From assembly GCF_014203365.1 (NCBI RefSeq), contig NZ_JACHIS010000001.1, positions 4,960,001-5,024,000 of the forward strand: a stretch of 64,000 bases of DNA, in the 5' to 3' direction. The translations under genes were made by a program, and so were the position numbers. Position 1 is the stretch's first letter. The number at the start of each line of letters is the position of its first letter. Below the pieces are notes generated by a model. That model saw only the letters and a program-made list of their open reading frames with translations. It made no database searches and was not told where the DNA came from. This DNA is from Actinoalloteichus hymeniacidonis. GTDB lineage: Bacteria; Actinomycetota; Actinomycetes; Mycobacteriales; Pseudonocardiaceae. Of the stretch, positions 1-64,000 are shown one piece after another.

Positions 1-1659
1 GAGCTCTTCGCCGGTTCGGCGTTCGGCCTGGCGATCGGCAGTATGGAGAACGAGATCGAGGAGGTCAACGCGGCCTTCGCCGAGATGCTCGGCACCAGCC
101 CGCACGACCTGGTTGGACTGAATCTGCTCGATCTGCTCCACCCGGAGGAGACCACGACATTCCGTGAGCTCTACATCCGGCTGGTCGCGGGCGAGATCCC
201 CCGGATCTACGAGTACGCCCGCTTCAATCACCCGGCAGGCGAACCGGTCTGGGGCCGGATCTCCGCGACGCTGCTGCGCAACTTCCACGGCCAGGCGCGC
301 GGACTGGTCGCCTGGGTCGAGGACGTCACCGACCACAATCTGCTTCAGGAGGAATTCAGCCGCCAGACCCTGCACGATGTGCTCACCGGGCTGCCCAACC
401 GGCAATTCCTGTTGAGTCACCTGGAGCGGGTGCTGGGCCGCTGCGAGCACGACGATCTCATCACCCTGTGCCATGTCGGCCTCGACGGACTCACCGTGGT
501 CAACCACGGGCTCGGCCATCAGGCGGGCGATCTGCTGTTGAGCGAGGTGGGTAATCGTTTGATCTCCGCGGTGGCGGGCGAACGGGCGATGGTCGCCAGA
601 CTCGGCGGCGACGAGTTCGCCGTGCTGATCGAGAACACCGAACAGACGCCCGACGCGGGCACGCTGTGCGCGGTGATCGCCGCAGAGTTGACCGAACCGG
701 CCTATTACCGCGAACACGGCTTAGCCGTGTCGGCGTGTATCGGCATCGTCCAGCGCATCGCCGGGCACACCGTGCCCACCGAGTTGCTGCGCGACGCCGA
801 CATCACCCTGCACCGCACCAAATCGACCGGGAACGGGCAGTGGAATCTGTTCGACTCGCGCCAGGACGAGGTGCATCGCGAGCACTACCGGCTCGCGGCC
901 TCGATGCCGGGAGCCCTGGAGATGGGCGAGATCCGCGTCGAGTACCAACCACTGGCGCGGGTGGCCGACGGCGAGGTCATGGCCGTCGAGGCACTGCTCA
1001 CCTGGGAACATCCCGAGGTCGGCCCGCTGGATCATGCTCAATGTCTCAGTCTCGCCAACGAGACCGGCCTGATCATGCAGCTCGGCGGGTGGTTGTTGGA
1101 CGAGGCATGTCGGCAGGGTCTCGGGTGGCAGCGGGAGTTCGAGGACGCGCCGCCGCTGCTGATCAACCTCACCGCGGACCAGGCCTGCGATCCCGACCTG
1201 CTGCGTCGGGTGCACCGGCTGCTGGACGAGACCGGCTTCGCGGCGGAGAAACTCTGGATCGGTTTCCCGGCCAACGCCGTCTCGCAACCCGACCGGGAGG
1301 GCACCGAGAACGCCCAGCTGCTCCGAGAACTCGGCATCGTGATCCTGCTCAGCGAGTTCGGGGTGTCCTATCTCGACCTACACAGCCTGAAGATGCTGCC
1401 GGACGCGCCGGTACGCGTCTCCAACCGGCTGCTGGCCGAGTTGGCCGCCGATCCGTGCGAGGACTCGGTGACCAGCTTCGCCATCACCGGCATCGTCCAG
1501 CTCCTCCAACAGGCGGGGCGGACGACGATGGTCGGCGAGATCCGCACTGCGGCACAGACAGCCTGGGCCACCGAGGTCAAGGCGGACATCGCTCAGGGCC
1601 CGTACCTCATGCCCTGCACCGACGCCGCGTCGATCACCCAGGCACTGCGGGACCGTTGA
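1..1659 (+). CDS. PAS-GGDEF-EAL cyclic-di-GMP protein, 5' end cut by window
   Basis: The frame is open from base 1 and the first codons already read as a PAS domain (ELFAGSAFGLAIGS then the vNxxF/mLG core), so the true start lies upstream; the ATG at 43 falls inside the domain. Counting codons from base 1, PAS occupies about residues 1-110, GGDEF about 125-285 with an intact G202-G203-D204-E205-F206 active site, and EAL about 300-535. The EAL signature is present (E330-A331-L332), but the DDFG loop is changed to S451-E452-F-G and the downstream K/D and lEiTE-type positions are not conserved. Diguanylate cyclase activity is therefore plausible, while phosphodiesterase activity is doubtful and the EAL domain may only bind c-di-GMP. 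A membrane or sensor region may exist upstream of the window. Confidence 0.93.
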   Translation, partial: ELFAGSAFGLAIGSMENEIEEVNAAFAEMLGTSPHDLVGLNLLDLLHPEETTTFRELYIRLVAGEIPRIYEYARFNHPAGEPVWGRISATLLRNFHGQARGLVAWVEDVTDHNLLQEEFSRQTLHDVLTGLPNRQFLLSHLERVLGRCEHDDLITLCHVGLDGLTVVNHGLGHQAGDLLLSEVGNRLISAVAGERAMVARLGGDEFAVLIENTEQTPDAGTLCAVIAAELTEPAYYREHGLAVSACIGIVQRIAGHTVPTELLRDADITLHRTKSTGNGQWNLFDSRQDEVHREHYRLAASMPGALEMGEIRVEYQPLARVADGEVMAVEALLTWEHPEVGPLDHAQCLSLANETGLIMQLGGWLLDEACRQGLGWQREFEDAPPLLINLTADQACDPDLLRRVHRLLDETGFAAEKLWIGFPANAVSQPDREGTENAQLLRELGIVILLSEFGVSYLDLHSLKMLPDAPVRVSNRLLAELAADPCEDSVTSFAITGIVQLLQQAGRTTMVGEIRTAAQTAWATEVKADIAQGPYLMPCTDAASITQALRDR

Positions 1660-1663
1660 GACG

Positions 1664-1701
1664 GCCCCACCGAAGCACCACCTCGGCTGCCTCGGTGGGG
1701 C
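1664..1701 (+). terminator. hairpin after the GGDEF-EAL gene
   Basis: GCCCCACCGA at 1664-1673 pairs with TCGGTGGGGC at 1692-1701 around an 18-base loop, starting 5 bases after the stop codon. There is no U-tract, as is usual in high-GC actinomycetes. The role is inferred from position. Confidence 0.5.
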
Positions 1702-1796
1702 TCGAACCTGGGCCACCACCGGGTTTCGGAGCACAGTTGAGCCTTGGCATAGCAGGTTACTGGCGCGGCTGCGGCTCAGCATGAAACGATCTTCGG

Positions 1797-2996
1797 GTGG
1801 ACATCACATCGACAGCCGATTGGCAACGGTCCTACGCCGACACGGCACTTCGCCTCGACCGGTTACTCCAAGAATCGGGCCTCGGCCCCGTCGTTCTCTA
1901 CTCCGGACCCGAGGAGTGGAGGACTGCGGTCGAGATCGAGAAGGTCGCTGGACCAGCCCGAGTCATCGACGACTGCCGTGCTCTGCGTGAGAGCCTGCCC
2001 TCCCCGCCGGGCGTTCGGCATCGGTTCATCCGCGCCCAACTTCAGGCCATGGAAACCCTCGCAAGCACCCTCGACGGTAAGCGGCTACCGCTGCCCGAAC
2101 TGGCCGATCGCTGCCTGGGCGTCGACGGCACGCCAACGGACGAAGCACGTTTCGAGGCGGCCCATGCCCAGCTCGACGCCGCACTGCCGCGTGGCGGCGC
2201 GTTGGTCGACCGGCTGCGCGCCTGGCAGAACGCGCACGCTCTGCCCGAGCAGCACCGGGATCGACTCCCGGAACTGGTCGCGTCAGCGGTGGCGGAGACC
2301 CGCGAACGCGTCAGAGACAGAATCCCGTTTCCTGACGACGCTTCGATCGACGTCGTGCTGGATCCAGGACCACATCGAGGCCACCACCATTCGGGGCCCC
2401 ACGGGACCGTCTTCATCAACAACAGCCAGCCGTTCAACCTCGCCGACCTGATCTACGTCGTCGCGCACGAGGCCTGCCCCGGACACATCGCCGAGTCGAT
2501 GATCAAGGAACAGCACCTGGTGGAGCAACGGGGCATGGCGGAGCATCGGGTACGGCTCATGCTCTCGCCCGCCTTCGTCATCAGTGAGGGCATCGGCCTG
2601 CACGCTCCCGGAATCGCGTTCCCCGGCGACACGGCTCAGGCCTGGCTGACCGACCGGGTGCTCGGCCCGCTGGGCATACCGGCGGACGGCAGCGACTTCG
2701 CCGCGATCCACGCGGCACGCAACGAACTGTGGGGGGTGTGGTCGAACGCCGCTCTCATGAAGGACGCAGGCGCATCGGCCGTCGAGGTCGCCAGCTATCT
2801 ACGGCGCTGGGCGCTGCTCTCGGAGCCGGAGGTCGAATGGGCGCTGTCCTTCCTGTCCACCTCCGCCATGAACGCCTACGTGCTGAGCTATCACCACGGT
2901 TGGCAGCTGCTCTCCGCGTGGCTTGACGTACCGGATGCGACGAGCCGATTCCGTCGGCTGCTCACCGAGCCGTTGTTACCTGCGGACCTTGGTTGA
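1797..2996 (+). CDS. DUF885-type putative zinc metallopeptidase
   Basis: The product has 399 residues. Its key feature is H224-E225-A-C-P-G-H230, the HExxxGH variant of the zinc-binding motif seen in DUF885 proteins, followed by a glutamate in S-E264-G-I-G-L that matches the conserved downstream E-G element of that family. No signal peptide or membrane segment is seen, so it is probably cytoplasmic. The GTG at 1797 is used as start because it opens the conserved frame; the ribosome binding site is weak. Substrate is unknown. It stands alone between two hairpins and points towards the tRNA-fMet gene on the other strand. Confidence 0.8.
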   Translation: MDITSTADWQRSYADTALRLDRLLQESGLGPVVLYSGPEEWRTAVEIEKVAGPARVIDDCRALRESLPSPPGVRHRFIRAQLQAMETLASTLDGKRLPLPELADRCLGVDGTPTDEARFEAAHAQLDAALPRGGALVDRLRAWQNAHALPEQHRDRLPELVASAVAETRERVRDRIPFPDDASIDVVLDPGPHRGHHHSGPHGTVFINNSQPFNLADLIYVVAHEACPGHIAESMIKEQHLVEQRGMAEHRVRLMLSPAFVISEGIGLHAPGIAFPGDTAQAWLTDRVLGPLGIPADGSDFAAIHAARNELWGVWSNAALMKDAGASAVEVASYLRRWALLSEPEVEWALSFLSTSAMNAYVLSYHHGWQLLSAWLDVPDATSRFRRLLTEPLLPADLG

Positions 2997-3015
2997 GTTC
3001 GCCAGACACACGAGA

Positions 3016-3046
3016 ACGGCCCCCAAGACAGTGTCTTGGGGGCCGT
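3016..3046 (-). terminator. terminator of tRNA-fMet (possibly bidirectional)
   Basis: ACGGCCCCCAAGACA at 3016-3030 is the exact reverse complement of the 15 bases at 3032-3046, with one base between the arms. It lies directly 3' of the minus-strand tRNA and 20 bases after the stop of the plus-strand DUF885 gene, so it may end both transcripts. Confidence 0.8.
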
Positions 3047-3052
3047 CCGTAT

Positions 3053-3129
3053 TGGTAGCGGGGACAGGATTCGAACCTGCGACCTCTGGGTTATGAGCCC
3101 AGCGAGCTACCGAGCTGCTCCACCCCGCG
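3053..3129 (-). tRNA. initiator tRNA-fMet (CAT)
   Basis: Read on the minus strand this is a complete 77-nt cloverleaf with the CCA end encoded. The anticodon loop is CTCATAA (anticodon CAT), flanked by GGG and CCC, the three consecutive G:C pairs that mark initiator tRNAs. Position 1 is C opposite U72, leaving the first pair unpaired, another initiator feature and the one used in Streptomyces. The T loop reads GTTCGAATC. The combination excludes elongator tRNA-Met and tRNA-Ile2. Confidence 0.97.
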
Positions 3130-3438
3130 CCAGTCAGATTTGGCTTCGAATTTCTCAGCCGGTGTTTCTCTCTGACGTGGAGAAATCTAGCACGGTCGGA
3201 GAACGGCGAAAAACAGGGGGGTCGGTTTAGTCGATCGACAGTCCGCAGCAGCGCGTTCACCTGCGTCGATCCCGTCCAGCGCAATAGATCTCGGCCCCGA
3301 TCCGGTCGTGGTGCACCAGCCGACCATCGACCTCTCGATGCCCCGGAGCGGTAAGAAAACCTGGGGGCTTGCTCGGATCCCGCTCCGGGCCGAGGTCGCT
3401 CTGCGAGGATCGAACGATCCGAGGAATGGAGACAGGGC
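3130..3438. other. intergenic region, promoter side of tRNA-fMet
   Basis: This 309-bp stretch lies between the 5' end of the minus-strand tRNA and a plus-strand GTG gene. It must hold promoters for both, but I see no convincing coding frame, repeat or named element in it. Confidence 0.5.
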
Positions 3439-3891
3439 GTGTCGTTCTCGACGACAGAGAAACTCGCAACCGGTGTCGGCATCGTCACCCTGACACTGGG
3501 GACCGCACTCACTCTCGCGCCCTCCCGGGTCTCGGCCGCATTGCGGATGGGCGGTTCCAGCAGGGTGGCTCGGACCATCGGCCTGGCCGATCTCGCAATC
3601 GGGACCGGTCTGTTACGGGGCAGGAACCGGGCGTGCTGGATGACTGCCCGGGCCGCACTGAATCTGGTCATCGCGACGCGCTATCGCGCTGCGGCAGCGG
3701 AGGGAATGCCGGGAGCACGAGCAGGCGCGGCTCTGATGGCGGCGCTCACCGTCGTCGACGGCACACTGGCACTGGGACTGGCCACGGCGTGCCGTTGCGC
3801 CGAGGGGCCTGCGGCGGCTCACCCGGACATCGGGCAGGAGTCCGCGGACAGCTCGTCCGCAGCCTGTCGCTGTTCGGACGAGGCGCGGTAG
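3439..3891 (+). CDS. small membrane protein, function unknown
   Basis: The product has 150 residues from GTG 3439, preceded by GGAGACAGGG. Hydrophobic stretches near residues 8-28, 44-60 and 92-117 suggest three or more membrane segments; the tail has a cysteine-rich end (CRC repeated near 118 and 143). It resembles small DUF4267-like actinobacterial membrane proteins, but I cannot assign a family firmly. It is convergent with lpdA. Confidence 0.6.
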   Translation: MSFSTTEKLATGVGIVTLTLGTALTLAPSRVSAALRMGGSSRVARTIGLADLAIGTGLLRGRNRACWMTARAALNLVIATRYRAAAAEGMPGARAGAALMAALTVVDGTLALGLATACRCAEGPAAAHPDIGQESADSSSAACRCSDEAR

Positions 3892-3924
3892 CCGCCGACC
3901 GTCCAGAACGAGCCGAGAACGCGG

Positions 3925-3979
3925 CCGCCCCCGCCACCGACTCCCCCGGCGCTGCCGGGCGGAGGGGTGACGGGGGCGG
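3925..3979. terminator. candidate hairpin between convergent genes
   Basis: CCGCCCCCG at 3925-3933 can pair with CGGGGGCGG at 3971-3979 across a 37-base GC-rich loop, in the gap between the stop of the membrane protein and the 3' end of lpdA. Position supports a shared terminator; the long loop lowers confidence. Confidence 0.4.
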
Positions 3980-3995
3980 TGGTTGGTTGCCGCAC

Positions 3996-5396
3996 TCACA
4001 TGTTGATCATGTGTCCTGCGAGGCCGTGGACGGCCTCCTTGACTGCCTCGCCCAGCGTCGGGTGCGCGTGCACGTTGCGGGAGATCTCGTGCACCGTCAG
4101 GTCCCACTGCTGCGCCAGCGTCAGCTCCGGCAGCAACTCGGTGGCCTCCGGGCCGATGATGTGGGCGCCCAGCAGCTCACCGTGAGTCGCGTCGCTGAGG
4201 ATCTTGACGAAGCCGCCGGTCTCACCGAGCCCGTGCGACTTGCCGTTGGCCATGAACGGGAACTTCGCGACCTGGACGTCGAAGCCCTTCTCCCTGGCCT
4301 GAGCCTCGGTCCAGCCGAAGCTCGCGATCTGCGGCTGGCAGTAGGTGGCCCGGGGGATCATCACGAAGTCGAGTTCCATCGTCTCGGCCCCGCCGATGGT
4401 CTCCGCCGCGATGACGCCCATCGACTCGGCGGCGTGCGCCAGCATCAGCTTGGCGGTGACGTCGCCGATCGCGAAGATGTGTCCGACGTTGGTCCGGCCT
4501 CGGCCGTCGATGTCGATCGCACCGCGCTCGGTCAACGCGACGCCGGTGTTCTCCAGGCCGTAGCCGGTGGTCCTCGGCTGGAAGCCGATGGCCTGCATGA
4601 CCTTGTCGGACTCCAGGGTCCGCTGCTCCCCGTTCTGCGAGACGACGACCTTGACCTTGTCGCCGGAGTCGTCGATCGACTCGACGCGGGTCGAGGTCAG
4701 CACCTCGATGCCCAGCCGCTTGTAGCGCTTGCCCAGCTCGGTGGAGACCTCGACGTCCTCCAGCGGCACCACGCGGTCGGCGAACTCGACGATGGTGACC
4801 TTGACACCGTAGTTGTGCAGCACGTACGCGAACTCGACGCCGATGGCGCCGGCACCCGCGATGATGATGCTCTCGGGCAGCTTGTCGCTGAGGATCTGCT
4901 CCTCGTAGGTGACGACCCGCTCGCTCAGCTCGGTGCCGGGCAGCAATCGGGTCGTGGCGCCCGCCGCGATGATGCAGTTGTCGAAGGTGACCGTCTCCGA
5001 GCCACCGTCGTTCAGGGTCACCTGGATGGTGTTCGCATCGGTGAAGCTGCCCCGACCCTGGAACTGGGTGATCGAGTTCTTCTTCATCAAGAAGTGGACG
5101 CCCTTGACCCGACCGTCCGCCACCTTGCGGCTCCGGGTGAAGGCGGCGCCGTAGTCGAAGTCGACCTCACCGGTCGTGCTGATGCCGAACGTCTTCGCCT
5201 CGTGCTTGAAGATGTGCGCGAGCTCCGCATTGCGCAGCAGGGCCTTGGACGGGATGCAACCGACGTTGAGGCAGACTCCGCCCCAGTAGCGCTCCTCGAT
5301 GATCGCCGTCTTGAGGCCCAGCTGAGCTGCCCGGATCGCGGCGACGTAACCACCTGGTCCCGCGCCCAGGACCACAACGTCAAAGTGCGTGCTCAT
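3996..5396 (-). CDS. lpdA: dihydrolipoyl dehydrogenase
   Basis: The 466-residue flavoprotein re-oxidises dihydrolipoamide in 2-oxo-acid dehydrogenase complexes, using FAD and NAD+. The FAD motif GAGPGG is at residues 11-16, the redox disulphide is C42-LNVG-C47, the NAD-binding GAGAIGVE lies near residue 180, and the C-terminal HAHPTLGE supplies the active-site His445-Glu450 pair. Full length for the family. CAGGAGAGGG precedes the ATG. No E1 or E2 genes are adjacent, so it is a stand-alone lpd as in many actinomycetes. Confidence 0.97.
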
Positions 5397-5912
5397 GCCT
5401 ACGACCCTCTCCTGTCAACCGATTCGCCTGCCGGTTTGAAAACCCTCGTCGACCCTTCTCGACGATCGGCTCAACCGGAGACGACCTGGTCGCGAGGGTC
5501 GAGGAACCAGTCCTGACACCGCGCGCCCGTTCGCCTTCCTACCCCTATCGCCGAGGCCGGCGCCGATCGGAACCACTCCACCGACGTGCTCGACCCGCCC
5601 ACCCTATGAAGCGCGTGCCGAGCCGGACTTGCCGGGGGACTTGACGGCGGCGACCGGGGCATCCATCAGTGGTGTCAACGCGGGCGCACCGCGTCGTCAT
5701 CCCGATCCGGATCAGCGAACAACGCTCGCCTCGGAGGTGGGGTACGGGCACGACAGCGGGGCGGATGTGACAGCCGAGTACGCGACGCGGAAACGACCGT
5801 CAGAACTCCGCCGAGCGTGACGCCGGCGCCCCGAATGCACCGACGTCACGCTCGACGTGCCGCCTGGATCCGCGCCGCCAAAGCACGGAACCGTTTCGCA
5901 GGTGATCGACGA
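5397..5912. other. intergenic region upstream of lpdA
   Basis: This 516-bp stretch lies between the start of lpdA and the 3' end of the next minus-strand gene. Short open frames exist on both strands, but none has a good ribosome binding site or a recognisable product. It should contain the lpdA promoter. I see no repeat or RNA element. Confidence 0.5.
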
Positions 5913-7103
5913 TCAGCCGACCGCCAGGGCGGTAATACGGGTGGTCTGTGCGGCGGAGAAGTTGTCGTCGCTGACCAGCAACAACGTCCGCTCGCCGGTG
6001 GGCAGGGGCGGCCCCCAGGTGATGCCCTCGATGTTGTCCAGCTTCGCCCCGATGTCGGCGAGGTCGACGAGCAGCCGCTTGCTGGCGGGCTCGAAGCCGC
6101 CGCCGACCAGTGAGTGTCGGCTCAGCACATCGGTGGCCTCGGCGGTGGAGACCTCGAAGACCCGGACGCTGCTGCCGACGCCGACCACGTAGCCGCGCTC
6201 CACCACGAGGTAGCGGCTCGGGTCGAAGGTGTCGTAGGCCACCAGCGAGGACACCCCGTTGCTGCCTCGGCCGTCGGGGTCCGGGGACTCGGCGAACACC
6301 GGGTCGACCGGGTAGGCGAACTGCGCCACCGCAGCGCCGTGCCTGGCGTGCACGGTGATCCGGGTGTGGGCGCCGTGCTCGGTGGTGGGCACCGGGCCGT
6401 CCTGTTCCAACGGCGATTCGAGGGCCGAGACGAGCAGCGTGCCGCCCGCCGCGTAGGTGAGCCCTTCGAGGGTGTCGTCGACCCGGGGGCCCGATTCGCC
6501 GAAGGTCATCTTCTCGTTGGTAGCGGTCGGGACTTCCTGTTGATAGGCGCCCTGGGCGTCGGACACCCGGATCGCGGGGTCCATCAGGACGGTGATCGGG
6601 TCGTCCGATGCCGCACCGCCCGGCTGGTTGCGCTGGCCCTCGGAGGTCCAGGCGACGTCGCCGGTCCACGGGTCGATCCGCAGTTCCTCCGGGTCCACGG
6701 TGCCCAGTACGTTGCGCTCCGCCTCGGGATGCTGGTGCTGCTCGATGCGCCACTGGTCGATCGTCGGGTAGGTGCGGCCGTCGGGGCGGCGCAACAGGTG
6801 GACGTCGGTCAGCTCGACGTCGTGCAGCCCCTCGGCGTCGAGATCGATCTCGGCGCGGTAGTAGCGCGCCGGGCTGTGGTCGGACCAGTCGTCGCTGAGC
6901 AGCGCGTAGTCCCCGGTGTGCGGGTCACGGTCGATGGAGGAGAGCCCGCCGACGATCGTGTCCTCGAAGACGGCCCGGTGCGCGATGGTGTGCTCGCCGA
7001 GCAACCGGACGGTCGGTTCCTGCGCCAGTGCAGCAGGCGGGACCAGGAGCCCGGCCGCGGCGGTGAGAGCCGCGAGAGCCGTGGCGAACAGACGAGAACG
7101 CAT
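5913..7103 (-). CDS. secreted esterase-like/phytase-type beta-propeller protein
   Basis: The 396-residue product starts at ATG 7103, where a typical signal peptide begins (MRSRLF, hydrophobic core, then a VPPAALAQ cleavage region); upstream in-frame codons do not extend the conserved protein. The mature part matches the esterase-like domain of phytase family (PF13449): repeated GGLSSIDRDP, DPEELRIDP, TLEGLTYAAGG and DNIEGITWGP blades with acidic metal-binding positions. A calcium-dependent phosphoesterase role outside the cell is likely by family only; substrate is not visible. It is monocistronic. Confidence 0.8.
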   Translation of the reverse strand: MRSRLFATALAALTAAAGLLVPPAALAQEPTVRLLGEHTIAHRAVFEDTIVGGLSSIDRDPHTGDYALLSDDWSDHSPARYYRAEIDLDAEGLHDVELTDVHLLRRPDGRTYPTIDQWRIEQHQHPEAERNVLGTVDPEELRIDPWTGDVAWTSEGQRNQPGGAASDDPITVLMDPAIRVSDAQGAYQQEVPTATNEKMTFGESGPRVDDTLEGLTYAAGGTLLVSALESPLEQDGPVPTTEHGAHTRITVHARHGAAVAQFAYPVDPVFAESPDPDGRGSNGVSSLVAYDTFDPSRYLVVERGYVVGVGSSVRVFEVSTAEATDVLSRHSLVGGGFEPASKRLLVDLADIGAKLDNIEGITWGPPLPTGERTLLLVSDDNFSAAQTTRITALAVG

Positions 7104-7193
7104 GGCGAGCAGAGAACTCGATCGAAGTTGATCTCGTCCAGCGCACCGGACAATGTCCACCCGTTCGAGGGGCGCCAACGACCCGATCGAAGG

Positions 7194-7706
7194 CTATTCG
7201 ACCGGTTCGCTGCGGCGTTCGAGGAAACCGCCGATCAGTCGAGTACCCGGGCCGGCCTGGGCGCCGGGGCCGGGTACCGGGTCGACGTCCTCGGCCTCGA
7301 TCGGCTGCCCGCACTCGGAGCAGGCGACGGTCGGAGTGAACGAATGACCGCAGTCCCGGTGCCGGAAGGTGATCGGCGGCCCGCCGGGCGGGGTGGCCCA
7401 GCGATCGCCCCAGGCCGTGAGCGCCAACAGGATCGGCACCAGCTCTCGGCCCGATTCGGTGAGCGCGTAGCGATACCTGGTGGGTCGCTGCCGATACGGG
7501 ACCCGGTCGATCACGCCCGCCTCGCCCAGCGTGGTCAGGCGACCGGTCAGCAGGTTGCGCGAGATCCCGAGGTTCTCGACGAGCTCGTCGAAGCGGCGGG
7601 CCCCGAGAAACAGGTCGCGCAGCAGAAGGGGCGACCACCAGTCGCCCACCAGGTCCAACGACCGCGCGAGGGAGCAGTGCATCTCGGCGAAGCTCGTCTG
7701 GCGCAT
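7194..7706 (-). CDS. HxlR-family winged-helix regulator
   Basis: The 170-residue protein starts at ATG 7706 (MRQTSF). The winged helix is typical of HxlR proteins: C-S-L-A-R-S-L-D-L-V-G-D-W-W then RFDELVENLGISRNLLTGRL and a YRYALTESG wing. The C-terminal extension holds RHRDCGH and ACSECG, a possible four-ligand zinc or thiol centre, which would suit a redox or electrophile sensor. It is divergent from a SnoaL-like gene, and a 10-bp direct repeat lies between them, so autoregulation and control of the neighbour are likely. Confidence 0.88.
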   Translation of the reverse strand: MRQTSFAEMHCSLARSLDLVGDWWSPLLLRDLFLGARRFDELVENLGISRNLLTGRLTTLGEAGVIDRVPYRQRPTRYRYALTESGRELVPILLALTAWGDRWATPPGGPPITFRHRDCGHSFTPTVACSECGQPIEAEDVDPVPGPGAQAGPGTRLIGGFLERRSEPVE

Positions 7707-7731
7707 CCCACGGAGTCTAGACAGTTGTTTC

Positions 7732-7773
7732 ATTGAACTCACCGATCTACCGTGAGTCCTTCTATTGAACTCA
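7732..7773. promoter_or_regulatory. direct-repeat operator between hxlR-like and snoaL-like genes
   Basis: The 10-mer ATTGAACTCA occurs at 7732-7741 and again at 7764-7773, 32 bp start to start, about three helical turns. Both copies sit in the 80-bp divergent gap, the second just before the SnoaL-like ribosome binding site. The sequence repeat is seen directly; binding by the HxlR protein is inferred. Confidence 0.65.
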
Positions 7774-7786
7774 TAGGGGGCCGTTG

Positions 7787-8239
7787 ATGTATCACCGTTT
7801 CGTCGCGCGTCGGGTACGCGCGGTGTTCGCCGAGATCAGCGCGGGCAACTGGGAACCGATGGTCGAGGGGATGGCATCGGACTTCACCTACCACTTCCAC
7901 GGTGACCACGCCCTATCGGGCGAACGCCACACCAAGGCTGCGCTGCGGGCCTGGTGGGAACGCTGCTTCCGACTCATGCCGAGTCCCACCTTCCGCGTCG
8001 AGGAGGTGCTGGTCACCGGCCCGCCGTGGGCGACCCGCGTCGCCACCCGGGTGACCGTCAGCGCCCAGATCCTCGACGGTTCCGACTACGAGAACGTCGT
8101 CACCCAGTTCCTGCGCATGCGTTGGGGCAAGATCACCGAGGTGCGCACCCTGGAGGACACCGTCGTACTCCAGCGAGTGCTCGATCGCTTGGCCGCAGCG
8201 GGTATCGCCGAGGCACACGCCGCCCCGATCACCGGCTGA
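7787..8239 (+). CDS. SnoaL-like/NTF2-fold protein
   Basis: The 150-residue protein has the cone-shaped NTF2 pattern: an N-terminal helix (VFAEISAGNWEPMVEGM), F-x-Y-HFHGDHALSGERHTKAALRAWW, then four long strands ending in FLRMRWGKITEVRTLEDT. Family members are polyketide cyclases, isomerases or small-molecule binders; no catalytic set is clear enough to name a reaction. ATG 7787 is preceded by GGGGGCC. The partner is the divergent HxlR regulator, so it probably belongs to a stress or detoxification response. Confidence 0.8.
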   Translation: MYHRFVARRVRAVFAEISAGNWEPMVEGMASDFTYHFHGDHALSGERHTKAALRAWWERCFRLMPSPTFRVEEVLVTGPPWATRVATRVTVSAQILDGSDYENVVTQFLRMRWGKITEVRTLEDTVVLQRVLDRLAAAGIAEAHAAPITG

Positions 8240-8286
8240 GCCGATCCGACCGCTCCGCAGAGCACATCCGGGCCCACCAACGACGA

Positions 8287-8320
8287 CGGGCGCCGGGACG
8301 AAGACTCGTCCCGGCGCCCG
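8287..8320. terminator. bidirectional terminator
   Basis: A perfect 15-bp stem, CGGGCGCCGGGACGA at 8287-8301 and its complement at 8306-8320, closes a 4-base loop (AGAC). It lies between two convergent stop codons and can serve both transcripts. Confidence 0.85.
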
Positions 8321-8342
8321 GACCCCCGCTCCTGAAATCGGT

Positions 8343-10880
8343 CTAGTCGGTCACAAGAGCCTGCATCGGCGAGCTCTTCGCCGCCTTACCCGCCGGAAGC
8401 AGCGAGGACAGCAGCGCCATTCCCATCATGGTGACCAGCACGAACACCAGCTGGACCACCGGGACGGTCGGCGTGGCATTCAGATCGGGCGTCGACAGCG
8501 TGATCAACATCGCGTAGCCGGTGCCGAGGACGATGCCCAGCACGGTGGCGTATGCGCCGAGAATCGCCGCCTCCCAGCTCAACATCGCGCGCAGCCCGCT
8601 GCCCCGCAGGCCCAGGGCCCGCAGCAGCCCGTTCTCCTGGGTGCGTTCCACCACCGACAGCGACAACGTGGTGGCGACGCCGACCATGGCGACCAGCACC
8701 GTGATCCCGACCAGTCCGAGTGCGACCATGCGCAGGATGTCGATCATTTCCTGATACGCCTCCCGCTCGTCGCCCGGGAAGCTCATGTACACCCTCGGGT
8801 CCAACGGGGTCAGCTCGTTCATGGCGGTGCGGAATTCATCCGGGTCCGCACCCGCAACCGGGTTGGCCATGATCGACCCCAGTTGCGCGGTCGGGTCGAT
8901 CAGCGCCACGTCGTCGGGGTGCATGACGAAGCTTCCCAGGGTGGAGGCCCGCTCGTAGAGCGCCGTCACCTCGGCAGACACCTCGCCTGCCGGACCACGC
9001 ATGGTCAGGGTGTCGCCCTGGGAGATACCCATATCCTCGGCGGTGGAGACTGCCATGCCGAGCTGGCCGGGACCCCAGTTGTCCAGGCTGCCCTCGGTCG
9101 CCACCTCCTTTGTTGCGGGCAGCTGGTCGAGGTCTCCGCCGGTGAGGATGATCTCGTGGTTGGTCGAATCGCCTTCGCGGTTCATGTCGATGAAGCTCTG
9201 GGTGAGGCCGATCACCTCACCGACGGCCGGATCGTTGCGCATCGAATCGACCAACTCGGGGGTGAGCACCGGTGCATCGTTCTCGCCGAGGTAGGTGTCG
9301 ATCTGCGCGTCGGCTGGACGGGCGGCGTCCAGTTGGTTCTCGGCACCGGCTTGGAGGTTGGCCACGGAGACCAGTACCGCCGTGACCAGGGTGACACCGA
9401 GGGCGAAGACGGCCGTCGTGGTCGCCGCGCGGCGGGGGGAACGCAGGGTGTTGCGTACCGCCATCCGACCGGCGATGCCACCCATCTTGGCTGCGGGTTT
9501 CTCGAACCGTCGGACGATGGCTCGCAGCATCGCCGGGCCCGCCGCCAGGTAGGCCGCGAACAACGCACAGCCGGATGCGGCCGAGGTGAGGATGCCCAGG
9601 TCGCCGAGTCCGCCGACCAGGAACGGCCCCACACCCAGCAGCACCGCGACCAGTGCGCAAAGCACCGCGAAGGCCTTGCGAAGTTTACCGATCTTGTTGT
9701 CGGTGTCGGCCAGCACGGCCGTGTTCATCGCGGCGACCGGAGAGATCCGGGAACCCCGGATCGATGGCGCGGCTGCGGCGAACACCGAGACGAGCACCGC
9801 GAGGATCAGGCACCCGGCCAGTCCGACCGGCGAGATCGTCAGCGGGATGTCGTTGCCGGACACCGCACTGGCGATTCCCGTGCCGAGGTAACCGATGCCG
9901 ACAGCGCCCGCGACACCCACGGCACCCGCGACGAGGCCGGACAGCGCGGCCTCGACCAGCAGGGCACGCAGGATGTGGCCCGGTTGGGCACCGACGCAGC
10001 GTAGTAGCGCGGTGCGTTGTCTGCTGCGGACCAGCAAGATGCGGAAGGTCGAGGCGACGATGATCGCCGCCGCGAGCAAGGCGATAGCCAGGAACACCGA
10101 CAGCAGCATGAAGATCTGGTCGACGCCTTGGCCGGAGTTCTCCAGCTGGTCCGCCCGCAGTTGAGTACCGCCTTCAACCACGGCGTCCGCGCCGAGGGCC
10201 TCGCTGGCAGCGGTTACCAGGGCGGCCTCATCGGGACCGTCGAGGGTGATCTCGTCATAGCCGAGCTTGCCCTGCCACTGCACGGCGGTGTCCGGGTCGG
10301 TGATCACCAGTGGACTCATCGTATTGGAGGTCCTGGCGATACCCGAGACCGTGAGTTCCAGCTGCTGGGCCTGCGCGTTGGGGTCGGGCCCGACGACGGC
10401 CAACTCGAAGCTGTCCCCGACCTCGACCGACATCTCCTCCGAGGTGGCGGGGGTGATCACCACCTCCTGCGGTCCGGCGGGTGCGGTGCCCTCGATGAGC
10501 TCGCCGTAGCCCAACGGGCCTTCCAGCTCGGCGCCCCGGACGTAGACATTGTTGCGATCGCTGTCGCTCGCGATCCCGGTGACGCTGGGCGTCGCCTGAG
10601 TCACCTCGGGCAGCGCACGAAGCTGCTCGAGCTGTTCCACGCTCAGGGAGTCGATGTACTCGTCCTCGGTGCCCTCGATCAGTTCATTCGAGGGCGTGAC
10701 GAGCGCGTCGACCTCCTCGGATATCGAGGTGAAGCTCGAGGTGAACTGGGACCGCAGCGTGTCGGTGAACAACACGGTTCCCGAGGTGAACAGAGTCGCC
10801 ACGGTGATGGCGACTCCGGTGAGCAACACCCGAGACGGGCGGTGTCGAATCTGGGCGATGGAAGCCTTGATCAATCCCAT
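8343..10880 (-). CDS. FtsX/MacB-type ABC transporter permease
   Basis: The 845-residue permease has an N-terminal membrane segment (about 15-38), a large extracytoplasmic MacB-PCD-like domain to about 255, three membrane helices of a first FtsX domain (about 262-395), a central pair of hydrophobic segments, a second extracytoplasmic domain and a second FtsX domain at the C-terminus (about 720-840). This duplicated FtsX layout is usual for actinobacterial exporters of peptides, lipids or antibiotics. It is 4 bp downstream of its ATPase gene and probably translated with it. Substrate is unknown; two MmpS-like lipoproteins lie upstream on the same strand. Confidence 0.93.
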   Translation of the reverse strand: MGLIKASIAQIRHRPSRVLLTGVAITVATLFTSGTVLFTDTLRSQFTSSFTSISEEVDALVTPSNELIEGTEDEYIDSLSVEQLEQLRALPEVTQATPSVTGIASDSDRNNVYVRGAELEGPLGYGELIEGTAPAGPQEVVITPATSEEMSVEVGDSFELAVVGPDPNAQAQQLELTVSGIARTSNTMSPLVITDPDTAVQWQGKLGYDEITLDGPDEAALVTAASEALGADAVVEGGTQLRADQLENSGQGVDQIFMLLSVFLAIALLAAAIIVASTFRILLVRSRQRTALLRCVGAQPGHILRALLVEAALSGLVAGAVGVAGAVGIGYLGTGIASAVSGNDIPLTISPVGLAGCLILAVLVSVFAAAAPSIRGSRISPVAAMNTAVLADTDNKIGKLRKAFAVLCALVAVLLGVGPFLVGGLGDLGILTSAASGCALFAAYLAAGPAMLRAIVRRFEKPAAKMGGIAGRMAVRNTLRSPRRAATTTAVFALGVTLVTAVLVSVANLQAGAENQLDAARPADAQIDTYLGENDAPVLTPELVDSMRNDPAVGEVIGLTQSFIDMNREGDSTNHEIILTGGDLDQLPATKEVATEGSLDNWGPGQLGMAVSTAEDMGISQGDTLTMRGPAGEVSAEVTALYERASTLGSFVMHPDDVALIDPTAQLGSIMANPVAGADPDEFRTAMNELTPLDPRVYMSFPGDEREAYQEMIDILRMVALGLVGITVLVAMVGVATTLSLSVVERTQENGLLRALGLRGSGLRAMLSWEAAILGAYATVLGIVLGTGYAMLITLSTPDLNATPTVPVVQLVFVLVTMMGMALLSSLLPAGKAAKSSPMQALVTD

Positions 10881-10884
10881 TGGT

Positions 10885-11625
10885 TCACCCGCTCAGTTCG
10901 TCGAGCGCGGCCAGGACCTGCTGCCGGTTCGGATTGCGCAGCTCACCGGCGATCCGACCATCTGCCAGCAGCACCACTCGGTCGGCCCCCGCAGCGGCGG
11001 CCGGATCGTGGGTGACCATCACCACGGTCTGGCCGAACTCCCTGGTCGAGCGGTGCAGGAAGGACAGCACCTCGCGACCGGTCGCGGTGTCGAGGTTGCC
11101 GGTGGGCTCGTCGGCGAACACGACATCCGGTCGGTTGGCCAGCGCACGAGCGATGGCGACCCGCTGCTGCTGGCCACCGGAGAGCTCCGACGGGTGGTGG
11201 GACAGACGATCCTGGATCCCGAGGATGCTGATCACCGTGTTGAGCCAGTCGCGGTCGGGCTTACGGCCGGCGATGCTCAGTGGGAGCACGATGTTGTCGT
11301 AGGCCGACAGCTCGCTGAGCAGGTTGAACTTCTGGAAGACGAAGCCGATGCGGTCGCGACGCAGGTCGGTGAGCTGGCGTTCCGATAGCTCGGTGATCTC
11401 GGTGCCCGCCAGCGTGATCTTGCCTGAGGTAGGCCGGTCCAGACCCGCCATGCAGTGCATGAGGGTCGACTTCCCGGAGCCGGACGGGCCCATCACCGCG
11501 GTGAACTCACCCTGGTTGATGCCCGTGCTCACCGACCGCAGGGCATGAACCTGGTTCTCCTTGGTTCCGTACACCTTGCTGACGCTCTGCGCCGCCACGA
11601 TGGTGGCCGTCGTGGTCATCGTCAT
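10885..11625 (-). CDS. ABC transporter ATP-binding protein (MacB/LolD type)
   Basis: The 246-residue ATPase shows Walker A GPSGSGKST (46-54), Q-loop Gln98, signature LSGGQQQR (148-155), Walker B VVFADEP (168-174) and the switch His in VTHD. The short-ATPase subfamily with its TGNLD D-loop pairs with FtsX/MacB permeases, in agreement with the gene next to it. AGAGAGGAAATG lies upstream of the ATG. It energises export or mechanical work on the extracytoplasmic domain of the permease. Confidence 0.95.
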   Translation of the reverse strand: MTMTTTATIVAAQSVSKVYGTKENQVHALRSVSTGINQGEFTAVMGPSGSGKSTLMHCMAGLDRPTSGKITLAGTEITELSERQLTDLRRDRIGFVFQKFNLLSELSAYDNIVLPLSIAGRKPDRDWLNTVISILGIQDRLSHHPSELSGGQQQRVAIARALANRPDVVFADEPTGNLDTATGREVLSFLHRSTREFGQTVVMVTHDPAAAAGADRVVLLADGRIAGELRNPNRQQVLAALDELSG

Positions 11626-11779
11626 GTCGGGGTGCCCATTTCCTCTCTAGATTTCATCTAAGCGATGTGGGGGTGTGCCCGGCGCGGGCGGGAACGCGGC
11701 ATCGATCGGCGCTGCGGTGCGATCCGTTCGACGCATCAGCCAGAGATCCGTCCCGCCGGGCTGTGCGAGGTTCGAGGCG

Positions 11780-12130
11780 TCAGTCGTCCTGGTTGTTGAC
11801 GTAGCACTCGGCGTTGCCGTCCTCGTCGGCCGTCTGCTCGTCCAGCACCCGGTCGTCGACGAGGATCCGGCAGATGGCGCCGGGCTCGGCGTCCACCAGC
11901 CAGAGGTCGTTGAAGCCGAAGCCGACGGACTCCGATTCCGTCCAGGGCAGGTCCCGTTCGCCGGTGCTGGACTTGCCGCCCGCGAACTTGCTCGTGACCA
12001 CAGCACTACCGGAGCCTTCGACCTCCATCCGGACGTCGTAGCTCTCGCCGAACAACCCGCAGCCGGTGAGTACCGACCCGGCCGCGAAGAGCCCGGCGAC
12101 CTTGGCGGTGGTGGTGAGACGGCTCCGCAC
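11780..12130 (-). CDS. MmpS-like lipoprotein 1
   Basis: The 116-residue product starts at GTG 12130, chosen because AAGGAGG stands 4 bases upstream and a lipoprotein signal follows (KVAGLFAAGSVLTGC). The mature domain begins with YDVRMEVEGSG, continues with an LPW element and ends with ICRILVDDRVLDEQ plus a cysteine near the end, the arrangement of MmpS proteins, in which a disulphide links the CxI-vDG region to the last strand. It is a paralogue of the next gene upstream. Its location next to an FtsX-type exporter suggests an accessory role at the outer face of the membrane; this is inferred. Confidence 0.78.
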   Translation of the reverse strand: MRSRLTTTAKVAGLFAAGSVLTGCGLFGESYDVRMEVEGSGSAVVTSKFAGGKSSTGERDLPWTESESVGFGFNDLWLVDAEPGAICRILVDDRVLDEQTADEDGNAECYVNNQDD

Positions 12131-12379
12131 GGGCCCTCCTTGATCGAGGTCGATCTGACAAGGAAGAGCTTGCGGGTTGCGGGGGGCCGATCGGATCAGC
12201 CGAACGGCCGGGATGGCGGGGCCGGGTCGGCCGAAAGTAGTAGCCGATCGGCCGATCGGCGCGAGATCGAGTCGGAACGGGCGTCGGGAGTGGGCACCGA
12301 GGCCGGTTCGTGCTTCTCGTTCCACCAGCGTACGCGTCCATCGGCGCGGTAGCCCGGAATCACGGCGACGGATTGCCGT

Positions 12380-12763
12380 CTATTGCGCGTTAGCGCCACA
12401 GTCCAGCCGGTCGGCGCCCTCGGCGATCTGTCGGTCGAATTCGACCCCGTCGACGAGGATGCGGCACACGGTGCCGTCCGGCGGCTCGAACACGGTCAGG
12501 TAGCTCTCGCCGAAACCGACGTTCGCGGCCTTGCGCCAGGACGTGCCGTGCTGGAAGTCGTAAGCCTGTTCGGTGCCCGCGAAGCGGTAACTGACATGCT
12601 GTATCAGGAGTTCCTCGGGGCCCGGATCGACGAACATCTCGATGGTGAAGACCGGGCCGGTGATCGTGCCGCACCCGGACGCGGCGACCATCGTGAGGGC
12701 CGCGAGCCCCAGGACGGCGATCCGGCGGCGGAGATGGCCGACGCCGGCCGATCGAGGCGTCAT
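12380..12763 (-). CDS. MmpS-like lipoprotein 2
   Basis: The 127-residue product starts at ATG 12763 (MTPRSAG) with GGGAG upstream. A signal with a lipobox-like MVAASGC precedes a domain that matches its neighbour at 11780-12130: FTIEMFVDPG, an aromatic core, then VCRILVDGVEFDRQ and a terminal DCGANAQ. Tandem duplication of a lipoprotein gene is the simplest explanation. It is divergent from the histidine kinase at 12881, whose promoter shares the 117-bp gap, so the kinase may sense the state of the envelope served by these proteins. Confidence 0.75.
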   Translation of the reverse strand: MTPRSAGVGHLRRRIAVLGLAALTMVAASGCGTITGPVFTIEMFVDPGPEELLIQHVSYRFAGTEQAYDFQHGTSWRKAANVGFGESYLTVFEPPDGTVCRILVDGVEFDRQIAEGADRLDCGANAQ

Positions 12764-12880
12764 GGACACTCCCGGGGTCGAGGAATCACGAGGTCGTCCA
12801 TCATGCCTCTCGCACGAGGCGGCGCCGATCCGGCCGGTGGGATGATCCGGCGGCCGTGGGCGGCTCATTAGGGTCGGACC

Positions 12881-14074
12881 ATGAGGTTCCCACTGCTGCA
12901 CGACCGGTCGCCCGCCCTCCGCGTGGTCGTGGCCGTGGCGATGGTCGGAACCTATGCCGTCGAGTTGTCGCTCATGGCCTGGGATCCGCCCAGCGCGGTG
13001 GTGGCGACCATGCCGCTGATCCTGCTGACACTGTCGGCGTTCGAGGAACGCATCGGGCGACCGGTGCTCGTGGCGTTCGCGGCGGTCGGCGCCTCGATGG
13101 TCGCGACGCTGTTCGTGCATTCGACGATCCTGCAGCGCACCTTCGGATTGATCGAGTTGGTCTTCCTGATCGTCCTGGCGGTCACCGCAGCCCGGCATGC
13201 CTCGCCTCGGCAGCGGTTGGCGCTGGGCGTACTGCTGTGCGCGGCGTTGGCGGTGCTGCCGCAGCGTTCGGTGACGATGTGGTGGAACACGGTCGAGCTC
13301 GCGATGCTGCTGATCCTGTCGGGCATCGGGGCGATCGCCCTGGGTGTCTTCCTCCGCGAGGAGGATCTGCGGCGATCCGCGATGGCCCACCAGGTTCGCC
13401 GCGCCGAGCGGATGGACCTCGCCAGTGATCTCCATGATCACGTGGCGCACTACGTGACGGCGATGGTGGTGCAGGCGCAGGCGGGCGGCGAGATCGTCGA
13501 AGGCGACCCGGCGACCGGAAGGCAGCTTTTCGCCAACATCGAATCGGTCGGCCAGGACGGTCTCGCCGCGATGAGCCGAATGGTCGGGCTGCTGCGTGAG
13601 GGCGCCCAGTCCGATGCGGACCGGACCGTGCCACAGGGCTTGGCCGCCTTGCACGAACAGGTTGCCAGGTTCTCGGCGGTGGGCCCGCAGGCGAGTCTGG
13701 ACGTCGATGCGGCGGTGGACCCCGCTGGCTGGTCCCCGGAGCTGAGCCGTTCGGTGCAGCGGCTGGTGCAGGAGGGGCTGACGAACGTGCGGAAGCACGC
13801 GAGCAACGCCACCTCGGTGCGCGTCATGATCGGCGCCTCGGACGAGGACGTGGTCGTCCGGGTGCGCAACGATGGAACACGAACCAGCCGTCCCCGCTTC
13901 CGGGCCAGTGGTTTCGGTCTGATCGGCTTGCAGGAGCGGGTCTCGGTGTTGGGCGGCAGTCTCTCCAGCGCGGCGCTGCCCGAGGGCGGCTGGGAGTTGC
14001 GCGCCACGCTGCCGGTCGGTCGGACGACCAGTGCGGCGGCCGCAGGTGACCATCCGCATGGCGATAGCCGTTGA
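12881..14074 (+). CDS. orphan NarL-type sensor histidine kinase
   Basis: The 397-residue kinase has five or six membrane segments in residues 14-158, a HisKA_3 dimerisation helix with phospho-accepting His185 (SDLHDHVAHYV), and a HATPase domain with the N-box Asn302 (EGLTNVRKHA) and the G-box FGLIGLQERV. HisKA_3 kinases normally sit beside a LuxR-type response regulator, but none is encoded on either side, so the kinase is an orphan. The sensing part is purely membrane-embedded, which is common in envelope-stress kinases near ABC exporters. Confidence 0.9.
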   Translation: MRFPLLHDRSPALRVVVAVAMVGTYAVELSLMAWDPPSAVVATMPLILLTLSAFEERIGRPVLVAFAAVGASMVATLFVHSTILQRTFGLIELVFLIVLAVTAARHASPRQRLALGVLLCAALAVLPQRSVTMWWNTVELAMLLILSGIGAIALGVFLREEDLRRSAMAHQVRRAERMDLASDLHDHVAHYVTAMVVQAQAGGEIVEGDPATGRQLFANIESVGQDGLAAMSRMVGLLREGAQSDADRTVPQGLAALHEQVARFSAVGPQASLDVDAAVDPAGWSPELSRSVQRLVQEGLTNVRKHASNATSVRVMIGASDEDVVVRVRNDGTRTSRPRFRASGFGLIGLQERVSVLGGSLSSAALPEGGWELRATLPVGRTTSAAAAGDHPHGDSR

Positions 14075-14204
14075 CCGGTCCGTGATCCGCTCCGGATTCC
14101 TAGCGAGCTCGCCAGGCGCAGCAGGCCGTCCTCGGTAGTCGAGGCAACCGACGGTGTCGAGGGGCGGCCGGGACACGCGAAGCGGGCCGGGTGCGCCCGC
14201 AGAA

Positions 14205-15344
14205 TCAGGAGGTGACGCCGACGACCTGTGCGAGGACGGTGCGGAACAGCTCCCGGTCCACGGTGGCGGCGTCCTCGGCGAGCCAGCCGCCGATCTCGTC
14301 CAGGAAGCCCTCCGGATTCATCGGCGCGGCGGTGTCGTCCTCCGGCTCGTCGGTGGTGATCCGGCCGAGCCTGCTGGGGTAGAGCAACAACGCGCCCCGG
14401 ATCTCGACGTCGGGCAGCATCGTGCGGTAGGCGGCCACCGCCTCGGGTAACCGGATGGAGCCGCCTCGGAACGGGTGGCCGTTGCGCCACAGTTCCCCGT
14501 CCTCGTCGGCGGTGTAGTGACCGGGCAGCCACTTCTTCGACTCGATGAGCACCAGCCTGCGCCCGCAGAGCACGGCATGGTCGACGTCGGCGAACACCGA
14601 TCCGGGCCAGGCCAGGCCGTGGAAGATCCGCACCCCGGGCAGCCGGGTCAGGTAACGGTCGAGGAGTTCGGCGGTGAGCTGGCCCCCGATGTCCTCCTGT
14701 TCCTTGCCGGGGCTGCCGAATACCCGATCGACGCCGTACTCCGCGACGAACTCCTCGTCGACCTGGTTGGCGGTGACCTGTCGGCGGACGGCCCGAATCG
14801 TCATGGTCACCGCGCCGGATACCAGCAGCAGCCAGACCAGCAGGGTGATCGGCGCGGCGAACAACACCGGGGCCAACGCCATCAGGACCAGCAGGCAGGA
14901 CAGCGGCACCAACAGTGGCGCGTGCCCGAGGCCGGTGGAGGGCAGGTAGCGCACCGCACGGCGGACGTCGAGGGTGTCCCACCAGGGAATGCCACGCGGG
15001 TCGATCCTCGGCGTGGACGGGACGTAGTCCGGATCGTCGCCGAGGTGTTCGCGCCGCCGGGTCCGGTTGTTGCGGCCCACCCAGGCGGGTCGGCGCAGCG
15101 GGCTGGACGCCTCGGTACTGCTGTGCACCTTCGGCGGGGTGGTGCGGCGGAACGAGGTCCTGTCGTACTCGGCCCGCAGCGCCGGGTCGTAGAGGGTCTC
15201 GTAGGCCTCGGTGAGCAATCGGAAGGCGCCTGCGGACCCGCCCGCATCGGGATGCATCGTCTTGGCGAGCTGACGGTAGGCAGTCTTGATGTCCGAGGCG
15301 GAGGCACCTCTGCGTACTCCGAGCAGTTCGTAGTGGTCGACCAT
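14205..15344 (-). CDS. J-domain/membrane/NERD fusion protein
   Basis: The 379-residue protein joins three parts. Residues 3-62 form a J domain with the essential H31-P32-D33, which stimulates DnaK ATPase. Residues 143-184 are two membrane helices. Residues about 215-372 form a NERD (nuclease-related) domain with D253/D255 and E268-S-K270, which fit the PD-(D/E)xK pattern of restriction-like nucleases. J-NERD proteins occur in actinomycetes, but their role is not established. The layout suggests a membrane-anchored co-chaperone that brings DnaK to a nuclease-like module. It is convergent with the kinase gene. Confidence 0.85.
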   Translation of the reverse strand: MVDHYELLGVRRGASASDIKTAYRQLAKTMHPDAGGSAGAFRLLTEAYETLYDPALRAEYDRTSFRRTTPPKVHSSTEASSPLRRPAWVGRNNRTRRREHLGDDPDYVPSTPRIDPRGIPWWDTLDVRRAVRYLPSTGLGHAPLLVPLSCLLVLMALAPVLFAAPITLLVWLLLVSGAVTMTIRAVRRQVTANQVDEEFVAEYGVDRVFGSPGKEQEDIGGQLTAELLDRYLTRLPGVRIFHGLAWPGSVFADVDHAVLCGRRLVLIESKKWLPGHYTADEDGELWRNGHPFRGGSIRLPEAVAAYRTMLPDVEIRGALLLYPSRLGRITTDEPEDDTAAPMNPEGFLDEIGGWLAEDAATVDRELFRTVLAQVVGVTS

Positions 15345-15624
15345 CTACCCGACTCCGATCCCCTCGCCTGAAGCGCATCGACCCATCCGCGGACCGTCAT
15401 CGAGTCGACACCCGGGCTCGCCCGAGAACGATGACGTGACGAACGCCGGACAAGCCGTCCGTCGCAACGATGATCACATCATTGTCGTCGGCGTTAGGAG
15501 ATGGTCGCCCGGGCATCGGCGGCGGTGGTGTGGTGGTGTGCGACGAGCGGTCGTTCGGCCGCATGTTCGGCCATAGAACGCCGATCCAGGTCACTTATCT
15601 CGCGGGCACGACTACGGTAGGCAC

Positions 15625-15975
15625 ATGAGCCAGCGGATCGGGGCGGCCGAGCTCCGCCGAGATGAGGCCGCGATCATCCGCCGGGTCGAGGCGGGCGAGA
15701 GCTTCACCGTCACCAGGGACGGCAGGCCGGTCGCCGACCTGGTCCCCTATCGCCGCACCGAGGCGGCGCGGACGCTGGGGGCGCTGCAACGCGAGTTCCA
15801 TGCCCTGCCACCGGTCGACGCCGCTGGTTGGGAACGGGATCGGCGGCGCAGCGACGTCGGATTCGGTCCCGATGATCCGACGGAGAATCCGTGGGATGCC
15901 AGACGGACCACCCCGTATCCGAGTTGGTCGGGGGTTCTCGACCTGCCCGAGCTTCCCGGGTTCTCGGGCCGATGA
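15625..15975 (+). CDS. Phd/YefM-type antitoxin (VapB-like)
   Basis: The 116-residue protein begins with the Phd fold: RIGAAELRRDEAAIIRRVEAGESFTV, then TRDGRPVADLVPY. The C-terminal 60 residues, rich in Pro, Trp and charged residues, would wrap the toxin. Its stop overlaps the start of the PIN toxin by 4 bp (ATGA), the usual arrangement for a translationally coupled antitoxin-toxin pair. It probably binds its own promoter. Confidence 0.88.
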   Translation: MSQRIGAAELRRDEAAIIRRVEAGESFTVTRDGRPVADLVPYRRTEAARTLGALQREFHALPPVDAAGWERDRRRSDVGFGPDDPTENPWDARRTTPYPSWSGVLDLPELPGFSGR

Positions 15976-16373
15976 CCACGCCTGCACGGGTGTTGATCGA
16001 CACCTCGGTGATCATCGAGCTGGATCGGATCGATCTCGGCGAGTGGGTATCGGCTCGGCCCTCGGTGAGCGCGGTGAGCGTCGCCGAGTTGGCCTACGCC
16101 TTGGGCACCACCGATCCGGTGGAACGCAATGCGCGGGTGGAGCGGTATCACACGGCGCTGCGCCGGATCGACGTCCTTCCGTTCGACACCGCCGCCGCGA
16201 AGCTCTACGGAGTGCTCGCCGCGCTGATCCGGGAGACGGATCGGCGCGCGATTCCCCGGCGGGTGAATCTGCAGATCGCCGCCACCGCCGCCTCGCGCTC
16301 ACTGCCGCTGCTCACTCGTAATCCGAAGGATTTCGTGGGGCTGCACCGGGTCATCCGCGTCGTCACGATCTGA
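15972..16373 (+). CDS. PIN-domain toxin (VapC-like) with an altered acidic residue
   Basis: The 133-residue protein starts at ATG 15972 within the antitoxin stop. It has D10 (VLIDTSV), E39 (SVAEL) and a terminal TRNPKDF with D120, three elements of the PIN ribonuclease site. The central acidic position, normally Asp in the D-x-x-IAA-x-A helix, is N99 here (RRVNLQIAATAA). The gene is otherwise full length. VapC proteins cleave tRNA or rRNA; the substitution could weaken or tune metal binding. Confidence 0.88.
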   Translation: MTTPARVLIDTSVIIELDRIDLGEWVSARPSVSAVSVAELAYALGTTDPVERNARVERYHTALRRIDVLPFDTAAAKLYGVLAALIRETDRRAIPRRVNLQIAATAASRSLPLLTRNPKDFVGLHRVIRVVTI

Positions 16374-16647
16374 GCCGGCGCTGACTCGTCGACCCGCGCG
16401 GTGCCGTGTCGCGCGCCGGTTATGATCTTCCTCGCGGTTGCCGTCCGGCCGTTCGATCCCGTCGCGCCGCCACCTGCGCCGCTCGGCGAGATCCGGCCAC
16501 CTCCGCCGCCCCGCTTCGACGAATCCGTCGCGCGCACCGGGGATTCATTCGGTGTTCATCTGATCACACCCGCATCGCGAGTCGATCGAGTCCAACGAGC
16601 CCGATCATCAGCGGCAGGGGGATCAACGGACGTCGGAGGCAACTCAC
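16374..16647. promoter_or_regulatory. promoter region of the TelA-XpaC operon
   Basis: This 274-bp gap precedes four coupled genes and must carry their promoter. Apart from the ribosome binding site GGAGG ahead of GTG 16648, I see no clear operator or RNA element. Confidence 0.4.
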
Positions 16648-17727
16648 GTGAAGCGGGGGCTGTCCATCGCGTTGGCAGCGGTGCTGTTGATCGCGGTGGG
16701 CGTGGCGATCATTCTGGGCCGCGACGAGGACGACACGGAGCTGACCTCGGTGCGCGGGGTCATCGGATCGGAGAAGCTCGCCTTCTTCCAGGACGAACGA
16801 GTGCGGGAGGCGTTCGCCGAACACGGACTCGAAGTCGAGGTCGATTCGGCCGGTTCACGGCAGATCGCGACCTCGGTCGCGCTGGGCGAGTACGCCTTCG
16901 CCTTTCCCGCCAGCAGCCCGGCGGCCGAGCGGATCCAACGGGATCGCGATGTCTCCACGGTCTACGAGCCCTTCGAGTCGCCGATGGCCGTGGCCAGTTT
17001 CGCCCCGATCGTCGAGCTGCTCACCGAACAGGGCGTGGTGCGCTCGGCCGGTGCGGGACACCAGGTGCTCGACATCGCCGCCTATCTCGAATTGACCAGG
17101 GCCGACACCCGGTGGGACGAGTTACCCGACAACACGGAGTTCCCCGCCAGGAAGAACGTGCTGATCACCACGACGGACCCGCGCGAATCGAACTCGGCGG
17201 CGATGTATCTGTCGATCGTGTCCTATGTGGCCAACGACGAGGCCGTGGTGGCCTCCACGGAGGACGAGGCCGAGGTCGTGGCGGAGGTCGGCGAGCTGTT
17301 CCTGGACCAGGGTTACACCCAGAACACCACCGAGGGCCCCTTCGAGGACTATCTCGGCTCCGGCGGCATGGGACGCACCCCGCTGGCCTTGATCTACGAG
17401 TCGCAGTTCCTCGATCGGCAGATCCGGGGCGACGGCTCGATCAACGACGACATGCGACTGCTGTACACCTCGCCGACCGTGTTCTCCACCCACACGCTGG
17501 TCCCGTTGACCGACGACGGCGATCAGGTCGGCAGGCTGCTCACCGAGGACCCCGAGCTGAGCAGGCTGGCCGCCGTCTACGGCTTCCGGACCTCGGATCC
17601 GGGACAACTCGGCGAGATCGCCGCCGAGCACGACGTCCCGGTGCCACCCGAGCTGGTGGACGTGGTGGAACCGCCGTCGTTCGAGACCCTCGAACGGCTG
17701 TTGGACGACATCGCCGAGCAGTACTGA
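16648..17727 (+). CDS. exported solute-binding-like protein, TelA operon gene 1
   Basis: The 359-residue protein starts at GTG 16648, with CGGAGG upstream. An N-terminal hydrophobic segment (residues 5-23) without a lipobox cysteine suggests a membrane anchor. The rest resembles type II periplasmic binding proteins: GVIGSEKLAFFQDERVREAFAEHGLEVEV at the start of lobe 1, SPMAVASFAPI at a hinge, and TTDPRESNSAAMYLS, like the ligand loop of such proteins. No ABC permease or ATPase is nearby. Its stop overlaps the TelA start by one base (TGATG). It may act as an extracytoplasmic sensor for the operon. Confidence 0.75.
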   Translation: MKRGLSIALAAVLLIAVGVAIILGRDEDDTELTSVRGVIGSEKLAFFQDERVREAFAEHGLEVEVDSAGSRQIATSVALGEYAFAFPASSPAAERIQRDRDVSTVYEPFESPMAVASFAPIVELLTEQGVVRSAGAGHQVLDIAAYLELTRADTRWDELPDNTEFPARKNVLITTTDPRESNSAAMYLSIVSYVANDEAVVASTEDEAEVVAEVGELFLDQGYTQNTTEGPFEDYLGSGGMGRTPLALIYESQFLDRQIRGDGSINDDMRLLYTSPTVFSTHTLVPLTDDGDQVGRLLTEDPELSRLAAVYGFRTSDPGQLGEIAAEHDVPVPPELVDVVEPPSFETLERLLDDIAEQY

Positions 17728-18914
17728 TGGCGGCCGACGACGATCTGGTGCTCGCCCCGCCGGAGCCGGTCGGGCCGATTCCTCCGGAGCGGGTCGCGGG
17801 CCTGATCCCGGTCTCCGAGGAAGACCGGCAGGCCGCCACCGCGCGCGCAGGCGAACTCGCCGACCGCCTCGCCGCACTGGATGTGCGCTCCCCCGGCTTC
17901 GGCGATGAACTGGAGCGGCTGCTGACGGTCGGCGAAGCGGACATGCGGATCGCCGCCAGTACGGCGGGCAGGCTCATCGACCGGTCGATGCAGGGGCTGT
18001 CCGATACCCGACTGGGCTCGGACACCAGTCAGGCCAAGCTCACCGACAGCCTGGCGGTGCTGCGCCGGAAGGTCGTCGAACTCGCTCCCGCCGACCCGGG
18101 ACAGCCGAGACGACGGTTGTTCGGGCTGTTCACCACGAGCCGAGATCACAACGCCCTGATCGCCCGCTACCGGGCGGCAGGCGAACCGATCAACGCCCTG
18201 ATAATGGAGCTGCGGGGCCGACAGGACATGTTGCGCCGCGACAATGCATCGCTCAAGGGCGAACGGCAGCGGTTGTGGGCGGCGATGGGCAGGCTGTCGG
18301 ACGCGGCCCTGTTCACCGAGGCGGTGGACGAGGCGGTGGAACGGCAGGCGGGTCTGCTGGAGCTGGTCGACCCGGAGCGGGTCACCGCGCTGCGCTCCGA
18401 CGTGCTGTTCCCGCTTCGGCGACGGCGTCAGGACATCCTCACCCAGCTCGCGGTGTTCGCGCAGGGCTACCTGGCGCTGGATCTGTTGCGGCGCACCAAC
18501 GACGAGCTGATCCGGGGCGTCGATCGGGCGGTCACCACCACCGTCGCGGCGCTGCGGATCGCGCTGGTGATCAGTGCCGCGCTGGCCAACCAACGCGACG
18601 TGCTCGACGAGGTCGACGCGCTGTCCTCGGTCACCGACGGCCTGTTGCGCTCCAACAGCGAGCTACTGGCCACCCAGGCCGAACAGGTTCGCCAGGCGGG
18701 CACCGATCCGACGATCGCCGTGTCGACGATCCGCGAGTCCTTCGATCGGATTCATCGGGCCATCGACGCCGTGGACGGCTTCCGGGCCTCGGCGGTGGAC
18801 TCGATGGCCACCACCGTCCAGGCGTTGTCCGAGGAGATCCGCCATTCCGAGGCATACCTGCGCCGCTCGCACGAGGCGGGTCTCGCCGAGGACACCCCTG
18901 AGGAGAGCCGATGA
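17727..18914 (+). CDS. TelA/KlaA-family toxic anion resistance protein
   Basis: The 395-residue, mostly helical cytoplasmic protein matches the TelA family (PF05816): a short N-terminal linker, then LADRLAALDVRSPGFGDELERLLTVGEADMRIAASTAGRLIDR, a central RYRAAGEPINALIMELRGRQDMLRRDNASLKGER helix, and TNDELIRGVDRAVTTTVAALRIALVISAALANQRDVLDEV. TelA proteins are linked to tellurite and cell-envelope stress resistance, with an unclear biochemical role. It is joined by a 1-base overlap to the gene before and a 4-base overlap (ATGA) to the gene after. TelA is commonly paired with XpaC, which is the fourth gene here. Confidence 0.88.
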   Translation: MAADDDLVLAPPEPVGPIPPERVAGLIPVSEEDRQAATARAGELADRLAALDVRSPGFGDELERLLTVGEADMRIAASTAGRLIDRSMQGLSDTRLGSDTSQAKLTDSLAVLRRKVVELAPADPGQPRRRLFGLFTTSRDHNALIARYRAAGEPINALIMELRGRQDMLRRDNASLKGERQRLWAAMGRLSDAALFTEAVDEAVERQAGLLELVDPERVTALRSDVLFPLRRRRQDILTQLAVFAQGYLALDLLRRTNDELIRGVDRAVTTTVAALRIALVISAALANQRDVLDEVDALSSVTDGLLRSNSELLATQAEQVRQAGTDPTIAVSTIRESFDRIHRAIDAVDGFRASAVDSMATTVQALSEEIRHSEAYLRRSHEAGLAEDTPEESR

Positions 18915-20527
18915 GGACGCCCACCATCGCCGTCGCCGCGCTGCTGTGCGTGGCGACGCTGGCCTCCTGTACCGGAGCGGATCCCGACACTCCGGAGACC
19001 ACGACGTTGCGCGTGTTGGCGGGCAGCGAGTTGGCCGATATGGAGTCGATCCTGCGACAGGCCGCAGCCGAGACGGGGGTGACGGTGGAGTTCGAGTTCA
19101 CCGGCACCCTGGAGGGCGCGGAGATCCTGGCCTCGGATTCGGTGCTGAATCACGCCTACGACGCGATCTGGTTCTCCTCCAACCGCTATCTGGAGGCGAT
19201 CCCCGACACGGCGGGTCTGTTGGGCGAACAGGTTCAGATCATGAGTTCCCCGGTGCTGCTGGCGCTGTCCACCCCGGTGGTCGAACGGCTGGGCTGGGTG
19301 GGCGAACCGGTGGACTGGCGGCGGATCGGCGAGGCCGCAGGCGCGGGCGATTTCACCTACGGGATGACCGATCCATCGGCGTCGAACTCCGGGTTCTCGG
19401 CGCTGGTCGCGGTGTCCTCCGCACTGGCCGACACCGGTAGTGCGGTGGATGCCGAGCAGGTTCGCCGGATCACCCCGGAGCTGACGGAGTTCTTCCGGGG
19501 TCAGACGGTGTCCGCTGGCTCGTCCCGCTGGTTGACCGGGGCGTTCACCTCGCGTGCCAGTGGCGAGGAACCGGGCGACGTGGTGGACGGACTGATCAAC
19601 TACGAGTCCGAGCTGCTGGCGTTGGCGGACGACCCGGCGCTGCCCGACCCGCTGACCCTGCTCTATCCCACCGACGGCGTCGTCACCGCCGACTATCCAC
19701 TCACCCTGTTGGCGGACTCGGACGACGAGGCCCGCGCCGCGCACGGCAGGCTGAGCGAGTACCTCCGGCAACCGGAGGTCCAGCGGTCGATCATGGAGAC
19801 CACTCGCCGCCGCCCGGTGGTGCCGGGCGTGGAGTTGTCCGAGGAGTTCGGCGACACCGAGTTGCTGGAACTCCCGTTCCCGGCCACCGACGACTCGGTG
19901 GACGCGCTGTTGTCGGCCTACTTCAACGAGATCCGACGCCCTTCGCGAACCGTGTACGTCCTGGACACCTCCGGCTCGATGGCGGGCGAGCGCATCGAGG
20001 CGCTGCGCACGGCGCTGACCGACCTCACCGGCGGGGACCGGTCGACGCTCGGGCGATATCGGGGCGTTCGGGGCCGGGAGGAGGTCACCCTGCTGCCGTT
20101 CACGGCGAGACCTGCGCCGCCGCAGACGTTCACGGTGCCCGAGTCCGAGCCTGCGGCGGAGTTGGCCAGGATCGCCGAGGCCGCCGATGGGTTGACGGCG
20201 ACGGGCAGCACGGCGATCTACGACAGTCTGCTGGCGGCCTACCGCCTCGCGGGCGAAGCCGACGAGGCCGACCCGGACCGGTTCACCTCCATCGTGCTGA
20301 TGACCGACGGGGACAACGCCGAGGGCGCGGATCTCGCCGCCTTCCAAGCCGAGCACGCGGACTTCCCTGCGGCGTGGCGCGACATTCCGGTGTTCACCGT
20401 TCCGCTGGGCGAGGGCGACCGCGAGGAGATGGCCGAGGTGGCGGACTCGACCGGCGGCGCGATGTTCGATCCGGGCGACGGCGTCGACCTGGCCAGCGTC
20501 TTCGACGAGATTCGCGGGTATCAATGA
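18911..20527 (+). CDS. lipoprotein with binding-protein and VWA domains
   Basis: The 538-residue lipoprotein has a signal with lipobox LASC (Cys20). Residues 32-325 look like a type II periplasmic binding protein (TLRVLAGSELADMESILRQAAAETGVTVEFEFTG, DAIWFSSNRYLEA, DPSASNSGFSAL). Residues 345-535 form a von Willebrand A domain with an intact MIDAS: D352-T-S354-G-S356, a TGSTAIYDS loop and MTDGDN. This fusion would put a metal-dependent protein-binding module next to a ligand-binding module on the outer face of the membrane. Both overlaps are 4 bp, so it is translated with TelA and the XpaC-like protein. Confidence 0.88.
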   Translation: MRTPTIAVAALLCVATLASCTGADPDTPETTTLRVLAGSELADMESILRQAAAETGVTVEFEFTGTLEGAEILASDSVLNHAYDAIWFSSNRYLEAIPDTAGLLGEQVQIMSSPVLLALSTPVVERLGWVGEPVDWRRIGEAAGAGDFTYGMTDPSASNSGFSALVAVSSALADTGSAVDAEQVRRITPELTEFFRGQTVSAGSSRWLTGAFTSRASGEEPGDVVDGLINYESELLALADDPALPDPLTLLYPTDGVVTADYPLTLLADSDDEARAAHGRLSEYLRQPEVQRSIMETTRRRPVVPGVELSEEFGDTELLELPFPATDDSVDALLSAYFNEIRRPSRTVYVLDTSGSMAGERIEALRTALTDLTGGDRSTLGRYRGVRGREEVTLLPFTARPAPPQTFTVPESEPAAELARIAEAADGLTATGSTAIYDSLLAAYRLAGEADEADPDRFTSIVLMTDGDNAEGADLAAFQAEHADFPAAWRDIPVFTVPLGEGDREEMAEVADSTGGAMFDPGDGVDLASVFDEIRGYQ

Positions 20528-21132
20528 TCAAGCGGCTGTGGCGGTATCTGGGCTCGACGAAGAACCTGGTCGGGTCGGCGGCGGGCCTGGTGGGCATGCT
20601 GCTGTACCTGACGGATCTGGCCGGGGTGTACTGGCTGCCGGTGACCGCGGGTCTCTACGCGGTGGGTGCGTTGGCCGCGCCGCCCGAGCGGGTCACGCTG
20701 ATCCCGGCCGATCCGGAGGCCGAGGTGGGCGGATTGCGGTCCGATCTGGACAGTCTGCTGGCCCAGGTGGACGCGCAACACGATCGGATGCCGGGTGACA
20801 CGGTGGCCAGGGTGCACGAGATCGCGGAGATCCTCGCCGGCGTGATGGAGCGGCCGACGCAGCTTGCCGCCGATCCGGAGATCCGGCACGAGATCACCAG
20901 GATCGCGCGACTGGATCTACCACAGTCGGTGCAGATCTATCTGAACCTGCCGAGGTGGTTCGCCGTCACCGCTCACCCCGGAGGCGAGCGCTCGGCGACC
21001 GACGAACTCCTGACCCAGCTGGATCTGTTGTCGAGCTCGGCGCGCCAGGCCGCCGAGAGGTTCTACGCGAACGACGTGCGTGAGCAGCAGGACCTCTCGC
21101 GCTATCTGGATGAGCGCGACCGGGAGCGTTGA
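20524..21132 (+). CDS. XpaC-like membrane protein
   Basis: The 202-residue protein overlaps the VWA gene by 4 bp. It has two membrane helices (about residues 13-33 and 35-52) followed by a long charged helical cytoplasmic part (EVGGLRSDLDSLLAQVDAQHDRMPGDTVARVHEIAEILAGVMERP and SATDELLTQLDLLSSSARQAAERFYANDVREQQDLSRYLDERDRER). Length, topology and the operon with TelA match XpaC proteins of Firmicutes; sequence similarity is inferred by eye. It probably anchors TelA at the membrane. Confidence 0.7.
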   Translation: MIKRLWRYLGSTKNLVGSAAGLVGMLLYLTDLAGVYWLPVTAGLYAVGALAAPPERVTLIPADPEAEVGGLRSDLDSLLAQVDAQHDRMPGDTVARVHEIAEILAGVMERPTQLAADPEIRHEITRIARLDLPQSVQIYLNLPRWFAVTAHPGGERSATDELLTQLDLLSSSARQAAERFYANDVREQQDLSRYLDERDRER

Positions 21133-21246
21133 GGCGTCCGGTTCGCCGTCGGGCCTGCTTCGGCTGGCACCGAGGATCGGTGGATCACCCACGGTGTTCC
21201 GCTAATTACGGTGCGGGGTGCCACCACGGGCGAATACGCTGGTGGC

Positions 21247-22026
21247 ATGGCGATGTCCCGCCCCGGCGAACCGACGGCGCTCTCGTCGTCGACCGATCCG
21301 GATGTCGCCGACGTGGACGCCGGCCGCACCTCGGCCGCCTGGGAACGACACGTCGCGACGCTGCCGCTGCGCCGGTCCGATTACGAGGCGATGCGGGCCC
21401 GCCGTCGGCGCCGCTACGAACGCATCGCGCGCGGCTGGGCGGCAGGCGAGATTCCCAGGCAGTGGTCGGGTCCGGTGCCGTTCGAGGCCGAGGCCACCCG
21501 GGTCGTCGATGTCGCGCTGGTCTTGTTCCCCGCGCTGCTGCAGTCCCCCGGTTACGCGCGCGAGCTGTTCACCGTCGATGGCCGGGGCTCCGGCGAGTTG
21601 GCCGCCGATCTCGATACCCGGCTCGCCAGACAGGCGATCCTGACCCGCGAGCGCGGCCCCGTGGAGTTCGAGGCGTTCATCGACGAGCCGGTGTTGCTCC
21701 GGCCGATCGGCGGACCGGTCGTGATGGTCGAGCAGTTGCGCCATGTGTTGACGATGTCCCGGCTGCCGAATGTGTGCGTGCGGATAATTCCGACCAGCGC
21801 GGGTGGTCGGGTTCGCCTCGAAGGCGGGTTCCAGGCCTTGGAGTTCCCGCTGCGGTCGACGGTCGTGCATCTGGAGCACGGCAGGCTGCGTGGCTCCTTC
21901 GATCGGGACGAGGACACCGCTGTCTTCACCGAGATGATCCGGACGCTCGCTGGGAGCGCGTTGTCGCCCGCAGATTCGGCCACGCTGCTCGCCCGGCTGA
22001 TCTCCGAGTTGGAGGCACGGTTCTGA
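21247..22026 (+). CDS. DUF5753 protein lacking the HTH domain
   Basis: The 259-residue protein (ATG 21247) carries the DUF5753 core: FEAEATRVVDVALVLFPALLQSPGYARELF, LARQAILTRERGPVEFEAFIDEPVLLRPIGGPVVMVEQLRHVLTMSRLPNVCVRIIP and a terminal helix. In most relatives an XRE-type helix-turn-helix precedes this domain; here the first 75 residues instead read WERHVATLPLRRSDYEAMRARRRRRYERIARGW, a basic helical segment with no HTH. No DUF397 partner is adjacent. It could act as a ligand-binding partner for an XRE regulator encoded elsewhere, such as the one at 54071. Confidence 0.75.
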   Translation: MAMSRPGEPTALSSSTDPDVADVDAGRTSAAWERHVATLPLRRSDYEAMRARRRRRYERIARGWAAGEIPRQWSGPVPFEAEATRVVDVALVLFPALLQSPGYARELFTVDGRGSGELAADLDTRLARQAILTRERGPVEFEAFIDEPVLLRPIGGPVVMVEQLRHVLTMSRLPNVCVRIIPTSAGGRVRLEGGFQALEFPLRSTVVHLEHGRLRGSFDRDEDTAVFTEMIRTLAGSALSPADSATLLARLISELEARF

Positions 22027-22218
22027 TCCGCCTCGGTTGTTGACCGGGTTTCGCGTTTCGAATCGGCGCCTCCGGCCTGGGCGGCAATGCGCGTTGCATG
22101 GTCGCCGAATGACGTTCCGGGACACAGTGGACTGTTTCTTTCGGCGCGTTACCCGACTGGCGAATGCCCTTCTGGGGCAACCATTCCCGTCCTGCGTTCA
22201 CTCAATGCGGTCAGAATC

Positions 22219-22228
22219 GGTCCAGACC
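22219..22228. promoter_or_regulatory. dre-like/chitinase-type operator
   Basis: GGTCCAGACC, about 100 bp before the AA10-like gene, matches the core of Streptomyces chitinase promoter repeats and differs by one base from the DasR core GGTCTAGACC. The other 290 bp of this gap (22027-22323) show nothing else I can name. The match is direct; DasR control is inferred. Confidence 0.5.
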
Positions 22229-22323
22229 CTGTCACCTGCTCCGTCTTGGCCTTAACTTCGAAAAGGAAGATCACCGCGCGTCTGCATCCCGATGGATCTC
22301 CAGCCAGGGAAGGGAACGACACC

Positions 22324-23376
22324 GTGAGCTCCAGCATTCTCGAGATCGTGGCACCGCATTCACTGGGGGCGGCCGCAGTCGTCCGGTCGGATGGCGACCT
22401 TGCGCTTCATGGAATCCTCTTGGAGTGGACGGTGGGCGCCAATAGCGGGGGCGAATGGCCGCCGCCTGCGGACTGGAACGACGGCGATGCCGCCTATCCC
22501 CACTTCTACGAGGTGTGGCTCAACGGCGGGCGGATCAAGCAGACCGTCGGGCTGTTCTGGCCCGCCGAGGCGCCGGGCTGGATCCTGGCCCGTTCGCACT
22601 GGGTGTGTCTGGGCACCGAACCCGATCTGGAGTACCGGGTGAAGATCCGGGCCAAGCTGGACAACGGTTCCTGGAGTGAGTTCAGCAACGAGATCGTCGT
22701 CGACACGGGTTCTCCCCGCCCCTACACCTCGGTGGGCCCCGCCACGGGACCGTCGCGGGATCCGGCGGCGGGTCTGCGGCACGGCAGCCTCAGCCACCCC
22801 GCGAGCCGGGCGGTGTTGGCGATCCGCGACGACGATCCCGCCGATATCTGCATCCAGGCCAGGAAACTCAACACCAGCGCCACCTGGCAGGAGGTCGCGC
22901 CGCCCGCAGCCGCGATGCTGGCCGATCCACCGTGGAACGGCTCCTACCTGGAGTACCGCAAGTTCTTCCGAGGCCAGGATGTGGCCTCGGCGGGCAATCC
23001 GGCCTTCTCCGGTCTCGATCTGGTCGGCGAGTGGCCGACGACCATCCTGTCCGCCGCCGACACCGAGCATGCCTTCTCCTACACCTACAACGCCCACCAC
23101 GTCGACCCGACCTGGACCCACCAGTGGTTCATCACCAAGGACGACTGGGATCCGGATGGCGTGTTGTCCTGGGACGATCTGGAGCCGGTGCCGTTCATGA
23201 CCGAGATCCACGGCGATCCCGGGATCACCAATTACTGCACCGAGGCGATCCCGAGGACCAAACACGGCAGGCACATGGTCGTCAACGTCTGGGGCGGCCA
23301 TGGCGGCCCTCGACTGCCGGATGGCACCTTGGCGGGTGAGTTCTTCGTGTCCTGTTCGGACGTGGAGTTCGTCTGA
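22324..23376 (+). CDS. FnIII-like + AA10-like lytic polysaccharide monooxygenase with internal His brace
   Basis: The 350-residue protein starts at GTG 22324, preceded by AAGGGAA. Residues about 8-140 resemble an FnIII-type sandwich (HGILLEWTVGA, FYEVWLNGG, YRVKIRAKLDNGSWSEFSNEIVVD). Residues 153-350 match AA10 oxygenases: HGSLSHPASRA at H153, AHH at 258-259, TWTHQWFITKDDWDPDG, LSWDDLEPVPF, and a final EFFVSCSDVEF with the axial Phe and a disulphide Cys. In known LPMOs the first His must be the N-terminal residue of the mature enzyme, but here it is internal and I find no signal peptide. Either proteolysis exposes H153 or the domain is not a standard LPMO. Confidence 0.8.
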   Translation: MSSSILEIVAPHSLGAAAVVRSDGDLALHGILLEWTVGANSGGEWPPPADWNDGDAAYPHFYEVWLNGGRIKQTVGLFWPAEAPGWILARSHWVCLGTEPDLEYRVKIRAKLDNGSWSEFSNEIVVDTGSPRPYTSVGPATGPSRDPAAGLRHGSLSHPASRAVLAIRDDDPADICIQARKLNTSATWQEVAPPAAAMLADPPWNGSYLEYRKFFRGQDVASAGNPAFSGLDLVGEWPTTILSAADTEHAFSYTYNAHHVDPTWTHQWFITKDDWDPDGVLSWDDLEPVPFMTEIHGDPGITNYCTEAIPRTKHGRHMVVNVWGGHGGPRLPDGTLAGEFFVSCSDVEFV

Positions 23377-23395
23377 GCCCGCTCGTCCTGCCCGG

Positions 23396-24280
23396 TCAGG
23401 CCGCCAGGAGTGCGCCGAGGTCGACGCCGAGTTCCGGGGCACAGTGCGCGAGGAAGGCCAGCCACAGACAACCGGTTCTGGCCCGGACCCATCCCAGGAA
23501 CAGCCCGGCGATTCCGGTTGCGACGATGGCGCCGAGGTTGACCGCCACGCCATTCACGGGGTCGAAGAGGACCCCGTGGCCGAGCCCGAAACCGATGCTC
23601 GTCAGTACCAGCCCCATTCCGGCCGGGGCCCCGAAGAAGCGCCACGGGGTGCCGAAAGCGCGATCGAGTACGGCGAGCATCGCGCCGCGCCAGATCAGTT
23701 CCTCGGTCAGGTTCGGCACCGTCGCGTCGAAGAGCAGGCGTTCGGCGTTGGGCACCGCCACGGAGCCGGGCGCGAGGATGGCGCTGAGAATCGTCATACC
23801 GGCCACCACCACGAAGATCCCGATGATGGGCGGGAGCGCCGAGCGCAGCGAGCCGGGTTCTGGTCGCCACCGGAGTCCCGCCTCGGTGCTCGCCCAGCGT
23901 CGCAGCATGATGAACAGCACGCCGACCCAGACGAGGTCTAGGAGTTTGCCCTGCCAGTTCCATTCCAGGTCGGCGAACACCCCCATCCTGGGCATCGAGA
24001 CCGACAGCGCGGTCAGCACCAGGAACACCCCGGCGACGGAGGAGGCGCGCAGAGCTCCGGGCGTGCGAAGCCCCGCTACCAGCACGATCGGCGCCAGTAG
24101 GGCGAGCATCAACAGCGCCCACACCGAGGCGGCCGATAGTTCACGCCAGGCTGTCTCGGGGCCGACGACCGCGACGGCGAGGCCGCCAACGGCAAGGATC
24201 GGGGCCAACGTGGGCAGGACCCAACGGGCGGTATCGACCGGTCCGATCGCAGGTTCGCCGTAGGGAGACGGTGTGGTCAT
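23396..24280 (-). CDS. CPBP-family intramembrane protease 1
   Basis: The 294-residue protein (ATG 24280) has about eight membrane segments. The CPBP (Rce1-like) catalytic motifs are E193-E194-L-I-W-R198, then FGLGHG and FLAH with the second and third histidine elements. Members cleave prenylated or other membrane substrates or act in bacteriocin self-immunity; none can be chosen here. It ends 19 bp from the stop of the convergent AA10-like gene. Confidence 0.85.
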   Translation of the reverse strand: MTTPSPYGEPAIGPVDTARWVLPTLAPILAVGGLAVAVVGPETAWRELSAASVWALLMLALLAPIVLVAGLRTPGALRASSVAGVFLVLTALSVSMPRMGVFADLEWNWQGKLLDLVWVGVLFIMLRRWASTEAGLRWRPEPGSLRSALPPIIGIFVVVAGMTILSAILAPGSVAVPNAERLLFDATVPNLTEELIWRGAMLAVLDRAFGTPWRFFGAPAGMGLVLTSIGFGLGHGVLFDPVNGVAVNLGAIVATGIAGLFLGWVRARTGCLWLAFLAHCAPELGVDLGALLAA

Positions 24281-24456
24281 ATCGGAAATCAGATCAGGAA
24301 CGCCTCCGATGTCCGGTATGCCGGTTGTTCGACCCTCTTCGCTCGGCGGGTCGTCGGGGTCACGCCATCGGTGCAGCTTGACCCGAACTCCGGTTGAGGT
24401 TGCAGGATCGATGGCGACCGACACACCGACTTCCCGCGATCGATCGAGGAACGTCC

Positions 24457-25434
24457 ATGTATGCGATACGACTGCTCGAGTTCGGCCCCGCCGAGAATCT
24501 GCGTTATCTCCAGGTGCCGGACCCGATTCCGGCCCGGGGACAGGTACGCATCGCCGTCGCCGCCGCCGGAGTGCACCTGATCCATACCCGGCTGCGCACC
24601 GGCAGCACGGTGGGTCCGAACACGTGGACGACTCCGACGACGCCGGGCAGCCAGGTGGCCGGGGTGGTCGACCAGGTCGGCCCCGGGGTGGCGGAGTCCT
24701 GGCTCGGCCAGCGTGTCGCGGCGAATGCAACGGGCCGCGAGGGCGGCTATGCCGAGTTGGCCATCGCCGAGGCCGATTCGCTGCATTCGCTGCCCGCGCA
24801 ACTCTCCGCAGAGGCGGCGGTGGCGATGCTCGGCAGCGGTGGGACCGCGCGCGGGATCATCGACTTCGCCGAGTTCACCGACGAGGATGTCGTACTGATC
24901 ACCTCGGCGGCGGGCGGGATGGGCAGTCTGTTCGTCCAAGCCGCGGTCGCGGCGGGGGCCACTGCGGTCGGGATCGCGGGCGGAGCGGCGAAGGTGCAGC
25001 GGGTGCGCACGCTCGGGGCCGAGGTGGCCGTGGACTACCTGCTCGACGACTGGCCACAGCGCGTTCGGGCGGAGCTCGCGGGCCGGGAGGTCACGGTGGT
25101 CCTCGATGGGACCGGCGGCGACATCGGTCGGGCCGCACTGGAACTGCTCGGTGTCGGCGGCAGGATGCTGCTGCACGGGATGGCCTCGGGCGCCCCCACC
25201 GAGCTCAGCACGGCCGACCTGGCGAACCGAAGCCTCACCGCCAGTTGGGTGCTCGGACCCCAGCTGACCAGGAAGGCGGGCAGCTGGGAGCGGTTGTCCG
25301 CGTTGGCGCTGGCCGACGCCGCCGAGGGCCGACTCACCCCGACGATCAGTGGTTTCCCGTTGTCCCAGGCGGCGGAGGCCCATCGCGCCCTGGAGAACCG
25401 GGAGACCGTCGGAGCGGTCGTGCTGACCGTCTGA
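24457..25434 (+). CDS. NADPH:quinone-oxidoreductase-like zinc-free MDR enzyme
   Basis: The 325-residue protein (ATG 24457, CGAGGAA upstream) has the medium-chain dehydrogenase layout: GroES-like N-terminal half (VPDPIPARGQVRIAVAAAGVHLIH) and a Rossmann half with ITSAAGGMGSLFVQAA, the GxGxxG-type nucleotide motif. The zinc-binding cysteines of alcohol dehydrogenases are absent, which places it with quinone oxidoreductases or enoyl reductases. Physiological substrate is unknown. It is probably transcribed alone. Confidence 0.88.
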   Translation: MYAIRLLEFGPAENLRYLQVPDPIPARGQVRIAVAAAGVHLIHTRLRTGSTVGPNTWTTPTTPGSQVAGVVDQVGPGVAESWLGQRVAANATGREGGYAELAIAEADSLHSLPAQLSAEAAVAMLGSGGTARGIIDFAEFTDEDVVLITSAAGGMGSLFVQAAVAAGATAVGIAGGAAKVQRVRTLGAEVAVDYLLDDWPQRVRAELAGREVTVVLDGTGGDIGRAALELLGVGGRMLLHGMASGAPTELSTADLANRSLTASWVLGPQLTRKAGSWERLSALALADAAEGRLTPTISGFPLSQAAEAHRALENRETVGAVVLTV

Positions 25435-25667
25435 TTCCCCTTCGCCGTGACGGCGGGCAACTGCGGAGTGTCGAGCAGGCATTGCATTCGGCCACAACTG
25501 ACATGATCATGGAAATCGGCGGGATTCCGGCCCCTCGGCGGGAATGGCCGCCCGTCGATTCTCCGGTTCGGGGTGGATTCCCTGACGCTATCGTCGGTAC
25601 CGGAGCCTCGGTGATCTTGCAGGGGCCGAGTTTCCCGATCCCGAGCGCATCGAAAGTAGGCCGCGCG

Positions 25668-26570
25668 ATGTCCGAATCACCGTTGCACCGGCCGACACCC
25701 ACCCGGATCGTCGAGCTGCCGACGGCCGAGGCGGTCCGCCTGCGGTGTGTTCGGCTGCTGGGTCCGTGCGAGATCCTCGGGGATCGGTCCATGCCGCACG
25801 GCGAGGCTCTGGTGCTGGAGCTCGCCGCCCGCGATGGTGCGCTCTGGATCGCCAAGACCTCGCGCCAAGCCGTTCACTATGAGCGGGAGAAGGCCGCGTT
25901 GCGGGATTGGGCACCGACGCTCGGCGATCGGGCTCCCCAGCTCGTGCATGTCGACGACGAGGCCCAGCTGTTGGTGATGACCAGGGTTCCCGGTGCCTCG
26001 GCGCCGACCGAGGCGGGCGAACAGGACCCCGCGATCCACCGCCAGGCAGGCGAGTTGGCCCGCGGACTGCATGATTGCGTGCCGCCGTACACCGACCCGG
26101 CACCGTCCGCGCGGCTGGTGGCCAAGTTGGATCGCTGGATCGCCATCGGTGTCCGGGCCGGTCTGCTGAGCAGCGCCGAGATCGACTTCGCGGTGCGCCG
26201 GGTCGGCGAGCTGGTCGCCCTCGGGCCTGCGGTGACGGTGGCCTCGCACCTCGATTTCCAGCCGAGGAATTGGCTGGTGGACGCGAGCGGAACGCTGCGG
26301 CTGATCGATTTCGGCCGGGCCGGGCGAGATCGTTGGCTGGCGGACACGGAGCGGATGCTGCCTCGATACTGGCGGGATCGGCCCGAGCTGGCCGCAGCCT
26401 TCTTCACGGGTTACGGGCGGACGCCGACCGATGCCGAGCTGCACGCGCAACGCTGCCAGCACGCCTATGGCGCGTTGTCGACCATCGTGTGGGCGCACCA
26501 GCATGACGACCCGGGTTTCCTCGCGGAGGGCAGGGCGCAACTGGCCGAGCAGATGGCGGCCGCCGACTGA
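25668..26570 (+). CDS. aminoglycoside-phosphotransferase-fold kinase
   Basis: The 300-residue protein (ATG 25668) has the APH fold: lysine of the ATP site in WIAKTS, ALRDWAP helix, hinge LVMTRVPG, the catalytic loop SHLDFQPRNWLVD (HxDxxxxN, here with Asp and Asn in place) and the metal motif LIDFGRAGRD. Substrate is unknown; relatives phosphorylate aminoglycosides, macrolides, choline or homoserine. There is no resistance context, so a metabolic or self-protection role cannot be separated. Confidence 0.85.
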   Translation: MSESPLHRPTPTRIVELPTAEAVRLRCVRLLGPCEILGDRSMPHGEALVLELAARDGALWIAKTSRQAVHYEREKAALRDWAPTLGDRAPQLVHVDDEAQLLVMTRVPGASAPTEAGEQDPAIHRQAGELARGLHDCVPPYTDPAPSARLVAKLDRWIAIGVRAGLLSSAEIDFAVRRVGELVALGPAVTVASHLDFQPRNWLVDASGTLRLIDFGRAGRDRWLADTERMLPRYWRDRPELAAAFFTGYGRTPTDAELHAQRCQHAYGALSTIVWAHQHDDPGFLAEGRAQLAEQMAAAD

Positions 26571-26613
26571 CGCGGGCCGACGCAAACAGGCGATCCGGCG
26601 AGCGCGGTCGGGC

Positions 26614-27135
26614 TCAGCCGCGATCCCATACCGCCTCGAACTCGCACTGGTCGATCTCCATGGCCGCGTACTGCGGGTCGTAGAGGTCGTGCGGCGAGTT
26701 GATCGGCCAGTCCGCCGCCACCGAGCGCTTCGAGGTTCCGTCGGGCCATTGTTCGATCTGCCGGACCCGCCGACCAGCCGCGTCCAGTTCCAGCAGGTCG
26801 ACCACGCCGTCGATCTCCTCGTCCGGCGGGAAACGCAGGAAGACCCGTGTTCTGCCCACCAGCGCCGCGAAGCCGGGCCGGTCTCGCTGTTCGGCTCGTT
26901 GCGCACGCAGTTCGGTGAGCGCGACATCGTGGTCTACGTCGGCAAGCTCGTACTCATCGAGTTCCCAGCCCTCGGCGGCGCTCACGGAATCCGGGTCCTC
27001 GACGACCTGCACTTCGGCGAGGTTCTCGACGATCTCCCGAGCGGTTTCGCCTCGAATCCACCACCACAGCCCGCCCATCCCGTAGTCATGCAGCACCAGG
27101 AACCGTCGTGGTCCGGGGAGATCGGCTTCACTCAT
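26614..27135 (-). CDS. hypothetical acidic protein
   Basis: The 173-residue protein (ATG 27135, MSEADLPG) is soluble and acidic, with FLVLHDYGMGGLWWWIRGETAREIVENLAEVQVVEDPDS near the start and VFLRFPPDEEIDGVVDLLELDAAGRRVRQIEQWPDG in the middle. It looks like a full-length actinobacterial protein of unknown function. It is 35 bp downstream of the TetR gene on the same strand and may be co-transcribed. Confidence 0.6.
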   Translation of the reverse strand: MSEADLPGPRRFLVLHDYGMGGLWWWIRGETAREIVENLAEVQVVEDPDSVSAAEGWELDEYELADVDHDVALTELRAQRAEQRDRPGFAALVGRTRVFLRFPPDEEIDGVVDLLELDAAGRRVRQIEQWPDGTSKRSVAADWPINSPHDLYDPQYAAMEIDQCEFEAVWDRG

Positions 27136-27170
27136 CTGCCCATGGTGAACCGGTGCACTTCGGCCACGAC

Positions 27171-27782
27171 TCAGCCGGTACCTCGGACGGCCCGCACGGC
27201 CTCGTCGTAGAGGTCCTCGACCGTCTCGGCGCCTTCGCTTGCGATCCAGGCCTCGACGGCGACGTCCACACAGCTCAGTGCGCTGGCGACGATCGCCTTG
27301 GCCTGCACGTCCAGGTCTCCCTCGGCTCCGCAGGCCCGCAGCCGACGGGCGATATCCGGGACCAGCAGTTCCATCCACCGCAGTTGTTTCTCGAGTTTGC
27401 GGGCCCGTAGCGAGGGCACCTCGTGCAACATCCTGGAGATCTCCAGGGAGACCTGAAGCGTGTAGTACGGGTCGGCGAGCATCGTCTCGAAGGCGCTTCG
27501 CAGCGCGGGCCAGGGCGTTTCGTCGGCGGGCCGGGCCGCCAGGGCCGTCTGGACCTTCAATCCGGTCTCGTTGAGGCTGCCCAACACCATGTCCTCTTTC
27601 GAGGCGAAGTACCGGAAGCAGGAGCGGCGGGAGATCCCGACCTCGGCGGCGATCTGGTCGATCGTGGTGTTGTCGAAGCCCTGTTCGATGAACAGGCGCA
27701 TCGCCGAGGCGGCTATCTCGGCCTGCACGGCGCGTCGGGTGCGCTCCCGCAATCCCGGGTTCTCGACATCTGCACCGGTCAT
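27171..27782 (-). CDS. TetR/AcrR-family regulator
   Basis: The 203-residue regulator has the N-terminal HTH in residues 14-60 (AASAMRLFIEQGFDNTTIDQIAAEVGISRRSCFRYFASKEDMV) and an all-helical ligand domain. The three-residue SRRSCFRYF segment is the recognition helix. It is divergent from an SDR gene, and the 123-bp gap holds 18-bp direct repeats plus a palindrome, so it probably represses itself and the dehydrogenase. Confidence 0.92.
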   Translation of the reverse strand: MTGADVENPGLRERTRRAVQAEIAASAMRLFIEQGFDNTTIDQIAAEVGISRRSCFRYFASKEDMVLGSLNETGLKVQTALAARPADETPWPALRSAFETMLADPYYTLQVSLEISRMLHEVPSLRARKLEKQLRWMELLVPDIARRLRACGAEGDLDVQAKAIVASALSCVDVAVEAWIASEGAETVEDLYDEAVRAVRGTG

Positions 27783-27810
27783 GGGCGGAGGTTACGCCCC
27801 CGGCCGCACT

Positions 27811-27854
27811 CCGTACCAACGTGACACCCCGTACCATCGTGGCACCAAGTGCCA
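27811..27854. promoter_or_regulatory. operator cluster between tetR-like and SDR genes
   Basis: Two contiguous 18-bp direct repeats (27811-27828 and 27829-27846) begin CCGTACCA and differ at two positions only. The second runs into the palindrome TGGCAC-caa-GTGCCA at 27840-27854. The arrangement lies wholly within the divergent gap, where a TetR dimer pair would bind. Confidence 0.65.
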
Positions 27855-27905
27855 CACTCGACGTATGGTGCAGCAGAGTCAGTCGTTCTTCTCCCGGGAG
27901 CAGTC

Positions 27906-28706
27906 ATGACAGCAGTCGATTACCGCAACCAGACCACCCTGATCACCGGCGCGAGCTCCGGAATCGGCGTCGAGTTCGCCAGGCAGCTCGCAGGCCGGGG
28001 CTCGAACGTGGTCCTGGTGGCCCGCAGGAAGGACCGCCTGGAGGCATTGGCCACCGAGCTCACGTCGGCCCACGACATCCGGGCCACCGTGCTGCCACTG
28101 GATCTGAGCAAACCGGCGGCCGGGCGACAGCTGGCGGAACAGGTCGACCAGCTCGATTTAGACATCACGAGCCTGATCGGCAATGCGGGCTTCGCTACCT
28201 CCGGCCCGTTCCACACCGAGGACCCGGCTCGGATCGGCGAGCAGATCAACGTCAACATCGCCAACCTGGTCGACATCAATCTGGCCTTCATCGGGCGGCT
28301 GCGCGCCGCCCGGCGCGGGGTGCTGGTCAACGTCGCCAGCGTCGCGGGCTACCAACCGATCCCGTATATGGCGGTCTATGCGGCGACCAAGGCCTTCGTG
28401 TTGAGCTTCACCGAAGCACTCTGGGCGGAGTCCCGAAAGCTGGGGCCTCGGGTGCTGTGTCTCTCCCCCGGCGCCACCAGGACGGAGTTCTTCGACGTCA
28501 GCGGCACCCACGACATGGTGGCCAGTGCCCCACTCCAGACCCCGCGTGAGGTGGTCGCCAGCGGACTGCGGGCGCTGGACCGGCGCAACCCGCCGCCCAG
28601 CACGGTATCCGGCAGACGGAACCGCCTGATCACCGCAGTGGGACCCCGGTTGCTCAGCAGGCGTCGGACGCTGTCGGTCGCCGCCTCGATCGCACAGCAG
28701 CGGTAG
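27906..28706 (+). CDS. short-chain dehydrogenase/reductase
   Basis: The 266-residue enzyme starts at ATG 27906 (GGGAG upstream). It has the classical SDR motifs: TGASSGIG for the cofactor, NAG (IGNAGFA), catalytic Ser in VNVASVAG, and YAATK with the Tyr-Lys pair, plus SPGATRTEF. VARRK after the second strand favours NADP(H). The substrate is unknown; similarity is to oxidoreductases acting on steroids or fatty acyl groups. The C-terminal basic tail (GRRNRLITAVGPRLLSRRRT) may be membrane-associated. Confidence 0.9.
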   Translation: MTAVDYRNQTTLITGASSGIGVEFARQLAGRGSNVVLVARRKDRLEALATELTSAHDIRATVLPLDLSKPAAGRQLAEQVDQLDLDITSLIGNAGFATSGPFHTEDPARIGEQINVNIANLVDINLAFIGRLRAARRGVLVNVASVAGYQPIPYMAVYAATKAFVLSFTEALWAESRKLGPRVLCLSPGATRTEFFDVSGTHDMVASAPLQTPREVVASGLRALDRRNPPPSTVSGRRNRLITAVGPRLLSRRRTLSVAASIAQQR

Positions 28707-28733
28707 CGGCGCGGCCCTCGCCGCCCGACCGGC

Positions 28734-29234
28734 TCAGACGTCCTCGCGCAGGGCCTGCTCGACGAAGTTGTCGAGATTGCCGAGCATCCGGTCGATCGTC
28801 TCCTGCTCGGTGAGACTCTCCTTGGTCTGTCGCAGCTCGGGTTTGCGCTTGCCCCGCAGGTAGAGCGAGCAGGCGAGGTCGGCACAGGCGTAGGTGCCGA
28901 CGGTGTTGCCGTGTCGACCGGCCGCACCGGCACGCCGGGCCGAGAACAGCGCGATCCCGGTCAGGCTGTGGGTCACCTGGCAGAACGCGCACATGTTCGA
29001 CCGCATCGCGCTGCGCCGCTCCGGAGCGGCACGCAAGGCGAGCCCGACTGGCCCGTTGACGAGCATGGCGACCAGGTAGGCGCGGTCTCGGGCCTTCGGG
29101 TCACGCCAGCCGAGGAAGTCGCGGTTATCCCAGTCGATCGTCTCGAACTTCGCGGGCAACGACAGCGATTTCGCCTCGCCCTTGGAGCAGTTCACGAACG
29201 ATCGTCTGATCTCATCCTGCGATAGCGGCTGCAC
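28734..29234 (-). CDS. FBP-domain (EF-G-binding-like) zinc-finger protein
   Basis: The 166-residue protein starts at GTG 29234; the second of two adjacent GTGs is preferred because GGAGG then has 5-bp spacing. It matches the FBP C-terminal treble-clef family (PF16571): RSFVNCSKGEAKSLSLP, WDNRDFLGWRDPKA, then a zinc centre made by MCAFCQVTHS and GTYACADLACSLYLRGK. Relatives bind elongation factor G and give fusidic-acid-like resistance, with an intrinsic role in ribosome release. It is convergent with the SDR gene. Confidence 0.85.
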   Translation of the reverse strand: MQPLSQDEIRRSFVNCSKGEAKSLSLPAKFETIDWDNRDFLGWRDPKARDRAYLVAMLVNGPVGLALRAAPERRSAMRSNMCAFCQVTHSLTGIALFSARRAGAAGRHGNTVGTYACADLACSLYLRGKRKPELRQTKESLTEQETIDRMLGNLDNFVEQALREDV

Positions 29235-29427
29235 CACTGCCTCCTCGTCGAAAAACCTTCGTCGCCGGACACTCGCCCACCGATCCGTGACGTGAATGCG
29301 CCGACAGCCCGATTTCGGCCATCCCGGTGGGCGACCCGACGACGGTAGGACGCCCGGGTCGGTTCGGTCGAACGGATTTCCCGGCACCGGGCGTCGGCGA
29401 TGACTCGCCCCCTACGGCACCGACCAG

Positions 29428-29463
29428 GCGTGCGGCGGCGGATGGCCCACCGCCGCCGCACGC
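29428..29463 (-). terminator. terminator of the copper/DyP operon
   Basis: A perfect 14-bp stem, GCGTGCGGCGGCGG at 29428-29441 and its complement at 29450-29463, closes an 8-base loop 10 bp after the DyP stop codon. Confidence 0.85.
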
Positions 29464-29472
29464 GATCACGCC

Positions 29473-30696
29473 TCAGCCCAGCAGGGTCTCACCGATATAG
29501 CCGTTGCGCTCGCATCCGGGTGGGATCGCGAACACCGCCGATCCGATCGGCGCAATCCACTCGTTGAGCAGATCCAGTTCGTCGAGACGCCGCTGAATGG
29601 GCACGAACTGCCGGTCGACGTCGGCCTGGAACGACACGAAGATCAACCCCGAATCGGAGACCTGTTCGCCGGTCGGCGGCTGGTCGTAGTTGTAGCCGCG
29701 CCGGAAGAACCGCTCGTCCGGATTGTCGGAGCGAGCCCGACGCATGTGCGAGAACTCCGGGATCACCGGGAAACCGATCGCGGTGGTCGCGGTGAAATCG
29801 GCCTCGTCGTGCTCGTTCTCGCCGGTCAGCGGCGCGCCGTTGTGGAGAAAGCGGCCCACCGACTGTTCCCGACCGCCCCGATCGAGCCGGTCCCACTTGT
29901 CCAGATCCATGTGGATCCGACGGATCACCGCCCCGGTGCCACCCGCGAGCCACCCGCTCGCGGACCAGACGAGCCGGTCGAAATCCTCGGTGCCCGGGGC
30001 CAGGTTCGTGGTCCCGTCGACCTGGCCGAAGAGATTCCGCATGGTGGTGCCCGGGGCGACGGTGCCGTGGGCGCGGCGGAAGCCATGCTGCGTCCAGCGC
30101 ACCTTCGCGAAGCTTCGGCTGTCCTTCAACAGCATCCGGGTCGCGTGGGCGACGGTGATCGGATCGTCGGCGGCGATCTGGATGAGCAGATCCCCGTCGC
30201 TGAACTCGGGTTGCAGCCGGTCGGTCTCGAACGCGGGCAGCGAGGCCAACCAGGTGGGTCGGTCCCCGCCCGCGAGGGCGACCAAGCCGGGCCCGAAGCC
30301 GAAGGTCACCGTGAGCCGAGCCGGGGCCATGGCCAGTTCCGGTTCGGAGTCGGCCAGTGCCTGCTCGCCCTGGGTGAGTCGGGCTGCGTCGTCGGTGAGG
30401 ATGCGCATCAGCCGCCGCAGTGCGTCGGCATCGGTATCCGCGTTCAGATCGAGTCCGACGAAGGTCGCATGGGCTTGGGCGTCGGTGTCGATACCCGCCT
30501 GATGGGTGCCGTGGAAGGGGACGACCTCGTCCCCGTTGCGCGGCGGCGCCGCCGATGGAGTGCTCTCGGCGGCGCGGTTGATGCCGTAGTCGAGGCCGAT
30601 CGCGGCTGCGGCGCCGACGCCGGCGACGGCTCCCCCGAGGAGGAACCGTCGCCGGGTCGACGCGCCCCGACGCTTGTCGCTGTCGGGAGCGTCCAT
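29473..30696 (-). CDS. Tat-exported DyP-type peroxidase
   Basis: The 407-residue haem peroxidase carries a Tat signal (TRRRFLLGG at 14-22, then a hydrophobic stretch). It has the family signature G224-QV-D227-G228 with the catalytic Asp, and the proximal haem ligand H317 in EFSHMRRAR. The layout fits exported EfeB/DtpA-type DyPs. It overlaps the PCu(A)C gene by one base and is the last gene of a four-gene minus-strand copper operon. In Streptomyces, DtpA helps mature a copper-radical oxidase; such a role here is an inference from context. Confidence 0.93.
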   Translation of the reverse strand: MDAPDSDKRRGASTRRRFLLGGAVAGVGAAAAIGLDYGINRAAESTPSAAPPRNGDEVVPFHGTHQAGIDTDAQAHATFVGLDLNADTDADALRRLMRILTDDAARLTQGEQALADSEPELAMAPARLTVTFGFGPGLVALAGGDRPTWLASLPAFETDRLQPEFSDGDLLIQIAADDPITVAHATRMLLKDSRSFAKVRWTQHGFRRAHGTVAPGTTMRNLFGQVDGTTNLAPGTEDFDRLVWSASGWLAGGTGAVIRRIHMDLDKWDRLDRGGREQSVGRFLHNGAPLTGENEHDEADFTATTAIGFPVIPEFSHMRRARSDNPDERFFRRGYNYDQPPTGEQVSDSGLIFVSFQADVDRQFVPIQRRLDELDLLNEWIAPIGSAVFAIPPGCERNGYIGETLLG

Positions 30697-31265
30697 CAGT
30701 GCCCCATGTCCATGTCCGCGTCCATGTCCGCGTCGCCCTCGTAGCTCTCGTTGGCGCCGGAGTAGTCCTTCACCGGTGCGGTGAACTCGAAGGTCGAGTC
30801 GTCCGAGAAGGTGAGGGTGAAGGTGACCTCGGCACCGGCTTCGAGCGGCTCGGTCAGGTCCATCAACATGATGTGGTCGGCGCCGGGTTCGAGGGTGAGT
30901 GCTCCGTTGGCCGGGATGACGAATCCGCCGTCGATCTGGCGCATCGTCATCTCGCCTGCCTCGTTCTCGACGGTCTCGTGCAGTTCGAGCATCGTCGAGG
31001 CCTCGCTGGTGGCGGACACGACGGTGACGTCCTGGTCCGAGGAGTTCGGCAGTTCACCGAAGGCGGCGGACATACCCTCGTCCGCTGCCTTCACCCAGGC
31101 GTCGCTGATGTCGATCGCGTCGGCCTCGGTCTGGCTCGCCTGCTCGGCCCCGCCCTCGGCGGCCGCCCCGTCGGCGGTGCTGCCCGTCGCACAACCGGCC
31201 AGCGCAAGCGAGCCGACGGCGAACAGGACGGTGAGACGAAGGGTGTTCTTGATACGAGTGTTCAC
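30696..31265 (-). CDS. PCu(A)C copper chaperone lipoprotein
   Basis: The 189-residue product starts at GTG 31265, with GGAAGG upstream. A lipoprotein signal (VGSLALAGC) precedes the PCu(A)C domain: DAWVKAADEGMSAAFGELPNSSDQDVTVVSA, LELHETV and GEMTMRQI with the copper-binding H-x(n)-M set, and HIMLMDL. The tail DADMDADMDMGH adds an extra Met/His metal site. It loads copper onto extracytoplasmic targets. The stop overlaps the DyP start (TGATG), linking the two. Confidence 0.93.
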   Translation of the reverse strand: MNTRIKNTLRLTVLFAVGSLALAGCATGSTADGAAAEGGAEQASQTEADAIDISDAWVKAADEGMSAAFGELPNSSDQDVTVVSATSEASTMLELHETVENEAGEMTMRQIDGGFVIPANGALTLEPGADHIMLMDLTEPLEAGAEVTFTLTFSDDSTFEFTAPVKDYSGANESYEGDADMDADMDMGH

Positions 31266-31287
31266 AGGAATGTGCCTTCCGAAAATG

Positions 31288-31887
31288 CTAGTTGCCGACG
31301 CCGGTTTGCGGTGAGTCGTCGGAGGCGCCGTCACGGGTGCGGCGCCGAAGGAAGTGGACGAGCGCGAACAGGGCGGCCGAGGTGACCGCGCCTGCGGCGC
31401 CGATCAGGGGAACGCGCAGGTTCCCCTCGGTTTCCTGTGTGCTCTGAGCTTCTTGGTCCTGGTCCTGACCCTGCTGTTCGACGTTCGTGGCCATCGCCGC
31501 CCGCGAGAGCGGCTGCCCGTCGCCGATGGTGAACGGGATGATCCCGCTGATGGGGTGGCCGTCCGAGGACACCACCCGCCAACGGATCTCGTAGCCCGCT
31601 TCGGCCAGTCCCGGTTCGAGTTCGGCGGTGACCGCACCGTCTCGAACCTCGGGTTCCCCGGTCACCCAGTCCGTGCCCGACTCGTCGACGACGATGATCG
31701 CGGCCCCGATCGTGAGGACGTCGGCGGAGAAGGACAGGGACACGACCTCGGGTGCGGCGTCGAGCTGCTGCCCGTCGGTCGGATTGCTGGAGATCAGCTC
31801 GTCGTGGGCCGACGCGGGTAGCGCCGTGCCGAGGACGAGAACGGCTGACGCGATGAACGCGGCGCCGAGCATGCGGAAAGTGCGCAT
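31288..31887 (-). CDS. CopC-like copper-binding membrane-anchored protein
   Basis: The 199-residue protein has a signal ending at ASA, so the mature protein begins with HDELISSNP, giving the N-terminal His used by CopC to bind Cu(II). The later VVSSDGHPISGIIPFTI supplies the second conserved His. A Gln/Glu-rich linker (EQQGQDQDQEAQ) leads to one membrane helix (about 163-182) and a basic cytoplasmic tail. The 22-bp gap to the PCu(A)C gene supports one transcript. Confidence 0.92.
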   Translation of the reverse strand: MRTFRMLGAAFIASAVLVLGTALPASAHDELISSNPTDGQQLDAAPEVVSLSFSADVLTIGAAIIVVDESGTDWVTGEPEVRDGAVTAELEPGLAEAGYEIRWRVVSSDGHPISGIIPFTIGDGQPLSRAAMATNVEQQGQDQDQEAQSTQETEGNLRVPLIGAAGAVTSAALFALVHFLRRRTRDGASDDSPQTGVGN

Positions 31888-32007
31888 TGGATCAACCCAT
31901 CTGCACGGTCGGCGCAGACTCGCCTGTCGTGCGGGAGAGACCCCGCCATCGAATCGAGGCGGGGTGAAACGCCGTCTACAGCGGTGGGCGAGAACGGCGG
32001 ATGAAGG

Positions 32008-32637
32008 TCAGAGCACGCGCACTCGTGGCGGTCCGCGCCGCCGCACGGTGCAGGCCAATGGGTCGTCGCCGAGGCCACGGGTTCCCTCGGTCACCACCAG
32101 GACCGGGCACCGGTCGGGCGGGCCGAGCGGAACGGGTATCGGCTGGCTCAGGGTCCGGCGGGCCCACATCGCGATCTGTCGCGCCAGCGATCGCAGCCGC
32201 AGGATCGCCTGTTCGCCCCGGTAGAGCGCCGCGATCGTGACCACGGCCGCGAAGCCGTGCCAAAGCCACATCTCGACATCGCCCTGCACCATGGCCAGCG
32301 TGCTGTCGGCGGGCGGCGCGTGGTGTTGCGCGTGGTCGTGATGGGCGCCGTGCCCATGATGGGCAGCTCCGTGCGGCGTCGCGCCGAGCACGAAGAGCAT
32401 GTGGAACAGCAGCTGGCTCAGTGCGACGGAGGCCGACATGCGGAGCAGCGACAGCTTCCGCCCGGAGAGGATCGTGCAGACGATGAGCGACAGCACCCAG
32501 GGCACCGCCACGCCGAACAAGGTCGGTGGGAGACCGCCGCCTGCGAGGTGCGACAGCAGAGCCGTGCAGGTCGCCACCGACGCGGCGGCTACGCCACGCG
32601 GTGCCTGGTGACCTCTCGACTGCCGCACATCCGCCAT
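32008..32637 (-). CDS. His-rich membrane protein of the copper operon
   Basis: The 209-residue protein has four predicted membrane segments. Between the third and fourth lies a loop with about ten histidines (HGAAHHGHGAHHDHAQHH), a likely metal sink outside or inside the membrane. A cytoplasmic tail of about 60 residues follows. It is the promoter-proximal gene of the operon; gap to CopC is 120 bp, so a second promoter is possible. The family is known in actinobacteria only as hypothetical; copper handling is inferred from histidines and neighbours. Confidence 0.75.
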   Translation of the reverse strand: MADVRQSRGHQAPRGVAAASVATCTALLSHLAGGGLPPTLFGVAVPWVLSLIVCTILSGRKLSLLRMSASVALSQLLFHMLFVLGATPHGAAHHGHGAHHDHAQHHAPPADSTLAMVQGDVEMWLWHGFAAVVTIAALYRGEQAILRLRSLARQIAMWARRTLSQPIPVPLGPPDRCPVLVVTEGTRGLGDDPLACTVRRRGPPRVRVL

Positions 32638-32777
32638 TGTGGCAGTGCCGTGCGCCGAGCCTCACCTGGTCGTCCAGTCCGCAACCGAATGCGCTGACCT
32701 GCGGCTCGCCCACGAGCATCCCGTCCGTGCCGAACCGCCTCAGCCCGCCGGACGATCCGATGGGCTTGCTCACAGCG

Positions 32778-35192
32778 CTACGGCCGGTTGGAGATCTCCA
32801 GTACTTCCAGCTGCGGCGAGGCCTGGATGTCGGCCTCGCAGAACCGGCCGGTTATCCACTGTTTCTCGGCGAACGACTGCGTCTGGTCCGCGAAGTGCGG
32901 CGAGTCCGGATCCGAGGACTGCGAATAGGTCGTCAGCGTGCGAATGTCCGGGCATTCGCCGCCGTCGAACGCCACCACGTGCACGTAGCTGCTGGTGTTC
33001 GAGCCGAAACCGTCGCCGATCGCGTCGTGCCCGGCGTCCGGGTTCCATTCGCTGGCCACGACGTTGAACACGCCCAGTTCGCCCCGGCCGCCGCCGATGG
33101 CAGCACGTTCGCCGTCCCACTCGACGTACTGGTTCTCGCCGAGCGGCGCGTCCACCGCGATGCCCGCGGCGTCGAGGTCGGCGACCGCGTCGGCCAGCGC
33201 CGTGGCCAGCGCGGGGTTGTCCGGATTCAGCGTGTTCGGGGTGCCCACCGGGTCGGTCGGGTCGAAGGGCACGGTCCACAGCACGTCGTCGGGCGTTCGC
33301 GCGAGGGGCAGCCAGTACCGGCTGAACAGCATGGCTCCCCGACTGTCCACGTCCATGCGGCCGTCCCATGCTGCCAACGCCGAGCAGGCCTCGGTGACGT
33401 CCACGAAGACACCGTCGGAGGTTCGGGCTCGGCCGCCCGGCAGGCTTGCGCACATCTCGACGGTGCCGCCGAGCGCGAGTTCGGCGCTGTGCGATCGATT
33501 GGAGAACACCAGATCCCAGGTGTTGTCCGGGGTGAAGTCACCCGTGTCGAGCTGATCGGTGATCTCGGTGATCGCGCCCCTGGTCCGGGTGCTGCGGGTC
33601 GATTCGGTGGTGCCGACCAGGCGTGCGAAACCGGTCACCGGCTCCTCGGGGTTGGTCAACCAGTAGCTCTCGTTCGAGTTGACCAGATAGTCGCGCCGCT
33701 CCAGGTAGGGCAGGGACCCCGGTCCGGCGGCACCGGGCTGCACTGCGGCCGGGTCCACAGGCCAGGCGCAGTCGCCCTGGGCGGCATCGAGCACCGCGAC
33801 GCCGAGTTCCTGGTAGGTGGCCCGCCCCAGTTCGGTGTTGCAGCGTTCGGCGTGTGCATCGGTGACGTTGGGCAGCACCGTCCGACCGGAGTAGGCGGTG
33901 TCTCCCTGCGAGTCGGCGCCGAGGAGGTTGAACGCGGAGATTCCCTGGTGTGCCCGCAGCGCCTCGTCGAACTCCTCGATATCGGTCGCTCGGCTCACCG
34001 CGTAGAACGAGTCGAGCAGGCGCATGTTCGCGGTGTTGGGGTCGGCGAGAACGAAGGCGGTCTCGGTCGACCAGGGCAGCGGCAGGTCTCGAAGCTGGGT
34101 GATGACCGGGCCGAACTCCGTCCACCACTGGGTGCGGGTCACCGGTTCGATGTCGCCCTCGGGCGTACGGGTGTCGACGGTGACGGCACGACGTTCCATC
34201 GGCACCGCCTCGTCGTCGACGAGGTAGGCGGTGGGGTCGTCGGGCGACAGCGTCAACTCGAACAGGGTGAACGGCCGGGTGGCATCGGCGATGGTGCCGC
34301 TCCAGGCGAAGCTCGCGTTGTGGCCGATCGTGATGGTGGGCAATCCGATGAAGGACGCGCCGTTGGCATTCCATTCACCGGGGATGGTGATGTGTGCCTG
34401 GTGGAAGAGGAAGTCCCCGCCCCAGGGCAGGTGTGGGTTGGCCACCGAGATTCCTCGGCCGCTCTCGGTGACGTCGCCGCCCAGCGCGATGGAGTTGCTG
34501 CCCGGCTTAGACAGGTCCGGTCCGGTGGATTCCGGGATCGACGACCCGCCGGATTCGGCGGTCTCCTCGGCGGGGCCTTCCGCGAGCGCATCGCTGACCC
34601 CGGTCTGCCCGAGGAAGGTGCTCCAGGCTGCGGCCCGTCGGTAGACGTCGATCTCGGTCATCGGGCGTAACCAGCCTTGATCCCCGCAGGCCTGCCCACC
34701 ACGCTCGGCGAGGAGCAGGTTGTAGCCCTGCGCATAGCCGCGAACCAGGTCGCGGATCTCATCGCTCGGCCCGAGCGGCGCGGGTTGGTCGATCAACCGC
34801 TCGATCACCCCGCTCTGATTGATACTCGTGTAGTAGAGATCGGACGAGAGGTTGGTGGACGCCGTGGTCAGTGCACCGGCGGGCGTCTCGTCCGGGCCGA
34901 AGTATCTGGACCGCTCGCCTGCGAAGGTCACCATCCCCGTTCCGATGGTGCACAGGTGGTCGCGGGCCGCGGCATAGCCGTGACCGAATCCCGCATCCTC
35001 GTGGTCGTCGGCGAGGACGTGCGGGACGCCCTTCTCCGTGTATCGGATGGTCGCGGCGAGTGCGCCGCCCGCCTCGGCCGGATCCGATGCCGAGGAGAAG
35101 CACCCCGACAGGACGGCGACCGTGGCCGTCATGGCCAGGATCGGCAGGCGTCTCCGGTGTTTTCCCAGCGGCGGGGACTTGTGTTGATTCAC
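32778..35192 (-). CDS. penicillin-acylase-family (aculeacin/AHL acylase-like) lipoprotein
   Basis: The 804-residue Ntn-hydrolase has a signal with lipobox VLSGC (Cys31). The alpha part ends near G231, and the nucleophile Ser232 follows (KPG-SNSIALGG), the autoprocessing site of this family. Other conserved elements are GYAAARDHL, HLPWGGDFLFHQAHI, GLPTITIGHNASFAWSGT and DYLVNSNESYWLTNP. Related enzymes remove acyl chains from lipopeptides or N-acyl homoserine lactones; the substrate cannot be named. Full length for the family. It is monocistronic. Confidence 0.92.
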   Translation of the reverse strand: MNQHKSPPLGKHRRRLPILAMTATVAVLSGCFSSASDPAEAGGALAATIRYTEKGVPHVLADDHEDAGFGHGYAAARDHLCTIGTGMVTFAGERSRYFGPDETPAGALTTASTNLSSDLYYTSINQSGVIERLIDQPAPLGPSDEIRDLVRGYAQGYNLLLAERGGQACGDQGWLRPMTEIDVYRRAAAWSTFLGQTGVSDALAEGPAEETAESGGSSIPESTGPDLSKPGSNSIALGGDVTESGRGISVANPHLPWGGDFLFHQAHITIPGEWNANGASFIGLPTITIGHNASFAWSGTIADATRPFTLFELTLSPDDPTAYLVDDEAVPMERRAVTVDTRTPEGDIEPVTRTQWWTEFGPVITQLRDLPLPWSTETAFVLADPNTANMRLLDSFYAVSRATDIEEFDEALRAHQGISAFNLLGADSQGDTAYSGRTVLPNVTDAHAERCNTELGRATYQELGVAVLDAAQGDCAWPVDPAAVQPGAAGPGSLPYLERRDYLVNSNESYWLTNPEEPVTGFARLVGTTESTRSTRTRGAITEITDQLDTGDFTPDNTWDLVFSNRSHSAELALGGTVEMCASLPGGRARTSDGVFVDVTEACSALAAWDGRMDVDSRGAMLFSRYWLPLARTPDDVLWTVPFDPTDPVGTPNTLNPDNPALATALADAVADLDAAGIAVDAPLGENQYVEWDGERAAIGGGRGELGVFNVVASEWNPDAGHDAIGDGFGSNTSSYVHVVAFDGGECPDIRTLTTYSQSSDPDSPHFADQTQSFAEKQWITGRFCEADIQASPQLEVLEISNRP

Positions 35193-35427
35193 TATGAGGT
35201 CTCCCTGGCGTCGTGCTACCAGGCAAGATTGGCTCTTCTGTCCTTTTCGGACACTACGATCATCCGGTCTTCGACGGTGTGGCTAGAACCACCCCGCACC
35301 GAGTGGGCAGATTCATTCCCAGACCCGCGATAAACCGTCCAGCTTCAGGCGAAGCCCGCGCACCCGGGACCTGTCGATCGAATGGCTCTGAGCCTGGCGC
35401 TCCCTCGGCGGCCACTGCGCCGGGGAT

Positions 35428-36378
35428 TCACGGGCTTTCCTCCGTGGTGCGAAACGCCCGCCGGTAGGCGTTCGGGCTGGTGCCGATGAGACGTTTGAAC
35501 CGGTCTCGGAACGTGGTGGTGGAGCCGAATCCGACCTGACCCGCCACCCGTTCGACCGAGTAGTCGGTGGTCTCCAACAGGTATTGCGCCTGCCGCAGGC
35601 GCACCCGGTGCAGCCATTGCAGCGGGGTGGTACCGGTCTGTTCCCGGAAACGCCGGTTGAGGGTGCGGGTGCTCATCGCGGCATGGCAGGCGATGTCGTC
35701 GATGGAGAGCTCGGTACCCGCGTTCTCGGTCATCCACCGCAGCAGCGGCTCCAGCGAGGCGCCTTCGGGGGCCGGTTCCTCCCGGACGATGAACTGGGCC
35801 TGCCCGCCCGCGCGTTCCAGGGGCATCACCGCCTGCCGGGCCGCATCGGCGGCGACGGCCGAACCGTGGTCACGGCGGACGAGGTGCAGGCACATGTCCA
35901 GGCCCGCAGCTGCTCCGGCCGAGGTCAAGATCTGTCCATTATCGACGAACAGGACATTCGGATCGACCAGGATCGCCGGGTGCCTGCGGGCTAACTCGGT
36001 GGTGGCGACCCAGTGCGTGGTGGCCCGAAGCCCGTCGAGTAACCCGGTTTCGGCCAGGGCGAAGGCACCCGCGCAGATCGAGGCGATCCGGGTGCCCTTC
36101 GCCGCCGCGTCGATCAGCCGTTGCCGCACCACATCGGAGAGCTCTCCCACCGGGTCCTGTCCGGGCAGGATGACGGTGTCCGCCTCCGCAAGGGCGTCCA
36201 GCCCCCAGGGGACGCGCAGCGTGAACGCACCGGAGGGGACCTCGTCGGTCTCGGCGCAGACCCGCACCCGATAGGCCGGTCGACCATCGGGCAACCGGGC
36301 CCGGCCGAACACCTCAACAGGCACCGAGAGGTCGAACGGCACTACGCCGTCCATCGCAAGCACCACGACGGTATGCAT
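35428..36378 (-). CDS. GlxA-type regulator (DJ-1/PfpI + AraC HTH)
   Basis: The 316-residue protein has an N-terminal amidotransferase-like DJ-1/PfpI domain (residues 1-165, with the Cys elbow in RIASICAGAFALAETG) and a C-terminal AraC domain (220-315) with two HTH motifs, CHAAMSTRTLNRRFREQTG and VAGQVGFGSTTTFRDRFKRLIG. This architecture is often found in regulators of amino acid, polyamine or aldehyde metabolism. Targets are unknown; the neighbouring acylase is a candidate. Confidence 0.93.
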   Translation of the reverse strand: MHTVVVLAMDGVVPFDLSVPVEVFGRARLPDGRPAYRVRVCAETDEVPSGAFTLRVPWGLDALAEADTVILPGQDPVGELSDVVRQRLIDAAAKGTRIASICAGAFALAETGLLDGLRATTHWVATTELARRHPAILVDPNVLFVDNGQILTSAGAAAGLDMCLHLVRRDHGSAVAADAARQAVMPLERAGGQAQFIVREEPAPEGASLEPLLRWMTENAGTELSIDDIACHAAMSTRTLNRRFREQTGTTPLQWLHRVRLRQAQYLLETTDYSVERVAGQVGFGSTTTFRDRFKRLIGTSPNAYRRAFRTTEESP

Positions 36379-36949
36379 GGCAGGAAAGTATCCATTCGAC
36401 GGGTTCCCGCCAATACCTCGTCCGGCGGATCACGCAGAATCGAAGGGCGTAGCGGGTGACCGCTTCCGATCGGAAGCGGGCTGCCGAACGCCGGCGCCCG
36501 CCGTCGAGAGAGCACCTTCTCACGTCCGTCAACGGTCAGCCCGCTCGAATTCGTGATAAAGAAGTGCGGCTGTCCGGGCACATTTCGAGAGTTACCTGGT
36601 CAGGGGCTTGCCATTGCGCCGAATAGCGGCATCATTAGGCCGCACGGCCTATTGATCGAACATCGTGAGAGCGTTCTCATAGGTGCGCCAGCAGGTCCGA
36701 TGCGATTCCGTGATCAAGGAGTGACGATCATTTGATCAACTCTCCCGGCGCCCGTCGACGCGCCCTCCCCGATGCGTCGACGACCCACGATGCGCCCATC
36801 ACCGTCCAAGACCGGAACCGCCCGCGTCGACCCCGATCGACGTCGGACGCGGCTCCCACCAGGACGCCGGTCGCCACCTGCTCGGCATGGCAACTCTCAT
36901 CCCCCGCATGAACTCCCCGGCCTGAGGCCGGAGATCAGGAGAGACTCGC
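36379..36949. other. long intergenic region before the GH64 gene
   Basis: This 571-bp divergent gap is less GC-rich near 36540-36740. It holds one clear palindrome (36666-36679, listed separately) and the ribosome binding site AGGAGAG just before ATG 36950. I looked for a riboswitch fold and did not find one. Confidence 0.6.
36666..36679. promoter_or_regulatory. LacI-type operator-like palindrome
   Basis: TGAGAGCGTTCTCA is a near-perfect 14-bp inverted repeat with the central CG of LacI-family sites and resembles the CebR box TGGGAGCGCTCCCA. It lies 270 bp upstream of the glucanase start. A sugar-responsive LacI regulator is a natural candidate, but none is encoded in the window. Confidence 0.5.
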
Positions 36950-38125
36950 ATGGCGACCAGGAGACTGTTCCTCGGCGGACTCGCCGCGTCGGCGATCGGC
37001 GGTATCGCTCTCGCCTCCGAACTGCGCCGCGGGGTCGACACGAACGCGATCGGCGTGCGCAGGCTGGCCGTCGACGCGCACACCCTGCCGCTGACCGTGG
37101 TCAACAACACCGGCGCCTACGACAACGCCTCGATCCACATGTACATCGTCGGCGTCGACCGGATCACCGGTAACCAGGCGCGCATCACGCCGGACGGCAC
37201 GATCGTCGCCGTCTCGGAGGCCGACAACGGACCGGACGGCTGGGCCGACTACTCGATCCCGTTGGCGGGCAACGGCCCGACGACGATCAACCTGTCGAGC
37301 ATGTCCGGCCGGGTCTACTTCTCGATGGGCGAGAAGCTGAGGTTCAAGGTCAACCCCGGCAACGCGCTGGTCTACCCGGCGGGCTGGGTCTCGGCCGACC
37401 CGAACTACCGGACCTTGCACGACTGCATGGAATTCACGTTCGACGACACCGGCATGTACTGCAACACCACGATGGTCGACATGTTCAGCATCCCGATGGA
37501 GATCCAGCTCACCGGGGAGCAGTCGCAGACCGTCGGCACCCTGGTCGATGGCGGCCGGGCGGGCATCTTCAATGGAATGGCCCAGAACTCGGACTATTCC
37601 CAGCTGGTCGTCGACGACCTGCGCGTGATCGCACCGGGACACGGCATCAACTCCGGCCAGTTCTCCGGCAGCTACTTCGACCCCTACATCGACGAGGTGT
37701 GGAGCAAGTACGCGGGTGAGACGCTGACCATCAACGCCAACAACCGCACCTTCACCGGCCGGGTCAACGGCGGCATCTTCGAGTTCGACGGCGGAGTCGC
37801 CCCGATCTCCAAGCCCAGCACCTCGGACGTCTTCTTCTGCAACGGCGCCCTGCACGCACCGAACGACGGCGTGACCGGCCCGGTCGCCGCGGTCCTGGGT
37901 GCCGGTTTGAACCGCTCGACGCTGCACAACACCAACGTCCAGCCCAGCACGGACCCGGCCGCGTTCTACCAGACGCCGGTGTCCAACCACTATTCGCGAG
38001 TACTGCACGAGAACGCCGTCGACGGCCGTTCCTACGGCTTCCCCTTCGACGACGTCGCCGAGTTCGCCTCCTACGTTCAGGATCACGCGCCCACCGGCAT
38101 CACGGTGACGCTGACTCCGTTCTGA
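36950..38125 (+). CDS. secreted beta-1,3-glucanase, GH64 family
   Basis: The 391-residue protein opens with a twin-arginine signal (TRRLFLGGLAASAIGG). The GH64 domain follows: LPLTVVNNTGAYDNASIHMYIVGVD, GRVYFSMGEKLRFKV, HDCMEFTFDDTGMYCNTTMVDMFSIPMEI and FDPYIDEVWSKY, with the acidic pair of GH64 (EFTFDD and the Asp of YIDEVW) and a thaumatin-like cleft. Relatives release laminaripentaose from fungal or algal beta-1,3-glucan. No carbohydrate-binding module is attached. A strong hairpin follows the stop. Confidence 0.93.
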   Translation: MATRRLFLGGLAASAIGGIALASELRRGVDTNAIGVRRLAVDAHTLPLTVVNNTGAYDNASIHMYIVGVDRITGNQARITPDGTIVAVSEADNGPDGWADYSIPLAGNGPTTINLSSMSGRVYFSMGEKLRFKVNPGNALVYPAGWVSADPNYRTLHDCMEFTFDDTGMYCNTTMVDMFSIPMEIQLTGEQSQTVGTLVDGGRAGIFNGMAQNSDYSQLVVDDLRVIAPGHGINSGQFSGSYFDPYIDEVWSKYAGETLTINANNRTFTGRVNGGIFEFDGGVAPISKPSTSDVFFCNGALHAPNDGVTGPVAAVLGAGLNRSTLHNTNVQPSTDPAAFYQTPVSNHYSRVLHENAVDGRSYGFPFDDVAEFASYVQDHAPTGITVTLTPF

Positions 38126-38146
38126 TCGGGTCAACGCCGATCGTCG

Positions 38147-38180
38147 AACGCCGCCGTCCTCCCTGCCGGGCGGCGGCGTT
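38147..38180 (+). terminator. terminator of the GH64 gene
   Basis: AACGCCGCCG at 38147-38156 pairs exactly with CGGCGGCGTT at 38171-38180 over a 14-base loop, 21 bases after the stop. Confidence 0.8.
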
Positions 38181-38364
38181 CGGTTTCGCCGGCACCGTTA
38201 GGCAGACAACTCGGGGTGGCAGCGCAGTTCGCGCCCTTCCCGCCCGAGATCATGACTACACAGGTGACCGCATTGATCTGATTCGGACGTCGAGACCAGC
38301 CGAACGCGAGGTGAACAGCCAGCGGCTTACGCTGCGACAAGCTTGACGGCCGACCCATTTCTCC

Positions 38365-39504
38365 ATGAACGTACTTGTCATGACAAGTCATTCCGGTCTG
38401 CTCGATTCGGTGGACCTCGTGGTGGTCGGCGCGGGCATCGTCGGTCTCGCGCACGCCTATGCCGCCGTGGAGCGCGGGCTGTCGGTGGCCGTCGTCGAAC
38501 GCGACGAACGGGCGGTCGGTGCCTCCGTGCGCAACTTCGGCCACGGTTGCGTCACCGGACAGGACGGCCTCGCGCTGGACTACGCGCTCGCCGCCCGGCA
38601 CAGCTGGCTGCGGCTGGCAACGGAAGCGGGTTTCTGGCTGCGGGAGGCGGGCACGGTGGTCGTCGCGCGCGCCGAGGACGAGTATCGGGTGCTCGCCGAG
38701 TTCGCCGGGCTACGGGACGGCCAGGTGCAGCTGCTGGATGCCGCCGGAGTCCGGGAGCGGGTGTCCACCGGGCCGGACGTGGTCGGCGGCGCGTTGCTAC
38801 CGCTGGATCTGCGGGTCGATCCCCGCGAGGCGGTGCACGCCGTGGCGCGGTACCTCGCCGAGCGGGGCGTGCGATTCTACTTCTCGACCAGCGCCGCGTT
38901 GATCGAGCCCGGCGAGGTCGTGACCAGCCGGGGACGGGTCCGCGCCGCGCACGTCGTGCTCGCGGTCGGGCACGACGTGGACCGGTTCTTCCCCACGCTG
39001 GCCGAGGACCATGGGCTGCGGCGCTGCGCCCTGCACATGCTTCGGGTGGCCGATCCGCACGGCCGCGAGGTCTCCTCCGCCGTGCTCACCGGGCTGTCGA
39101 TGCTGCGCTACGGCGGTTTCGCGGTGTGCCCCAGTCTGACCGAGGTTCGCGATCGGATCACCCGGGAGAGCCCTCGACTGCTGGAGCTCGGGCTCAACCT
39201 GATGTTCACCCAGCTGCCCGGCGGCGATCTCACCATCGGCGACACCCATTCCTACGCCCGCACCCATGCGCCCTATCAGGCCGAGGACCTCGACGAATGC
39301 GTGCTCGCCGAGATCGCGCAGCTGTTGGGCGTGCCCACCTTGACGGTGCGGGAGCGGTGGCGCGGCATCTACGCCTCGGCCCCGGAACCGTTCCTGGTGG
39401 CCGCACCCGCGCCGGGCGTGCGCGTCGCCTCCGTCACCACCGGCATCGGGATGACCACCGCCTTCGGCTTCGCGCCTGCGGTGCTCGACGACCTGCTCGG
39501 CTGA
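38365..39504 (+). CDS. phosphonate-associated FAD-dependent oxidoreductase (TIGR03364 type)
   Basis: The 379-residue DAO-like flavoprotein has the FAD motif DLVVVGAGIVGLAHA near residues 17-31, the second nucleotide segment GHDVDRFF and the C-terminal VTTGIGMTTAFGFAPAV, which fit the phosphonate-linked TIGR03364 group. A member of this group was reported to oxidise N-methylated aminoethylphosphonate to phosphonoacetaldehyde. Two starts are possible: ATG 38365 (used) and ATG 38380; neither has a good ribosome binding site, and an operator-like palindrome covers the second. It opens the phosphonate cluster. Confidence 0.88.
   Translation: MNVLVMTSHSGLLDSVDLVVVGAGIVGLAHAYAAVERGLSVAVVERDERAVGASVRNFGHGCVTGQDGLALDYALAARHSWLRLATEAGFWLREAGTVVVARAEDEYRVLAEFAGLRDGQVQLLDAAGVRERVSTGPDVVGGALLPLDLRVDPREAVHAVARYLAERGVRFYFSTSAALIEPGEVVTSRGRVRAAHVVLAVGHDVDRFFPTLAEDHGLRRCALHMLRVADPHGREVSSAVLTGLSMLRYGGFAVCPSLTEVRDRITRESPRLLELGLNLMFTQLPGGDLTIGDTHSYARTHAPYQAEDLDECVLAEIAQLLGVPTLTVRERWRGIYASAPEPFLVAAPAPGVRVASVTTGIGMTTAFGFAPAVLDDLLG
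38374..38387. promoter_or_regulatory. GntR-type operator, site 1
   Basis: CTTGTCATGACAAG is a perfect 14-bp palindrome (CTTGT-N4-ACAAG). The same pattern occurs at the other three promoter regions of the phosphonate cluster. Confidence 0.7.
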
Positions 39505-39553
39505 GGTCGCGCCGCGCGGTCGGGACGGGCGCCACGGGTGAACCCTCGCCGAA

Positions 39554-39567
39554 CATGTCACTACAAG
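39554..39567. promoter_or_regulatory. GntR-type operator, site 2
   Basis: CATGTCACTACAAG fits the XTTGT-N4-ACAAX pattern with one mismatch in the left arm. It lies 82 bp before the alcohol dehydrogenase start. Confidence 0.55.
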
Positions 39568-39648
39568 AAGGTGCCAGTTCGCGAGTCTTCGCGTGATGCT
39601 GTGCATACAACGGCGCGGTGCCGGCGTGTCGGGTGCGAGGGTGACCGC

Positions 39649-40779
39649 ATGGAGCAGTCGCAGACAGCCGACGCAGGCCCGAGGACGCCTTCGATAGCCG
39701 ACGGTGTAGGCGGTCCGGCCCGCTATGCGCGTTGGGACGGCGTGGGTCGCGGCTTCACCGTCGTGTCGACGGCCGCCCCGCGAGACCTCGCGCCCGGCGA
39801 GGTGTTGGCCAGGGTGGACCTGGCCACGGTCTGCGGCAGCGACGTGCACAGCGTCTTCGGTCGCCGCAGCTCCCCCGCGCCCGGCGTGCTCGGCCACGAG
39901 CAGGTCGGCACGGTGCTCGCGGTGGGGCCGGGAACACCGCCGCTGCGGGTGGACGGGGTACCGATCGAACCGGGGATGCGGGTGGTGTGGTCGGTGGCCG
40001 CCTCGTGTGAACAGTGCGATCGATGCGAAGCGGATCTGCCGCAGAAGTGCAGGCGGCTGCTGAAGTACGGCCACGAGCCGCTCACGGATTCCTGGGTGCT
40101 CAGCGGCGGTTTCGCCACCCACTGCGTGCTGCAACCCGGCACCGCAGTGGTGGCCGTGCCCGCCGAGGTCCCCGACACCGTGGCCGCGCCCGCCTCCTGC
40201 GCGACCGCCACCGTCGCCGCAGTACTTGGTGCGGCGAATCGATCGTTGGCCGGGGCGCGGGTGCTGGTCGCCGGGGCGGGCATGCTCGGGCTGACGGCCG
40301 TGGCGATGGCCGCGCAGGCGGGCGCGCTGGTCACCGCCGTCGATCCCGATCCGGCGCGGCGCGCCTCGGCCCGTCGTTTCGGCGCCGCCGACACCCGCGA
40401 GCCGGGCGCCGATCAGGACGCAGACTCAGACGAGTTCGATATCGCCGTGGAACTGTCCGGTTCCTCGGAGTCGGTGCGCGACTGCCTTGATTCCCTCACG
40501 GTGGGCGGCACCCTGGTCTTGGCGGGTTCGGTGACGCCCAGCCCGGCGGTGGCCGTGGACCCGGAGCGGGTGGTGCGTCGGCTGCTCACCATCGTCGGCG
40601 TGCACAACTATCGGCCCGCGGATCTGCAACGGGCGGTGGACTTCCTCGCCGCCCACCACACCGCCTATCCGTTCACCGAGCTGGTGGCGGGTCGGTACGG
40701 GCTGGACGAATTAGACGCGGCGTTGGCCAGTGCCCGGGACGGCGGCGCTCCCCGGCGGGCGGTCGTGCCCACGCTCTGA
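39649..40779 (+). CDS. phosphonate-associated zinc alcohol dehydrogenase (TIGR03366 type)
   Basis: The 376-residue enzyme starts at ATG 39649, with GAGG upstream. It has the catalytic zinc set (TVCGSDVHS, GHEQVGTV) and four cysteines of the structural zinc site in SCEQCDRCEADLPQKC, then a Rossmann fold (VLVAGAGMLGLTAVAMA). TIGR03366 dehydrogenases are found in phosphonate-degradation clusters. It may reduce or oxidise a phosphonate aldehyde or alcohol intermediate; the exact reaction is not established. It ends 11 bp before the stop of the convergent GntR gene. Confidence 0.88.
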   Translation: MEQSQTADAGPRTPSIADGVGGPARYARWDGVGRGFTVVSTAAPRDLAPGEVLARVDLATVCGSDVHSVFGRRSSPAPGVLGHEQVGTVLAVGPGTPPLRVDGVPIEPGMRVVWSVAASCEQCDRCEADLPQKCRRLLKYGHEPLTDSWVLSGGFATHCVLQPGTAVVAVPAEVPDTVAAPASCATATVAAVLGAANRSLAGARVLVAGAGMLGLTAVAMAAQAGALVTAVDPDPARRASARRFGAADTREPGADQDADSDEFDIAVELSGSSESVRDCLDSLTVGGTLVLAGSVTPSPAVAVDPERVVRRLLTIVGVHNYRPADLQRAVDFLAAHHTAYPFTELVAGRYGLDELDAALASARDGGAPRRAVVPTL

Positions 40780-40789
40780 ACAGCGGGAT

Positions 40790-41551
40790 TCAGGAGACGG
40801 GCGGGCTCACCGTGGCGGGCTCACCGGTCCCGGAGCGCCCGTTTCGGGTGTTGGTCACCGTCACGGTGGCGATGTCGGAGCGGTACCGGTCGTCGGACCA
40901 TTCCAGTGGCATGCCTCGGGAATCGGTGGTCAGTCGTCGTTCGCGCAGCAGCGGGTGGCCGAGCGCGACGCCGAGCAGTTCGGCATCCCGGCTGTCGGCG
41001 GGTACGGCGTCGAAGGTGTGCCGCGCGGTGTGCAGCTCCACGCCCTGGTCCATCAGCAGCGCGTAGATCGAGCCCGCGTCGAGGTCGGCGTTGAGCAGCA
41101 GGCGGCCGACCGATTCGACGTAGCTCATCCGCTCCAGCATCGCGGGCTTGCCGTCCAGCAGCCGCAACCGGATCAGCTGCACGGCCAGGGTGTCCGGCTC
41201 CAGTTGCAGGGCTGCGGCAACCACGGGTTCCGGCCGCCGCAACGCGATCTCCTGCAGCCGTTGGCCCGGAACGTGACCGGTGAGCTCGGCGCGTCGGGTG
41301 AACGACAGGAAGGACTCGAAGGGCTGGGCTGGCACGGCGTCCAGCACGACCGAGCGTCGCCCCTGTCCGCCGCCGCCGATCAGGCCTTCTTCGCGCAGCG
41401 CGGCGAGGGCCTGGCGCACCGGTCCTCGGGAGGCGGCGAACTCCCGGCACAGCTCCGCTTCGGCGGGAAGTGCCTCGCCGACACCGATCCGGCCGCTACG
41501 AATCCGATTTCGAAGCTCGGCGGCCACGATTCGGTGCAAGGGAGTTGCCAT
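40790..41551 (-). CDS. GntR/UTRA regulator of the phosphonate cluster (PhnF-like)
   Basis: The 253-residue protein starts at ATG 41551 (MATPLHRIV). The GntR winged helix is in residues 5-70 (LRNRIRSGRIGVGEALPAEAELCREFAASRGPVRQALAALREEGLI), followed by a UTRA ligand domain (FTRRAELTGHVPGQRL, ERMSYVESVGRLLL, ATVTVTNTRN). PhnF-like GntR proteins control phosphonate transport genes. The four related palindromes in this cluster, one of them in its own promoter gap at 41618-41631, are its likely targets. Confidence 0.92.
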   Translation of the reverse strand: MATPLHRIVAAELRNRIRSGRIGVGEALPAEAELCREFAASRGPVRQALAALREEGLIGGGGQGRRSVVLDAVPAQPFESFLSFTRRAELTGHVPGQRLQEIALRRPEPVVAAALQLEPDTLAVQLIRLRLLDGKPAMLERMSYVESVGRLLLNADLDAGSIYALLMDQGVELHTARHTFDAVPADSRDAELLGVALGHPLLRERRLTTDSRGMPLEWSDDRYRSDIATVTVTNTRNGRSGTGEPATVSPPVS

Positions 41552-41617
41552 GGCGCTGAGCGTAGAAGCCCCGGGGAGTGCCCGGAACACGTCCCGGTGA
41601 ACAACCGACGTGACAAA

Positions 41618-41631
41618 GATGTCAAGACAAG
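41618..41631. promoter_or_regulatory. GntR-type operator, site 3
   Basis: GATGTCAAGACAAG fits the same 14-bp pattern with two arm mismatches. It lies in the divergent gap between the GntR gene and the phosphonatase-like gene, so it can control both. Confidence 0.6.
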
Positions 41632-41742
41632 TTGGTTGACGGTGGGGTCTCCGGGTGCCACCGTGGCCCCGCCGGATCGACGCGAGGCAGTGCCGCGCCC
41701 GGATTTCCCCTGATCATCGCCACCCGCTAGCAAGGAGCCATC

Positions 41743-42396
41743 GTGATCGAACTCGTCGCACTCGATATCGCCGGAACCACCGTGGCGGAGGGCGGTGCGG
41801 TCTATCGGGTGCTCGCCGAGGTCGTCGCCGACCACGGCACGCCCGCCGCCCCCGCCGAGATCCAGCGGTGGATGGGCGCCGACAAGCGGGCGGCGCTCGC
41901 GGAGCTCACCGGCGATCCGGATTCCACCGAGCGGTTGCACGACGAGTTCGTCGCGCGACTGCGCGCCGCCTATGTCGAGACGCCGCCGAAGCCGGTTCCC
42001 GGTGTGCCCGAGGCGCTGGCTCTGCTGCGCGAGAAGGGCATTCGGGTGGCCCTGACCACGGGTTTCGATCACCAGGTGACCGATCCGCTGTTGGCGGCCA
42101 TCGGTTGGCGGGTCGGCGATCAGCTGGACGCCGTGGTGTGTGCCGACGACGTGGCCGCCGGGCGCCCCGAGCCGCACATGATCCGGCGGGCGATGGAGCT
42201 GACCGGGGTCACCGACCCGCAACGGGTGCTGGCGGCGGGCGACACCGTGCTGGACATCCGCGCGGGCCGGGCCGCCGAGGCCGCGCTGGTGGTCGGGGTG
42301 CTCTCGGGTGCGCAGAGCCGATCCGAACTGGAGCCGGAGAACCCGACGGAGATCCTCGCCGACGTGTCGGAGATCCCCGCGCTGTTGCAGCTCTGA
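41743..42396 (+). CDS. phosphonatase-like HAD hydrolase (TIGR03351 type)
   Basis: The 217-residue enzyme starts at GTG 41743, with AAGGAG upstream. It has the HAD nucleophile D8 in DIAGTT (with Ala10, as in PhnX), the TTGFDH threonine motif and the ADDVAAGRPEP and AAGDTVLD acidic motifs. A lysine, K48, in MGADKRA lines up with the MGxxK lysine that forms a Schiff base with phosphonoacetaldehyde in PhnX. Together these residues fit cleavage of the carbon-phosphorus bond of phosphonoacetaldehyde, giving acetaldehyde and phosphate. Confidence 0.9.
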   Translation: MIELVALDIAGTTVAEGGAVYRVLAEVVADHGTPAAPAEIQRWMGADKRAALAELTGDPDSTERLHDEFVARLRAAYVETPPKPVPGVPEALALLREKGIRVALTTGFDHQVTDPLLAAIGWRVGDQLDAVVCADDVAAGRPEPHMIRRAMELTGVTDPQRVLAAGDTVLDIRAGRAAEAALVVGVLSGAQSRSELEPENPTEILADVSEIPALLQL

Positions 42397-42581
42397 ACCG
42401 GGGCGCGCTCCGGCGACGGCGACACATGTGAACAGGCACTTTCCGTGGCCGGGATTCTGCATCGTCGAGGATCCCGGCCGCTGCTTTCCACCGGTGGCGC
42501 CCGCCTCGGTCCGGTTTCGGAATCCGGTGGTCACGTCGAACTTGTGGCTGCCTGTTCACTCCGGCGCCACTTCGACGAGAA

Positions 42582-42595
42582 GTTGTAGAGACAAC
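42582..42595. promoter_or_regulatory. GntR-type operator, site 4
   Basis: GTTGTAGAGACAAC has perfect 5-bp arms (GTTGT and ACAAC) and lies 73 bp before the PhnD start, where it can control the transport operon. Confidence 0.65.
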
Positions 42596-42668
42596 ATGAG
42601 TGGAGTCTTGCGTTATCGGCCGACGAGCCACGTCACCGACATTCCGCCACCGCTCTGGAGTTCAGCGC

Positions 42669-43622
42669 ATGAAGCACCTGACCCGATCTCGCCGGGCGGC
42701 CACCGCAGCGGCTGCCTTCCTCGCGGCAGCGGCCGTGACCGGTTGCGGCGCCAGCGCCGTCTCCGACGACCCGGCAGGCAACCCCGCCGATCCGGACACC
42801 CTGGTCTTCGCCGCAGTGCCCGCCGAGGAGTCGTCCAGCCTGCAGCAGAGCTACGACGCCGTGATCGCGATGTTGGAGCAGGAGACGGGCAAGACCATCG
42901 AATTCCGGCAGGCAACCGACTACGCCGCCGTGATCGAGGGGCAGCTCGCCGGGCAGGTGCACATCGCGCAGTACGGTCCGCTGTCCTTCGTGCTGGCTCA
43001 GAGCGAGGGCGCGCAGGTCAGCCCGGTCGGCGCCTATGTGGACGCCGAGGGCGACGACCCGGGTTACGTCTCCTACGGCTTCGCCAACCCCGATGCGGGC
43101 ATCGAGTCGATCGAGGACTTCGCGGGCCGCACGGTCTGTTTCGTCGAGCCGAACTCGACCTCCGGCTACCTCTATCCCAGCGCCGGACTGATCGAGGCGG
43201 GCATCGACCCGGAGGAGGACATCACCGCCGTCTACGCGGGTTCCCACGACGCCGCCGTACTGGAGGTCGCCGCGGGCCGCTGCGACGCGGGTTTCGCCTT
43301 CGACTCCATGGTCGACAACCAGCTCATCGACTCCGGTGACATCGCCCCCGGCGACATCGAGAAGGTCTGGAAGTCCCCGATCATCCCCGGTTCGCCCGCC
43401 GCGATCAGCGACCAGCTGGCGCCGGAGTTGCGGGAGACGCTGAGCACCGCCTTCCGGGAGAAGGCCAACAGCGACTACCTGCTGGCGAACGGGTTCTGTG
43501 AGGGCGACTGCCCTATCGGCGACGAGGACGCCTGGGGCTACGCGGCCGTGGACGACTCGACGTATGAGCCGGTGCGCGAGGTCTGCGACGTCACCCAGAA
43601 CCAGAACTGTCTCGAAGGATGA
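42669..43622 (+). CDS. phnD: phosphonate ABC transporter binding lipoprotein
   Basis: The 317-residue lipoprotein starts at ATG 42669. A signal with lipobox AVTGC precedes a PhnD-type type II binding fold: TLVFAAVPAEESSSLQQSYDAVIAMLEQETGK, FRQATDYAAVIEGQLAGQVHIAQYGPLSFVLA, FVEPNSTSGYLYP and SHDAAVLEVAAGRCDAGFAFDSMVD. The family binds phosphonates or phosphite. The stop overlaps the PhnC start by 4 bp. Confidence 0.93.
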   Translation: MKHLTRSRRAATAAAAFLAAAAVTGCGASAVSDDPAGNPADPDTLVFAAVPAEESSSLQQSYDAVIAMLEQETGKTIEFRQATDYAAVIEGQLAGQVHIAQYGPLSFVLAQSEGAQVSPVGAYVDAEGDDPGYVSYGFANPDAGIESIEDFAGRTVCFVEPNSTSGYLYPSAGLIEAGIDPEEDITAVYAGSHDAAVLEVAAGRCDAGFAFDSMVDNQLIDSGDIAPGDIEKVWKSPIIPGSPAAISDQLAPELRETLSTAFREKANSDYLLANGFCEGDCPIGDEDAWGYAAVDDSTYEPVREVCDVTQNQNCLEG

Positions 43623-44407
43623 GTGCCGCAGCGGAGCCCGCCGTCGTCCTGGACGGCGTGACCAGGCGATTCGGCGCCGACGTCCTCGCGCTCGACGAGG
43701 TGTCGCTCACGGTGGCGCCGGGTGAGGTCGTGGTCCTGCTCGGTCTCTCGGGCTCGGGCAAGTCGACACTGCTGCGTCACGTCGACGGCCTGCAACAGCC
43801 CAGTTCGGGCACCGTCCGCACCCTGGGCACCGATGTCGGCGTCGCCCGGGGCGGCCGGCTGCGCGAGCTGCGGCGGCGGGTCGGCTTCGTGTTCCAGCAG
43901 TTCGACCTCGTGGGCAGCCGGACGGTGCTGGAGAACGTCTGCACGGGGGCGCTCGGACGGCTGCGCGGGCCGCGCCTCGGGTTGGGCACCTATCCCCGGG
44001 CGCTGCGCCGGGAGGCCCTGGCCCATCTCGACCGGGTGGGGTTGGCCGACCGCGCTTTCCAGCGGGCCGACACGCTGTCCGGTGGCCAGCAGCAGCGGGT
44101 CGCGGTGGCGCGGGCGTTGATGCAGCAGCCGGAGATCCTGCTCGCCGACGAACCGGTCGCCTCGCTGGACCCGGAGTCGGCTCACCAGGTGATGGAGTTG
44201 CTGCGCACCATCAGCCGGGAGAACTCGCTGACCGTGTTGTGCAGCCTGCATCAGGTCGATCTTGCCCTGAACTGGGGTGATCGGCTCGTGGGGCTGCGTA
44301 ATGGTCGGGTGGTCCTCGACCTGCCGACGAGCGGCCTGGATCGCGACCAGGTCATGTCCGTCTACTCCCGTGTCGGTGCCGACGCCGGGCTGTCCCCCAC
44401 CGCCTGA
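43619..44407 (+). CDS. phnC: phosphonate ABC transporter ATPase
   Basis: The 262-residue ATPase overlaps phnD by 4 bp (ATGA). Walker A GLSGSGKST, Q-loop FQQFDLVG, signature LSGGQQQR, Walker B ILLADEP and the H-loop SLHQVD are intact. The PhnC-typical insert between Walker A and signature (GALGRLRGPRLGLGTYPRALRREAL) is present. It powers uptake with the PhnE fusion. Confidence 0.95.
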   Translation: MSAAAEPAVVLDGVTRRFGADVLALDEVSLTVAPGEVVVLLGLSGSGKSTLLRHVDGLQQPSSGTVRTLGTDVGVARGGRLRELRRRVGFVFQQFDLVGSRTVLENVCTGALGRLRGPRLGLGTYPRALRREALAHLDRVGLADRAFQRADTLSGGQQQRVAVARALMQQPEILLADEPVASLDPESAHQVMELLRTISRENSLTVLCSLHQVDLALNWGDRLVGLRNGRVVLDLPTSGLDRDQVMSVYSRVGADAGLSPTA

Positions 44408-44436
44408 TCCGGTCCGGCCGACTCGAAAGTGCCCTG

Positions 44437-46149
44437 ATGCCTGTTCCCTCCGTGCCTTCCGCGCCGAGTGCCACCCGGTTGAACACACCTCCATCGGCAG
44501 GCGCCGTCGCGCCGACGCTGGTTCTGTTGGCGCTGCTCGGCCTCGGGGTGTGGGCGTTCGCCGATCTGCGGATCAACGTCGCGACCTTCGTCGACGGCGC
44601 CGCGAACGCCGCCCGGTTCGCCGCGCGGGTGTTCCCGCTGGACTTCCCGCCGTTGCTGGAGATCCTGGCTCTCTGTGGACAGACCCTGGCGATCGTCGTT
44701 CTGGCCACTCTGCTGTCGGCGCTGCTGTCGGCCCCGGTGGCGCTGCTGGCCGCCGCCGACACCACCCCCAACAATGCGGCCAGGATGGGGGCGCGGGCGC
44801 TCATCGTCGTCGCCCGCGCGGTGCCCGATGTGGTGCTGGCCATCGTGTTCGTGCGGGTCTTCGGCATCGGCTCGATCACCGGCGTGCTCGCGATGGGCCT
44901 GCATTCGATCGGCATGGTCGGCAAGCTGTATGCCGACGCGATCGAGCAGAGCGACCCCGGCCCGCCCACCGCGCTGCGGGCGACCGGCGCGACCCGGCTG
45001 CAACGGATCACGGGGGCGGTGCTGCCGCAGGTGTTGCCCGCGTTCGTCGCGGTCGGCCTGCACCGCTTGGACATCAACCTGCGGGTGTCGGTGGTGCTCG
45101 GTTTCGTCGGGGTCGGCGGCATCGGCTTCGCCATCGCCGAATCGCTGCGAGTACTGAACTACCAACGCGGCATCGCGCTGGCGCTGATCGTGTTGGCGCT
45201 GTGCATCGCGGTGGAGGTCGTCTCCGGCGCGATCCGCACCGCGCTACTCGGCCGGGCGGCGGCCGGTCCCCGCCGGGGCATCACCGGCGCCCTCGGCCGA
45301 CTGGTGAAGCCGAAGCAGCAGGTCGTGGTGTCCGCGGACCCGAGGGAGCGCTCGGCGGCCGCGCTGGCCGAGGGACGAGTGACGCCGCCGTGGCGGATGC
45401 GCCGTCGAGGAATCCTGTATGCCGTGGTCAGCACGGTGATCGTCGTAGCATCGATCGCCGGGGCAGGCATCTCGCCGCTGGCCTTCTTCGAAGCACTGCC
45501 CCGGATTTTCGAGGTGCTCGGCCAGTTCCTCCCGCCGCAGACCGGCGGCATCCTGCCCACGCTGCTGGCCGCGCTGTGGGTGACGGTGAAGATCGCGCTG
45601 GCCGCGACGCTGATCGGCGTCGTGCTGTCGATCCCGATCGGCGCGCTCGCCGCCGCCAACGTGGCCCCGAATGCGCGGGTAGCGCGGTTCTTCCGCCTGA
45701 TCATCCTCATCATTCGCGGGATTCCCGAGTTGATCCTGGCGATCGTCTTCGTCGTCATCACCGGACTCGGCGAGGTGGCGGGCGCGGTCGCCTTGGGCAT
45801 CGGCGGGATCGGCCTACTCGGCAAACTCGTCGCCGACTCCTTGGAAGAGGTCGACCCCGGCCCGGAACGCGCACTACGGGCGACCGGGGCAGGCCGACTC
45901 CAGGTGTTCCTCGCCGCCACCGTGCCCGCAGCGGGCAAGGCGCTCGTCGGACACGCGCTTTACCTGCTGGACACCAACATCCGCTCCGCGACCCTGCTCG
46001 GCATCGTCGGCGCGGGCGGCATCGGCTTCTACCTGCTCAACGCCGCCCGAGTCCTGGACTTCGGCGTCGTCACCACGGTGCTGATCCTGATCTTCGCCAC
46101 GGTGATGCTGGTCGAGCTGCTGGCGATGTGGCTGCGGAGTCGGTGGTGA
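44437..46149 (+). CDS. phnE: fused phosphonate ABC permease (PhnE-PhnE)
   Basis: The 570-residue protein holds two complete PhnE-type permease domains in tandem, residues about 20-275 and 320-570. Each has six membrane helices and a coupling loop with the EAA-type motif: DAIEQSDPGPPTALRATGATRLQRI in the first, DSLEEVDPGPERALRATGAGRLQVF in the second. Most phn operons encode one or two separate PhnE proteins, so this is a natural fusion giving both halves of the channel in one chain. It follows phnC by 29 bp. Confidence 0.93.
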   Translation: MPVPSVPSAPSATRLNTPPSAGAVAPTLVLLALLGLGVWAFADLRINVATFVDGAANAARFAARVFPLDFPPLLEILALCGQTLAIVVLATLLSALLSAPVALLAAADTTPNNAARMGARALIVVARAVPDVVLAIVFVRVFGIGSITGVLAMGLHSIGMVGKLYADAIEQSDPGPPTALRATGATRLQRITGAVLPQVLPAFVAVGLHRLDINLRVSVVLGFVGVGGIGFAIAESLRVLNYQRGIALALIVLALCIAVEVVSGAIRTALLGRAAAGPRRGITGALGRLVKPKQQVVVSADPRERSAAALAEGRVTPPWRMRRRGILYAVVSTVIVVASIAGAGISPLAFFEALPRIFEVLGQFLPPQTGGILPTLLAALWVTVKIALAATLIGVVLSIPIGALAAANVAPNARVARFFRLIILIIRGIPELILAIVFVVITGLGEVAGAVALGIGGIGLLGKLVADSLEEVDPGPERALRATGAGRLQVFLAATVPAAGKALVGHALYLLDTNIRSATLLGIVGAGGIGFYLLNAARVLDFGVVTTVLILIFATVMLVELLAMWLRSRW

Positions 46150-46208
46150 GAGGAGGCGCCTCGCATGGGCGGGGCGCTTCCTGGAGGCGACGATCGGCGG
46201 CTTGCTGC

Positions 46209-46358
46209 GAAACACCCCCGCGTGCGCGGGGCGGATGGCGTGATGGTCGAGCCCGACCGAGCGGAAGCAGAAACACCCCCGCGTGCGCGGGGCGGATTTC
46301 GCGTTGCACCGCAGGATCACCGCCGCCGGGGAAACACCCCCGCGTGCGCGGGGCGGAT
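46209..46358 (-). CRISPR. CRISPR array 1, three repeats, two spacers
   Basis: Three identical 28-bp repeats at 46209-46236, 46270-46297 and 46331-46358, read on the plus strand as GAAACACCCCCGCG...GGGGCGGAT, are separated by two 33-bp spacers (period 61). The GCG-centred inverted repeat and lengths fit type I-E. The shared flank on the right and repeat polarity suggest transcription on the minus strand. No cas genes are near. Confidence 0.95.
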
Positions 46359-46422
46359 ACTTGTTGACCTGGGGTTCTACCGATCAGTAACCGAGTTTTC
46401 GACCACTTGGATTTCGAGTCTA
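46359..46422 (-). promoter_or_regulatory. CRISPR leader 1
   Basis: About 62 bp next to the last repeat match the flank of array 2 with roughly eight differences. It begins ACTTGTTGACCTGGGGTTCT on the plus strand. Conservation only on this side marks it as the leader. Confidence 0.75.
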
Positions 46423-46479
46423 TCGATCAGGAGCCCCGACCAGAGCAGCACAGCCACCCTCAGCCGCCCCGCCAAGTCA

Positions 46480-47004
46480 TCACACCGGCTTATCGGGCAC
46501 CGCAACCAGACTGATGACGTGCCGGGTGCGCCCCTCGCCGGGCTCGTTACGGCGTTCGACGGCTGCTTCGAGTTCTTCGACGAGTTCGGTGTATTCCTCG
46601 TCGGTGACCCAGACGACGCCCTGCCGGTAGAGCAGGTTCTCCTGCGCGGGTTCGGTGTCCTCGCGGCTCAGGTAGCGGTCGAAGTCGCCGATCAGGGCGC
46701 CGCTGAAGACGGCGAAGGCCTTGCGGTGGTCGTCCTTGGTCATGGTCTCGCGGACGTCGCCCTCTATGCGCGCCTTCTCCTGCCGAACGCGGTAGCTGCG
46801 TTCGACGGTGCCGCGGACGGGTCTTTCCCGCACAACCTCCAGGATCTCGGCCTGGGCGAGCGCGGCGACGTGCCGGTACATCGTCGCCGCCGGGATATCG
46901 GGCAGCCGTTCGCGCAGCTGAGCGGTGGTCAGCTCATCGTGACCCAACAGGGTTTGCAGGATGCGCAGCCGAACTGGGTGGAGAAGAAGATCCGCGGTCG
47001 CCAT
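46480..47004 (-). CDS. ArsR-like winged-helix regulator
   Basis: The 174-residue protein has an N-terminal winged helix (residues 6-70, LLLHPVRLRILQTLLGHDELTTAQLRERLPDIPAATMYRHVAALAQAEILEVV) and a helical C-terminal half with EEYTELVEELEAAVERR. It is divergent from an alpha/beta hydrolase, and TGTTCTCA and TGAGAACA inverted repeats fill the 68-bp gap, so it probably represses itself and the hydrolase-CPBP pair. Confidence 0.88.
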   Translation of the reverse strand: MATADLLLHPVRLRILQTLLGHDELTTAQLRERLPDIPAATMYRHVAALAQAEILEVVRERPVRGTVERSYRVRQEKARIEGDVRETMTKDDHRKAFAVFSGALIGDFDRYLSREDTEPAQENLLYRQGVVWVTDEEYTELVEELEAAVERRNEPGEGRTRHVISLVAVPDKPV

Positions 47005-47011
47005 GGCTACA

Positions 47012-47049
47012 TGTTCTCACATCTGATAACGTTCTCGCCATTGAGAACA
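47012..47049. promoter_or_regulatory. inverted-repeat operator of the ArsR-like regulator
   Basis: TGTTCTCA at 47012-47019 is the exact complement of TGAGAACA at 47042-47049, and a third half-site GTTCTC at 47031-47036 forms a 6-6-6 palindrome with GAGAAC at 47043-47048. The whole 38 bp lies between the two divergent starts. Confidence 0.7.
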
Positions 47050-47072
47050 TTCGCACGTCAGGGAGCGGAACG

Positions 47073-47990
47073 TTGTACGACCTCGATATGACGATCACGG
47101 CAGACGACGGCACCGCGCTGGCAGGCACCCTGTCGCTGCCCATCGGACCGGGTCCGCACCCCACCGTCCTGCTGTTGCACGGCTCCGGTCCGCTGGACCG
47201 CGATGGCAACGCGGCGAAGCTCAGGTCGAATATCGGCCCGGAGCTGGCCACGGCCTTGGCGGCCAAGGGAATCGGCATGCTGCGCTACGACCGGCGCGGC
47301 GCGGGCGCCACCCCCGGCGACTGGCAGCGCACCGGCTTCTACGACAACCGCCGCGATGCCGCCGCCGCGATCACGGCGTTGGCCGCGCATCCCGACGTGC
47401 GCACCGATTCCATCGGCGTCATCGGCCACAGCGAGGGCGCCCTGCACGCCATGGCTTTGGCCGCCCAGGACGAGGTCCGCGCCGTGGTGTTGCTGGCCGG
47501 TTTCGCCGGAGTGGGCGAGGACGCCCTGCGTTGGCAGGCCCGTTCGGTGATCCAGGGCATGCCCGCGCCCGTGCGGCTGCTGCGCCGTCCGGCCGAGGCC
47601 CTGCTCAACCGGGTTCTCAACCGCCTCAAGAACTCCACCACCGACGTGGTCCGGATTGCGGGCGCCCCGATGAACGCCCGATGGATGCGCGAGATGCTCA
47701 CCCACGACACCCGCAAGGACCTGGTGGCCGCCAAGGCCGAGGTCCTCGCCATCACCGGCGACAAGGACATCCAGGTCGATCCCGCCGATCTGATCGCGAT
47801 CGAACGGCTGGTGCCCGGCGCCGTCGAGATCCACCGCAGCCCCGACCTCACCCACATCCTGCGCCGCGATTCGGGCACACCGAGTTTGCGGTCCTACCGC
47901 CGACTGTTCGGCGAGCCGGTCGACCCCGACCTGCTCTCGCTGGTCGGCACCTGGTTGCGCGAGCGACTGACCGCTACCCCGAACGCCTGA
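47073..47990 (+). CDS. alpha/beta hydrolase
   Basis: The 305-residue protein starts at TTG 47073, with GGGAG upstream; ATG 47088 is an alternative. It has the oxyanion HG motif (LLHGSGPLDRDGN), nucleophile elbow GHSEG, acid Asp in ITGDKDIQVDP and a final His in DLTHILRR. The set matches dienelactone-hydrolase-like peptidase or esterase proteins with an RRGAG strand-helix. It is followed 39 bp later by a CPBP protease in the same direction. Confidence 0.88.
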   Translation: MYDLDMTITADDGTALAGTLSLPIGPGPHPTVLLLHGSGPLDRDGNAAKLRSNIGPELATALAAKGIGMLRYDRRGAGATPGDWQRTGFYDNRRDAAAAITALAAHPDVRTDSIGVIGHSEGALHAMALAAQDEVRAVVLLAGFAGVGEDALRWQARSVIQGMPAPVRLLRRPAEALLNRVLNRLKNSTTDVVRIAGAPMNARWMREMLTHDTRKDLVAAKAEVLAITGDKDIQVDPADLIAIERLVPGAVEIHRSPDLTHILRRDSGTPSLRSYRRLFGEPVDPDLLSLVGTWLRERLTATPNA

Positions 47991-48029
47991 TCCACTCCCC
48001 CAGCACTATCCGAGAAGGAGCACTTCGGC

Positions 48030-48893
48030 ATGTCCACGTCAGCTTCGAACACCGGAAAATACAGCGGCGATCTCGTGTTGTTCATGGCGATCGCCTTCGT
48101 CGTGAGCTGGGCGTTGTGGGGAGTGGCGATCGCGATGGGCGGGCCCGCGGTGAACCCGGCCGCGACCCTGCCCCACCTGGTGGGGGCGTTCGGCCCGGCG
48201 ATCGCGGCACTGGTGATCCGCATCCGCCGAGGTCGACGCGGTGAACCCGTCCCCGAACACGCGGTGCGCTCCCGATTCAAGACCCTGGGCTGGGTGCCGG
48301 TGTTGATGGTGCTGGCCTCGGCGACCGTGCTGTCGGGCGGCCTGCTCGCGGGCGTGTCGGGCAGTGCCCCCATGCCCAGCGTCGACACCGCGATGGCCGT
48401 GTTGACCGCGCAGAGCCCGGTGATGTTCCTGGCCATGATGGTGATCTCCGGCCCGCTGGCGGAGGAACCGGGCTGGCGCGGCACCGCCTACCCGAGGATG
48501 CGCGCGTCGATGAGCCGCCTCCAGATCGGTCTGGTGCTCGGCACCATCTGGGCGGTGTGGCATCTGCCGCTGTTCTTCATCGCCGGAACCGTCCAGTCCC
48601 AGCTCGGCCTGGCCACGCCCAGCGGCGTGCTGTTCGCGGTCAGCTCCATCCCGATGGCGATGCTGTGCTGCTGCGCCTACGAGCGGGCCGGCGTCGTGGC
48701 CTCGGTGGCCGTGCACTTCGCGGTGAACCTGACGATGGTCCTGACGAATGTGCAGGCTCCCGTCACCCTGGCGCTGATCATGGGAATTCAGGCGATCGTC
48801 GTCGCGATCCTGCTGGCCACGGGCAAGGACAAGGCCGCATCGGGAGCCCCGGCCGCGACCAGCGACGAACCGAAGGTCGCCGAGAACGCCTGA
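48030..48893 (+). CDS. CPBP-family intramembrane protease 2
   Basis: The 287-residue membrane protein starts at ATG 48030, with GAGAAGGAG upstream. The CPBP motifs are E145-E146-P-G-W-R150, the WAVWHLPLF histidine element and VHFAVN. It differs from the first CPBP protein at 23396, so the two are not recent duplicates. It is likely co-transcribed with the hydrolase and controlled by the ArsR-like protein; a role in envelope maintenance or self-immunity is possible. Confidence 0.87.
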   Translation: MSTSASNTGKYSGDLVLFMAIAFVVSWALWGVAIAMGGPAVNPAATLPHLVGAFGPAIAALVIRIRRGRRGEPVPEHAVRSRFKTLGWVPVLMVLASATVLSGGLLAGVSGSAPMPSVDTAMAVLTAQSPVMFLAMMVISGPLAEEPGWRGTAYPRMRASMSRLQIGLVLGTIWAVWHLPLFFIAGTVQSQLGLATPSGVLFAVSSIPMAMLCCCAYERAGVVASVAVHFAVNLTMVLTNVQAPVTLALIMGIQAIVVAILLATGKDKAASGAPAATSDEPKVAENA

Positions 48894-48922
48894 GCAGGTC
48901 GGCCAGCTCGCCCGCCGTTCGA

Positions 48923-49405
48923 CTAGGACTCACCGGCCGATCCACGCCGCGTTGTCCGGGTCAGTTCCCGGGTCTGTTCTTGAAGGATGTCGATCGTGCG
49001 GGTCACGTAGTCCGCGATGAGTTCCTGCTCCGCAGGCGAGTAGCGCGCCACCATGGCCTGCATCGCCGTGGACAGGCCGCCGAAGATCTCCCCGAAACCT
49101 TCCCGGCCCCTGCCTGCCACGCTGATCACCACGCGGCGGCGGTCGGCGGGGTCGGGGGTCTTCGTCACCAGGTCCAAGCGTTCCAAGCGATCGACCATGC
49201 CGGTCACCGCTCCCGGTGTCAGACCGATCAGTGTCGCCAGTGCCCCCGCCGAAAGTGGGCCGTGGGCGCCGATGACCCCCAGCGCCCGCTGATCGACCGC
49301 GCTGACTCCCAGGTATGACCCGACCGCCTCATGGAACGCGACCACCGCCGTACTGAGTTCACGTCCCAACGCAGGCCCCGGATCGCCGTCTTCTCCTCGC
49401 GCCAC
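48923..49405 (-). CDS. MarR-family regulator
   Basis: The 160-residue protein (GTG 49405) has the MarR winged helix: VDQRALGVIGAHGPLSAGALATLIGLTPGAVTGMVDRLERLDLVTKTPDPADRRRVVISV. Flanking helices give the dimer. It is divergent from a small membrane protein gene; the gap has a TACCGA-N10-TCGGTA palindrome, the form of a MarR site. Confidence 0.9.
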   Translation of the reverse strand: MARGEDGDPGPALGRELSTAVVAFHEAVGSYLGVSAVDQRALGVIGAHGPLSAGALATLIGLTPGAVTGMVDRLERLDLVTKTPDPADRRRVVISVAGRGREGFGEIFGGLSTAMQAMVARYSPAEQELIADYVTRTIDILQEQTRELTRTTRRGSAGES

Positions 49406-49415
49406 CAAATCAGTA

Positions 49416-49437
49416 TACCGAGCTAAATATTTCGGTA
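49416..49437. promoter_or_regulatory. MarR operator palindrome
   Basis: TACCGA at 49416-49421 and TCGGTA at 49432-49437 are perfect inverted repeats with a 10-bp AT-rich spacer, in the 69-bp divergent gap. Confidence 0.7.
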
Positions 49438-49474
49438 CGCTGAAGTAATTCGTGCTGCGATGGGAGGGCTCTCG

Positions 49475-49990
49475 ATGAGTACGGCACTGCGTGGTGAGTT
49501 CAGGTTGGCGTTGGAGGTGCCCGGCTGGGCATGGCGGTTCTACCTGCGTCATTTCCTGCCGATCGTCGGGTTGTCGCTGGTCGCCTCGGTGCAACGGCTG
49601 ATGGTGGTGAACTGGGCGGAGCAGATCCCGACCGCGGCCGTGGTGGCCTCGGAGATCCTGGTGCTGGGCGCGCGGCTGCTGCTGTTCGTGGTGCTCTGGC
49701 AGTTGGCCATGCGCAACACCGCGTGGCACTGGGACAACCTGTCCGAGTTCGCCCGGCTGCATTGGCCGAGCCTGCTGATCCAGGGCGCACTGCTTTCGGT
49801 GGCATTCCTGGTCTTCGACCTGCTCGCGGAGAACGTCGTGGCGGGCTTACTGGCCGAGGAAACCAGGTCGACCTACCTCGCGGTGCTGCTGTTCGTGAAG
49901 AACCCGACCGTCATCGCCTTCACCTTCGTCTGGTGGGTGGGGCTGGCGCGTCAGATGCTGCGCACGGCCCCCGAGAAAACCCCGGCCTGA
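49475..49990 (+). CDS. membrane protein next to MarR regulator, function unknown
   Basis: The 171-residue protein starts at ATG 49475, chosen because GGGAGGG precedes it. It has about four membrane segments (residues 28-48, 57-85, 95-115 and 128-150) and no recognised catalytic motif. It is divergent from the MarR gene and likely its target. Confidence 0.6.
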   Translation: MSTALRGEFRLALEVPGWAWRFYLRHFLPIVGLSLVASVQRLMVVNWAEQIPTAAVVASEILVLGARLLLFVVLWQLAMRNTAWHWDNLSEFARLHWPSLLIQGALLSVAFLVFDLLAENVVAGLLAEETRSTYLAVLLFVKNPTVIAFTFVWWVGLARQMLRTAPEKTPA

Positions 49991-50207
49991 AGCGCGGCCG
50001 TCTGGGTCTCGCGCGCACCAGGATGCTCGGTCTGCGGTGGGCAATCCGGCATCACGCGCGCGATCGATCGATTCGAGGGACACCCACCGCGCGCCGCCGG
50101 GGCCGGGCGCGATGCCATGCGGTTCGGATCCGGTGGACAGTTCGTCGCTTCGGATGTCGTCATCGCGGGCGAATGCACCGCCGCAGCTCTCGGCTAGCTC
50201 GAGCAGG

Positions 50208-50357
50208 GGAACACCCCCGCGTGCGCGGGGCGGATCCCGTCGGCGTGGTACCTGACCGTCAAGGGGCAGGAACACCCCCGCGTGCGCGGGGCGGATATTA
50301 TCGTAGAGGTGGCAGCGTGAAGCACACAGGGAACACCCCCGCGTGCGCGGGGCGGAT
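50208..50357 (-). CRISPR. CRISPR array 2, three repeats, two spacers
   Basis: Three 28-bp repeats at 50208-50235, 50269-50296 and 50330-50357 (GGAACACCCCCGCG...GGGGCGGAT on the plus strand) carry two 33-bp spacers. The repeats differ from array 1 only at the second base (G instead of A). Same orientation, period and leader side as array 1. Confidence 0.95.
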
Positions 50358-50421
50358 ACTTGTTGACCTGGGGTTCTACCGACCGGTAACCGGGTTTTCG
50401 ACCACTAAGAATTCGAGTCTA
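50358..50421 (-). promoter_or_regulatory. CRISPR leader 2
   Basis: It begins ACTTGTTGACCTGGGGTTCT and matches leader 1 over about 62 bp, including GTAACC and GTTTTCGACCACT. Beyond 50421 the similarity fades. The remaining bases to 50539 hold no gene I can support. Confidence 0.75.
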
Positions 50422-50539
50422 GAGATCGATCGACGCCGCGACCACACCGCCACCGTCGCACCCGACAGACCGCCCGCCCCGCGACCAACGGCCCTCGAAA
50501 GCCCGCCAGCCCCATCACATTCACCACCCGAACAAAACC

Positions 50540-51460
50540 TCAGCGACCAGACGTACGTTCTCCCGACGGCGTCACGCGCGCGATCGCGCCAGCCTCCAGT
50601 GCGATCCAGAGCCCACCGTCGGCGCCGAGCGCGATGCCGTGTGGTTCCGGCTTGTCGGCGGGAAGGTCATAGCTTCGGATAGCGCCCTCATGATCGATTC
50701 GACCGGCCCGTCCCGCGCCCCATTCGGTGAACCAGCAGGCCCCATCGGGCCCGGCGGTGATGGCATGGGGCCGGGCGTCGCGGTCGGGCAGTGGAAACTC
50801 GGTGATGGCTCCATCGACGGTGATCCGACCGATCTGGCCTGCGATGATCTCGACGAACCACAGTGCGTCGTCACTGCCCCGCGTGATGCCGACCGGCCCC
50901 GCGCCCTCGGTCGGCAGCGGGAAGACGGTCACCTCGCCGCCGGTGGTAATACGGCCGATGGCGTTGGCCTGGTTCATCGTGAACCACAGCGCGCCATCCG
51001 GGCCTGCGACGATCATGGAGGGAAAGGTGCCGGTATCCGGCAGCGCGAACTCGGTGATCTCGCCCGCGGGGGTGATCCGCCCGATTCGGTCGGTGTTCAT
51101 CTCGGTGAACCACAGCGCGTCGTCGGGTCCGACCGCGAGGCCGTAGGGCGCGGAGTCCGGGGTGGGCAGCTCGAATTCGCTGATGTCGCCGTCGGTGGTG
51201 CTGCGGCCGATCCGATTTCCGTGCAGCTCGGTGAACCACAGGGCATCGTCCGGCCCGGCGACGATGAGCGCGGGCCCGGCGGTGGCGGAGTCCAGGGCGT
51301 GGGTGCGTTGAGTTCCGTCGAGCGCCATCCGACCGATCCGCCCCTGGTGGACATGGGTGAACCACATCGCGCCGTCCGGACCGGCCGCGGTCGCATAGGG
51401 CCCCTCGCCGGGCTCCCCCGCCGGAAACGCCACGATCGTCACATCAGGGCCGTTGGTCAT
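50540..51460 (-). CDS. vgb: virginiamycin B lyase-type streptogramin lyase
   Basis: The 306-residue protein forms a seven-bladed propeller with repeated GPDGA-x-WFTE blades. The catalytic group of Vgb is matched by H232 (RPHAI), E272-P-H274 (KPEPHGI) and E289 (IALEAG), in nearly the same spacing as H229, E268, H270 and E284 of the staphylococcal enzyme. It would linearise type B streptogramins by elimination of the ester. Many actinomycetes carry intrinsic vgb homologues, so this need not be acquired resistance. It has no signal peptide. Confidence 0.92.
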   Translation of the reverse strand: MTNGPDVTIVAFPAGEPGEGPYATAAGPDGAMWFTHVHQGRIGRMALDGTQRTHALDSATAGPALIVAGPDDALWFTELHGNRIGRSTTDGDISEFELPTPDSAPYGLAVGPDDALWFTEMNTDRIGRITPAGEITEFALPDTGTFPSMIVAGPDGALWFTMNQANAIGRITTGGEVTVFPLPTEGAGPVGITRGSDDALWFVEIIAGQIGRITVDGAITEFPLPDRDARPHAITAGPDGACWFTEWGAGRAGRIDHEGAIRSYDLPADKPEPHGIALGADGGLWIALEAGAIARVTPSGERTSGR

Positions 51461-51483
51461 GCCGGACAGTAAAGCCGCCGGAC

Positions 51484-51516
51484 CCTACGGGCGCGAACGC
51501 ATTTCGCGCCCGTAGG
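51484..51516 (-). terminator. hairpin downstream of the methyltransferase
   Basis: CCTACGGGCGCGAA at 51484-51497 is the exact complement of TTCGCGCCCGTAGG at 51503-51516, with a 5-base loop. It lies between the 3' end of the minus-strand methyltransferase and the start of vgb. Confidence 0.75.
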
Positions 51517-51598
51517 TCCCGTTGCTTCGCCCCGACCGCGTCTCAGGCGGCTCCGGCAAGCCACTCGTCACCGGAGCCGCAGAGCCAAGAAGCAGAGA

Positions 51599-52327
51599 TC
51601 ACTCGGCTTCGAGCACGAAGAACAGGAAGCTCGGCGCGGTCTCCAACAGGTAGAACACGTCGGGGAACAGCTCGCGCCCGGCTTCGTCAGGCTGGGGTTC
51701 GCTGATGCGCGCGATCCGGAAGCCCGCTGCGGTGAAGTCGTCGGTCATCTTGTGGAGCGGCCGGTTCCAGAAGGCGAGTTGGATGGTTGTGCCGCCCATC
51801 TCGAACTCGCCGACGTCGCGGTAGACCTCGAAGTAGTTGGGCCTGTGCCCGGACATCCGTTGGATGCAGTAATCAGCCGTCGGGTGATTGACCGAGGCGA
51901 TGAGTCGCCCGCCGGGTCGCAGCACGCGCCGCAGTTCAGCGAGTGTCGGCCCCCAGTCCTTCAGGTAGTGCAGGGACAGCGAGGCGATGACGTCGTCGAA
52001 TTCGCCGTCCGCATAAGGCAGTGGCTCGGCGAGGTCGTGGACCCGCAGGTCGACGTCGTCCCCGAGCCGTTTCCTGGCGATCTCCAGCATCCCGGCGCTC
52101 TTGTCGAATCCGCTCACGAGGGCGCCCCGGTCGCGCAGCTCCTTGCTGAGCGGGCCCGCACCACAACCGGCGTCGAGGATCTTGCGTCCGGCCACGTCGC
52201 CTGCCAGCCGCAGGGTCGCGGGCCGTTCGTAGTAGGCGTTCTCGAGGCTGCTCTCGTTCTCGGTGTTGTATATCTCGGCGAAGCTGTTGTAGTTGTTCAC
52301 CTGGTCGGACTCGGGGATCGACGTCAT
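51599..52327 (-). CDS. class I SAM-dependent methyltransferase
   Basis: The 242-residue enzyme starts at ATG 52327. Motif I is ILDAGCGAGPL, followed by FDKSAGMLEIAR, VHDLAEPLPYADGEFDDVIASLSLHYLKDW and the post-motif RRVLRPGGRLIASVNHP. The layout is that of UbiE/MenG-like small-molecule methyltransferases; the acceptor is unknown. It lies 42 bp downstream of the Cys-rich operon on the same strand. Confidence 0.9.
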   Translation of the reverse strand: MTSIPESDQVNNYNSFAEIYNTENESSLENAYYERPATLRLAGDVAGRKILDAGCGAGPLSKELRDRGALVSGFDKSAGMLEIARKRLGDDVDLRVHDLAEPLPYADGEFDDVIASLSLHYLKDWGPTLAELRRVLRPGGRLIASVNHPTADYCIQRMSGHRPNYFEVYRDVGEFEMGGTTIQLAFWNRPLHKMTDDFTAAGFRIARISEPQPDEAGRELFPDVFYLLETAPSFLFFVLEAE

Positions 52328-52368
52328 ACAGACGATCTTGGCAGTCTCGGCTGAGCCAAGTCTGTCGA

Positions 52369-52962
52369 TCAGAATTCTCCGGACACCGCAAGGTGTTCTG
52401 GCAGCGTGGCCGGGCCCGATAACGAGGCCAGCAGACAGCGGTTGCAGGGCGCACCGCAGCCGGGGGCGAGTTGTTCGAGGTCCTCGCCGAGCCGGAACAG
52501 CGCGCCGCACCGGGCCGTCATCGTGGTGGCGGATAGCCCGCTGTCCTCGACGATGTGGACGTCGATGGTGCCGCGTCGCCGGACGAACAGCCGGAAGTCG
52601 GAGCCGACCGGTTCGATGGCGGGTTCGTCCCAGATGATCGCCTGACAGTCGGCGCAGTCGACGACCTCGGCGGGCACGCCCGGCAGCATCTCGGCTGGCG
52701 GCGGCCCGATGGTCAGCGGGATTCCGCAGAGCGAGAAGGCCTGTTCTCCGGCGCTGGGCAGGGTTTCGCCTTCGTCGACGAACACGGCGTGCCGCTGGCA
52801 GACGATGCCGACCTCGGGCAGCGTGACCTGGTCGATCAGCAGCGGGTCGGTGGCGCGGAGGGGTTCGTCGGGGTTCGCGGTGGGTTCGACGACCGGCTCG
52901 GATGCCGGGATCGCGGGCTCGGCATTGCTGCCGTGTTGGTCGCCGGGTGTGCGGTCGGTCAT
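52369..52962 (-). CDS. Cys-rich hypothetical protein 1
   Basis: The 197-residue protein starts at ATG 52962. A low-complexity Pro/Glu N-terminal part is followed by EVGIVCQRHAVFVDEG, FSLCGIPL, VVDCADCQAIIWDE and CGAPCNRCLLA, which can form two zinc knuckles (CxxC and CxxxCxxC). The family is unknown to me. It is the last of four minus-strand genes, three of them tightly overlapping. Confidence 0.65.
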   Translation of the reverse strand: MTDRTPGDQHGSNAEPAIPASEPVVEPTANPDEPLRATDPLLIDQVTLPEVGIVCQRHAVFVDEGETLPSAGEQAFSLCGIPLTIGPPPAEMLPGVPAEVVDCADCQAIIWDEPAIEPVGSDFRLFVRRRGTIDVHIVEDSGLSATTMTARCGALFRLGEDLEQLAPGCGAPCNRCLLASLSGPATLPEHLAVSGEF

Positions 52963-53065
52963 CGTCGGTCTCCCGCCATCGCCAGGACATAGGGCCGAAT
53001 CCGCGCCGCCCGGCGGAGAAATCGTGCGGTGATCTGACTGCGCCGCCGGGGCTGGGGAAGAGTGG

Positions 53066-53293
53066 TCACGAGGCACGCACCAGGGTGAGAGCGGGCGAGG
53101 CGAGGAGCCGCAGACAGTCGGGGCAGCGTTGATCGTCGTAATAGCACTCGTGGATCGGCGACCGATTGAGCGCGACGAACCGCGACCGCCCGCACATCGG
53201 GGAGACGACCACCGATTCGGCCCGGTAGTCGGCTCGACCGTGGTGTGTCTCGCCTGGGCGCACCGCGCGGACGAACCACTCGACCGGCCTCAC
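53066..53293 (-). CDS. Cys-rich hypothetical protein 2
   Basis: The 75-residue protein starts at GTG 53293 inside the stop of the gene before (GTGA overlap). It has SPMCGRSRF, IHECYYDDQRCPDCLRLL, a probable zinc site of four Cys and a His, similar in order to the zinc knuckles of the next protein. This similarity and the overlap support a real gene. Role unknown. Confidence 0.6.
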   Translation of the reverse strand: MRPVEWFVRAVRPGETHHGRADYRAESVVVSPMCGRSRFVALNRSPIHECYYDDQRCPDCLRLLASPALTLVRAS

Positions 53294-53667
53294 GACGGCC
53301 TCGCCGCGAACTCGGCTTCCCGCACCAGCCGGAGGAGTTCGGGTAGCTGGCGATCCTCGATCACCCAGCGGCCCAAGGAACCGAGCCGATTCAGGACGGA
53401 CAGCTCCAGACCGTGACCCACATGCCGAAGCTGGAGTTGGTTCGGCTCGGTATGCCGCATCGCCGCCAGCCTCGCCATGCCGCGCTGTTCCACGGTCGTG
53501 AGGAACAGCCGGGCATCGCGCCGGGCGAGTTCGGTGCTCACGGTCGATCTGGTGCCGCGCCCGCCATCGAAAACGAGGACCCGACCCTCATAACCGACGG
53601 CCACCCGCACCGCATGCCGCACACACCGGTGAATCCAGTGGGCGGGCACCGATCCCATCACGATCAC
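53290..53667 (-). CDS. hypothetical protein, accessory operon
   Basis: The 125-residue protein starts at GTG 53667, overlapping the stop of the TM gene (GTGA), and its own stop overlaps the next GTG. It reads as a compact soluble protein: HWIHRCVRHAVRVAVGYEGRVLVFDGGRGTRSTV, LTTVEQRGMARLAAMRH and WVIEDRQLPELLRLVREAEFA. Family not recognised. Confidence 0.55.
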   Translation of the reverse strand: MIVMGSVPAHWIHRCVRHAVRVAVGYEGRVLVFDGGRGTRSTVSTELARRDARLFLTTVEQRGMARLAAMRHTEPNQLQLRHVGHGLELSVLNRLGSLGRWVIEDRQLPELLRLVREAEFAARPS

Positions 53668-53885
53668 CGGGCACCCCCAGCTGGAAGCGGCGTGCGGGCA
53701 CCAACGCGAAACTCCTCCTGCATCGCCGCCGCCTCGGCGGCACAGCGAGCCAGGATCGACGCGGCCGAGACCGTGCGGGGCCGCCGATGCCGGGCCGGAT
53801 CTGGGGAAACGGGCCGGTAGCTCCACACCGTGAGGACCGCGCCGAAGACGACGAGCAGAACGCCGGTCAGGACGAGCGCGGTCAT
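53664..53885 (-). CDS. single-pass membrane protein, first gene of accessory operon
   Basis: The 73-residue protein starts at ATG 53885 with a membrane helix (residues 2-22, LVLTGVLLVVFGAVLTVWSY) and a basic, Ala-rich cytoplasmic tail. The GTGA overlap with the next gene supports it. It is divergent from the XRE-DUF5753 regulator, with a 185-bp shared promoter region. Function unknown. Confidence 0.55.
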   Translation of the reverse strand: MTALVLTGVLLVVFGAVLTVWSYRPVSPDPARHRRPRTVSAASILARCAAEAAAMQEEFRVGARTPLPAGGAR

Positions 53886-54070
53886 GAGGCACCGCCGGGA
53901 CGAAGCCAGCAGTAGCGCTGGGATCGAACTATCTCTTGCTCTTGCACTGACGAGACCTCCGAAAACCTTGGTTCAGTGGCGCAGAACCAGTCTGCGATTC
54001 GGAAGCAACACGCGTCAATGACACGTTCGGGTGTACTCGCCCAACAAGGCGCTGATCTAGCCTGTGCTGC

Positions 54071-54937
54071 ATGAACCGCACCAGAAACGGCGCGAAAAGC
54101 CCTCGCGCACGAGCGTTGGGGAGCGCGCTAGCGGAAGCCCGACATGCTGCGGGCCTCACTCAACGCGCGACGGCTTCGCGCCTCGGCGTGCACCACACTC
54201 GTATCGCTCGCGCCGAAACCGGTGCGCATCCGCCTTCATCCGAGGACACCGCAAGCATCCTGGCGCTCTTCGGTATCACGGGCGCGCACCGTGACGAGAT
54301 TCTGGAGATGGCCCGCGACATCGATCGCGGAAACTGGACTGTGACGGGTGCTGGCGTGCCATCGGCGCTTACCACTCTGGTCGACTACGAACGGGAAGCC
54401 ACCGCGATCACCGTGAGCACACCGTTGTTGGTGCCCGGTCTGCTGCAAACCATGTCCTACGCGCGGGCGATCATCAGCGCCGGTGATGCCACGCCGGAGG
54501 AGATCGAAGCCCGAACCATGTACCGGATGGGACGCCAAGAGATTCTTCGGGCCGCCACGGCCCCGCGCTTCATGTCGATCTTCCATGAGTGGGCGCTGCA
54601 AAGCCCGGTCGGCGGACACGCGGCGATGGCTGAACAGATGAAACGTCTGCTGAGCTGGATCGAACACGACCACATCTCGGTGCAGGTCGTGCCGTCCTCA
54701 ATAGGCCCGTCTGTCTCGTCTTCCGGCAACTTCTCGATCTACGAGTTTGATCGGTCACCGCCCATCGTCCACTTGGAACACCTCTCGGCATCGACTTTCG
54801 TCGACGACGCCCGCCATATCGCGAATTTTCTGGCAGCCCGGGAAATTGTCCTGAAGGAAGCGATGAGCCCCGAAGAGTCAATCAAGCTCATCACCGATGT
54901 ATATCTACCTCACCATCAAGAAAGGCAGGACCGATGA
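54071..54937 (+). CDS. XRE-family regulator with DUF5753 domain
   Basis: The 288-residue protein has an XRE helix-turn-helix in residues 15-70 (LGSALAEARHAAGLTQRATASRLGVHHTRIARAETG) and DUF5753 from about 95 (LVDYEREATAITVSTPLLVPGLLQTMSYARAII, WIEHDHISVQVVPSS, NFSIYEFDRSPPIVHLEHLSASTFVDD). This is the antitoxin-like regulator family that pairs with DUF397 proteins; the first DUF397 gene overlaps its stop by 4 bp. It is divergent from the Cys-rich operon and may control it. Confidence 0.93.
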   Translation: MNRTRNGAKSPRARALGSALAEARHAAGLTQRATASRLGVHHTRIARAETGAHPPSSEDTASILALFGITGAHRDEILEMARDIDRGNWTVTGAGVPSALTTLVDYEREATAITVSTPLLVPGLLQTMSYARAIISAGDATPEEIEARTMYRMGRQEILRAATAPRFMSIFHEWALQSPVGGHAAMAEQMKRLLSWIEHDHISVQVVPSSIGPSVSSSGNFSIYEFDRSPPIVHLEHLSASTFVDDARHIANFLAAREIVLKEAMSPEESIKLITDVYLPHHQERQDR

Positions 54938-55128
54938 CCTCTGTGAGGCTTCAGCATTGGCGGAAATCCAGTCGAAGCGCACAAGAAACCGACTGCATCG
55001 AGATCGGTGATGCACCCGGCATCGTCGGCATCCGCGACACCAAGAACCGCGACGGCGGCACCCTCATCGTCGACCGCCCCGCCTTCGACAGATTCATCGC
55101 CGCCACCAAGGCGAACCGGCTGGCCTAG
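54934..55128 (+). CDS. DUF397 protein 1
   Basis: The 64-residue protein overlaps the XRE gene by 4 bp (ATGA). It has the DUF397 layout WRKSSRS...CIEIG...GIRDTKNRDGGTLIVDRPAFDRFIAATK. These small proteins work with DUF5753 regulators; in Streptomyces such pairs control development and antibiotic production. Confidence 0.9.
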   Translation: MTSVRLQHWRKSSRSAQETDCIEIGDAPGIVGIRDTKNRDGGTLIVDRPAFDRFIAATKANRLA

Positions 55129-55274
55129 GACGATCGGCGGTGGCGGGCACGATGGCTGTCCGCCACCAGCGACACCACCCGAACGGCCATTGCGCGAAAC
55201 CCTTTCCGCAGTCGACCATCACGACATGGCGCTAAACCCTACCCAACATTTCCGCATGAGGACGGAGTTCAGCT

Positions 55275-55472
55275 ATGACGCGACACCCGCAACTCGCCGG
55301 ATGGCGCAAATCCAGCCGCTCCCAGAACACCACTGACTGCGTCGAGGTTGGCGCAGCACCGGGCATCGTCGGCATCCGCGACACCAAGAACCGCGACGGC
55401 GGCACCCTCATCATCGGCCGCCCCACCTTCGACAGATTCATCGCCGCAACCAAGGCGAACCGACTGACCTGA
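55275..55472 (+). CDS. DUF397 protein 2
   Basis: The 65-residue protein starts at ATG 55275, with CGGAG upstream. WRKSSRS, CVEVG and GIRDTKNRDGGTLIIGRPTFDRFIAATK are nearly the same as in copies 1 and 3, so it arose by tandem duplication. It is 146 bp from copy 1, with no hairpin seen between them. Confidence 0.88.
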   Translation: MTRHPQLAGWRKSSRSQNTTDCVEVGAAPGIVGIRDTKNRDGGTLIIGRPTFDRFIAATKANRLT

Positions 55473-55631
55473 GGCTATCCCGTGTGGTGGCGAGCAGACA
55501 CCACTCGCCACCGCCGCCGCGCTCGTTACAGTTTGCGGCAAGTCGCCCACCAGTCCACTTGGCAACTTTCGCCATGAGAGACGGGTCGAGGGACCTGATC
55601 ACAACGTATGCGGACCGCCATCGCCGAAGGG

Positions 55632-55853
55632 ATGACAACCATGAACGCGTTGCGGGGATGGAAAAAGGCAACAAGATCGGCTGAGGCGACCAACTGCGTC
55701 GAGGTAGGCCGAGCCTCCAACCAGTTCGGCATCCGTGACACCAAGAACCGCGACGGCGGCACCCTCGTCATCGACCGCCCGACCTTCAACAGGTTCATCG
55801 CCGCAACCAAGGCAAGCCAACTGACCTACCAGGTCAAATACGCCGAAGCATGA
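55632..55853 (+). CDS. DUF397 protein 3
   Basis: The 73-residue protein starts at ATG 55632 (GAAGGG upstream); ATG 55608 is an alternative. The DUF397 core is kept (WKKATRS, CVEVG, GIRDTKNRDGGTLVIDRPTFNRFIAATK), and the tail is 8 residues longer (YQVKYAEA). It is the most diverged of the three copies. Confidence 0.87.
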   Translation: MTTMNALRGWKKATRSAEATNCVEVGRASNQFGIRDTKNRDGGTLVIDRPTFNRFIAATKASQLTYQVKYAEA

Positions 55854-55906
55854 TCTAACGAAGCGTGTGCTCTAGGGCGCACCGGACTGGGGTTCCGAGT
55901 CCGAGC

Positions 55907-56257
55907 TCACTGGTCCGCGAAGACGACCGCACCGCTAGGAATCGCCCCGTACCCCCGATACTCGACGCTGGTCACGACCGGCGACTCCTGGTGGATCCGC
56001 GCCGCCAACCGTCGCCCTCGCTCCAACCAGGCACCCTCTTGCGCGGGACTGGAGAAATCGGAGTCCTGCGGGACATCCGCGTTGTAGGTGGCCTGGAACT
56101 CCTCATCCCACACCACGAGTTCACGCACTAGATCCGGACCAAGCCGAAGGTCCTCGGCCGCCTCGTCGATCTCATGGTCGGTGGTCTCCTCCGGATCGGC
56201 GACGTAGTAAACCGGAGTCTCCCGAAAACCGGCGTGCAACCGGACCTCGTATCCCAT
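55907..56257 (-). CDS. small acidic family member A (putative immunity protein)
   Basis: The 116-residue protein starts at ATG 56257 (MGYEVRLHAGF). It belongs to the local five-member family whose shared core is D-L-x-L-x-x-x-L-V-x-x-L-x-x-WD-x-E-x-Q-A-x-Y, then W-x-E-x-G-x-x-L-A-x-R-I and a QES-x-V-x-S-V-x-Y end. This copy is intact. It is divergent from the toxin gene (108 bp gap) and about 96% identical in DNA to broken copy D. An immunity role is inferred from location. Confidence 0.7.
   Translation of the reverse strand: MGYEVRLHAGFRETPVYYVADPEETTDHEIDEAAEDLRLGPDLVRELVVWDEEFQATYNADVPQDSDFSSPAQEGAWLERGRRLAARIHQESPVVTSVEYRGYGAIPSGAVVFADQ
55919..56257. repeat. direct repeat, left copy (339 bp)
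   Basis: This segment matches 57912-58249 with about a dozen substitutions and one single-base gap. The two copies have the same orientation, 1,993 bp apart, and flank the toxin gene and family members B and C. The repeat is limited to the family gene itself. Confidence 0.85.
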
Positions 56258-56365
56258 CAAACATCTCAACCCCTTCGGTCTTCCTGCGGCCGCGCTACCC
56301 GCTCTACCCCACGCCCCGGCTTTACGGCACCATGGGGTCCGTCACGAAGAGTAGGGGGGCGATTC

Positions 56366-57142
56366 GTGTCTGTCACCGAGGTCATCGCGCAGCTGCGCCG
56401 AGCGCACGCCCTGCTGACCGAAGCCCGCAACGCCACCAGTCAAGCCGACAAGGCCATCACCGACGGCGCGGCAACCTTCGCCACCGCCACCACCGGGTCA
56501 AGCCAGCCCGAGGTAGAGAAGATCGCCCACCTAGCCGCAACCGCCAGCAGTCAGGTCCAAGACGCCCGTGGCGACTTCGCCCAGGTCCAAGCCATCATCG
56601 ATGCCTACTGCCAGCACATCGCCGGACATGACCTGACCGATGTCACTAAACCGCAAGGGTTGAGCCCTGCAACAGTTGAGAACCCGCCAATAGAGCACGA
56701 CAAGACCAACTCATCCGACGGGCCGCGCGCAGCCCCGGAGTCTTACGCCGACCTGATCGCCGAACTGCAACGCAACGGCGCGAAAATAAGTTCTGACAAG
56801 GTGGTGCGAGTTGGCAGGCACCGCGACGGGCGTGTGATCTGGCTGGAGGAGGGAGACATCGACCGTTCTGGCCGGGCCCACATCCTTCGACCAGCCCGGC
56901 GCAAGGATTTCGAGGCTGCGGGAATCCCACTCGATAAGGTTATCGACACAATTTTTCACCTGGTTGAGAATCACGAACCCATAGATACAGATGGGCGCGG
57001 AGGCGCTATCTATGAGATAGACACCGCAGGAGGACCCAAAGGCCTCAAGGTCGCGATAGGCGACAACGGCTACATAGTAACCTCGCACCAGGTCCACAAA
57101 AATCGACTGAGAAAACGATCAAAGTCGAGCGAAGGGCGATGA
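56366..57142 (+). CDS. probable polymorphic toxin, helical N-terminal domain + nuclease-like C-terminal domain
   Basis: The 258-residue protein starts at GTG 56366, with AGGGGGG upstream. Residues 1-90 are all-helical and Ala/Gln-rich (SVTEVIAQLRRAHALLTEARNATSQ), like the WXG/DUF6244-type heads on actinobacterial toxins. After a linker, residues about 130-250 form a compact domain: VVRVGRHRDGRVIWLEEGD, AHILRPARRKDF (His172), VIDTIFHLVENHEPI and VAIGDNGYIVTSHQVHKNRLRKRSK. The HI-x-R/NGYIVT pattern recalls BECR-fold RNase toxins (EndoU/colicin-like), but I could not confirm the fold. It overlaps family member B by 4 bp (ATGA). Confidence 0.6.
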   Translation: MSVTEVIAQLRRAHALLTEARNATSQADKAITDGAATFATATTGSSQPEVEKIAHLAATASSQVQDARGDFAQVQAIIDAYCQHIAGHDLTDVTKPQGLSPATVENPPIEHDKTNSSDGPRAAPESYADLIAELQRNGAKISSDKVVRVGRHRDGRVIWLEEGDIDRSGRAHILRPARRKDFEAAGIPLDKVIDTIFHLVENHEPIDTDGRGGAIYEIDTAGGPKGLKVAIGDNGYIVTSHQVHKNRLRKRSKSSEGR

Positions 57143-57489
57143 CCATGAAACTAGAAATGGTGCTCCTGGCAGGCTTTTTCCAAGGACCACTTTTCTATGA
57201 TGATCCCATGGACGGCCTATGGACCAGCCATACGGCGGACGAGGCGGGCGAAGACCTCGGCCTCAGTTCAGCGCTGGTCGCCGACCTCACAGCCTGGGAC
57301 GACGAGTTCCAAGCCATCTACGATGGGAACTACCCGCCTGACTCCCACTTCCCCAGCCTCGAAGCGGAACAAGCATGGGTCGAACGCGGCAAGGAACTCG
57401 CCGCAAGGATCAAACAAGAATCGGATCTGGTCACCAGCGTCGATTACCAGGCCGACGGCCAGATCAACGACGGCGAGTGTGTGATCTGA
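57139..57489 (+). CDS. small acidic family member B (likely cognate immunity protein)
   Basis: The 116-residue protein starts at ATG 57139 inside the toxin stop (4-bp ATGA overlap), so the two are translated together, as in toxin-immunity pairs. The family core is intact: DEAGEDLGLSSALVADLTAWDDEFQAIYDGNYPPDSHFP, EQAWVERGKELAARIKQES, VTSVDYQADGQINDGE. It is strongly acidic, which suits binding a basic nuclease tail. It lacks a signal peptide and would act in the cytoplasm. Confidence 0.75.
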   Translation: MTMKLEMVLLAGFFQGPLFYDDPMDGLWTSHTADEAGEDLGLSSALVADLTAWDDEFQAIYDGNYPPDSHFPSLEAEQAWVERGKELAARIKQESDLVTSVDYQADGQINDGECVI

Positions 57490-57527
57490 AGGTGTGTGAC
57501 GCACCACGCGAGGCCTTCGGTATCTCG

Positions 57528-57850
57528 ATGTTGGCTGGTTTTTCGAGGGGATGCTCTACTACCGGGATCCAGACAACTGCTGGATGCACCACTGGCCCGA
57601 CGAAGCGGGACAAGATCTCGGGCTCAGCTCAGGACTCGTCGCCGAACTCAACGCTTGGGACGACGAGTACCAGGCCATCTACGACGACAACTACCCACCC
57701 GACTCCCGCTTCCCCACCCCTGAAGCCGAACAAGCCTGGGTCGAGAAAGGCAAGGAACTCGCAATCCGGATCAAGCAGGAATCCCCACTCCTCACCAGCA
57801 TCGACTACCAAGCCGACGGCCAAATCCTCAACGGTGAGTGCATGATCTGA
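57528..57850 (+). pseudogene. small acidic family member C, frameshifted
   Basis: Codons from ATG 57528 read MLAGF like copy B, but the tract at 57539-57543 has five T where copy B's alignment needs six. The frame is lost by one base and resumes at ATG 57551, from which 99 family-like residues follow to 57850 (MLYYRDPDNCWMHHWPDEAGQDLGLSS). Restoring one T gives MLAGFFEGMLYY, in line with copy B. It may be dead, or the T-run could be a slippage switch. A start at 57551 has GAGGGG directly against it, which is too close for normal initiation. Confidence 0.75.
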
Positions 57851-57899
57851 CGCGGCAAGCATCCTGCGATGCACCCGGCTACGGCTCCGCGTTCAGGCT

Positions 57900-58249
57900 T
57901 CACCGATCAGAGAAGACGACCGCACCGCTTGGAGTCGCCCCGTACCCCCGATACTCGACGCTGGTCACGACCGGCGACTCCTGGTGGATCCGCGCCGCCA
58001 ACCGTCGCCCTCGCTCCAACCAGGCACCCTCTTGCTCGGGACTGGAGAAATTGGAGCCCTGCGGAACATCCGCGTTGTAGGTGGCCTGGAACTCCTCATC
58101 CCACACCACGAGTTCACGCGCTACATCCGGACCAAGCCGAAGGTCCTCGGCCGCCTCGTCGATCTCATGGACGATGGTCTCCTCCGGATCTGCGACGTAG
58201 TAAACCGGGTCTCCCGAAAACCGGCGTGCAACCGGACCTCGTATGCCAT
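57900..58249 (-). pseudogene. small acidic family member D, frameshifted
   Basis: The start ATG 58249 (MAYEVRLHAGFRET) matches copy A, but at about 58207-58209 one base is missing (CCGGGTCT instead of CCGGAGTCT), which moves the rest of the coding sequence out of frame. The following codons still spell a family protein (PVYYVADPEETIVHEIDEAAEDLRLGPD) in another frame. It is about 96% identical to copy A, so the break is recent. Confidence 0.8.
57912..58249. repeat. direct repeat, right copy (338 bp)
   Basis: Partner of the 55919-56257 repeat. See the left copy for the comparison. Confidence 0.85.
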
Positions 58250-58277
58250 TGCTGCCTTGGCCTCCATAGGAGTCACG

Positions 58278-58631
58278 TTGCCCCACCCCATCGACGTCGC
58301 CCTGCTGGTCGGCTGGCAGGAGGACCCGTTCTACTACTACGCCGACGACCCCGAGGAGTACGGCCACTCGATCGACGAAGCACAGGAAGACCTTCAGCTT
58401 CCGGCAGCCTTGGTGGCCGACATCAAGACGTGGGATGCCCAGTATCAGGCAACCTACGATCCCGATGGATATGTGTGGTCGAAGTCCGGGTTCGCCTCAC
58501 CGGAGATCGAAGCCGCGTGGCGGGAACGCGGCAAGGAACTGGCCGCCCGCCTCAAACAGGAGTCCCCCGTGGTCGCCAGCGTGAACTATCGCGCCAACGG
58601 CGTGATCCCGGACAAGACCTGCATGTTCTGA
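58278..58631 (+). CDS. small acidic family member E
   Basis: The 117-residue protein starts at TTG 58278, chosen because AGGAG stands 6 bases upstream and the length then matches members A and B. It is divergent from copy D with a 28-bp gap. The core is kept (DEAQEDLQLPAALVADIKTWDAQYQATYDPDGY, AAWRERGKELAARLKQES, ASVNYRANGVIPDK) with an extra YYYADDPEEYGHS segment at the N-terminus. It is the most diverged intact copy and may protect against a different toxin. Confidence 0.7.
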   Translation: MPHPIDVALLVGWQEDPFYYYADDPEEYGHSIDEAQEDLQLPAALVADIKTWDAQYQATYDPDGYVWSKSGFASPEIEAAWRERGKELAARLKQESPVVASVNYRANGVIPDKTCMF

Positions 58632-58677
58632 CCATCGCTCCCCGGCCCCGCCCGCACATCCGCTCCCTCAGCCGCCA

Positions 58678-58985
58678 TCCCCCGCCAACCGAATCCGCAG
58701 GATCTCGGCGAGATCCTCGGCGCGGCTCAACCGTTGCGCAGTTGGTCGATCTGCTCCACGGCGGCTCGTTCATCGGATCGGACGCGCTCCAGCAGGATTC
58801 CCCGCTCCTCGTCATCGGAGACGGTGCCGCTGTCGAGCCGGTCGGTGCTCTCCGGCAAGTCACGCATCTCGTCGAGGCTGAAGCCCAACGGTTTCATCCG
58901 ACCGGATCACCATCAGCCGCGCCACAACGGCCTCGGCGTAGAGGCGGAAAACGCCCTGCGAACGAGCTGACGAGGCGACTCCGAC
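58678..58985 (-). pseudogene. decayed MerR-family gene fragment
   Basis: This stretch is clearly related in DNA to the intact MerR gene at 61087-61479, including CTCGTCGAGGCTGAAGCCCA and GCTCCAGCAGGAT. It has lost the HTH-coding end beyond 58985 and carries substitutions and indels that break the frame. The 472-bp gap between member E and the SDR gene contains nothing else I can support. Confidence 0.8.
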
Positions 58986-59103
58986 CGAGCTGGCGTCCTG
59001 GGTGCACGACGTACTCGCGCGGGCTCGGTAGGGAACGCGACCCGACGTGAAGGGCAGCCGCTACGGTCGCCCTTCGCGTCGGGTTCGCCGAGGACGCTGC
59101 CCG

Positions 59104-59853
59104 TCAGATCTGGTTCTCTCCGCCGTCGACGTACAGGTTCGCACCGAGCATGAAACTGCTGTCGGACGAGGCGAGGAAGGCCACCGCAGCCGCGATCTCG
59201 TCCGGGCGGCCCATCCGCTCGATCGCGATGTTGGCTCCCTTTTCCGCCTTGAAGGCCGCTGCGTTCTCCTCCCCCACGACTTCGTTGATGCCCGTGGTGT
59301 CGACCGGTCCCGGCGAGATGGCGTTCACGCGGATGCCGCGCCCCACCAGCTCGTTCGCCCAGACGCGCACGAACGTCCGTAACGCCGCCTTGGACGCGGC
59401 GTAGGCGCCGAATCCCTCCATCCCGTTATCGGCGGCCGTGGAGGCGTTGATGATCACCGAAGCGCCCTCGTTGAGCAGCGGCAGAGACTTCTGCACGGTG
59501 AAGACGGTGCCCGTGACGTTGACGTCGAAAATGTGGTTGAGGGTTTCCGGCGTAGTCGCCTCAAGCGTCACGAGAGAGGCTGCGGCGGCGTTGGCGAACA
59601 GAATGTCCAGGCCCTGGCCGCGAGCCGCGACCATCTCATAGAGCCGGTCCAGGTCGTCCGGGTTCGTGATGTCACCCGGCACCGCCGTCACGTTCCGGCC
59701 GATGACCTTCACCGCATCGTCCAGTTCGGCCTTACGCCTGCCCGTGATGAACACATGTGCGCCCTCATCCACGAACCGCGCGGCGGTAGCCCGGCCGATT
59801 CCCCGCGTGCCGCCACCGGTGACGACGGCGATCTTGCCTTCCAACCGGTTCAT
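59104..59853 (-). CDS. short-chain dehydrogenase/reductase (TetR-controlled)
   Basis: The 249-residue enzyme starts at ATG 59853, with GAGAGGGG upstream. It has TGGGTRGIG (cofactor), FANAAAAS (NAG variant), Ser in INASTAADN and the catalytic YAASK, ending with the classical FMLGANLYVDGGENQI. TGRRK favours NADP(H). It is divergent from a TetR gene with two palindromes in the gap. Substrate unknown; such pairs often serve aldehyde or quinone detoxification. Confidence 0.92.
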   Translation of the reverse strand: MNRLEGKIAVVTGGGTRGIGRATAARFVDEGAHVFITGRRKAELDDAVKVIGRNVTAVPGDITNPDDLDRLYEMVAARGQGLDILFANAAAASLVTLEATTPETLNHIFDVNVTGTVFTVQKSLPLLNEGASVIINASTAADNGMEGFGAYAASKAALRTFVRVWANELVGRGIRVNAISPGPVDTTGINEVVGEENAAAFKAEKGANIAIERMGRPDEIAAAVAFLASSDSSFMLGANLYVDGGENQI

Positions 59854-59869
59854 CCTTGCCCCTCTCATT

Positions 59870-59934
59870 TCGGCACTGATCGGTGCCGAATTCAACGGTA
59901 GCACTTCAGCACCGATCGGTGCAGAAGTGCTACC
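59870..59934. promoter_or_regulatory. TetR operators, two palindromes
   Basis: A 20-bp near-palindrome at 59870-59889 (TCGGCACTGA/TCGGTGCCGA) and a 38-bp near-perfect palindrome at 59897-59934 (arms GGTAGCACTTC and GAAGTGCTACC around GCACCGATCGGTGC) share the GCACxGATCGGTGC core. Both lie between the SDR and TetR starts. Confidence 0.8.
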
Positions 59935-59942
59935 GTGTGGCC

Positions 59943-60542
59943 GTGGACAAGGCACAGATCGGTCGACCACGGGCGTTCGACGCCGAGGCGGCACTGGAGA
60001 AGGCGGTGGGCGTCTTCGTGGAACATGGCTACGAGGGAGCGAGTCTCACCGCTCTGACCGAGGGCATGGGCATCTCTCGCAAGAGCATGTACGCCGCCTT
60101 CGGAAACAAAGAGGAGCTCTACCGGAAGGCGCTCCAGCGCTACACGGAGGGTCGCGGCTCCTATATCTGCGAAGCGCTGGAGGCGCCTACCGCGCATGAA
60201 GTGGCCACCCTGTTCCTCACCGGGGCGGTCGAAGCCAACACACAACCGGGATGCCCCAGCGGCTGCCTAGGTGTCCAGGGCGCACTCGCCGTCGGCGAGA
60301 CCGGGCAGGCCGCGCGCGAGGCCTCGTCCGAATGGCGCACCCGGGGCCAAGAGCACCTGCGCAAGCGATTTCAGCGGGCCGTCGACGACGGCGACCTACC
60401 CTCCGAAGCCGATCCGACACTCATCGCCCGCTACCTCGTGACGATCTCCAACGGTATGGCCGTGCAGGCGACCGGCGGCGCGAGTCGCGAGGACCTCCAG
60501 CGAGTCGCCGACGCCGCCCTCCGAAACTGGCCACCAAGGTGA
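59943..60542 (+). CDS. TetR/AcrR-family regulator of the SDR
   Basis: The 199-residue protein starts at GTG 59943. The HTH is in residues about 12-58 (AALEKAVGVFVEHGYEGASLTALTEGMGISRKSMYAAFGNKEELYRKAL). The C-terminal domain has CPSGCLGVQGALAVGE, with two Cys that could sense oxidants, as in some TetR proteins of this type. The strong palindromes just upstream mark autoregulation. Confidence 0.93.
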   Translation: MDKAQIGRPRAFDAEAALEKAVGVFVEHGYEGASLTALTEGMGISRKSMYAAFGNKEELYRKALQRYTEGRGSYICEALEAPTAHEVATLFLTGAVEANTQPGCPSGCLGVQGALAVGETGQAAREASSEWRTRGQEHLRKRFQRAVDDGDLPSEADPTLIARYLVTISNGMAVQATGGASREDLQRVADAALRNWPPR

Positions 60543-60710
60543 CCAGGGCTACGCGAGAACCTCGGCGCAGCCGAGGCTGCACCTGACTTGTCGGTGAGTC
60601 CACTTATCGTCAATTCCGGCAGCCTCGAACAACACGATCTGCGTTTTCTGCGCGGTTCGATGCGAGGGCGGAGCCACCACCGGATCGTGACTACGGAAAG
60701 GTCGCCGTCG

Positions 60711-61001
60711 ATGCTGATCATCTCGGGCATGCTGCAGGTCGCACCCGAGGACCGGGACGCATACCTCGCGAGAACCTCGGAGTTCCTCGTCCGCTCCAGA
60801 GCAAAGCCGGGCTGCGTCGATTTCGTGATGGCCGCCGATCCCGTCGAGCCCGGACGCATCAATCTTCTTGAGATCTGGGAGTCCGAAGAACACCTTGCCG
60901 CACATCAGGCGACCGCCAATCCCCCGGAGCCGATGCCTGCGGTACTCAACGACGACGTGAAGAAGTATCAGGTCGGTTCGGTGGGGCCTGTCTTCGGCTG
61001 A
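60711..61001 (+). CDS. antibiotic biosynthesis monooxygenase (ABM) domain protein
   Basis: The 96-residue protein starts at ATG 60711, with GGAAAGG upstream. The ABM ferredoxin-like fold is seen as MLIISGMLQVAPEDRDAYLARTSEFLVRSRAKPGCVDFVMAADPVEPGRINLLEIWESEEHLAAHQATA. Members oxidise small aromatics or act as quinol monooxygenases, or degrade haem; none is specified here. It is downstream of the TetR gene in the same direction. Confidence 0.85.
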   Translation: MLIISGMLQVAPEDRDAYLARTSEFLVRSRAKPGCVDFVMAADPVEPGRINLLEIWESEEHLAAHQATANPPEPMPAVLNDDVKKYQVGSVGPVFG

Positions 61002-61086
61002 GCGCACCGAATCGGGCTAGCCGCCCCGATGTCCGTCCACTATGGAAACACCGCGATCTCCCGACCTGGCAGGACTCCGACGACCT

Positions 61087-61479
61087 TCAACGATCGGCGG
61101 AATCCCCCGCCAACCGGATGCGCAAGGTCTGGGCGAAGTCCTCGGCGCGGCTCAACTGGATGCGCAGTTTGTCGATCTGCTCGACGGCGGCTCGTTCATA
61201 GACGCGGATGCGCTCCAGCAGGATCTCGCGTTCCTCGGCGTCGGAGACGGTGCCGCTGTCGAGGCGGTCGGTGCTCTCCAGCAGGTCGCGCATCTCGTCG
61301 AGGCTGAAGCCCAGCGGTTTCATCCGGCGGATCACCATCAGGCGCGCGACATCGGCCTCGGTGTAGAGGCGGAAACCGCCCTGGGAACGAGCCGACGGGA
61401 CGACCAGGCCGGTCTCCTCGTAGTGCCGGATCGTGCGCAGCGACAGCTCGGTGCGCGCCGCGACCTCGCCGATCTGCAT
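61087..61479 (-). CDS. MerR-family regulator
   Basis: The 130-residue protein starts at ATG 61479 (MQIGEVA), as family members normally do; GTG 61494 is an alternative. It has the winged HTH (MQIGEVAARTELSLRTIRHYEETGLVVPSARSQGGFRLYTEADVARLMVIRRMKPLGFSLDEMRDLL) and a dimer coiled coil, without Cys metal ligands. A perfect 28-bp palindrome upstream is its probable promoter site. A broken relative lies at 58678-58985. Confidence 0.92.
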   Translation of the reverse strand: MQIGEVAARTELSLRTIRHYEETGLVVPSARSQGGFRLYTEADVARLMVIRRMKPLGFSLDEMRDLLESTDRLDSGTVSDAEEREILLERIRVYERAAVEQIDKLRIQLSRAEDFAQTLRIRLAGDSADR

Positions 61480-61545
61480 GTGCTCGTCGCCCACTCCTGG
61501 TGACCCCGTTCGCCGCCGTCCGATGGGATGTCCGCCACCCCGATG

Positions 61546-61573
61546 AACTCTACCCTTACGTCAGGGTAGAGTT
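61546..61573. promoter_or_regulatory. MerR-type promoter palindrome
   Basis: AACTCTACCCT at 61546-61556 and AGGGTAGAGTT at 61563-61573 are perfect inverted repeats with a 6-bp centre (TACGTC). Such palindromes lie between the -35 and -10 boxes of promoters activated by MerR proteins. The rest of the 394-bp gap (61480-61873) holds no other element I can name. Confidence 0.75.
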
Positions 61574-61873
61574 GCCGATCGCGAGTGGCTCTCCGCCATC
61601 GCGCCATCGTGTCGGGGTCGGCGTCGCCTCCGGTGAATCGTCGATCCCCGCAGGAGCCAGTGTGCGCGATCCCAGGATGCTCGGCGTCACCGCCTGGCCG
61701 CCGTGACGCCCATCCCGGAGCTGAGTCTGGGCGCAGGTAGCGCCCGCATCCGACGTCCCATTCTGCGGTTCCGGCTCTGTCGGGGCCGTTCGCGCGGCGT
61801 GCCGCACCGGCACCGCGCGCCGCATCGCCCGTCCCGCAAGGGCGGGCCCGAGTACGACAGGTAACCGCTTCCC

Positions 61874-63385
61874 GTGTCCTCCCCCGGTTCCGCCGTGTCG
61901 CCGCGCGCCCGGCTGCGCGCCCTGGCCCCCGATTGGCTGCGCGACCCCAAGGTCTGGCGCACCGAGATCCTCGGCGGGCTCGTCGTCGCGCTGGCGCTGA
62001 TCCCCGAGGCCATCTCGTTCTCCATCATCGCCGGAGTCGACCCCGCCATCGGGTTGTTCGCCTCGTTCACCATGGCCGTGGTGATCTCCGTGGTCGGCGG
62101 CCGTCGCGCCATGATCTCCGCCGCGACCGGCGCCGTCGCCCTGGTCATCGCCCCGTTGAACTTCAACCACGGCCTGGGCTACCTGGTCGCCGCGGTCATC
62201 CTCGCCGGTGTCTTCCAGATCGTCTTCGGCGCGCTCGGCGTGGCCAAGCTGATGCGCTTCATCCCGCGCTCGGTGATGGTCGGCTTCGTCAACTCCCTCG
62301 CGATCCTGATCTTCCTGGCCCAGGTGCCGGAGATGCAGGACGTGCCGTGGGTCGCCTACCCGTTGTTGCTCGGCGGGCTGACGATGATGGTGCTGTTGCC
62401 GAAGATCACCACCGTGGTGCCCGCGCCACTGGTCTCGATCGTGGTGTTGACCGTCATCACCCTCGGCGCGGGCCTCGCCGTGCCGACGGTCGGCGACAAG
62501 GGCGAGCTGCCGTCCGCGCTGCCGACGCTGGGGCTGCCCGACGTTCCCTTCACCCTGGACACCCTGACCATCATCGCGCCCTACGCGTTCGCGATGGCGC
62601 TGGTCGGGCTGATGGAATCGTTGATGACCGCCAAGCTGGTCGACGACATCACCGACACCCATTCCTCCAAGACCCGCGAGTCGATCGGCCAGGGCATCGC
62701 CAATATCGTCACCGGCTTCTTCGGCGGGATGGGCGGCTGCGCGATGATCGGCCAGACCATGATCAACGTGAAGGTCTCCGGCGCCCGCACCCGGCTGTCG
62801 ACCTTCCTCGCGGGCGCGTTCCTCATGGTGCTGTGCATCGTGTTCGGGCCGATCGTCTCCGACATTCCGATGGCCGCGCTGGTCGCCGTCATGGTCATGG
62901 TGTCCTTCGCGACCTTCGATTGGCACTCGATCGCACCGAAGACTCTGCGCCGAATGCCCCTCGGCGAGCTCGCGGTCATGCTGATCACCGTGGCCTGCGT
63001 GGTGCTCACCCACAACCTCGCGGTCGGTGTCGTCGCAGGCACGATCACCGCGATGGTCATCTTCGCCAACCGGGTCGCGCACCTCGCGGAGGTCACCGCC
63101 GTCGTCGACCCCGATGGCACGACCGTCGTCTACCGGGTCACCGGCGAACTGTTCTTCGCGTCCTCCAACGACCTAGTCGGCCAGTTCGACTACGCGGGTG
63201 ACCCGCCGAACGTCGTCATCGACCTCGGCGCGGCGCACATCTGGGATGCGTCCTCGGTCGCCGCGCTCGACGCGATCGAGACGAAGTACGCGAAGCGCGG
63301 CAAGAGCGTCGAGATCACCGGGCTCAATCCGCCGAGCGCCCGGATCCACGGAAAACTCACCGGAGAACTCAGCGCGGGACACTGA
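61874..63385 (+). CDS. SulP-family anion transporter with STAS domain
   Basis: The 503-residue protein starts at GTG 61874. It has 10-12 membrane segments with the SulP features LGGLVVALALIPEAISFSIIAGVDPAIGLFAS and a later TDTHSSKTRESIGQGIANIVTGFFGGMGGCAMIGQTMINVKVSGARTRLSTFLAG. A C-terminal STAS domain (residues about 405-495, VVIDLGAAHIWDASSVAALDAIE) follows. Substrate may be sulphate, bicarbonate or another anion. It is divergent from the MerR gene, whose palindrome lies in the shared gap. Confidence 0.95.
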   Translation: MSSPGSAVSPRARLRALAPDWLRDPKVWRTEILGGLVVALALIPEAISFSIIAGVDPAIGLFASFTMAVVISVVGGRRAMISAATGAVALVIAPLNFNHGLGYLVAAVILAGVFQIVFGALGVAKLMRFIPRSVMVGFVNSLAILIFLAQVPEMQDVPWVAYPLLLGGLTMMVLLPKITTVVPAPLVSIVVLTVITLGAGLAVPTVGDKGELPSALPTLGLPDVPFTLDTLTIIAPYAFAMALVGLMESLMTAKLVDDITDTHSSKTRESIGQGIANIVTGFFGGMGGCAMIGQTMINVKVSGARTRLSTFLAGAFLMVLCIVFGPIVSDIPMAALVAVMVMVSFATFDWHSIAPKTLRRMPLGELAVMLITVACVVLTHNLAVGVVAGTITAMVIFANRVAHLAEVTAVVDPDGTTVVYRVTGELFFASSNDLVGQFDYAGDPPNVVIDLGAAHIWDASSVAALDAIETKYAKRGKSVEITGLNPPSARIHGKLTGELSAGH

Positions 63386-63404
63386 CTTCGAACCCAACCG
63401 ATAA

Positions 63405-63445
63405 AGCGCCGCCAGTACCGAAGGATTCCCGGATCTGGCGGCGCT
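63405..63445. terminator. terminator between convergent genes
   Basis: AGCGCCGCCAG at 63405-63415 pairs exactly with CTGGCGGCGCT at 63435-63445 over a 19-base loop, 20 bases after the SulP stop. Confidence 0.8.
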
Positions 63446-63506
63446 GCTAAATCAGATTAAGCGGAAAGCGGCCGAGAAAGTCATTCGATACCCGACCACG
63501 CCACCG

Positions 63507-63800
63507 TCACCCACCGAGCAGGCCGGAATACTCGGGACCGTGGCCATAGTGGCCCCAGACCGGCGAGTTCTCGTAGTGCGAGACGATGATGCTGATCGGG
63601 ACCTTGATGACGAAAGAATTGTCCCCATAAGAATTATCGCCGTCCAAGAACTCGTCCATGTTCACCATCACGTCACGTCCCGAATAGTCGGCGCGGCCCG
63701 CCACCGAGTCCTCGGCCTGCGCGGGAACCGCCGAAATGACGGCGAGGGCGGCACTGGCCACGACGGCACCTACAGCGATACGGGAAACACAGTGGGACAT
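63507..63800 (-). CDS. small secreted protein, unknown function
   Basis: The 97-residue protein starts at ATG 63800, with GGAG upstream. A signal peptide (RIAVGAVVASAALAVISAVPAQA) leaves a mature chain of about 65 residues with two acidic turns (DEFLDGDNSYGDNS), a hydrophobic strand (FVIKVPISIIVSHY) and a Gly/His-rich tail (HYGHGPEYSGLLGG). No cysteines are left in the mature part. Family not known; 200 bp of AT-richer sequence upstream to the window end is its promoter region. Confidence 0.7.
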   Translation of the reverse strand: MSHCVSRIAVGAVVASAALAVISAVPAQAEDSVAGRADYSGRDVMVNMDEFLDGDNSYGDNSFVIKVPISIIVSHYENSPVWGHYGHGPEYSGLLGG

Positions 63801-64000
63801 AGTCGTTCTCCGTTCTTCGCAATCAGGATCGAACAGCGGACAGTCTGGCGGATAAAACAGTTGCGTGGCGAAGCAAACATCAGGTTCACCCAAAAGAGCT
63901 CAAACCGGACTAACCGTTCACATTTAGTTCGCCACTTGATTGAATTGCGACGAACCGACATCTACCACACGTCGGATCCCGGATGAAGAGAAGTCACCCG

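Follow-up and report, generated by a model that had tools for sequence, protein, structure and literature searches.

According to the sections consulted of one review, the LPMO domain of multimodular LPMOs is always N-terminal (PMC10154629), and those of another state that a signal peptide is present in every LPMO and every histidine-brace protein known so far and that its removal unmasks the copper site. While the signal peptide is still attached, strong copper binding by the brace is not possible (PMC10952591). AA10 and FnIII-like modules are described together in BcLPMO10A and TfLPMO10B, both arranged as AA10-FnIII-CBM, with the AA10 module first and FnIII acting as a spacer to the CBM (PMC10154629). 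The protein discussed here is encoded in a 64,000-nucleotide stretch of Actinoalloteichus hymeniacidonis DNA (the window) and combines the same two modules, but its FnIII-like domain comes first, and no CBM is found in it by Pfam. The nearest solved structures are those of the AA10 LPMOs 6if7 (Tectaria macrodonta), 7zjb (ScLPMO10D, which has a signal peptide; PMC10067821), and 7sqx/8c5n (CbpD). These share with the window protein the fold (Z 22.2-23.5 over 171-175 residues), both copper histidines, and the axial Phe, whereas its H1 is internal, behind an FnIII-like domain, and without a signal peptide. The leaderless FnIII-AA10 clade to which it belongs breaks both review statements as they are worded in the sections consulted, and no description of such a protein was found in the literature searched, a search that had supplementary files outside its scope.

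The genome of A. hymeniacidonis (6.3 Mb, one contig) holds six PF03067 loci, of which the FnIII-AA10 gene ranks fifth by score. Its features are given below, with counts that refer to 23 leaderless family members and 35 secreted AA10s.

22310..22315, + strand: putative Shine-Dalgarno-like AAGGGA, spotted by eye, 8 bases before the GTG
22324..23376, + strand: gene for the leaderless FnIII-AA10 protein, 350 aa, with a GTG start that matches that of relatives and a TGA stop
22354..22701, + strand: N-terminal FnIII-like domain, residues 11-126, based on conserved positions, FnIII fold, and dN/dS
22702..22776, + strand: unconserved linker, residues 127-151, with 0/25 invariant positions and low pLDDT at 146-149
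22777..22782, + strand: R152-H153 junction, proposed cleavage site R|H, with Arg in 21/23 and His in 23/23, Arg also in the relative L090
22780..23373, + strand: AA10 / LPMO_10 domain, residues 153-350, by Pfam PF03067 (E 2.7e-22) and Z 23.5 to 6if7
22780..22782, + strand: H153, equivalent of the copper-binding N-terminal His1, by profile, alignment, and structure comparison
23098..23100, + strand: H259, equivalent of the second copper His, in 22/23 leaderless and 35/35 secreted proteins
23344..23346, + strand: F341, equivalent of the AA10 axial Phe, in 23/23 leaderless and 35/35 secreted proteins

A preliminary description of this DNA had called the product AA10-like, with the motif HGSLSHPASR starting at residue 153, and the same ORF, motif, and position were recovered. 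The profile search that it proposed places Pfam LPMO_10 (PF03067) over residues 153-347, with profile positions 1-183 of 183 matched at 80.8 bits versus a curated cut-off of 23. LPMO_10 was also matched by all six of the other leaderless proteins scanned. Structure prediction likewise recovered an AA10 fold for residues 153-350 (rmsd 2.0 with 174 residues aligned to 6if7). The AlphaFold2 model, made from 36 rows, has a mean pLDDT of 86.2 and a pTM of 0.89, and only residues 1-3 and 146-149 form runs that drop below 50; a first model made from 15 rows had a poorly predicted AA10 part, averaging a pLDDT of 64.8 there and falling below 50 over residues 139-171. The input to the 36-row model holds 21 secreted AA10 rows beginning at H1, hand-picked from 34 other AA10s (five paralogues in the same genome and 29 located from a draw of genomes of the class), and these may help to place H153. 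In the best 30 rows of the structure alignment, the AA10 part of the model aligns from residue 153 in 29 and from residue 151 in one (3uam), and residue 153 meets residue 1 of 7zjb, 7sqx, and 6ndq, entries that are numbered from the mature end. The AA10 part also aligns with CBP21. By alignment column, H153, H259, and F341 fall on the same residues in every secreted AA10 compared, a set made up of 31 of the 34 other AA10s and four AA10s beside secreted FnIII genes. Within the leaderless family, H1 and G2 are kept in all 23 proteins. On its profile match, modelled fold, and aligned ligands, the window protein is classed as an AA10. AA10 proteins have as H1 a mature N-terminus freed by signal peptidase; in the window protein, R152 precedes H153, and because H1 is not an end made by signal peptidase, the protein fails the AA10 N-terminus requirement. 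The one leaderless protein without the second copper His is L045 (5318-6379, - strand), a relative in the same genus that has Arg at this position and a divergent stretch after H1, and which may be a decaying copy.

The FnIII-like domain that the preliminary description saw ahead of H153 was also found, as the residues before the linker take an FnIII fold with Z scores (8.2-8.5) that are modest and barely above the level the alignment tool calls common. In the 36-row model, residues 4-133 gave a Z of 8.3 with 3mpc (Fn3-like) and of 8.5 with the FnIII of 5u8r. Used as a profile, the domain matches the final repeats of secreted proteins, with a best E of 3e-10, and when four of those repeats were compared with Pfam fn3, two were above the cut-off and two below. 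Pfam fn3 itself had no match at E up to 1 in the N-terminal domain of the window protein and none at E up to 0.01 in the FnIII-like gene of L090, and the PDB chains searched by sequence with the FnIII-like profile gave none that was convincing (one at E 0.095). Fold and profile link are the grounds for terming the domain FnIII-like. In an alignment of 17 proteins, 34 of its 116 positions are invariant, while the approximately 25 residues of the linker have none and are followed directly by R-H-G. Across eight pairs, dN/dS was 0.04-0.41 for the FnIII-like part, 0.17-0.47 for the AA10 part, and 0-1.0 for the linker, which exceeded both domains in seven of the eight. Both the FnIII-like and the AA10 parts are under purifying selection in 8/8 pairs tested, and the FnIII-AA10 arrangement is thus more than chance.

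The survey for homologues with the same domain order, also suggested in the preliminary description, returned 23 distinct full-length leaderless proteins in actinomycetes. Judged by their sequences, leaderless FnIII-AA10 proteins are a conserved actinomycete family whose full-length members are rare but spread over several genera. In genome draws that overlap, with frequencies not independent of each other, the gene is present in 3/3 genomes of the window's genus and in 4/249 of its family (3/100 in a smaller draw). Genus g28, taken as Streptomyces, gave 10 strong matches (E <1e-44) in 392 genomes, with 26 genomes matching at E up to 1e-6. The family of g28, taken as Streptomycetaceae, gave 9/297 at E up to 1e-20, of which one was already known, one was split, one was broken, and six were new, and a draw from genus g416 gave 4/53, all already known. 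Among the matches listed outside the own genome in the class draw of 394 genomes, none begins before query residue 141, and the phylum draw of 396 genomes has one match of that extent, which is the own genome. A pattern scan of genome contigs, which reaches close relatives only, found two, in Actinokineospora iranica and Actinoallomurus iriomotensis, the former with a protein identical to that of genome G1495 from the window's family. In viral contigs, 42 stretches fit the patterns and none is a relative. Of 29 matching plasmid records, two cover at least 80% of the query, both linear Streptomyces plasmids, and the proteins are annotated as "lytic polysaccharide monooxygenase auxiliary activity family 9 protein". 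In both of these records, L039 and L040, 3.6-6.9 kb separate the gene from one end of the linear Streptomyces plasmid record, a position consistent with horizontal spread. Left out of the counts are L096, which is identical to L037, and L094 (in G1317), a copy that has lost its FnIII front and has a broken AA10 frame and is probably a pseudogene; L090 is counted apart from the 23 as a split gene. L003, L004, and L006 have truncated domain ends or are very divergent, and the column counts and later trees were made without these three, the first tree without L003 and L004.

The leaderless proteins differ from known AA10 LPMOs in several ways beyond the position of H1. There is a short insertion with W264, and the family carries GEFF (23/23, one as GEYF) and WGGHGG (20/23), where secreted relatives have, for example, EAFY and WQRSDSP. 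Each AA10 disulfide pair, as known from AA10 structures, has also lost one of its two Cys. Cys at the equivalents of 166 and 221 is found in 0/23 leaderless versus 35/35 secreted proteins, while the partner Cys is kept in 22/23 at 176 and in 5/23 at 344. Such a loss is in keeping with folding in the cytosol. The AA10 parts of L056 and L057 hold seven Cys each, making other disulfides possible in those two. At the junction, the residue before H1 was Arg in all of the first 17 proteins found, and the exceptions came with the wider search, in which the sister rows L091 (T-P-A) and L092 (A-P-A) carry Ala. Arg before H1 is therefore not universal. In 16/23 proteins the Arg position is preceded by Pro, an arrangement accepted by trypsin- and thrombin-like proteases. 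Alternatively, the Arg could be retained for structural reasons.

The relative L090 (in G1251) provides a view of the same domains in a secreted context. Here, the FnIII-like and AA10 proteins are encoded by two adjacent genes, each with a signal peptide as judged by eye, and the AA10 keeps all four Cys, including those at the 166- and 221-equivalents, along with the copper ligands. The AA10 gene reads ..LSLAALIPAAQA-DQPTTR-HGTLAAP.., with the signal peptide ending ..PAAQA, so that the likely signal-peptidase site leaves six residues, the last of them Arg, before H1. With DQPTTR standing between that site and H1, the L090 AA10 would also need a cut after Arg. Secreted FnIII genes are directly followed by secreted AA10 genes in four further genomes (L058, L061, L064, and L074), making this a recurrent pair, and the FnIII gene of L058 carries CBM_2 by Pfam. 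These five pairs have the same two domain kinds in the same chromosomal order as the window protein but as separate genes, with an AA10 gene whose product carries a signal peptide of its own along with all four Cys. Only L090 shares the R-H at H1, as the AA10s of the other four are ordinary (..A[SA]A-HG) and sit elsewhere in the tree. A first tree (17 leaderless and 32 secreted rows) gave one leaderless clade with support 100/99. The later AA10 tree unites the 23 leaderless rows (98/95) and places L090 as their sister (100/99 for all 24), although L090 and the leaderless rows are on long branches and the tool warns that long rows may be misplaced. The FnIII tree instead puts L090 inside the leaderless rows, next to L056 and L057 (85/83), which disagrees with a simple single fusion and makes a later split of a fused gene possible. 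The fused gene may descend from neighbouring secreted FnIII and AA10 genes like those of L090, with fusion being the presumed direction of change, and both signal peptides would have been lost in the event, as would one Cys from each disulfide pair.

For the internal histidine, the preliminary description had offered three options, namely that the protein is cut before H153, that it binds copper in another way, or that it is not an oxygenase. From the sequence evidence, cutting is favoured since the copper ligands are kept, Arg stands before H1 in 21/23, and R-H lies behind the signal-peptidase site in L090. We think it somewhat probable that the window protein is a latent, zymogen-like AA10 LPMO of the cytosol, in which H1 is masked and which is activated by a cut at R152|H153. 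Synthesis and folding would both take place in the cytoplasm, where the FnIII-like domain and linker would cover H153, so that the histidine brace could not load copper there. The FnIII-like domain and linker would thus occupy the masking place of a signal peptide but bring no export signal. A trypsin-like or other Arg-directed protease would then cut R152|H153, most likely once lysis or another Sec-independent route has released the protein from the cell. This cut would expose His as a free amino terminus and yield a working copper site, presumably able to bind copper and oxidize polysaccharide. The retained ligands, an Arg bordering an otherwise free linker, and the R-H of secreted L090 all point to activation by this cut. 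If true, nature can make a histidine brace by a second route and can also keep the brace off until release, and a natural on-switch would be available for LPMOs produced in the cytosol. The leaderless family is of high interest because it makes the textbook N-terminus requirement directly testable and could show whether a free amino group is truly needed.

The main rival to a latent LPMO is an uncut, non-catalytic binding protein. It is possible, if rather unlikely, that the protein is never cut and is no oxygenase, functioning instead, inside the cell or after release, as a glycan binder whose FnIII-like and AA10 folds have no role beyond binding and whose H153 is structural or binds metal weakly. 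The lack of a visible signal peptide in all 23 members would fit such a protein, as would the absence of a neighbouring protease kept across genera, the lost second copper His of L045, and the two proteins without Arg before H1. These points are set against the retention of both His and the axial Phe in 22/23, a linker that is variable right up to R-H-G, and the R-H that L090 keeps in its secreted context. Alternatively, the cut may take place inside the cell, leaving a cytosolic histidine-brace copper protein that takes part, for example, in handling copper or acts on a glycan within the cell, which we regard as improbable. Without a leader and with one Cys missing from each AA10 disulfide pair, the protein is suited to the cytosol, but free copper there is very low, and the relative L090 has a signal peptide. 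The review sections consulted are on both sides of this question, expecting more cytoplasmic N-terminal-His copper proteins while reporting that every known histidine-brace protein has a secretion signal peptide (PMC10952591). It would take an Arg-directed protease to make the His end and the product to act intracellularly for this to be the first leaderless, cytosolic, protease-gated LPMO-type enzyme, a combination in which we place little confidence.

Each of these readings takes the protein to be leaderless, as the preliminary description did, and no signal peptide was seen in the window protein or in any of the 23 family members. In all 34 of the other AA10s, H1 directly follows a signal peptide, judged by eye, that ends in A-x-A, AFG, or AQS. 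A normal signal peptide before H153 might still be concealed if the start were missed, the frame shifted, or the gene model wrong, and the preliminary description had named a missed start of this kind as its own refutation; upstream DNA divergence, stops, and hydropathy contradict it, and we consider concealment of any kind very improbable. The window frame does stay open for 99 codons upstream of the GTG, yet the most hydrophobic 12-mer in those codons and the first 60 residues has a mean of only 1.49 and lies inside the protein at residue 8. Some relatives have more hydrophobic upstream 12-mers, with means of 2.98 in L087 (21 codons before the start), 2.03 in L054, and 1.97 in L048, which are about as hydrophobic as the two clear signal peptides of the L090 genes (2.25 and 2.38), and L092 has the A-P-A before H1. 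As hydropathy alone fails to separate every case, more weight falls on the stops and the shared start. A stop in the same frame stands 2-10 codons ahead of the start in 7/23 family members, too close for a signal peptide to fit, and DNA similarity to two relatives fades 5' of the start codon. Any such hydrophobic stretch would also be separated from H1 by an FnIII part under purifying selection in all eight pairs, and the missing Cys of each disulfide pair speaks against a hidden leader as well. An internal translation start at H153 is ruled out, as the preceding codon is CGG and any start further up leaves extra residues in front.

The surroundings of the gene were compared at 17 loci, without those found later, using ORFs of at least 100 aa within about 2-9 kb on either side and BLASTP at E up to 1e-12. 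At these loci, no neighbouring gene accompanied the family from one genus to another, and no protease or export system was tied to the leaderless family among them. One neighbour protein without a Pfam match is common to L039, L076, and L077, and the remaining shared matches are weaker, scattered, or confined to one pair. A contractile injection system was considered as an export route, and the phage-sheath gene PF04984 was present in 11/13 gene-bearing genomes (absent from G435 and G702) versus 63/101 evenly drawn g28 genomes, a draw that includes some gene-bearing genomes, and the difference is not decisive. Downstream in the window, at 23396-24730 (- strand), a gene for an Rce1-like/CPBP intramembrane protease faces the AA10 gene. 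This gene sits beside the AA10 gene in all three genomes of the window's genus and was not found at the other 14 loci compared, and the CPBP protease was dropped as a cutter of the FnIII-AA10 protein because it is not found beside the gene in other genera. Directly upstream, at 21211-22026 (+ strand), is a DUF5753 protein with no other Pfam match, which occurs in the same three genomes; L038 has a DUF5753 match approximately 5.5 kb from its FnIII-AA10 gene. Further upstream, at 18911-20527 (+ strand), the window encodes an extracellular solute-binding SBP_bac_11 domain and a VWA-like domain in one protein.
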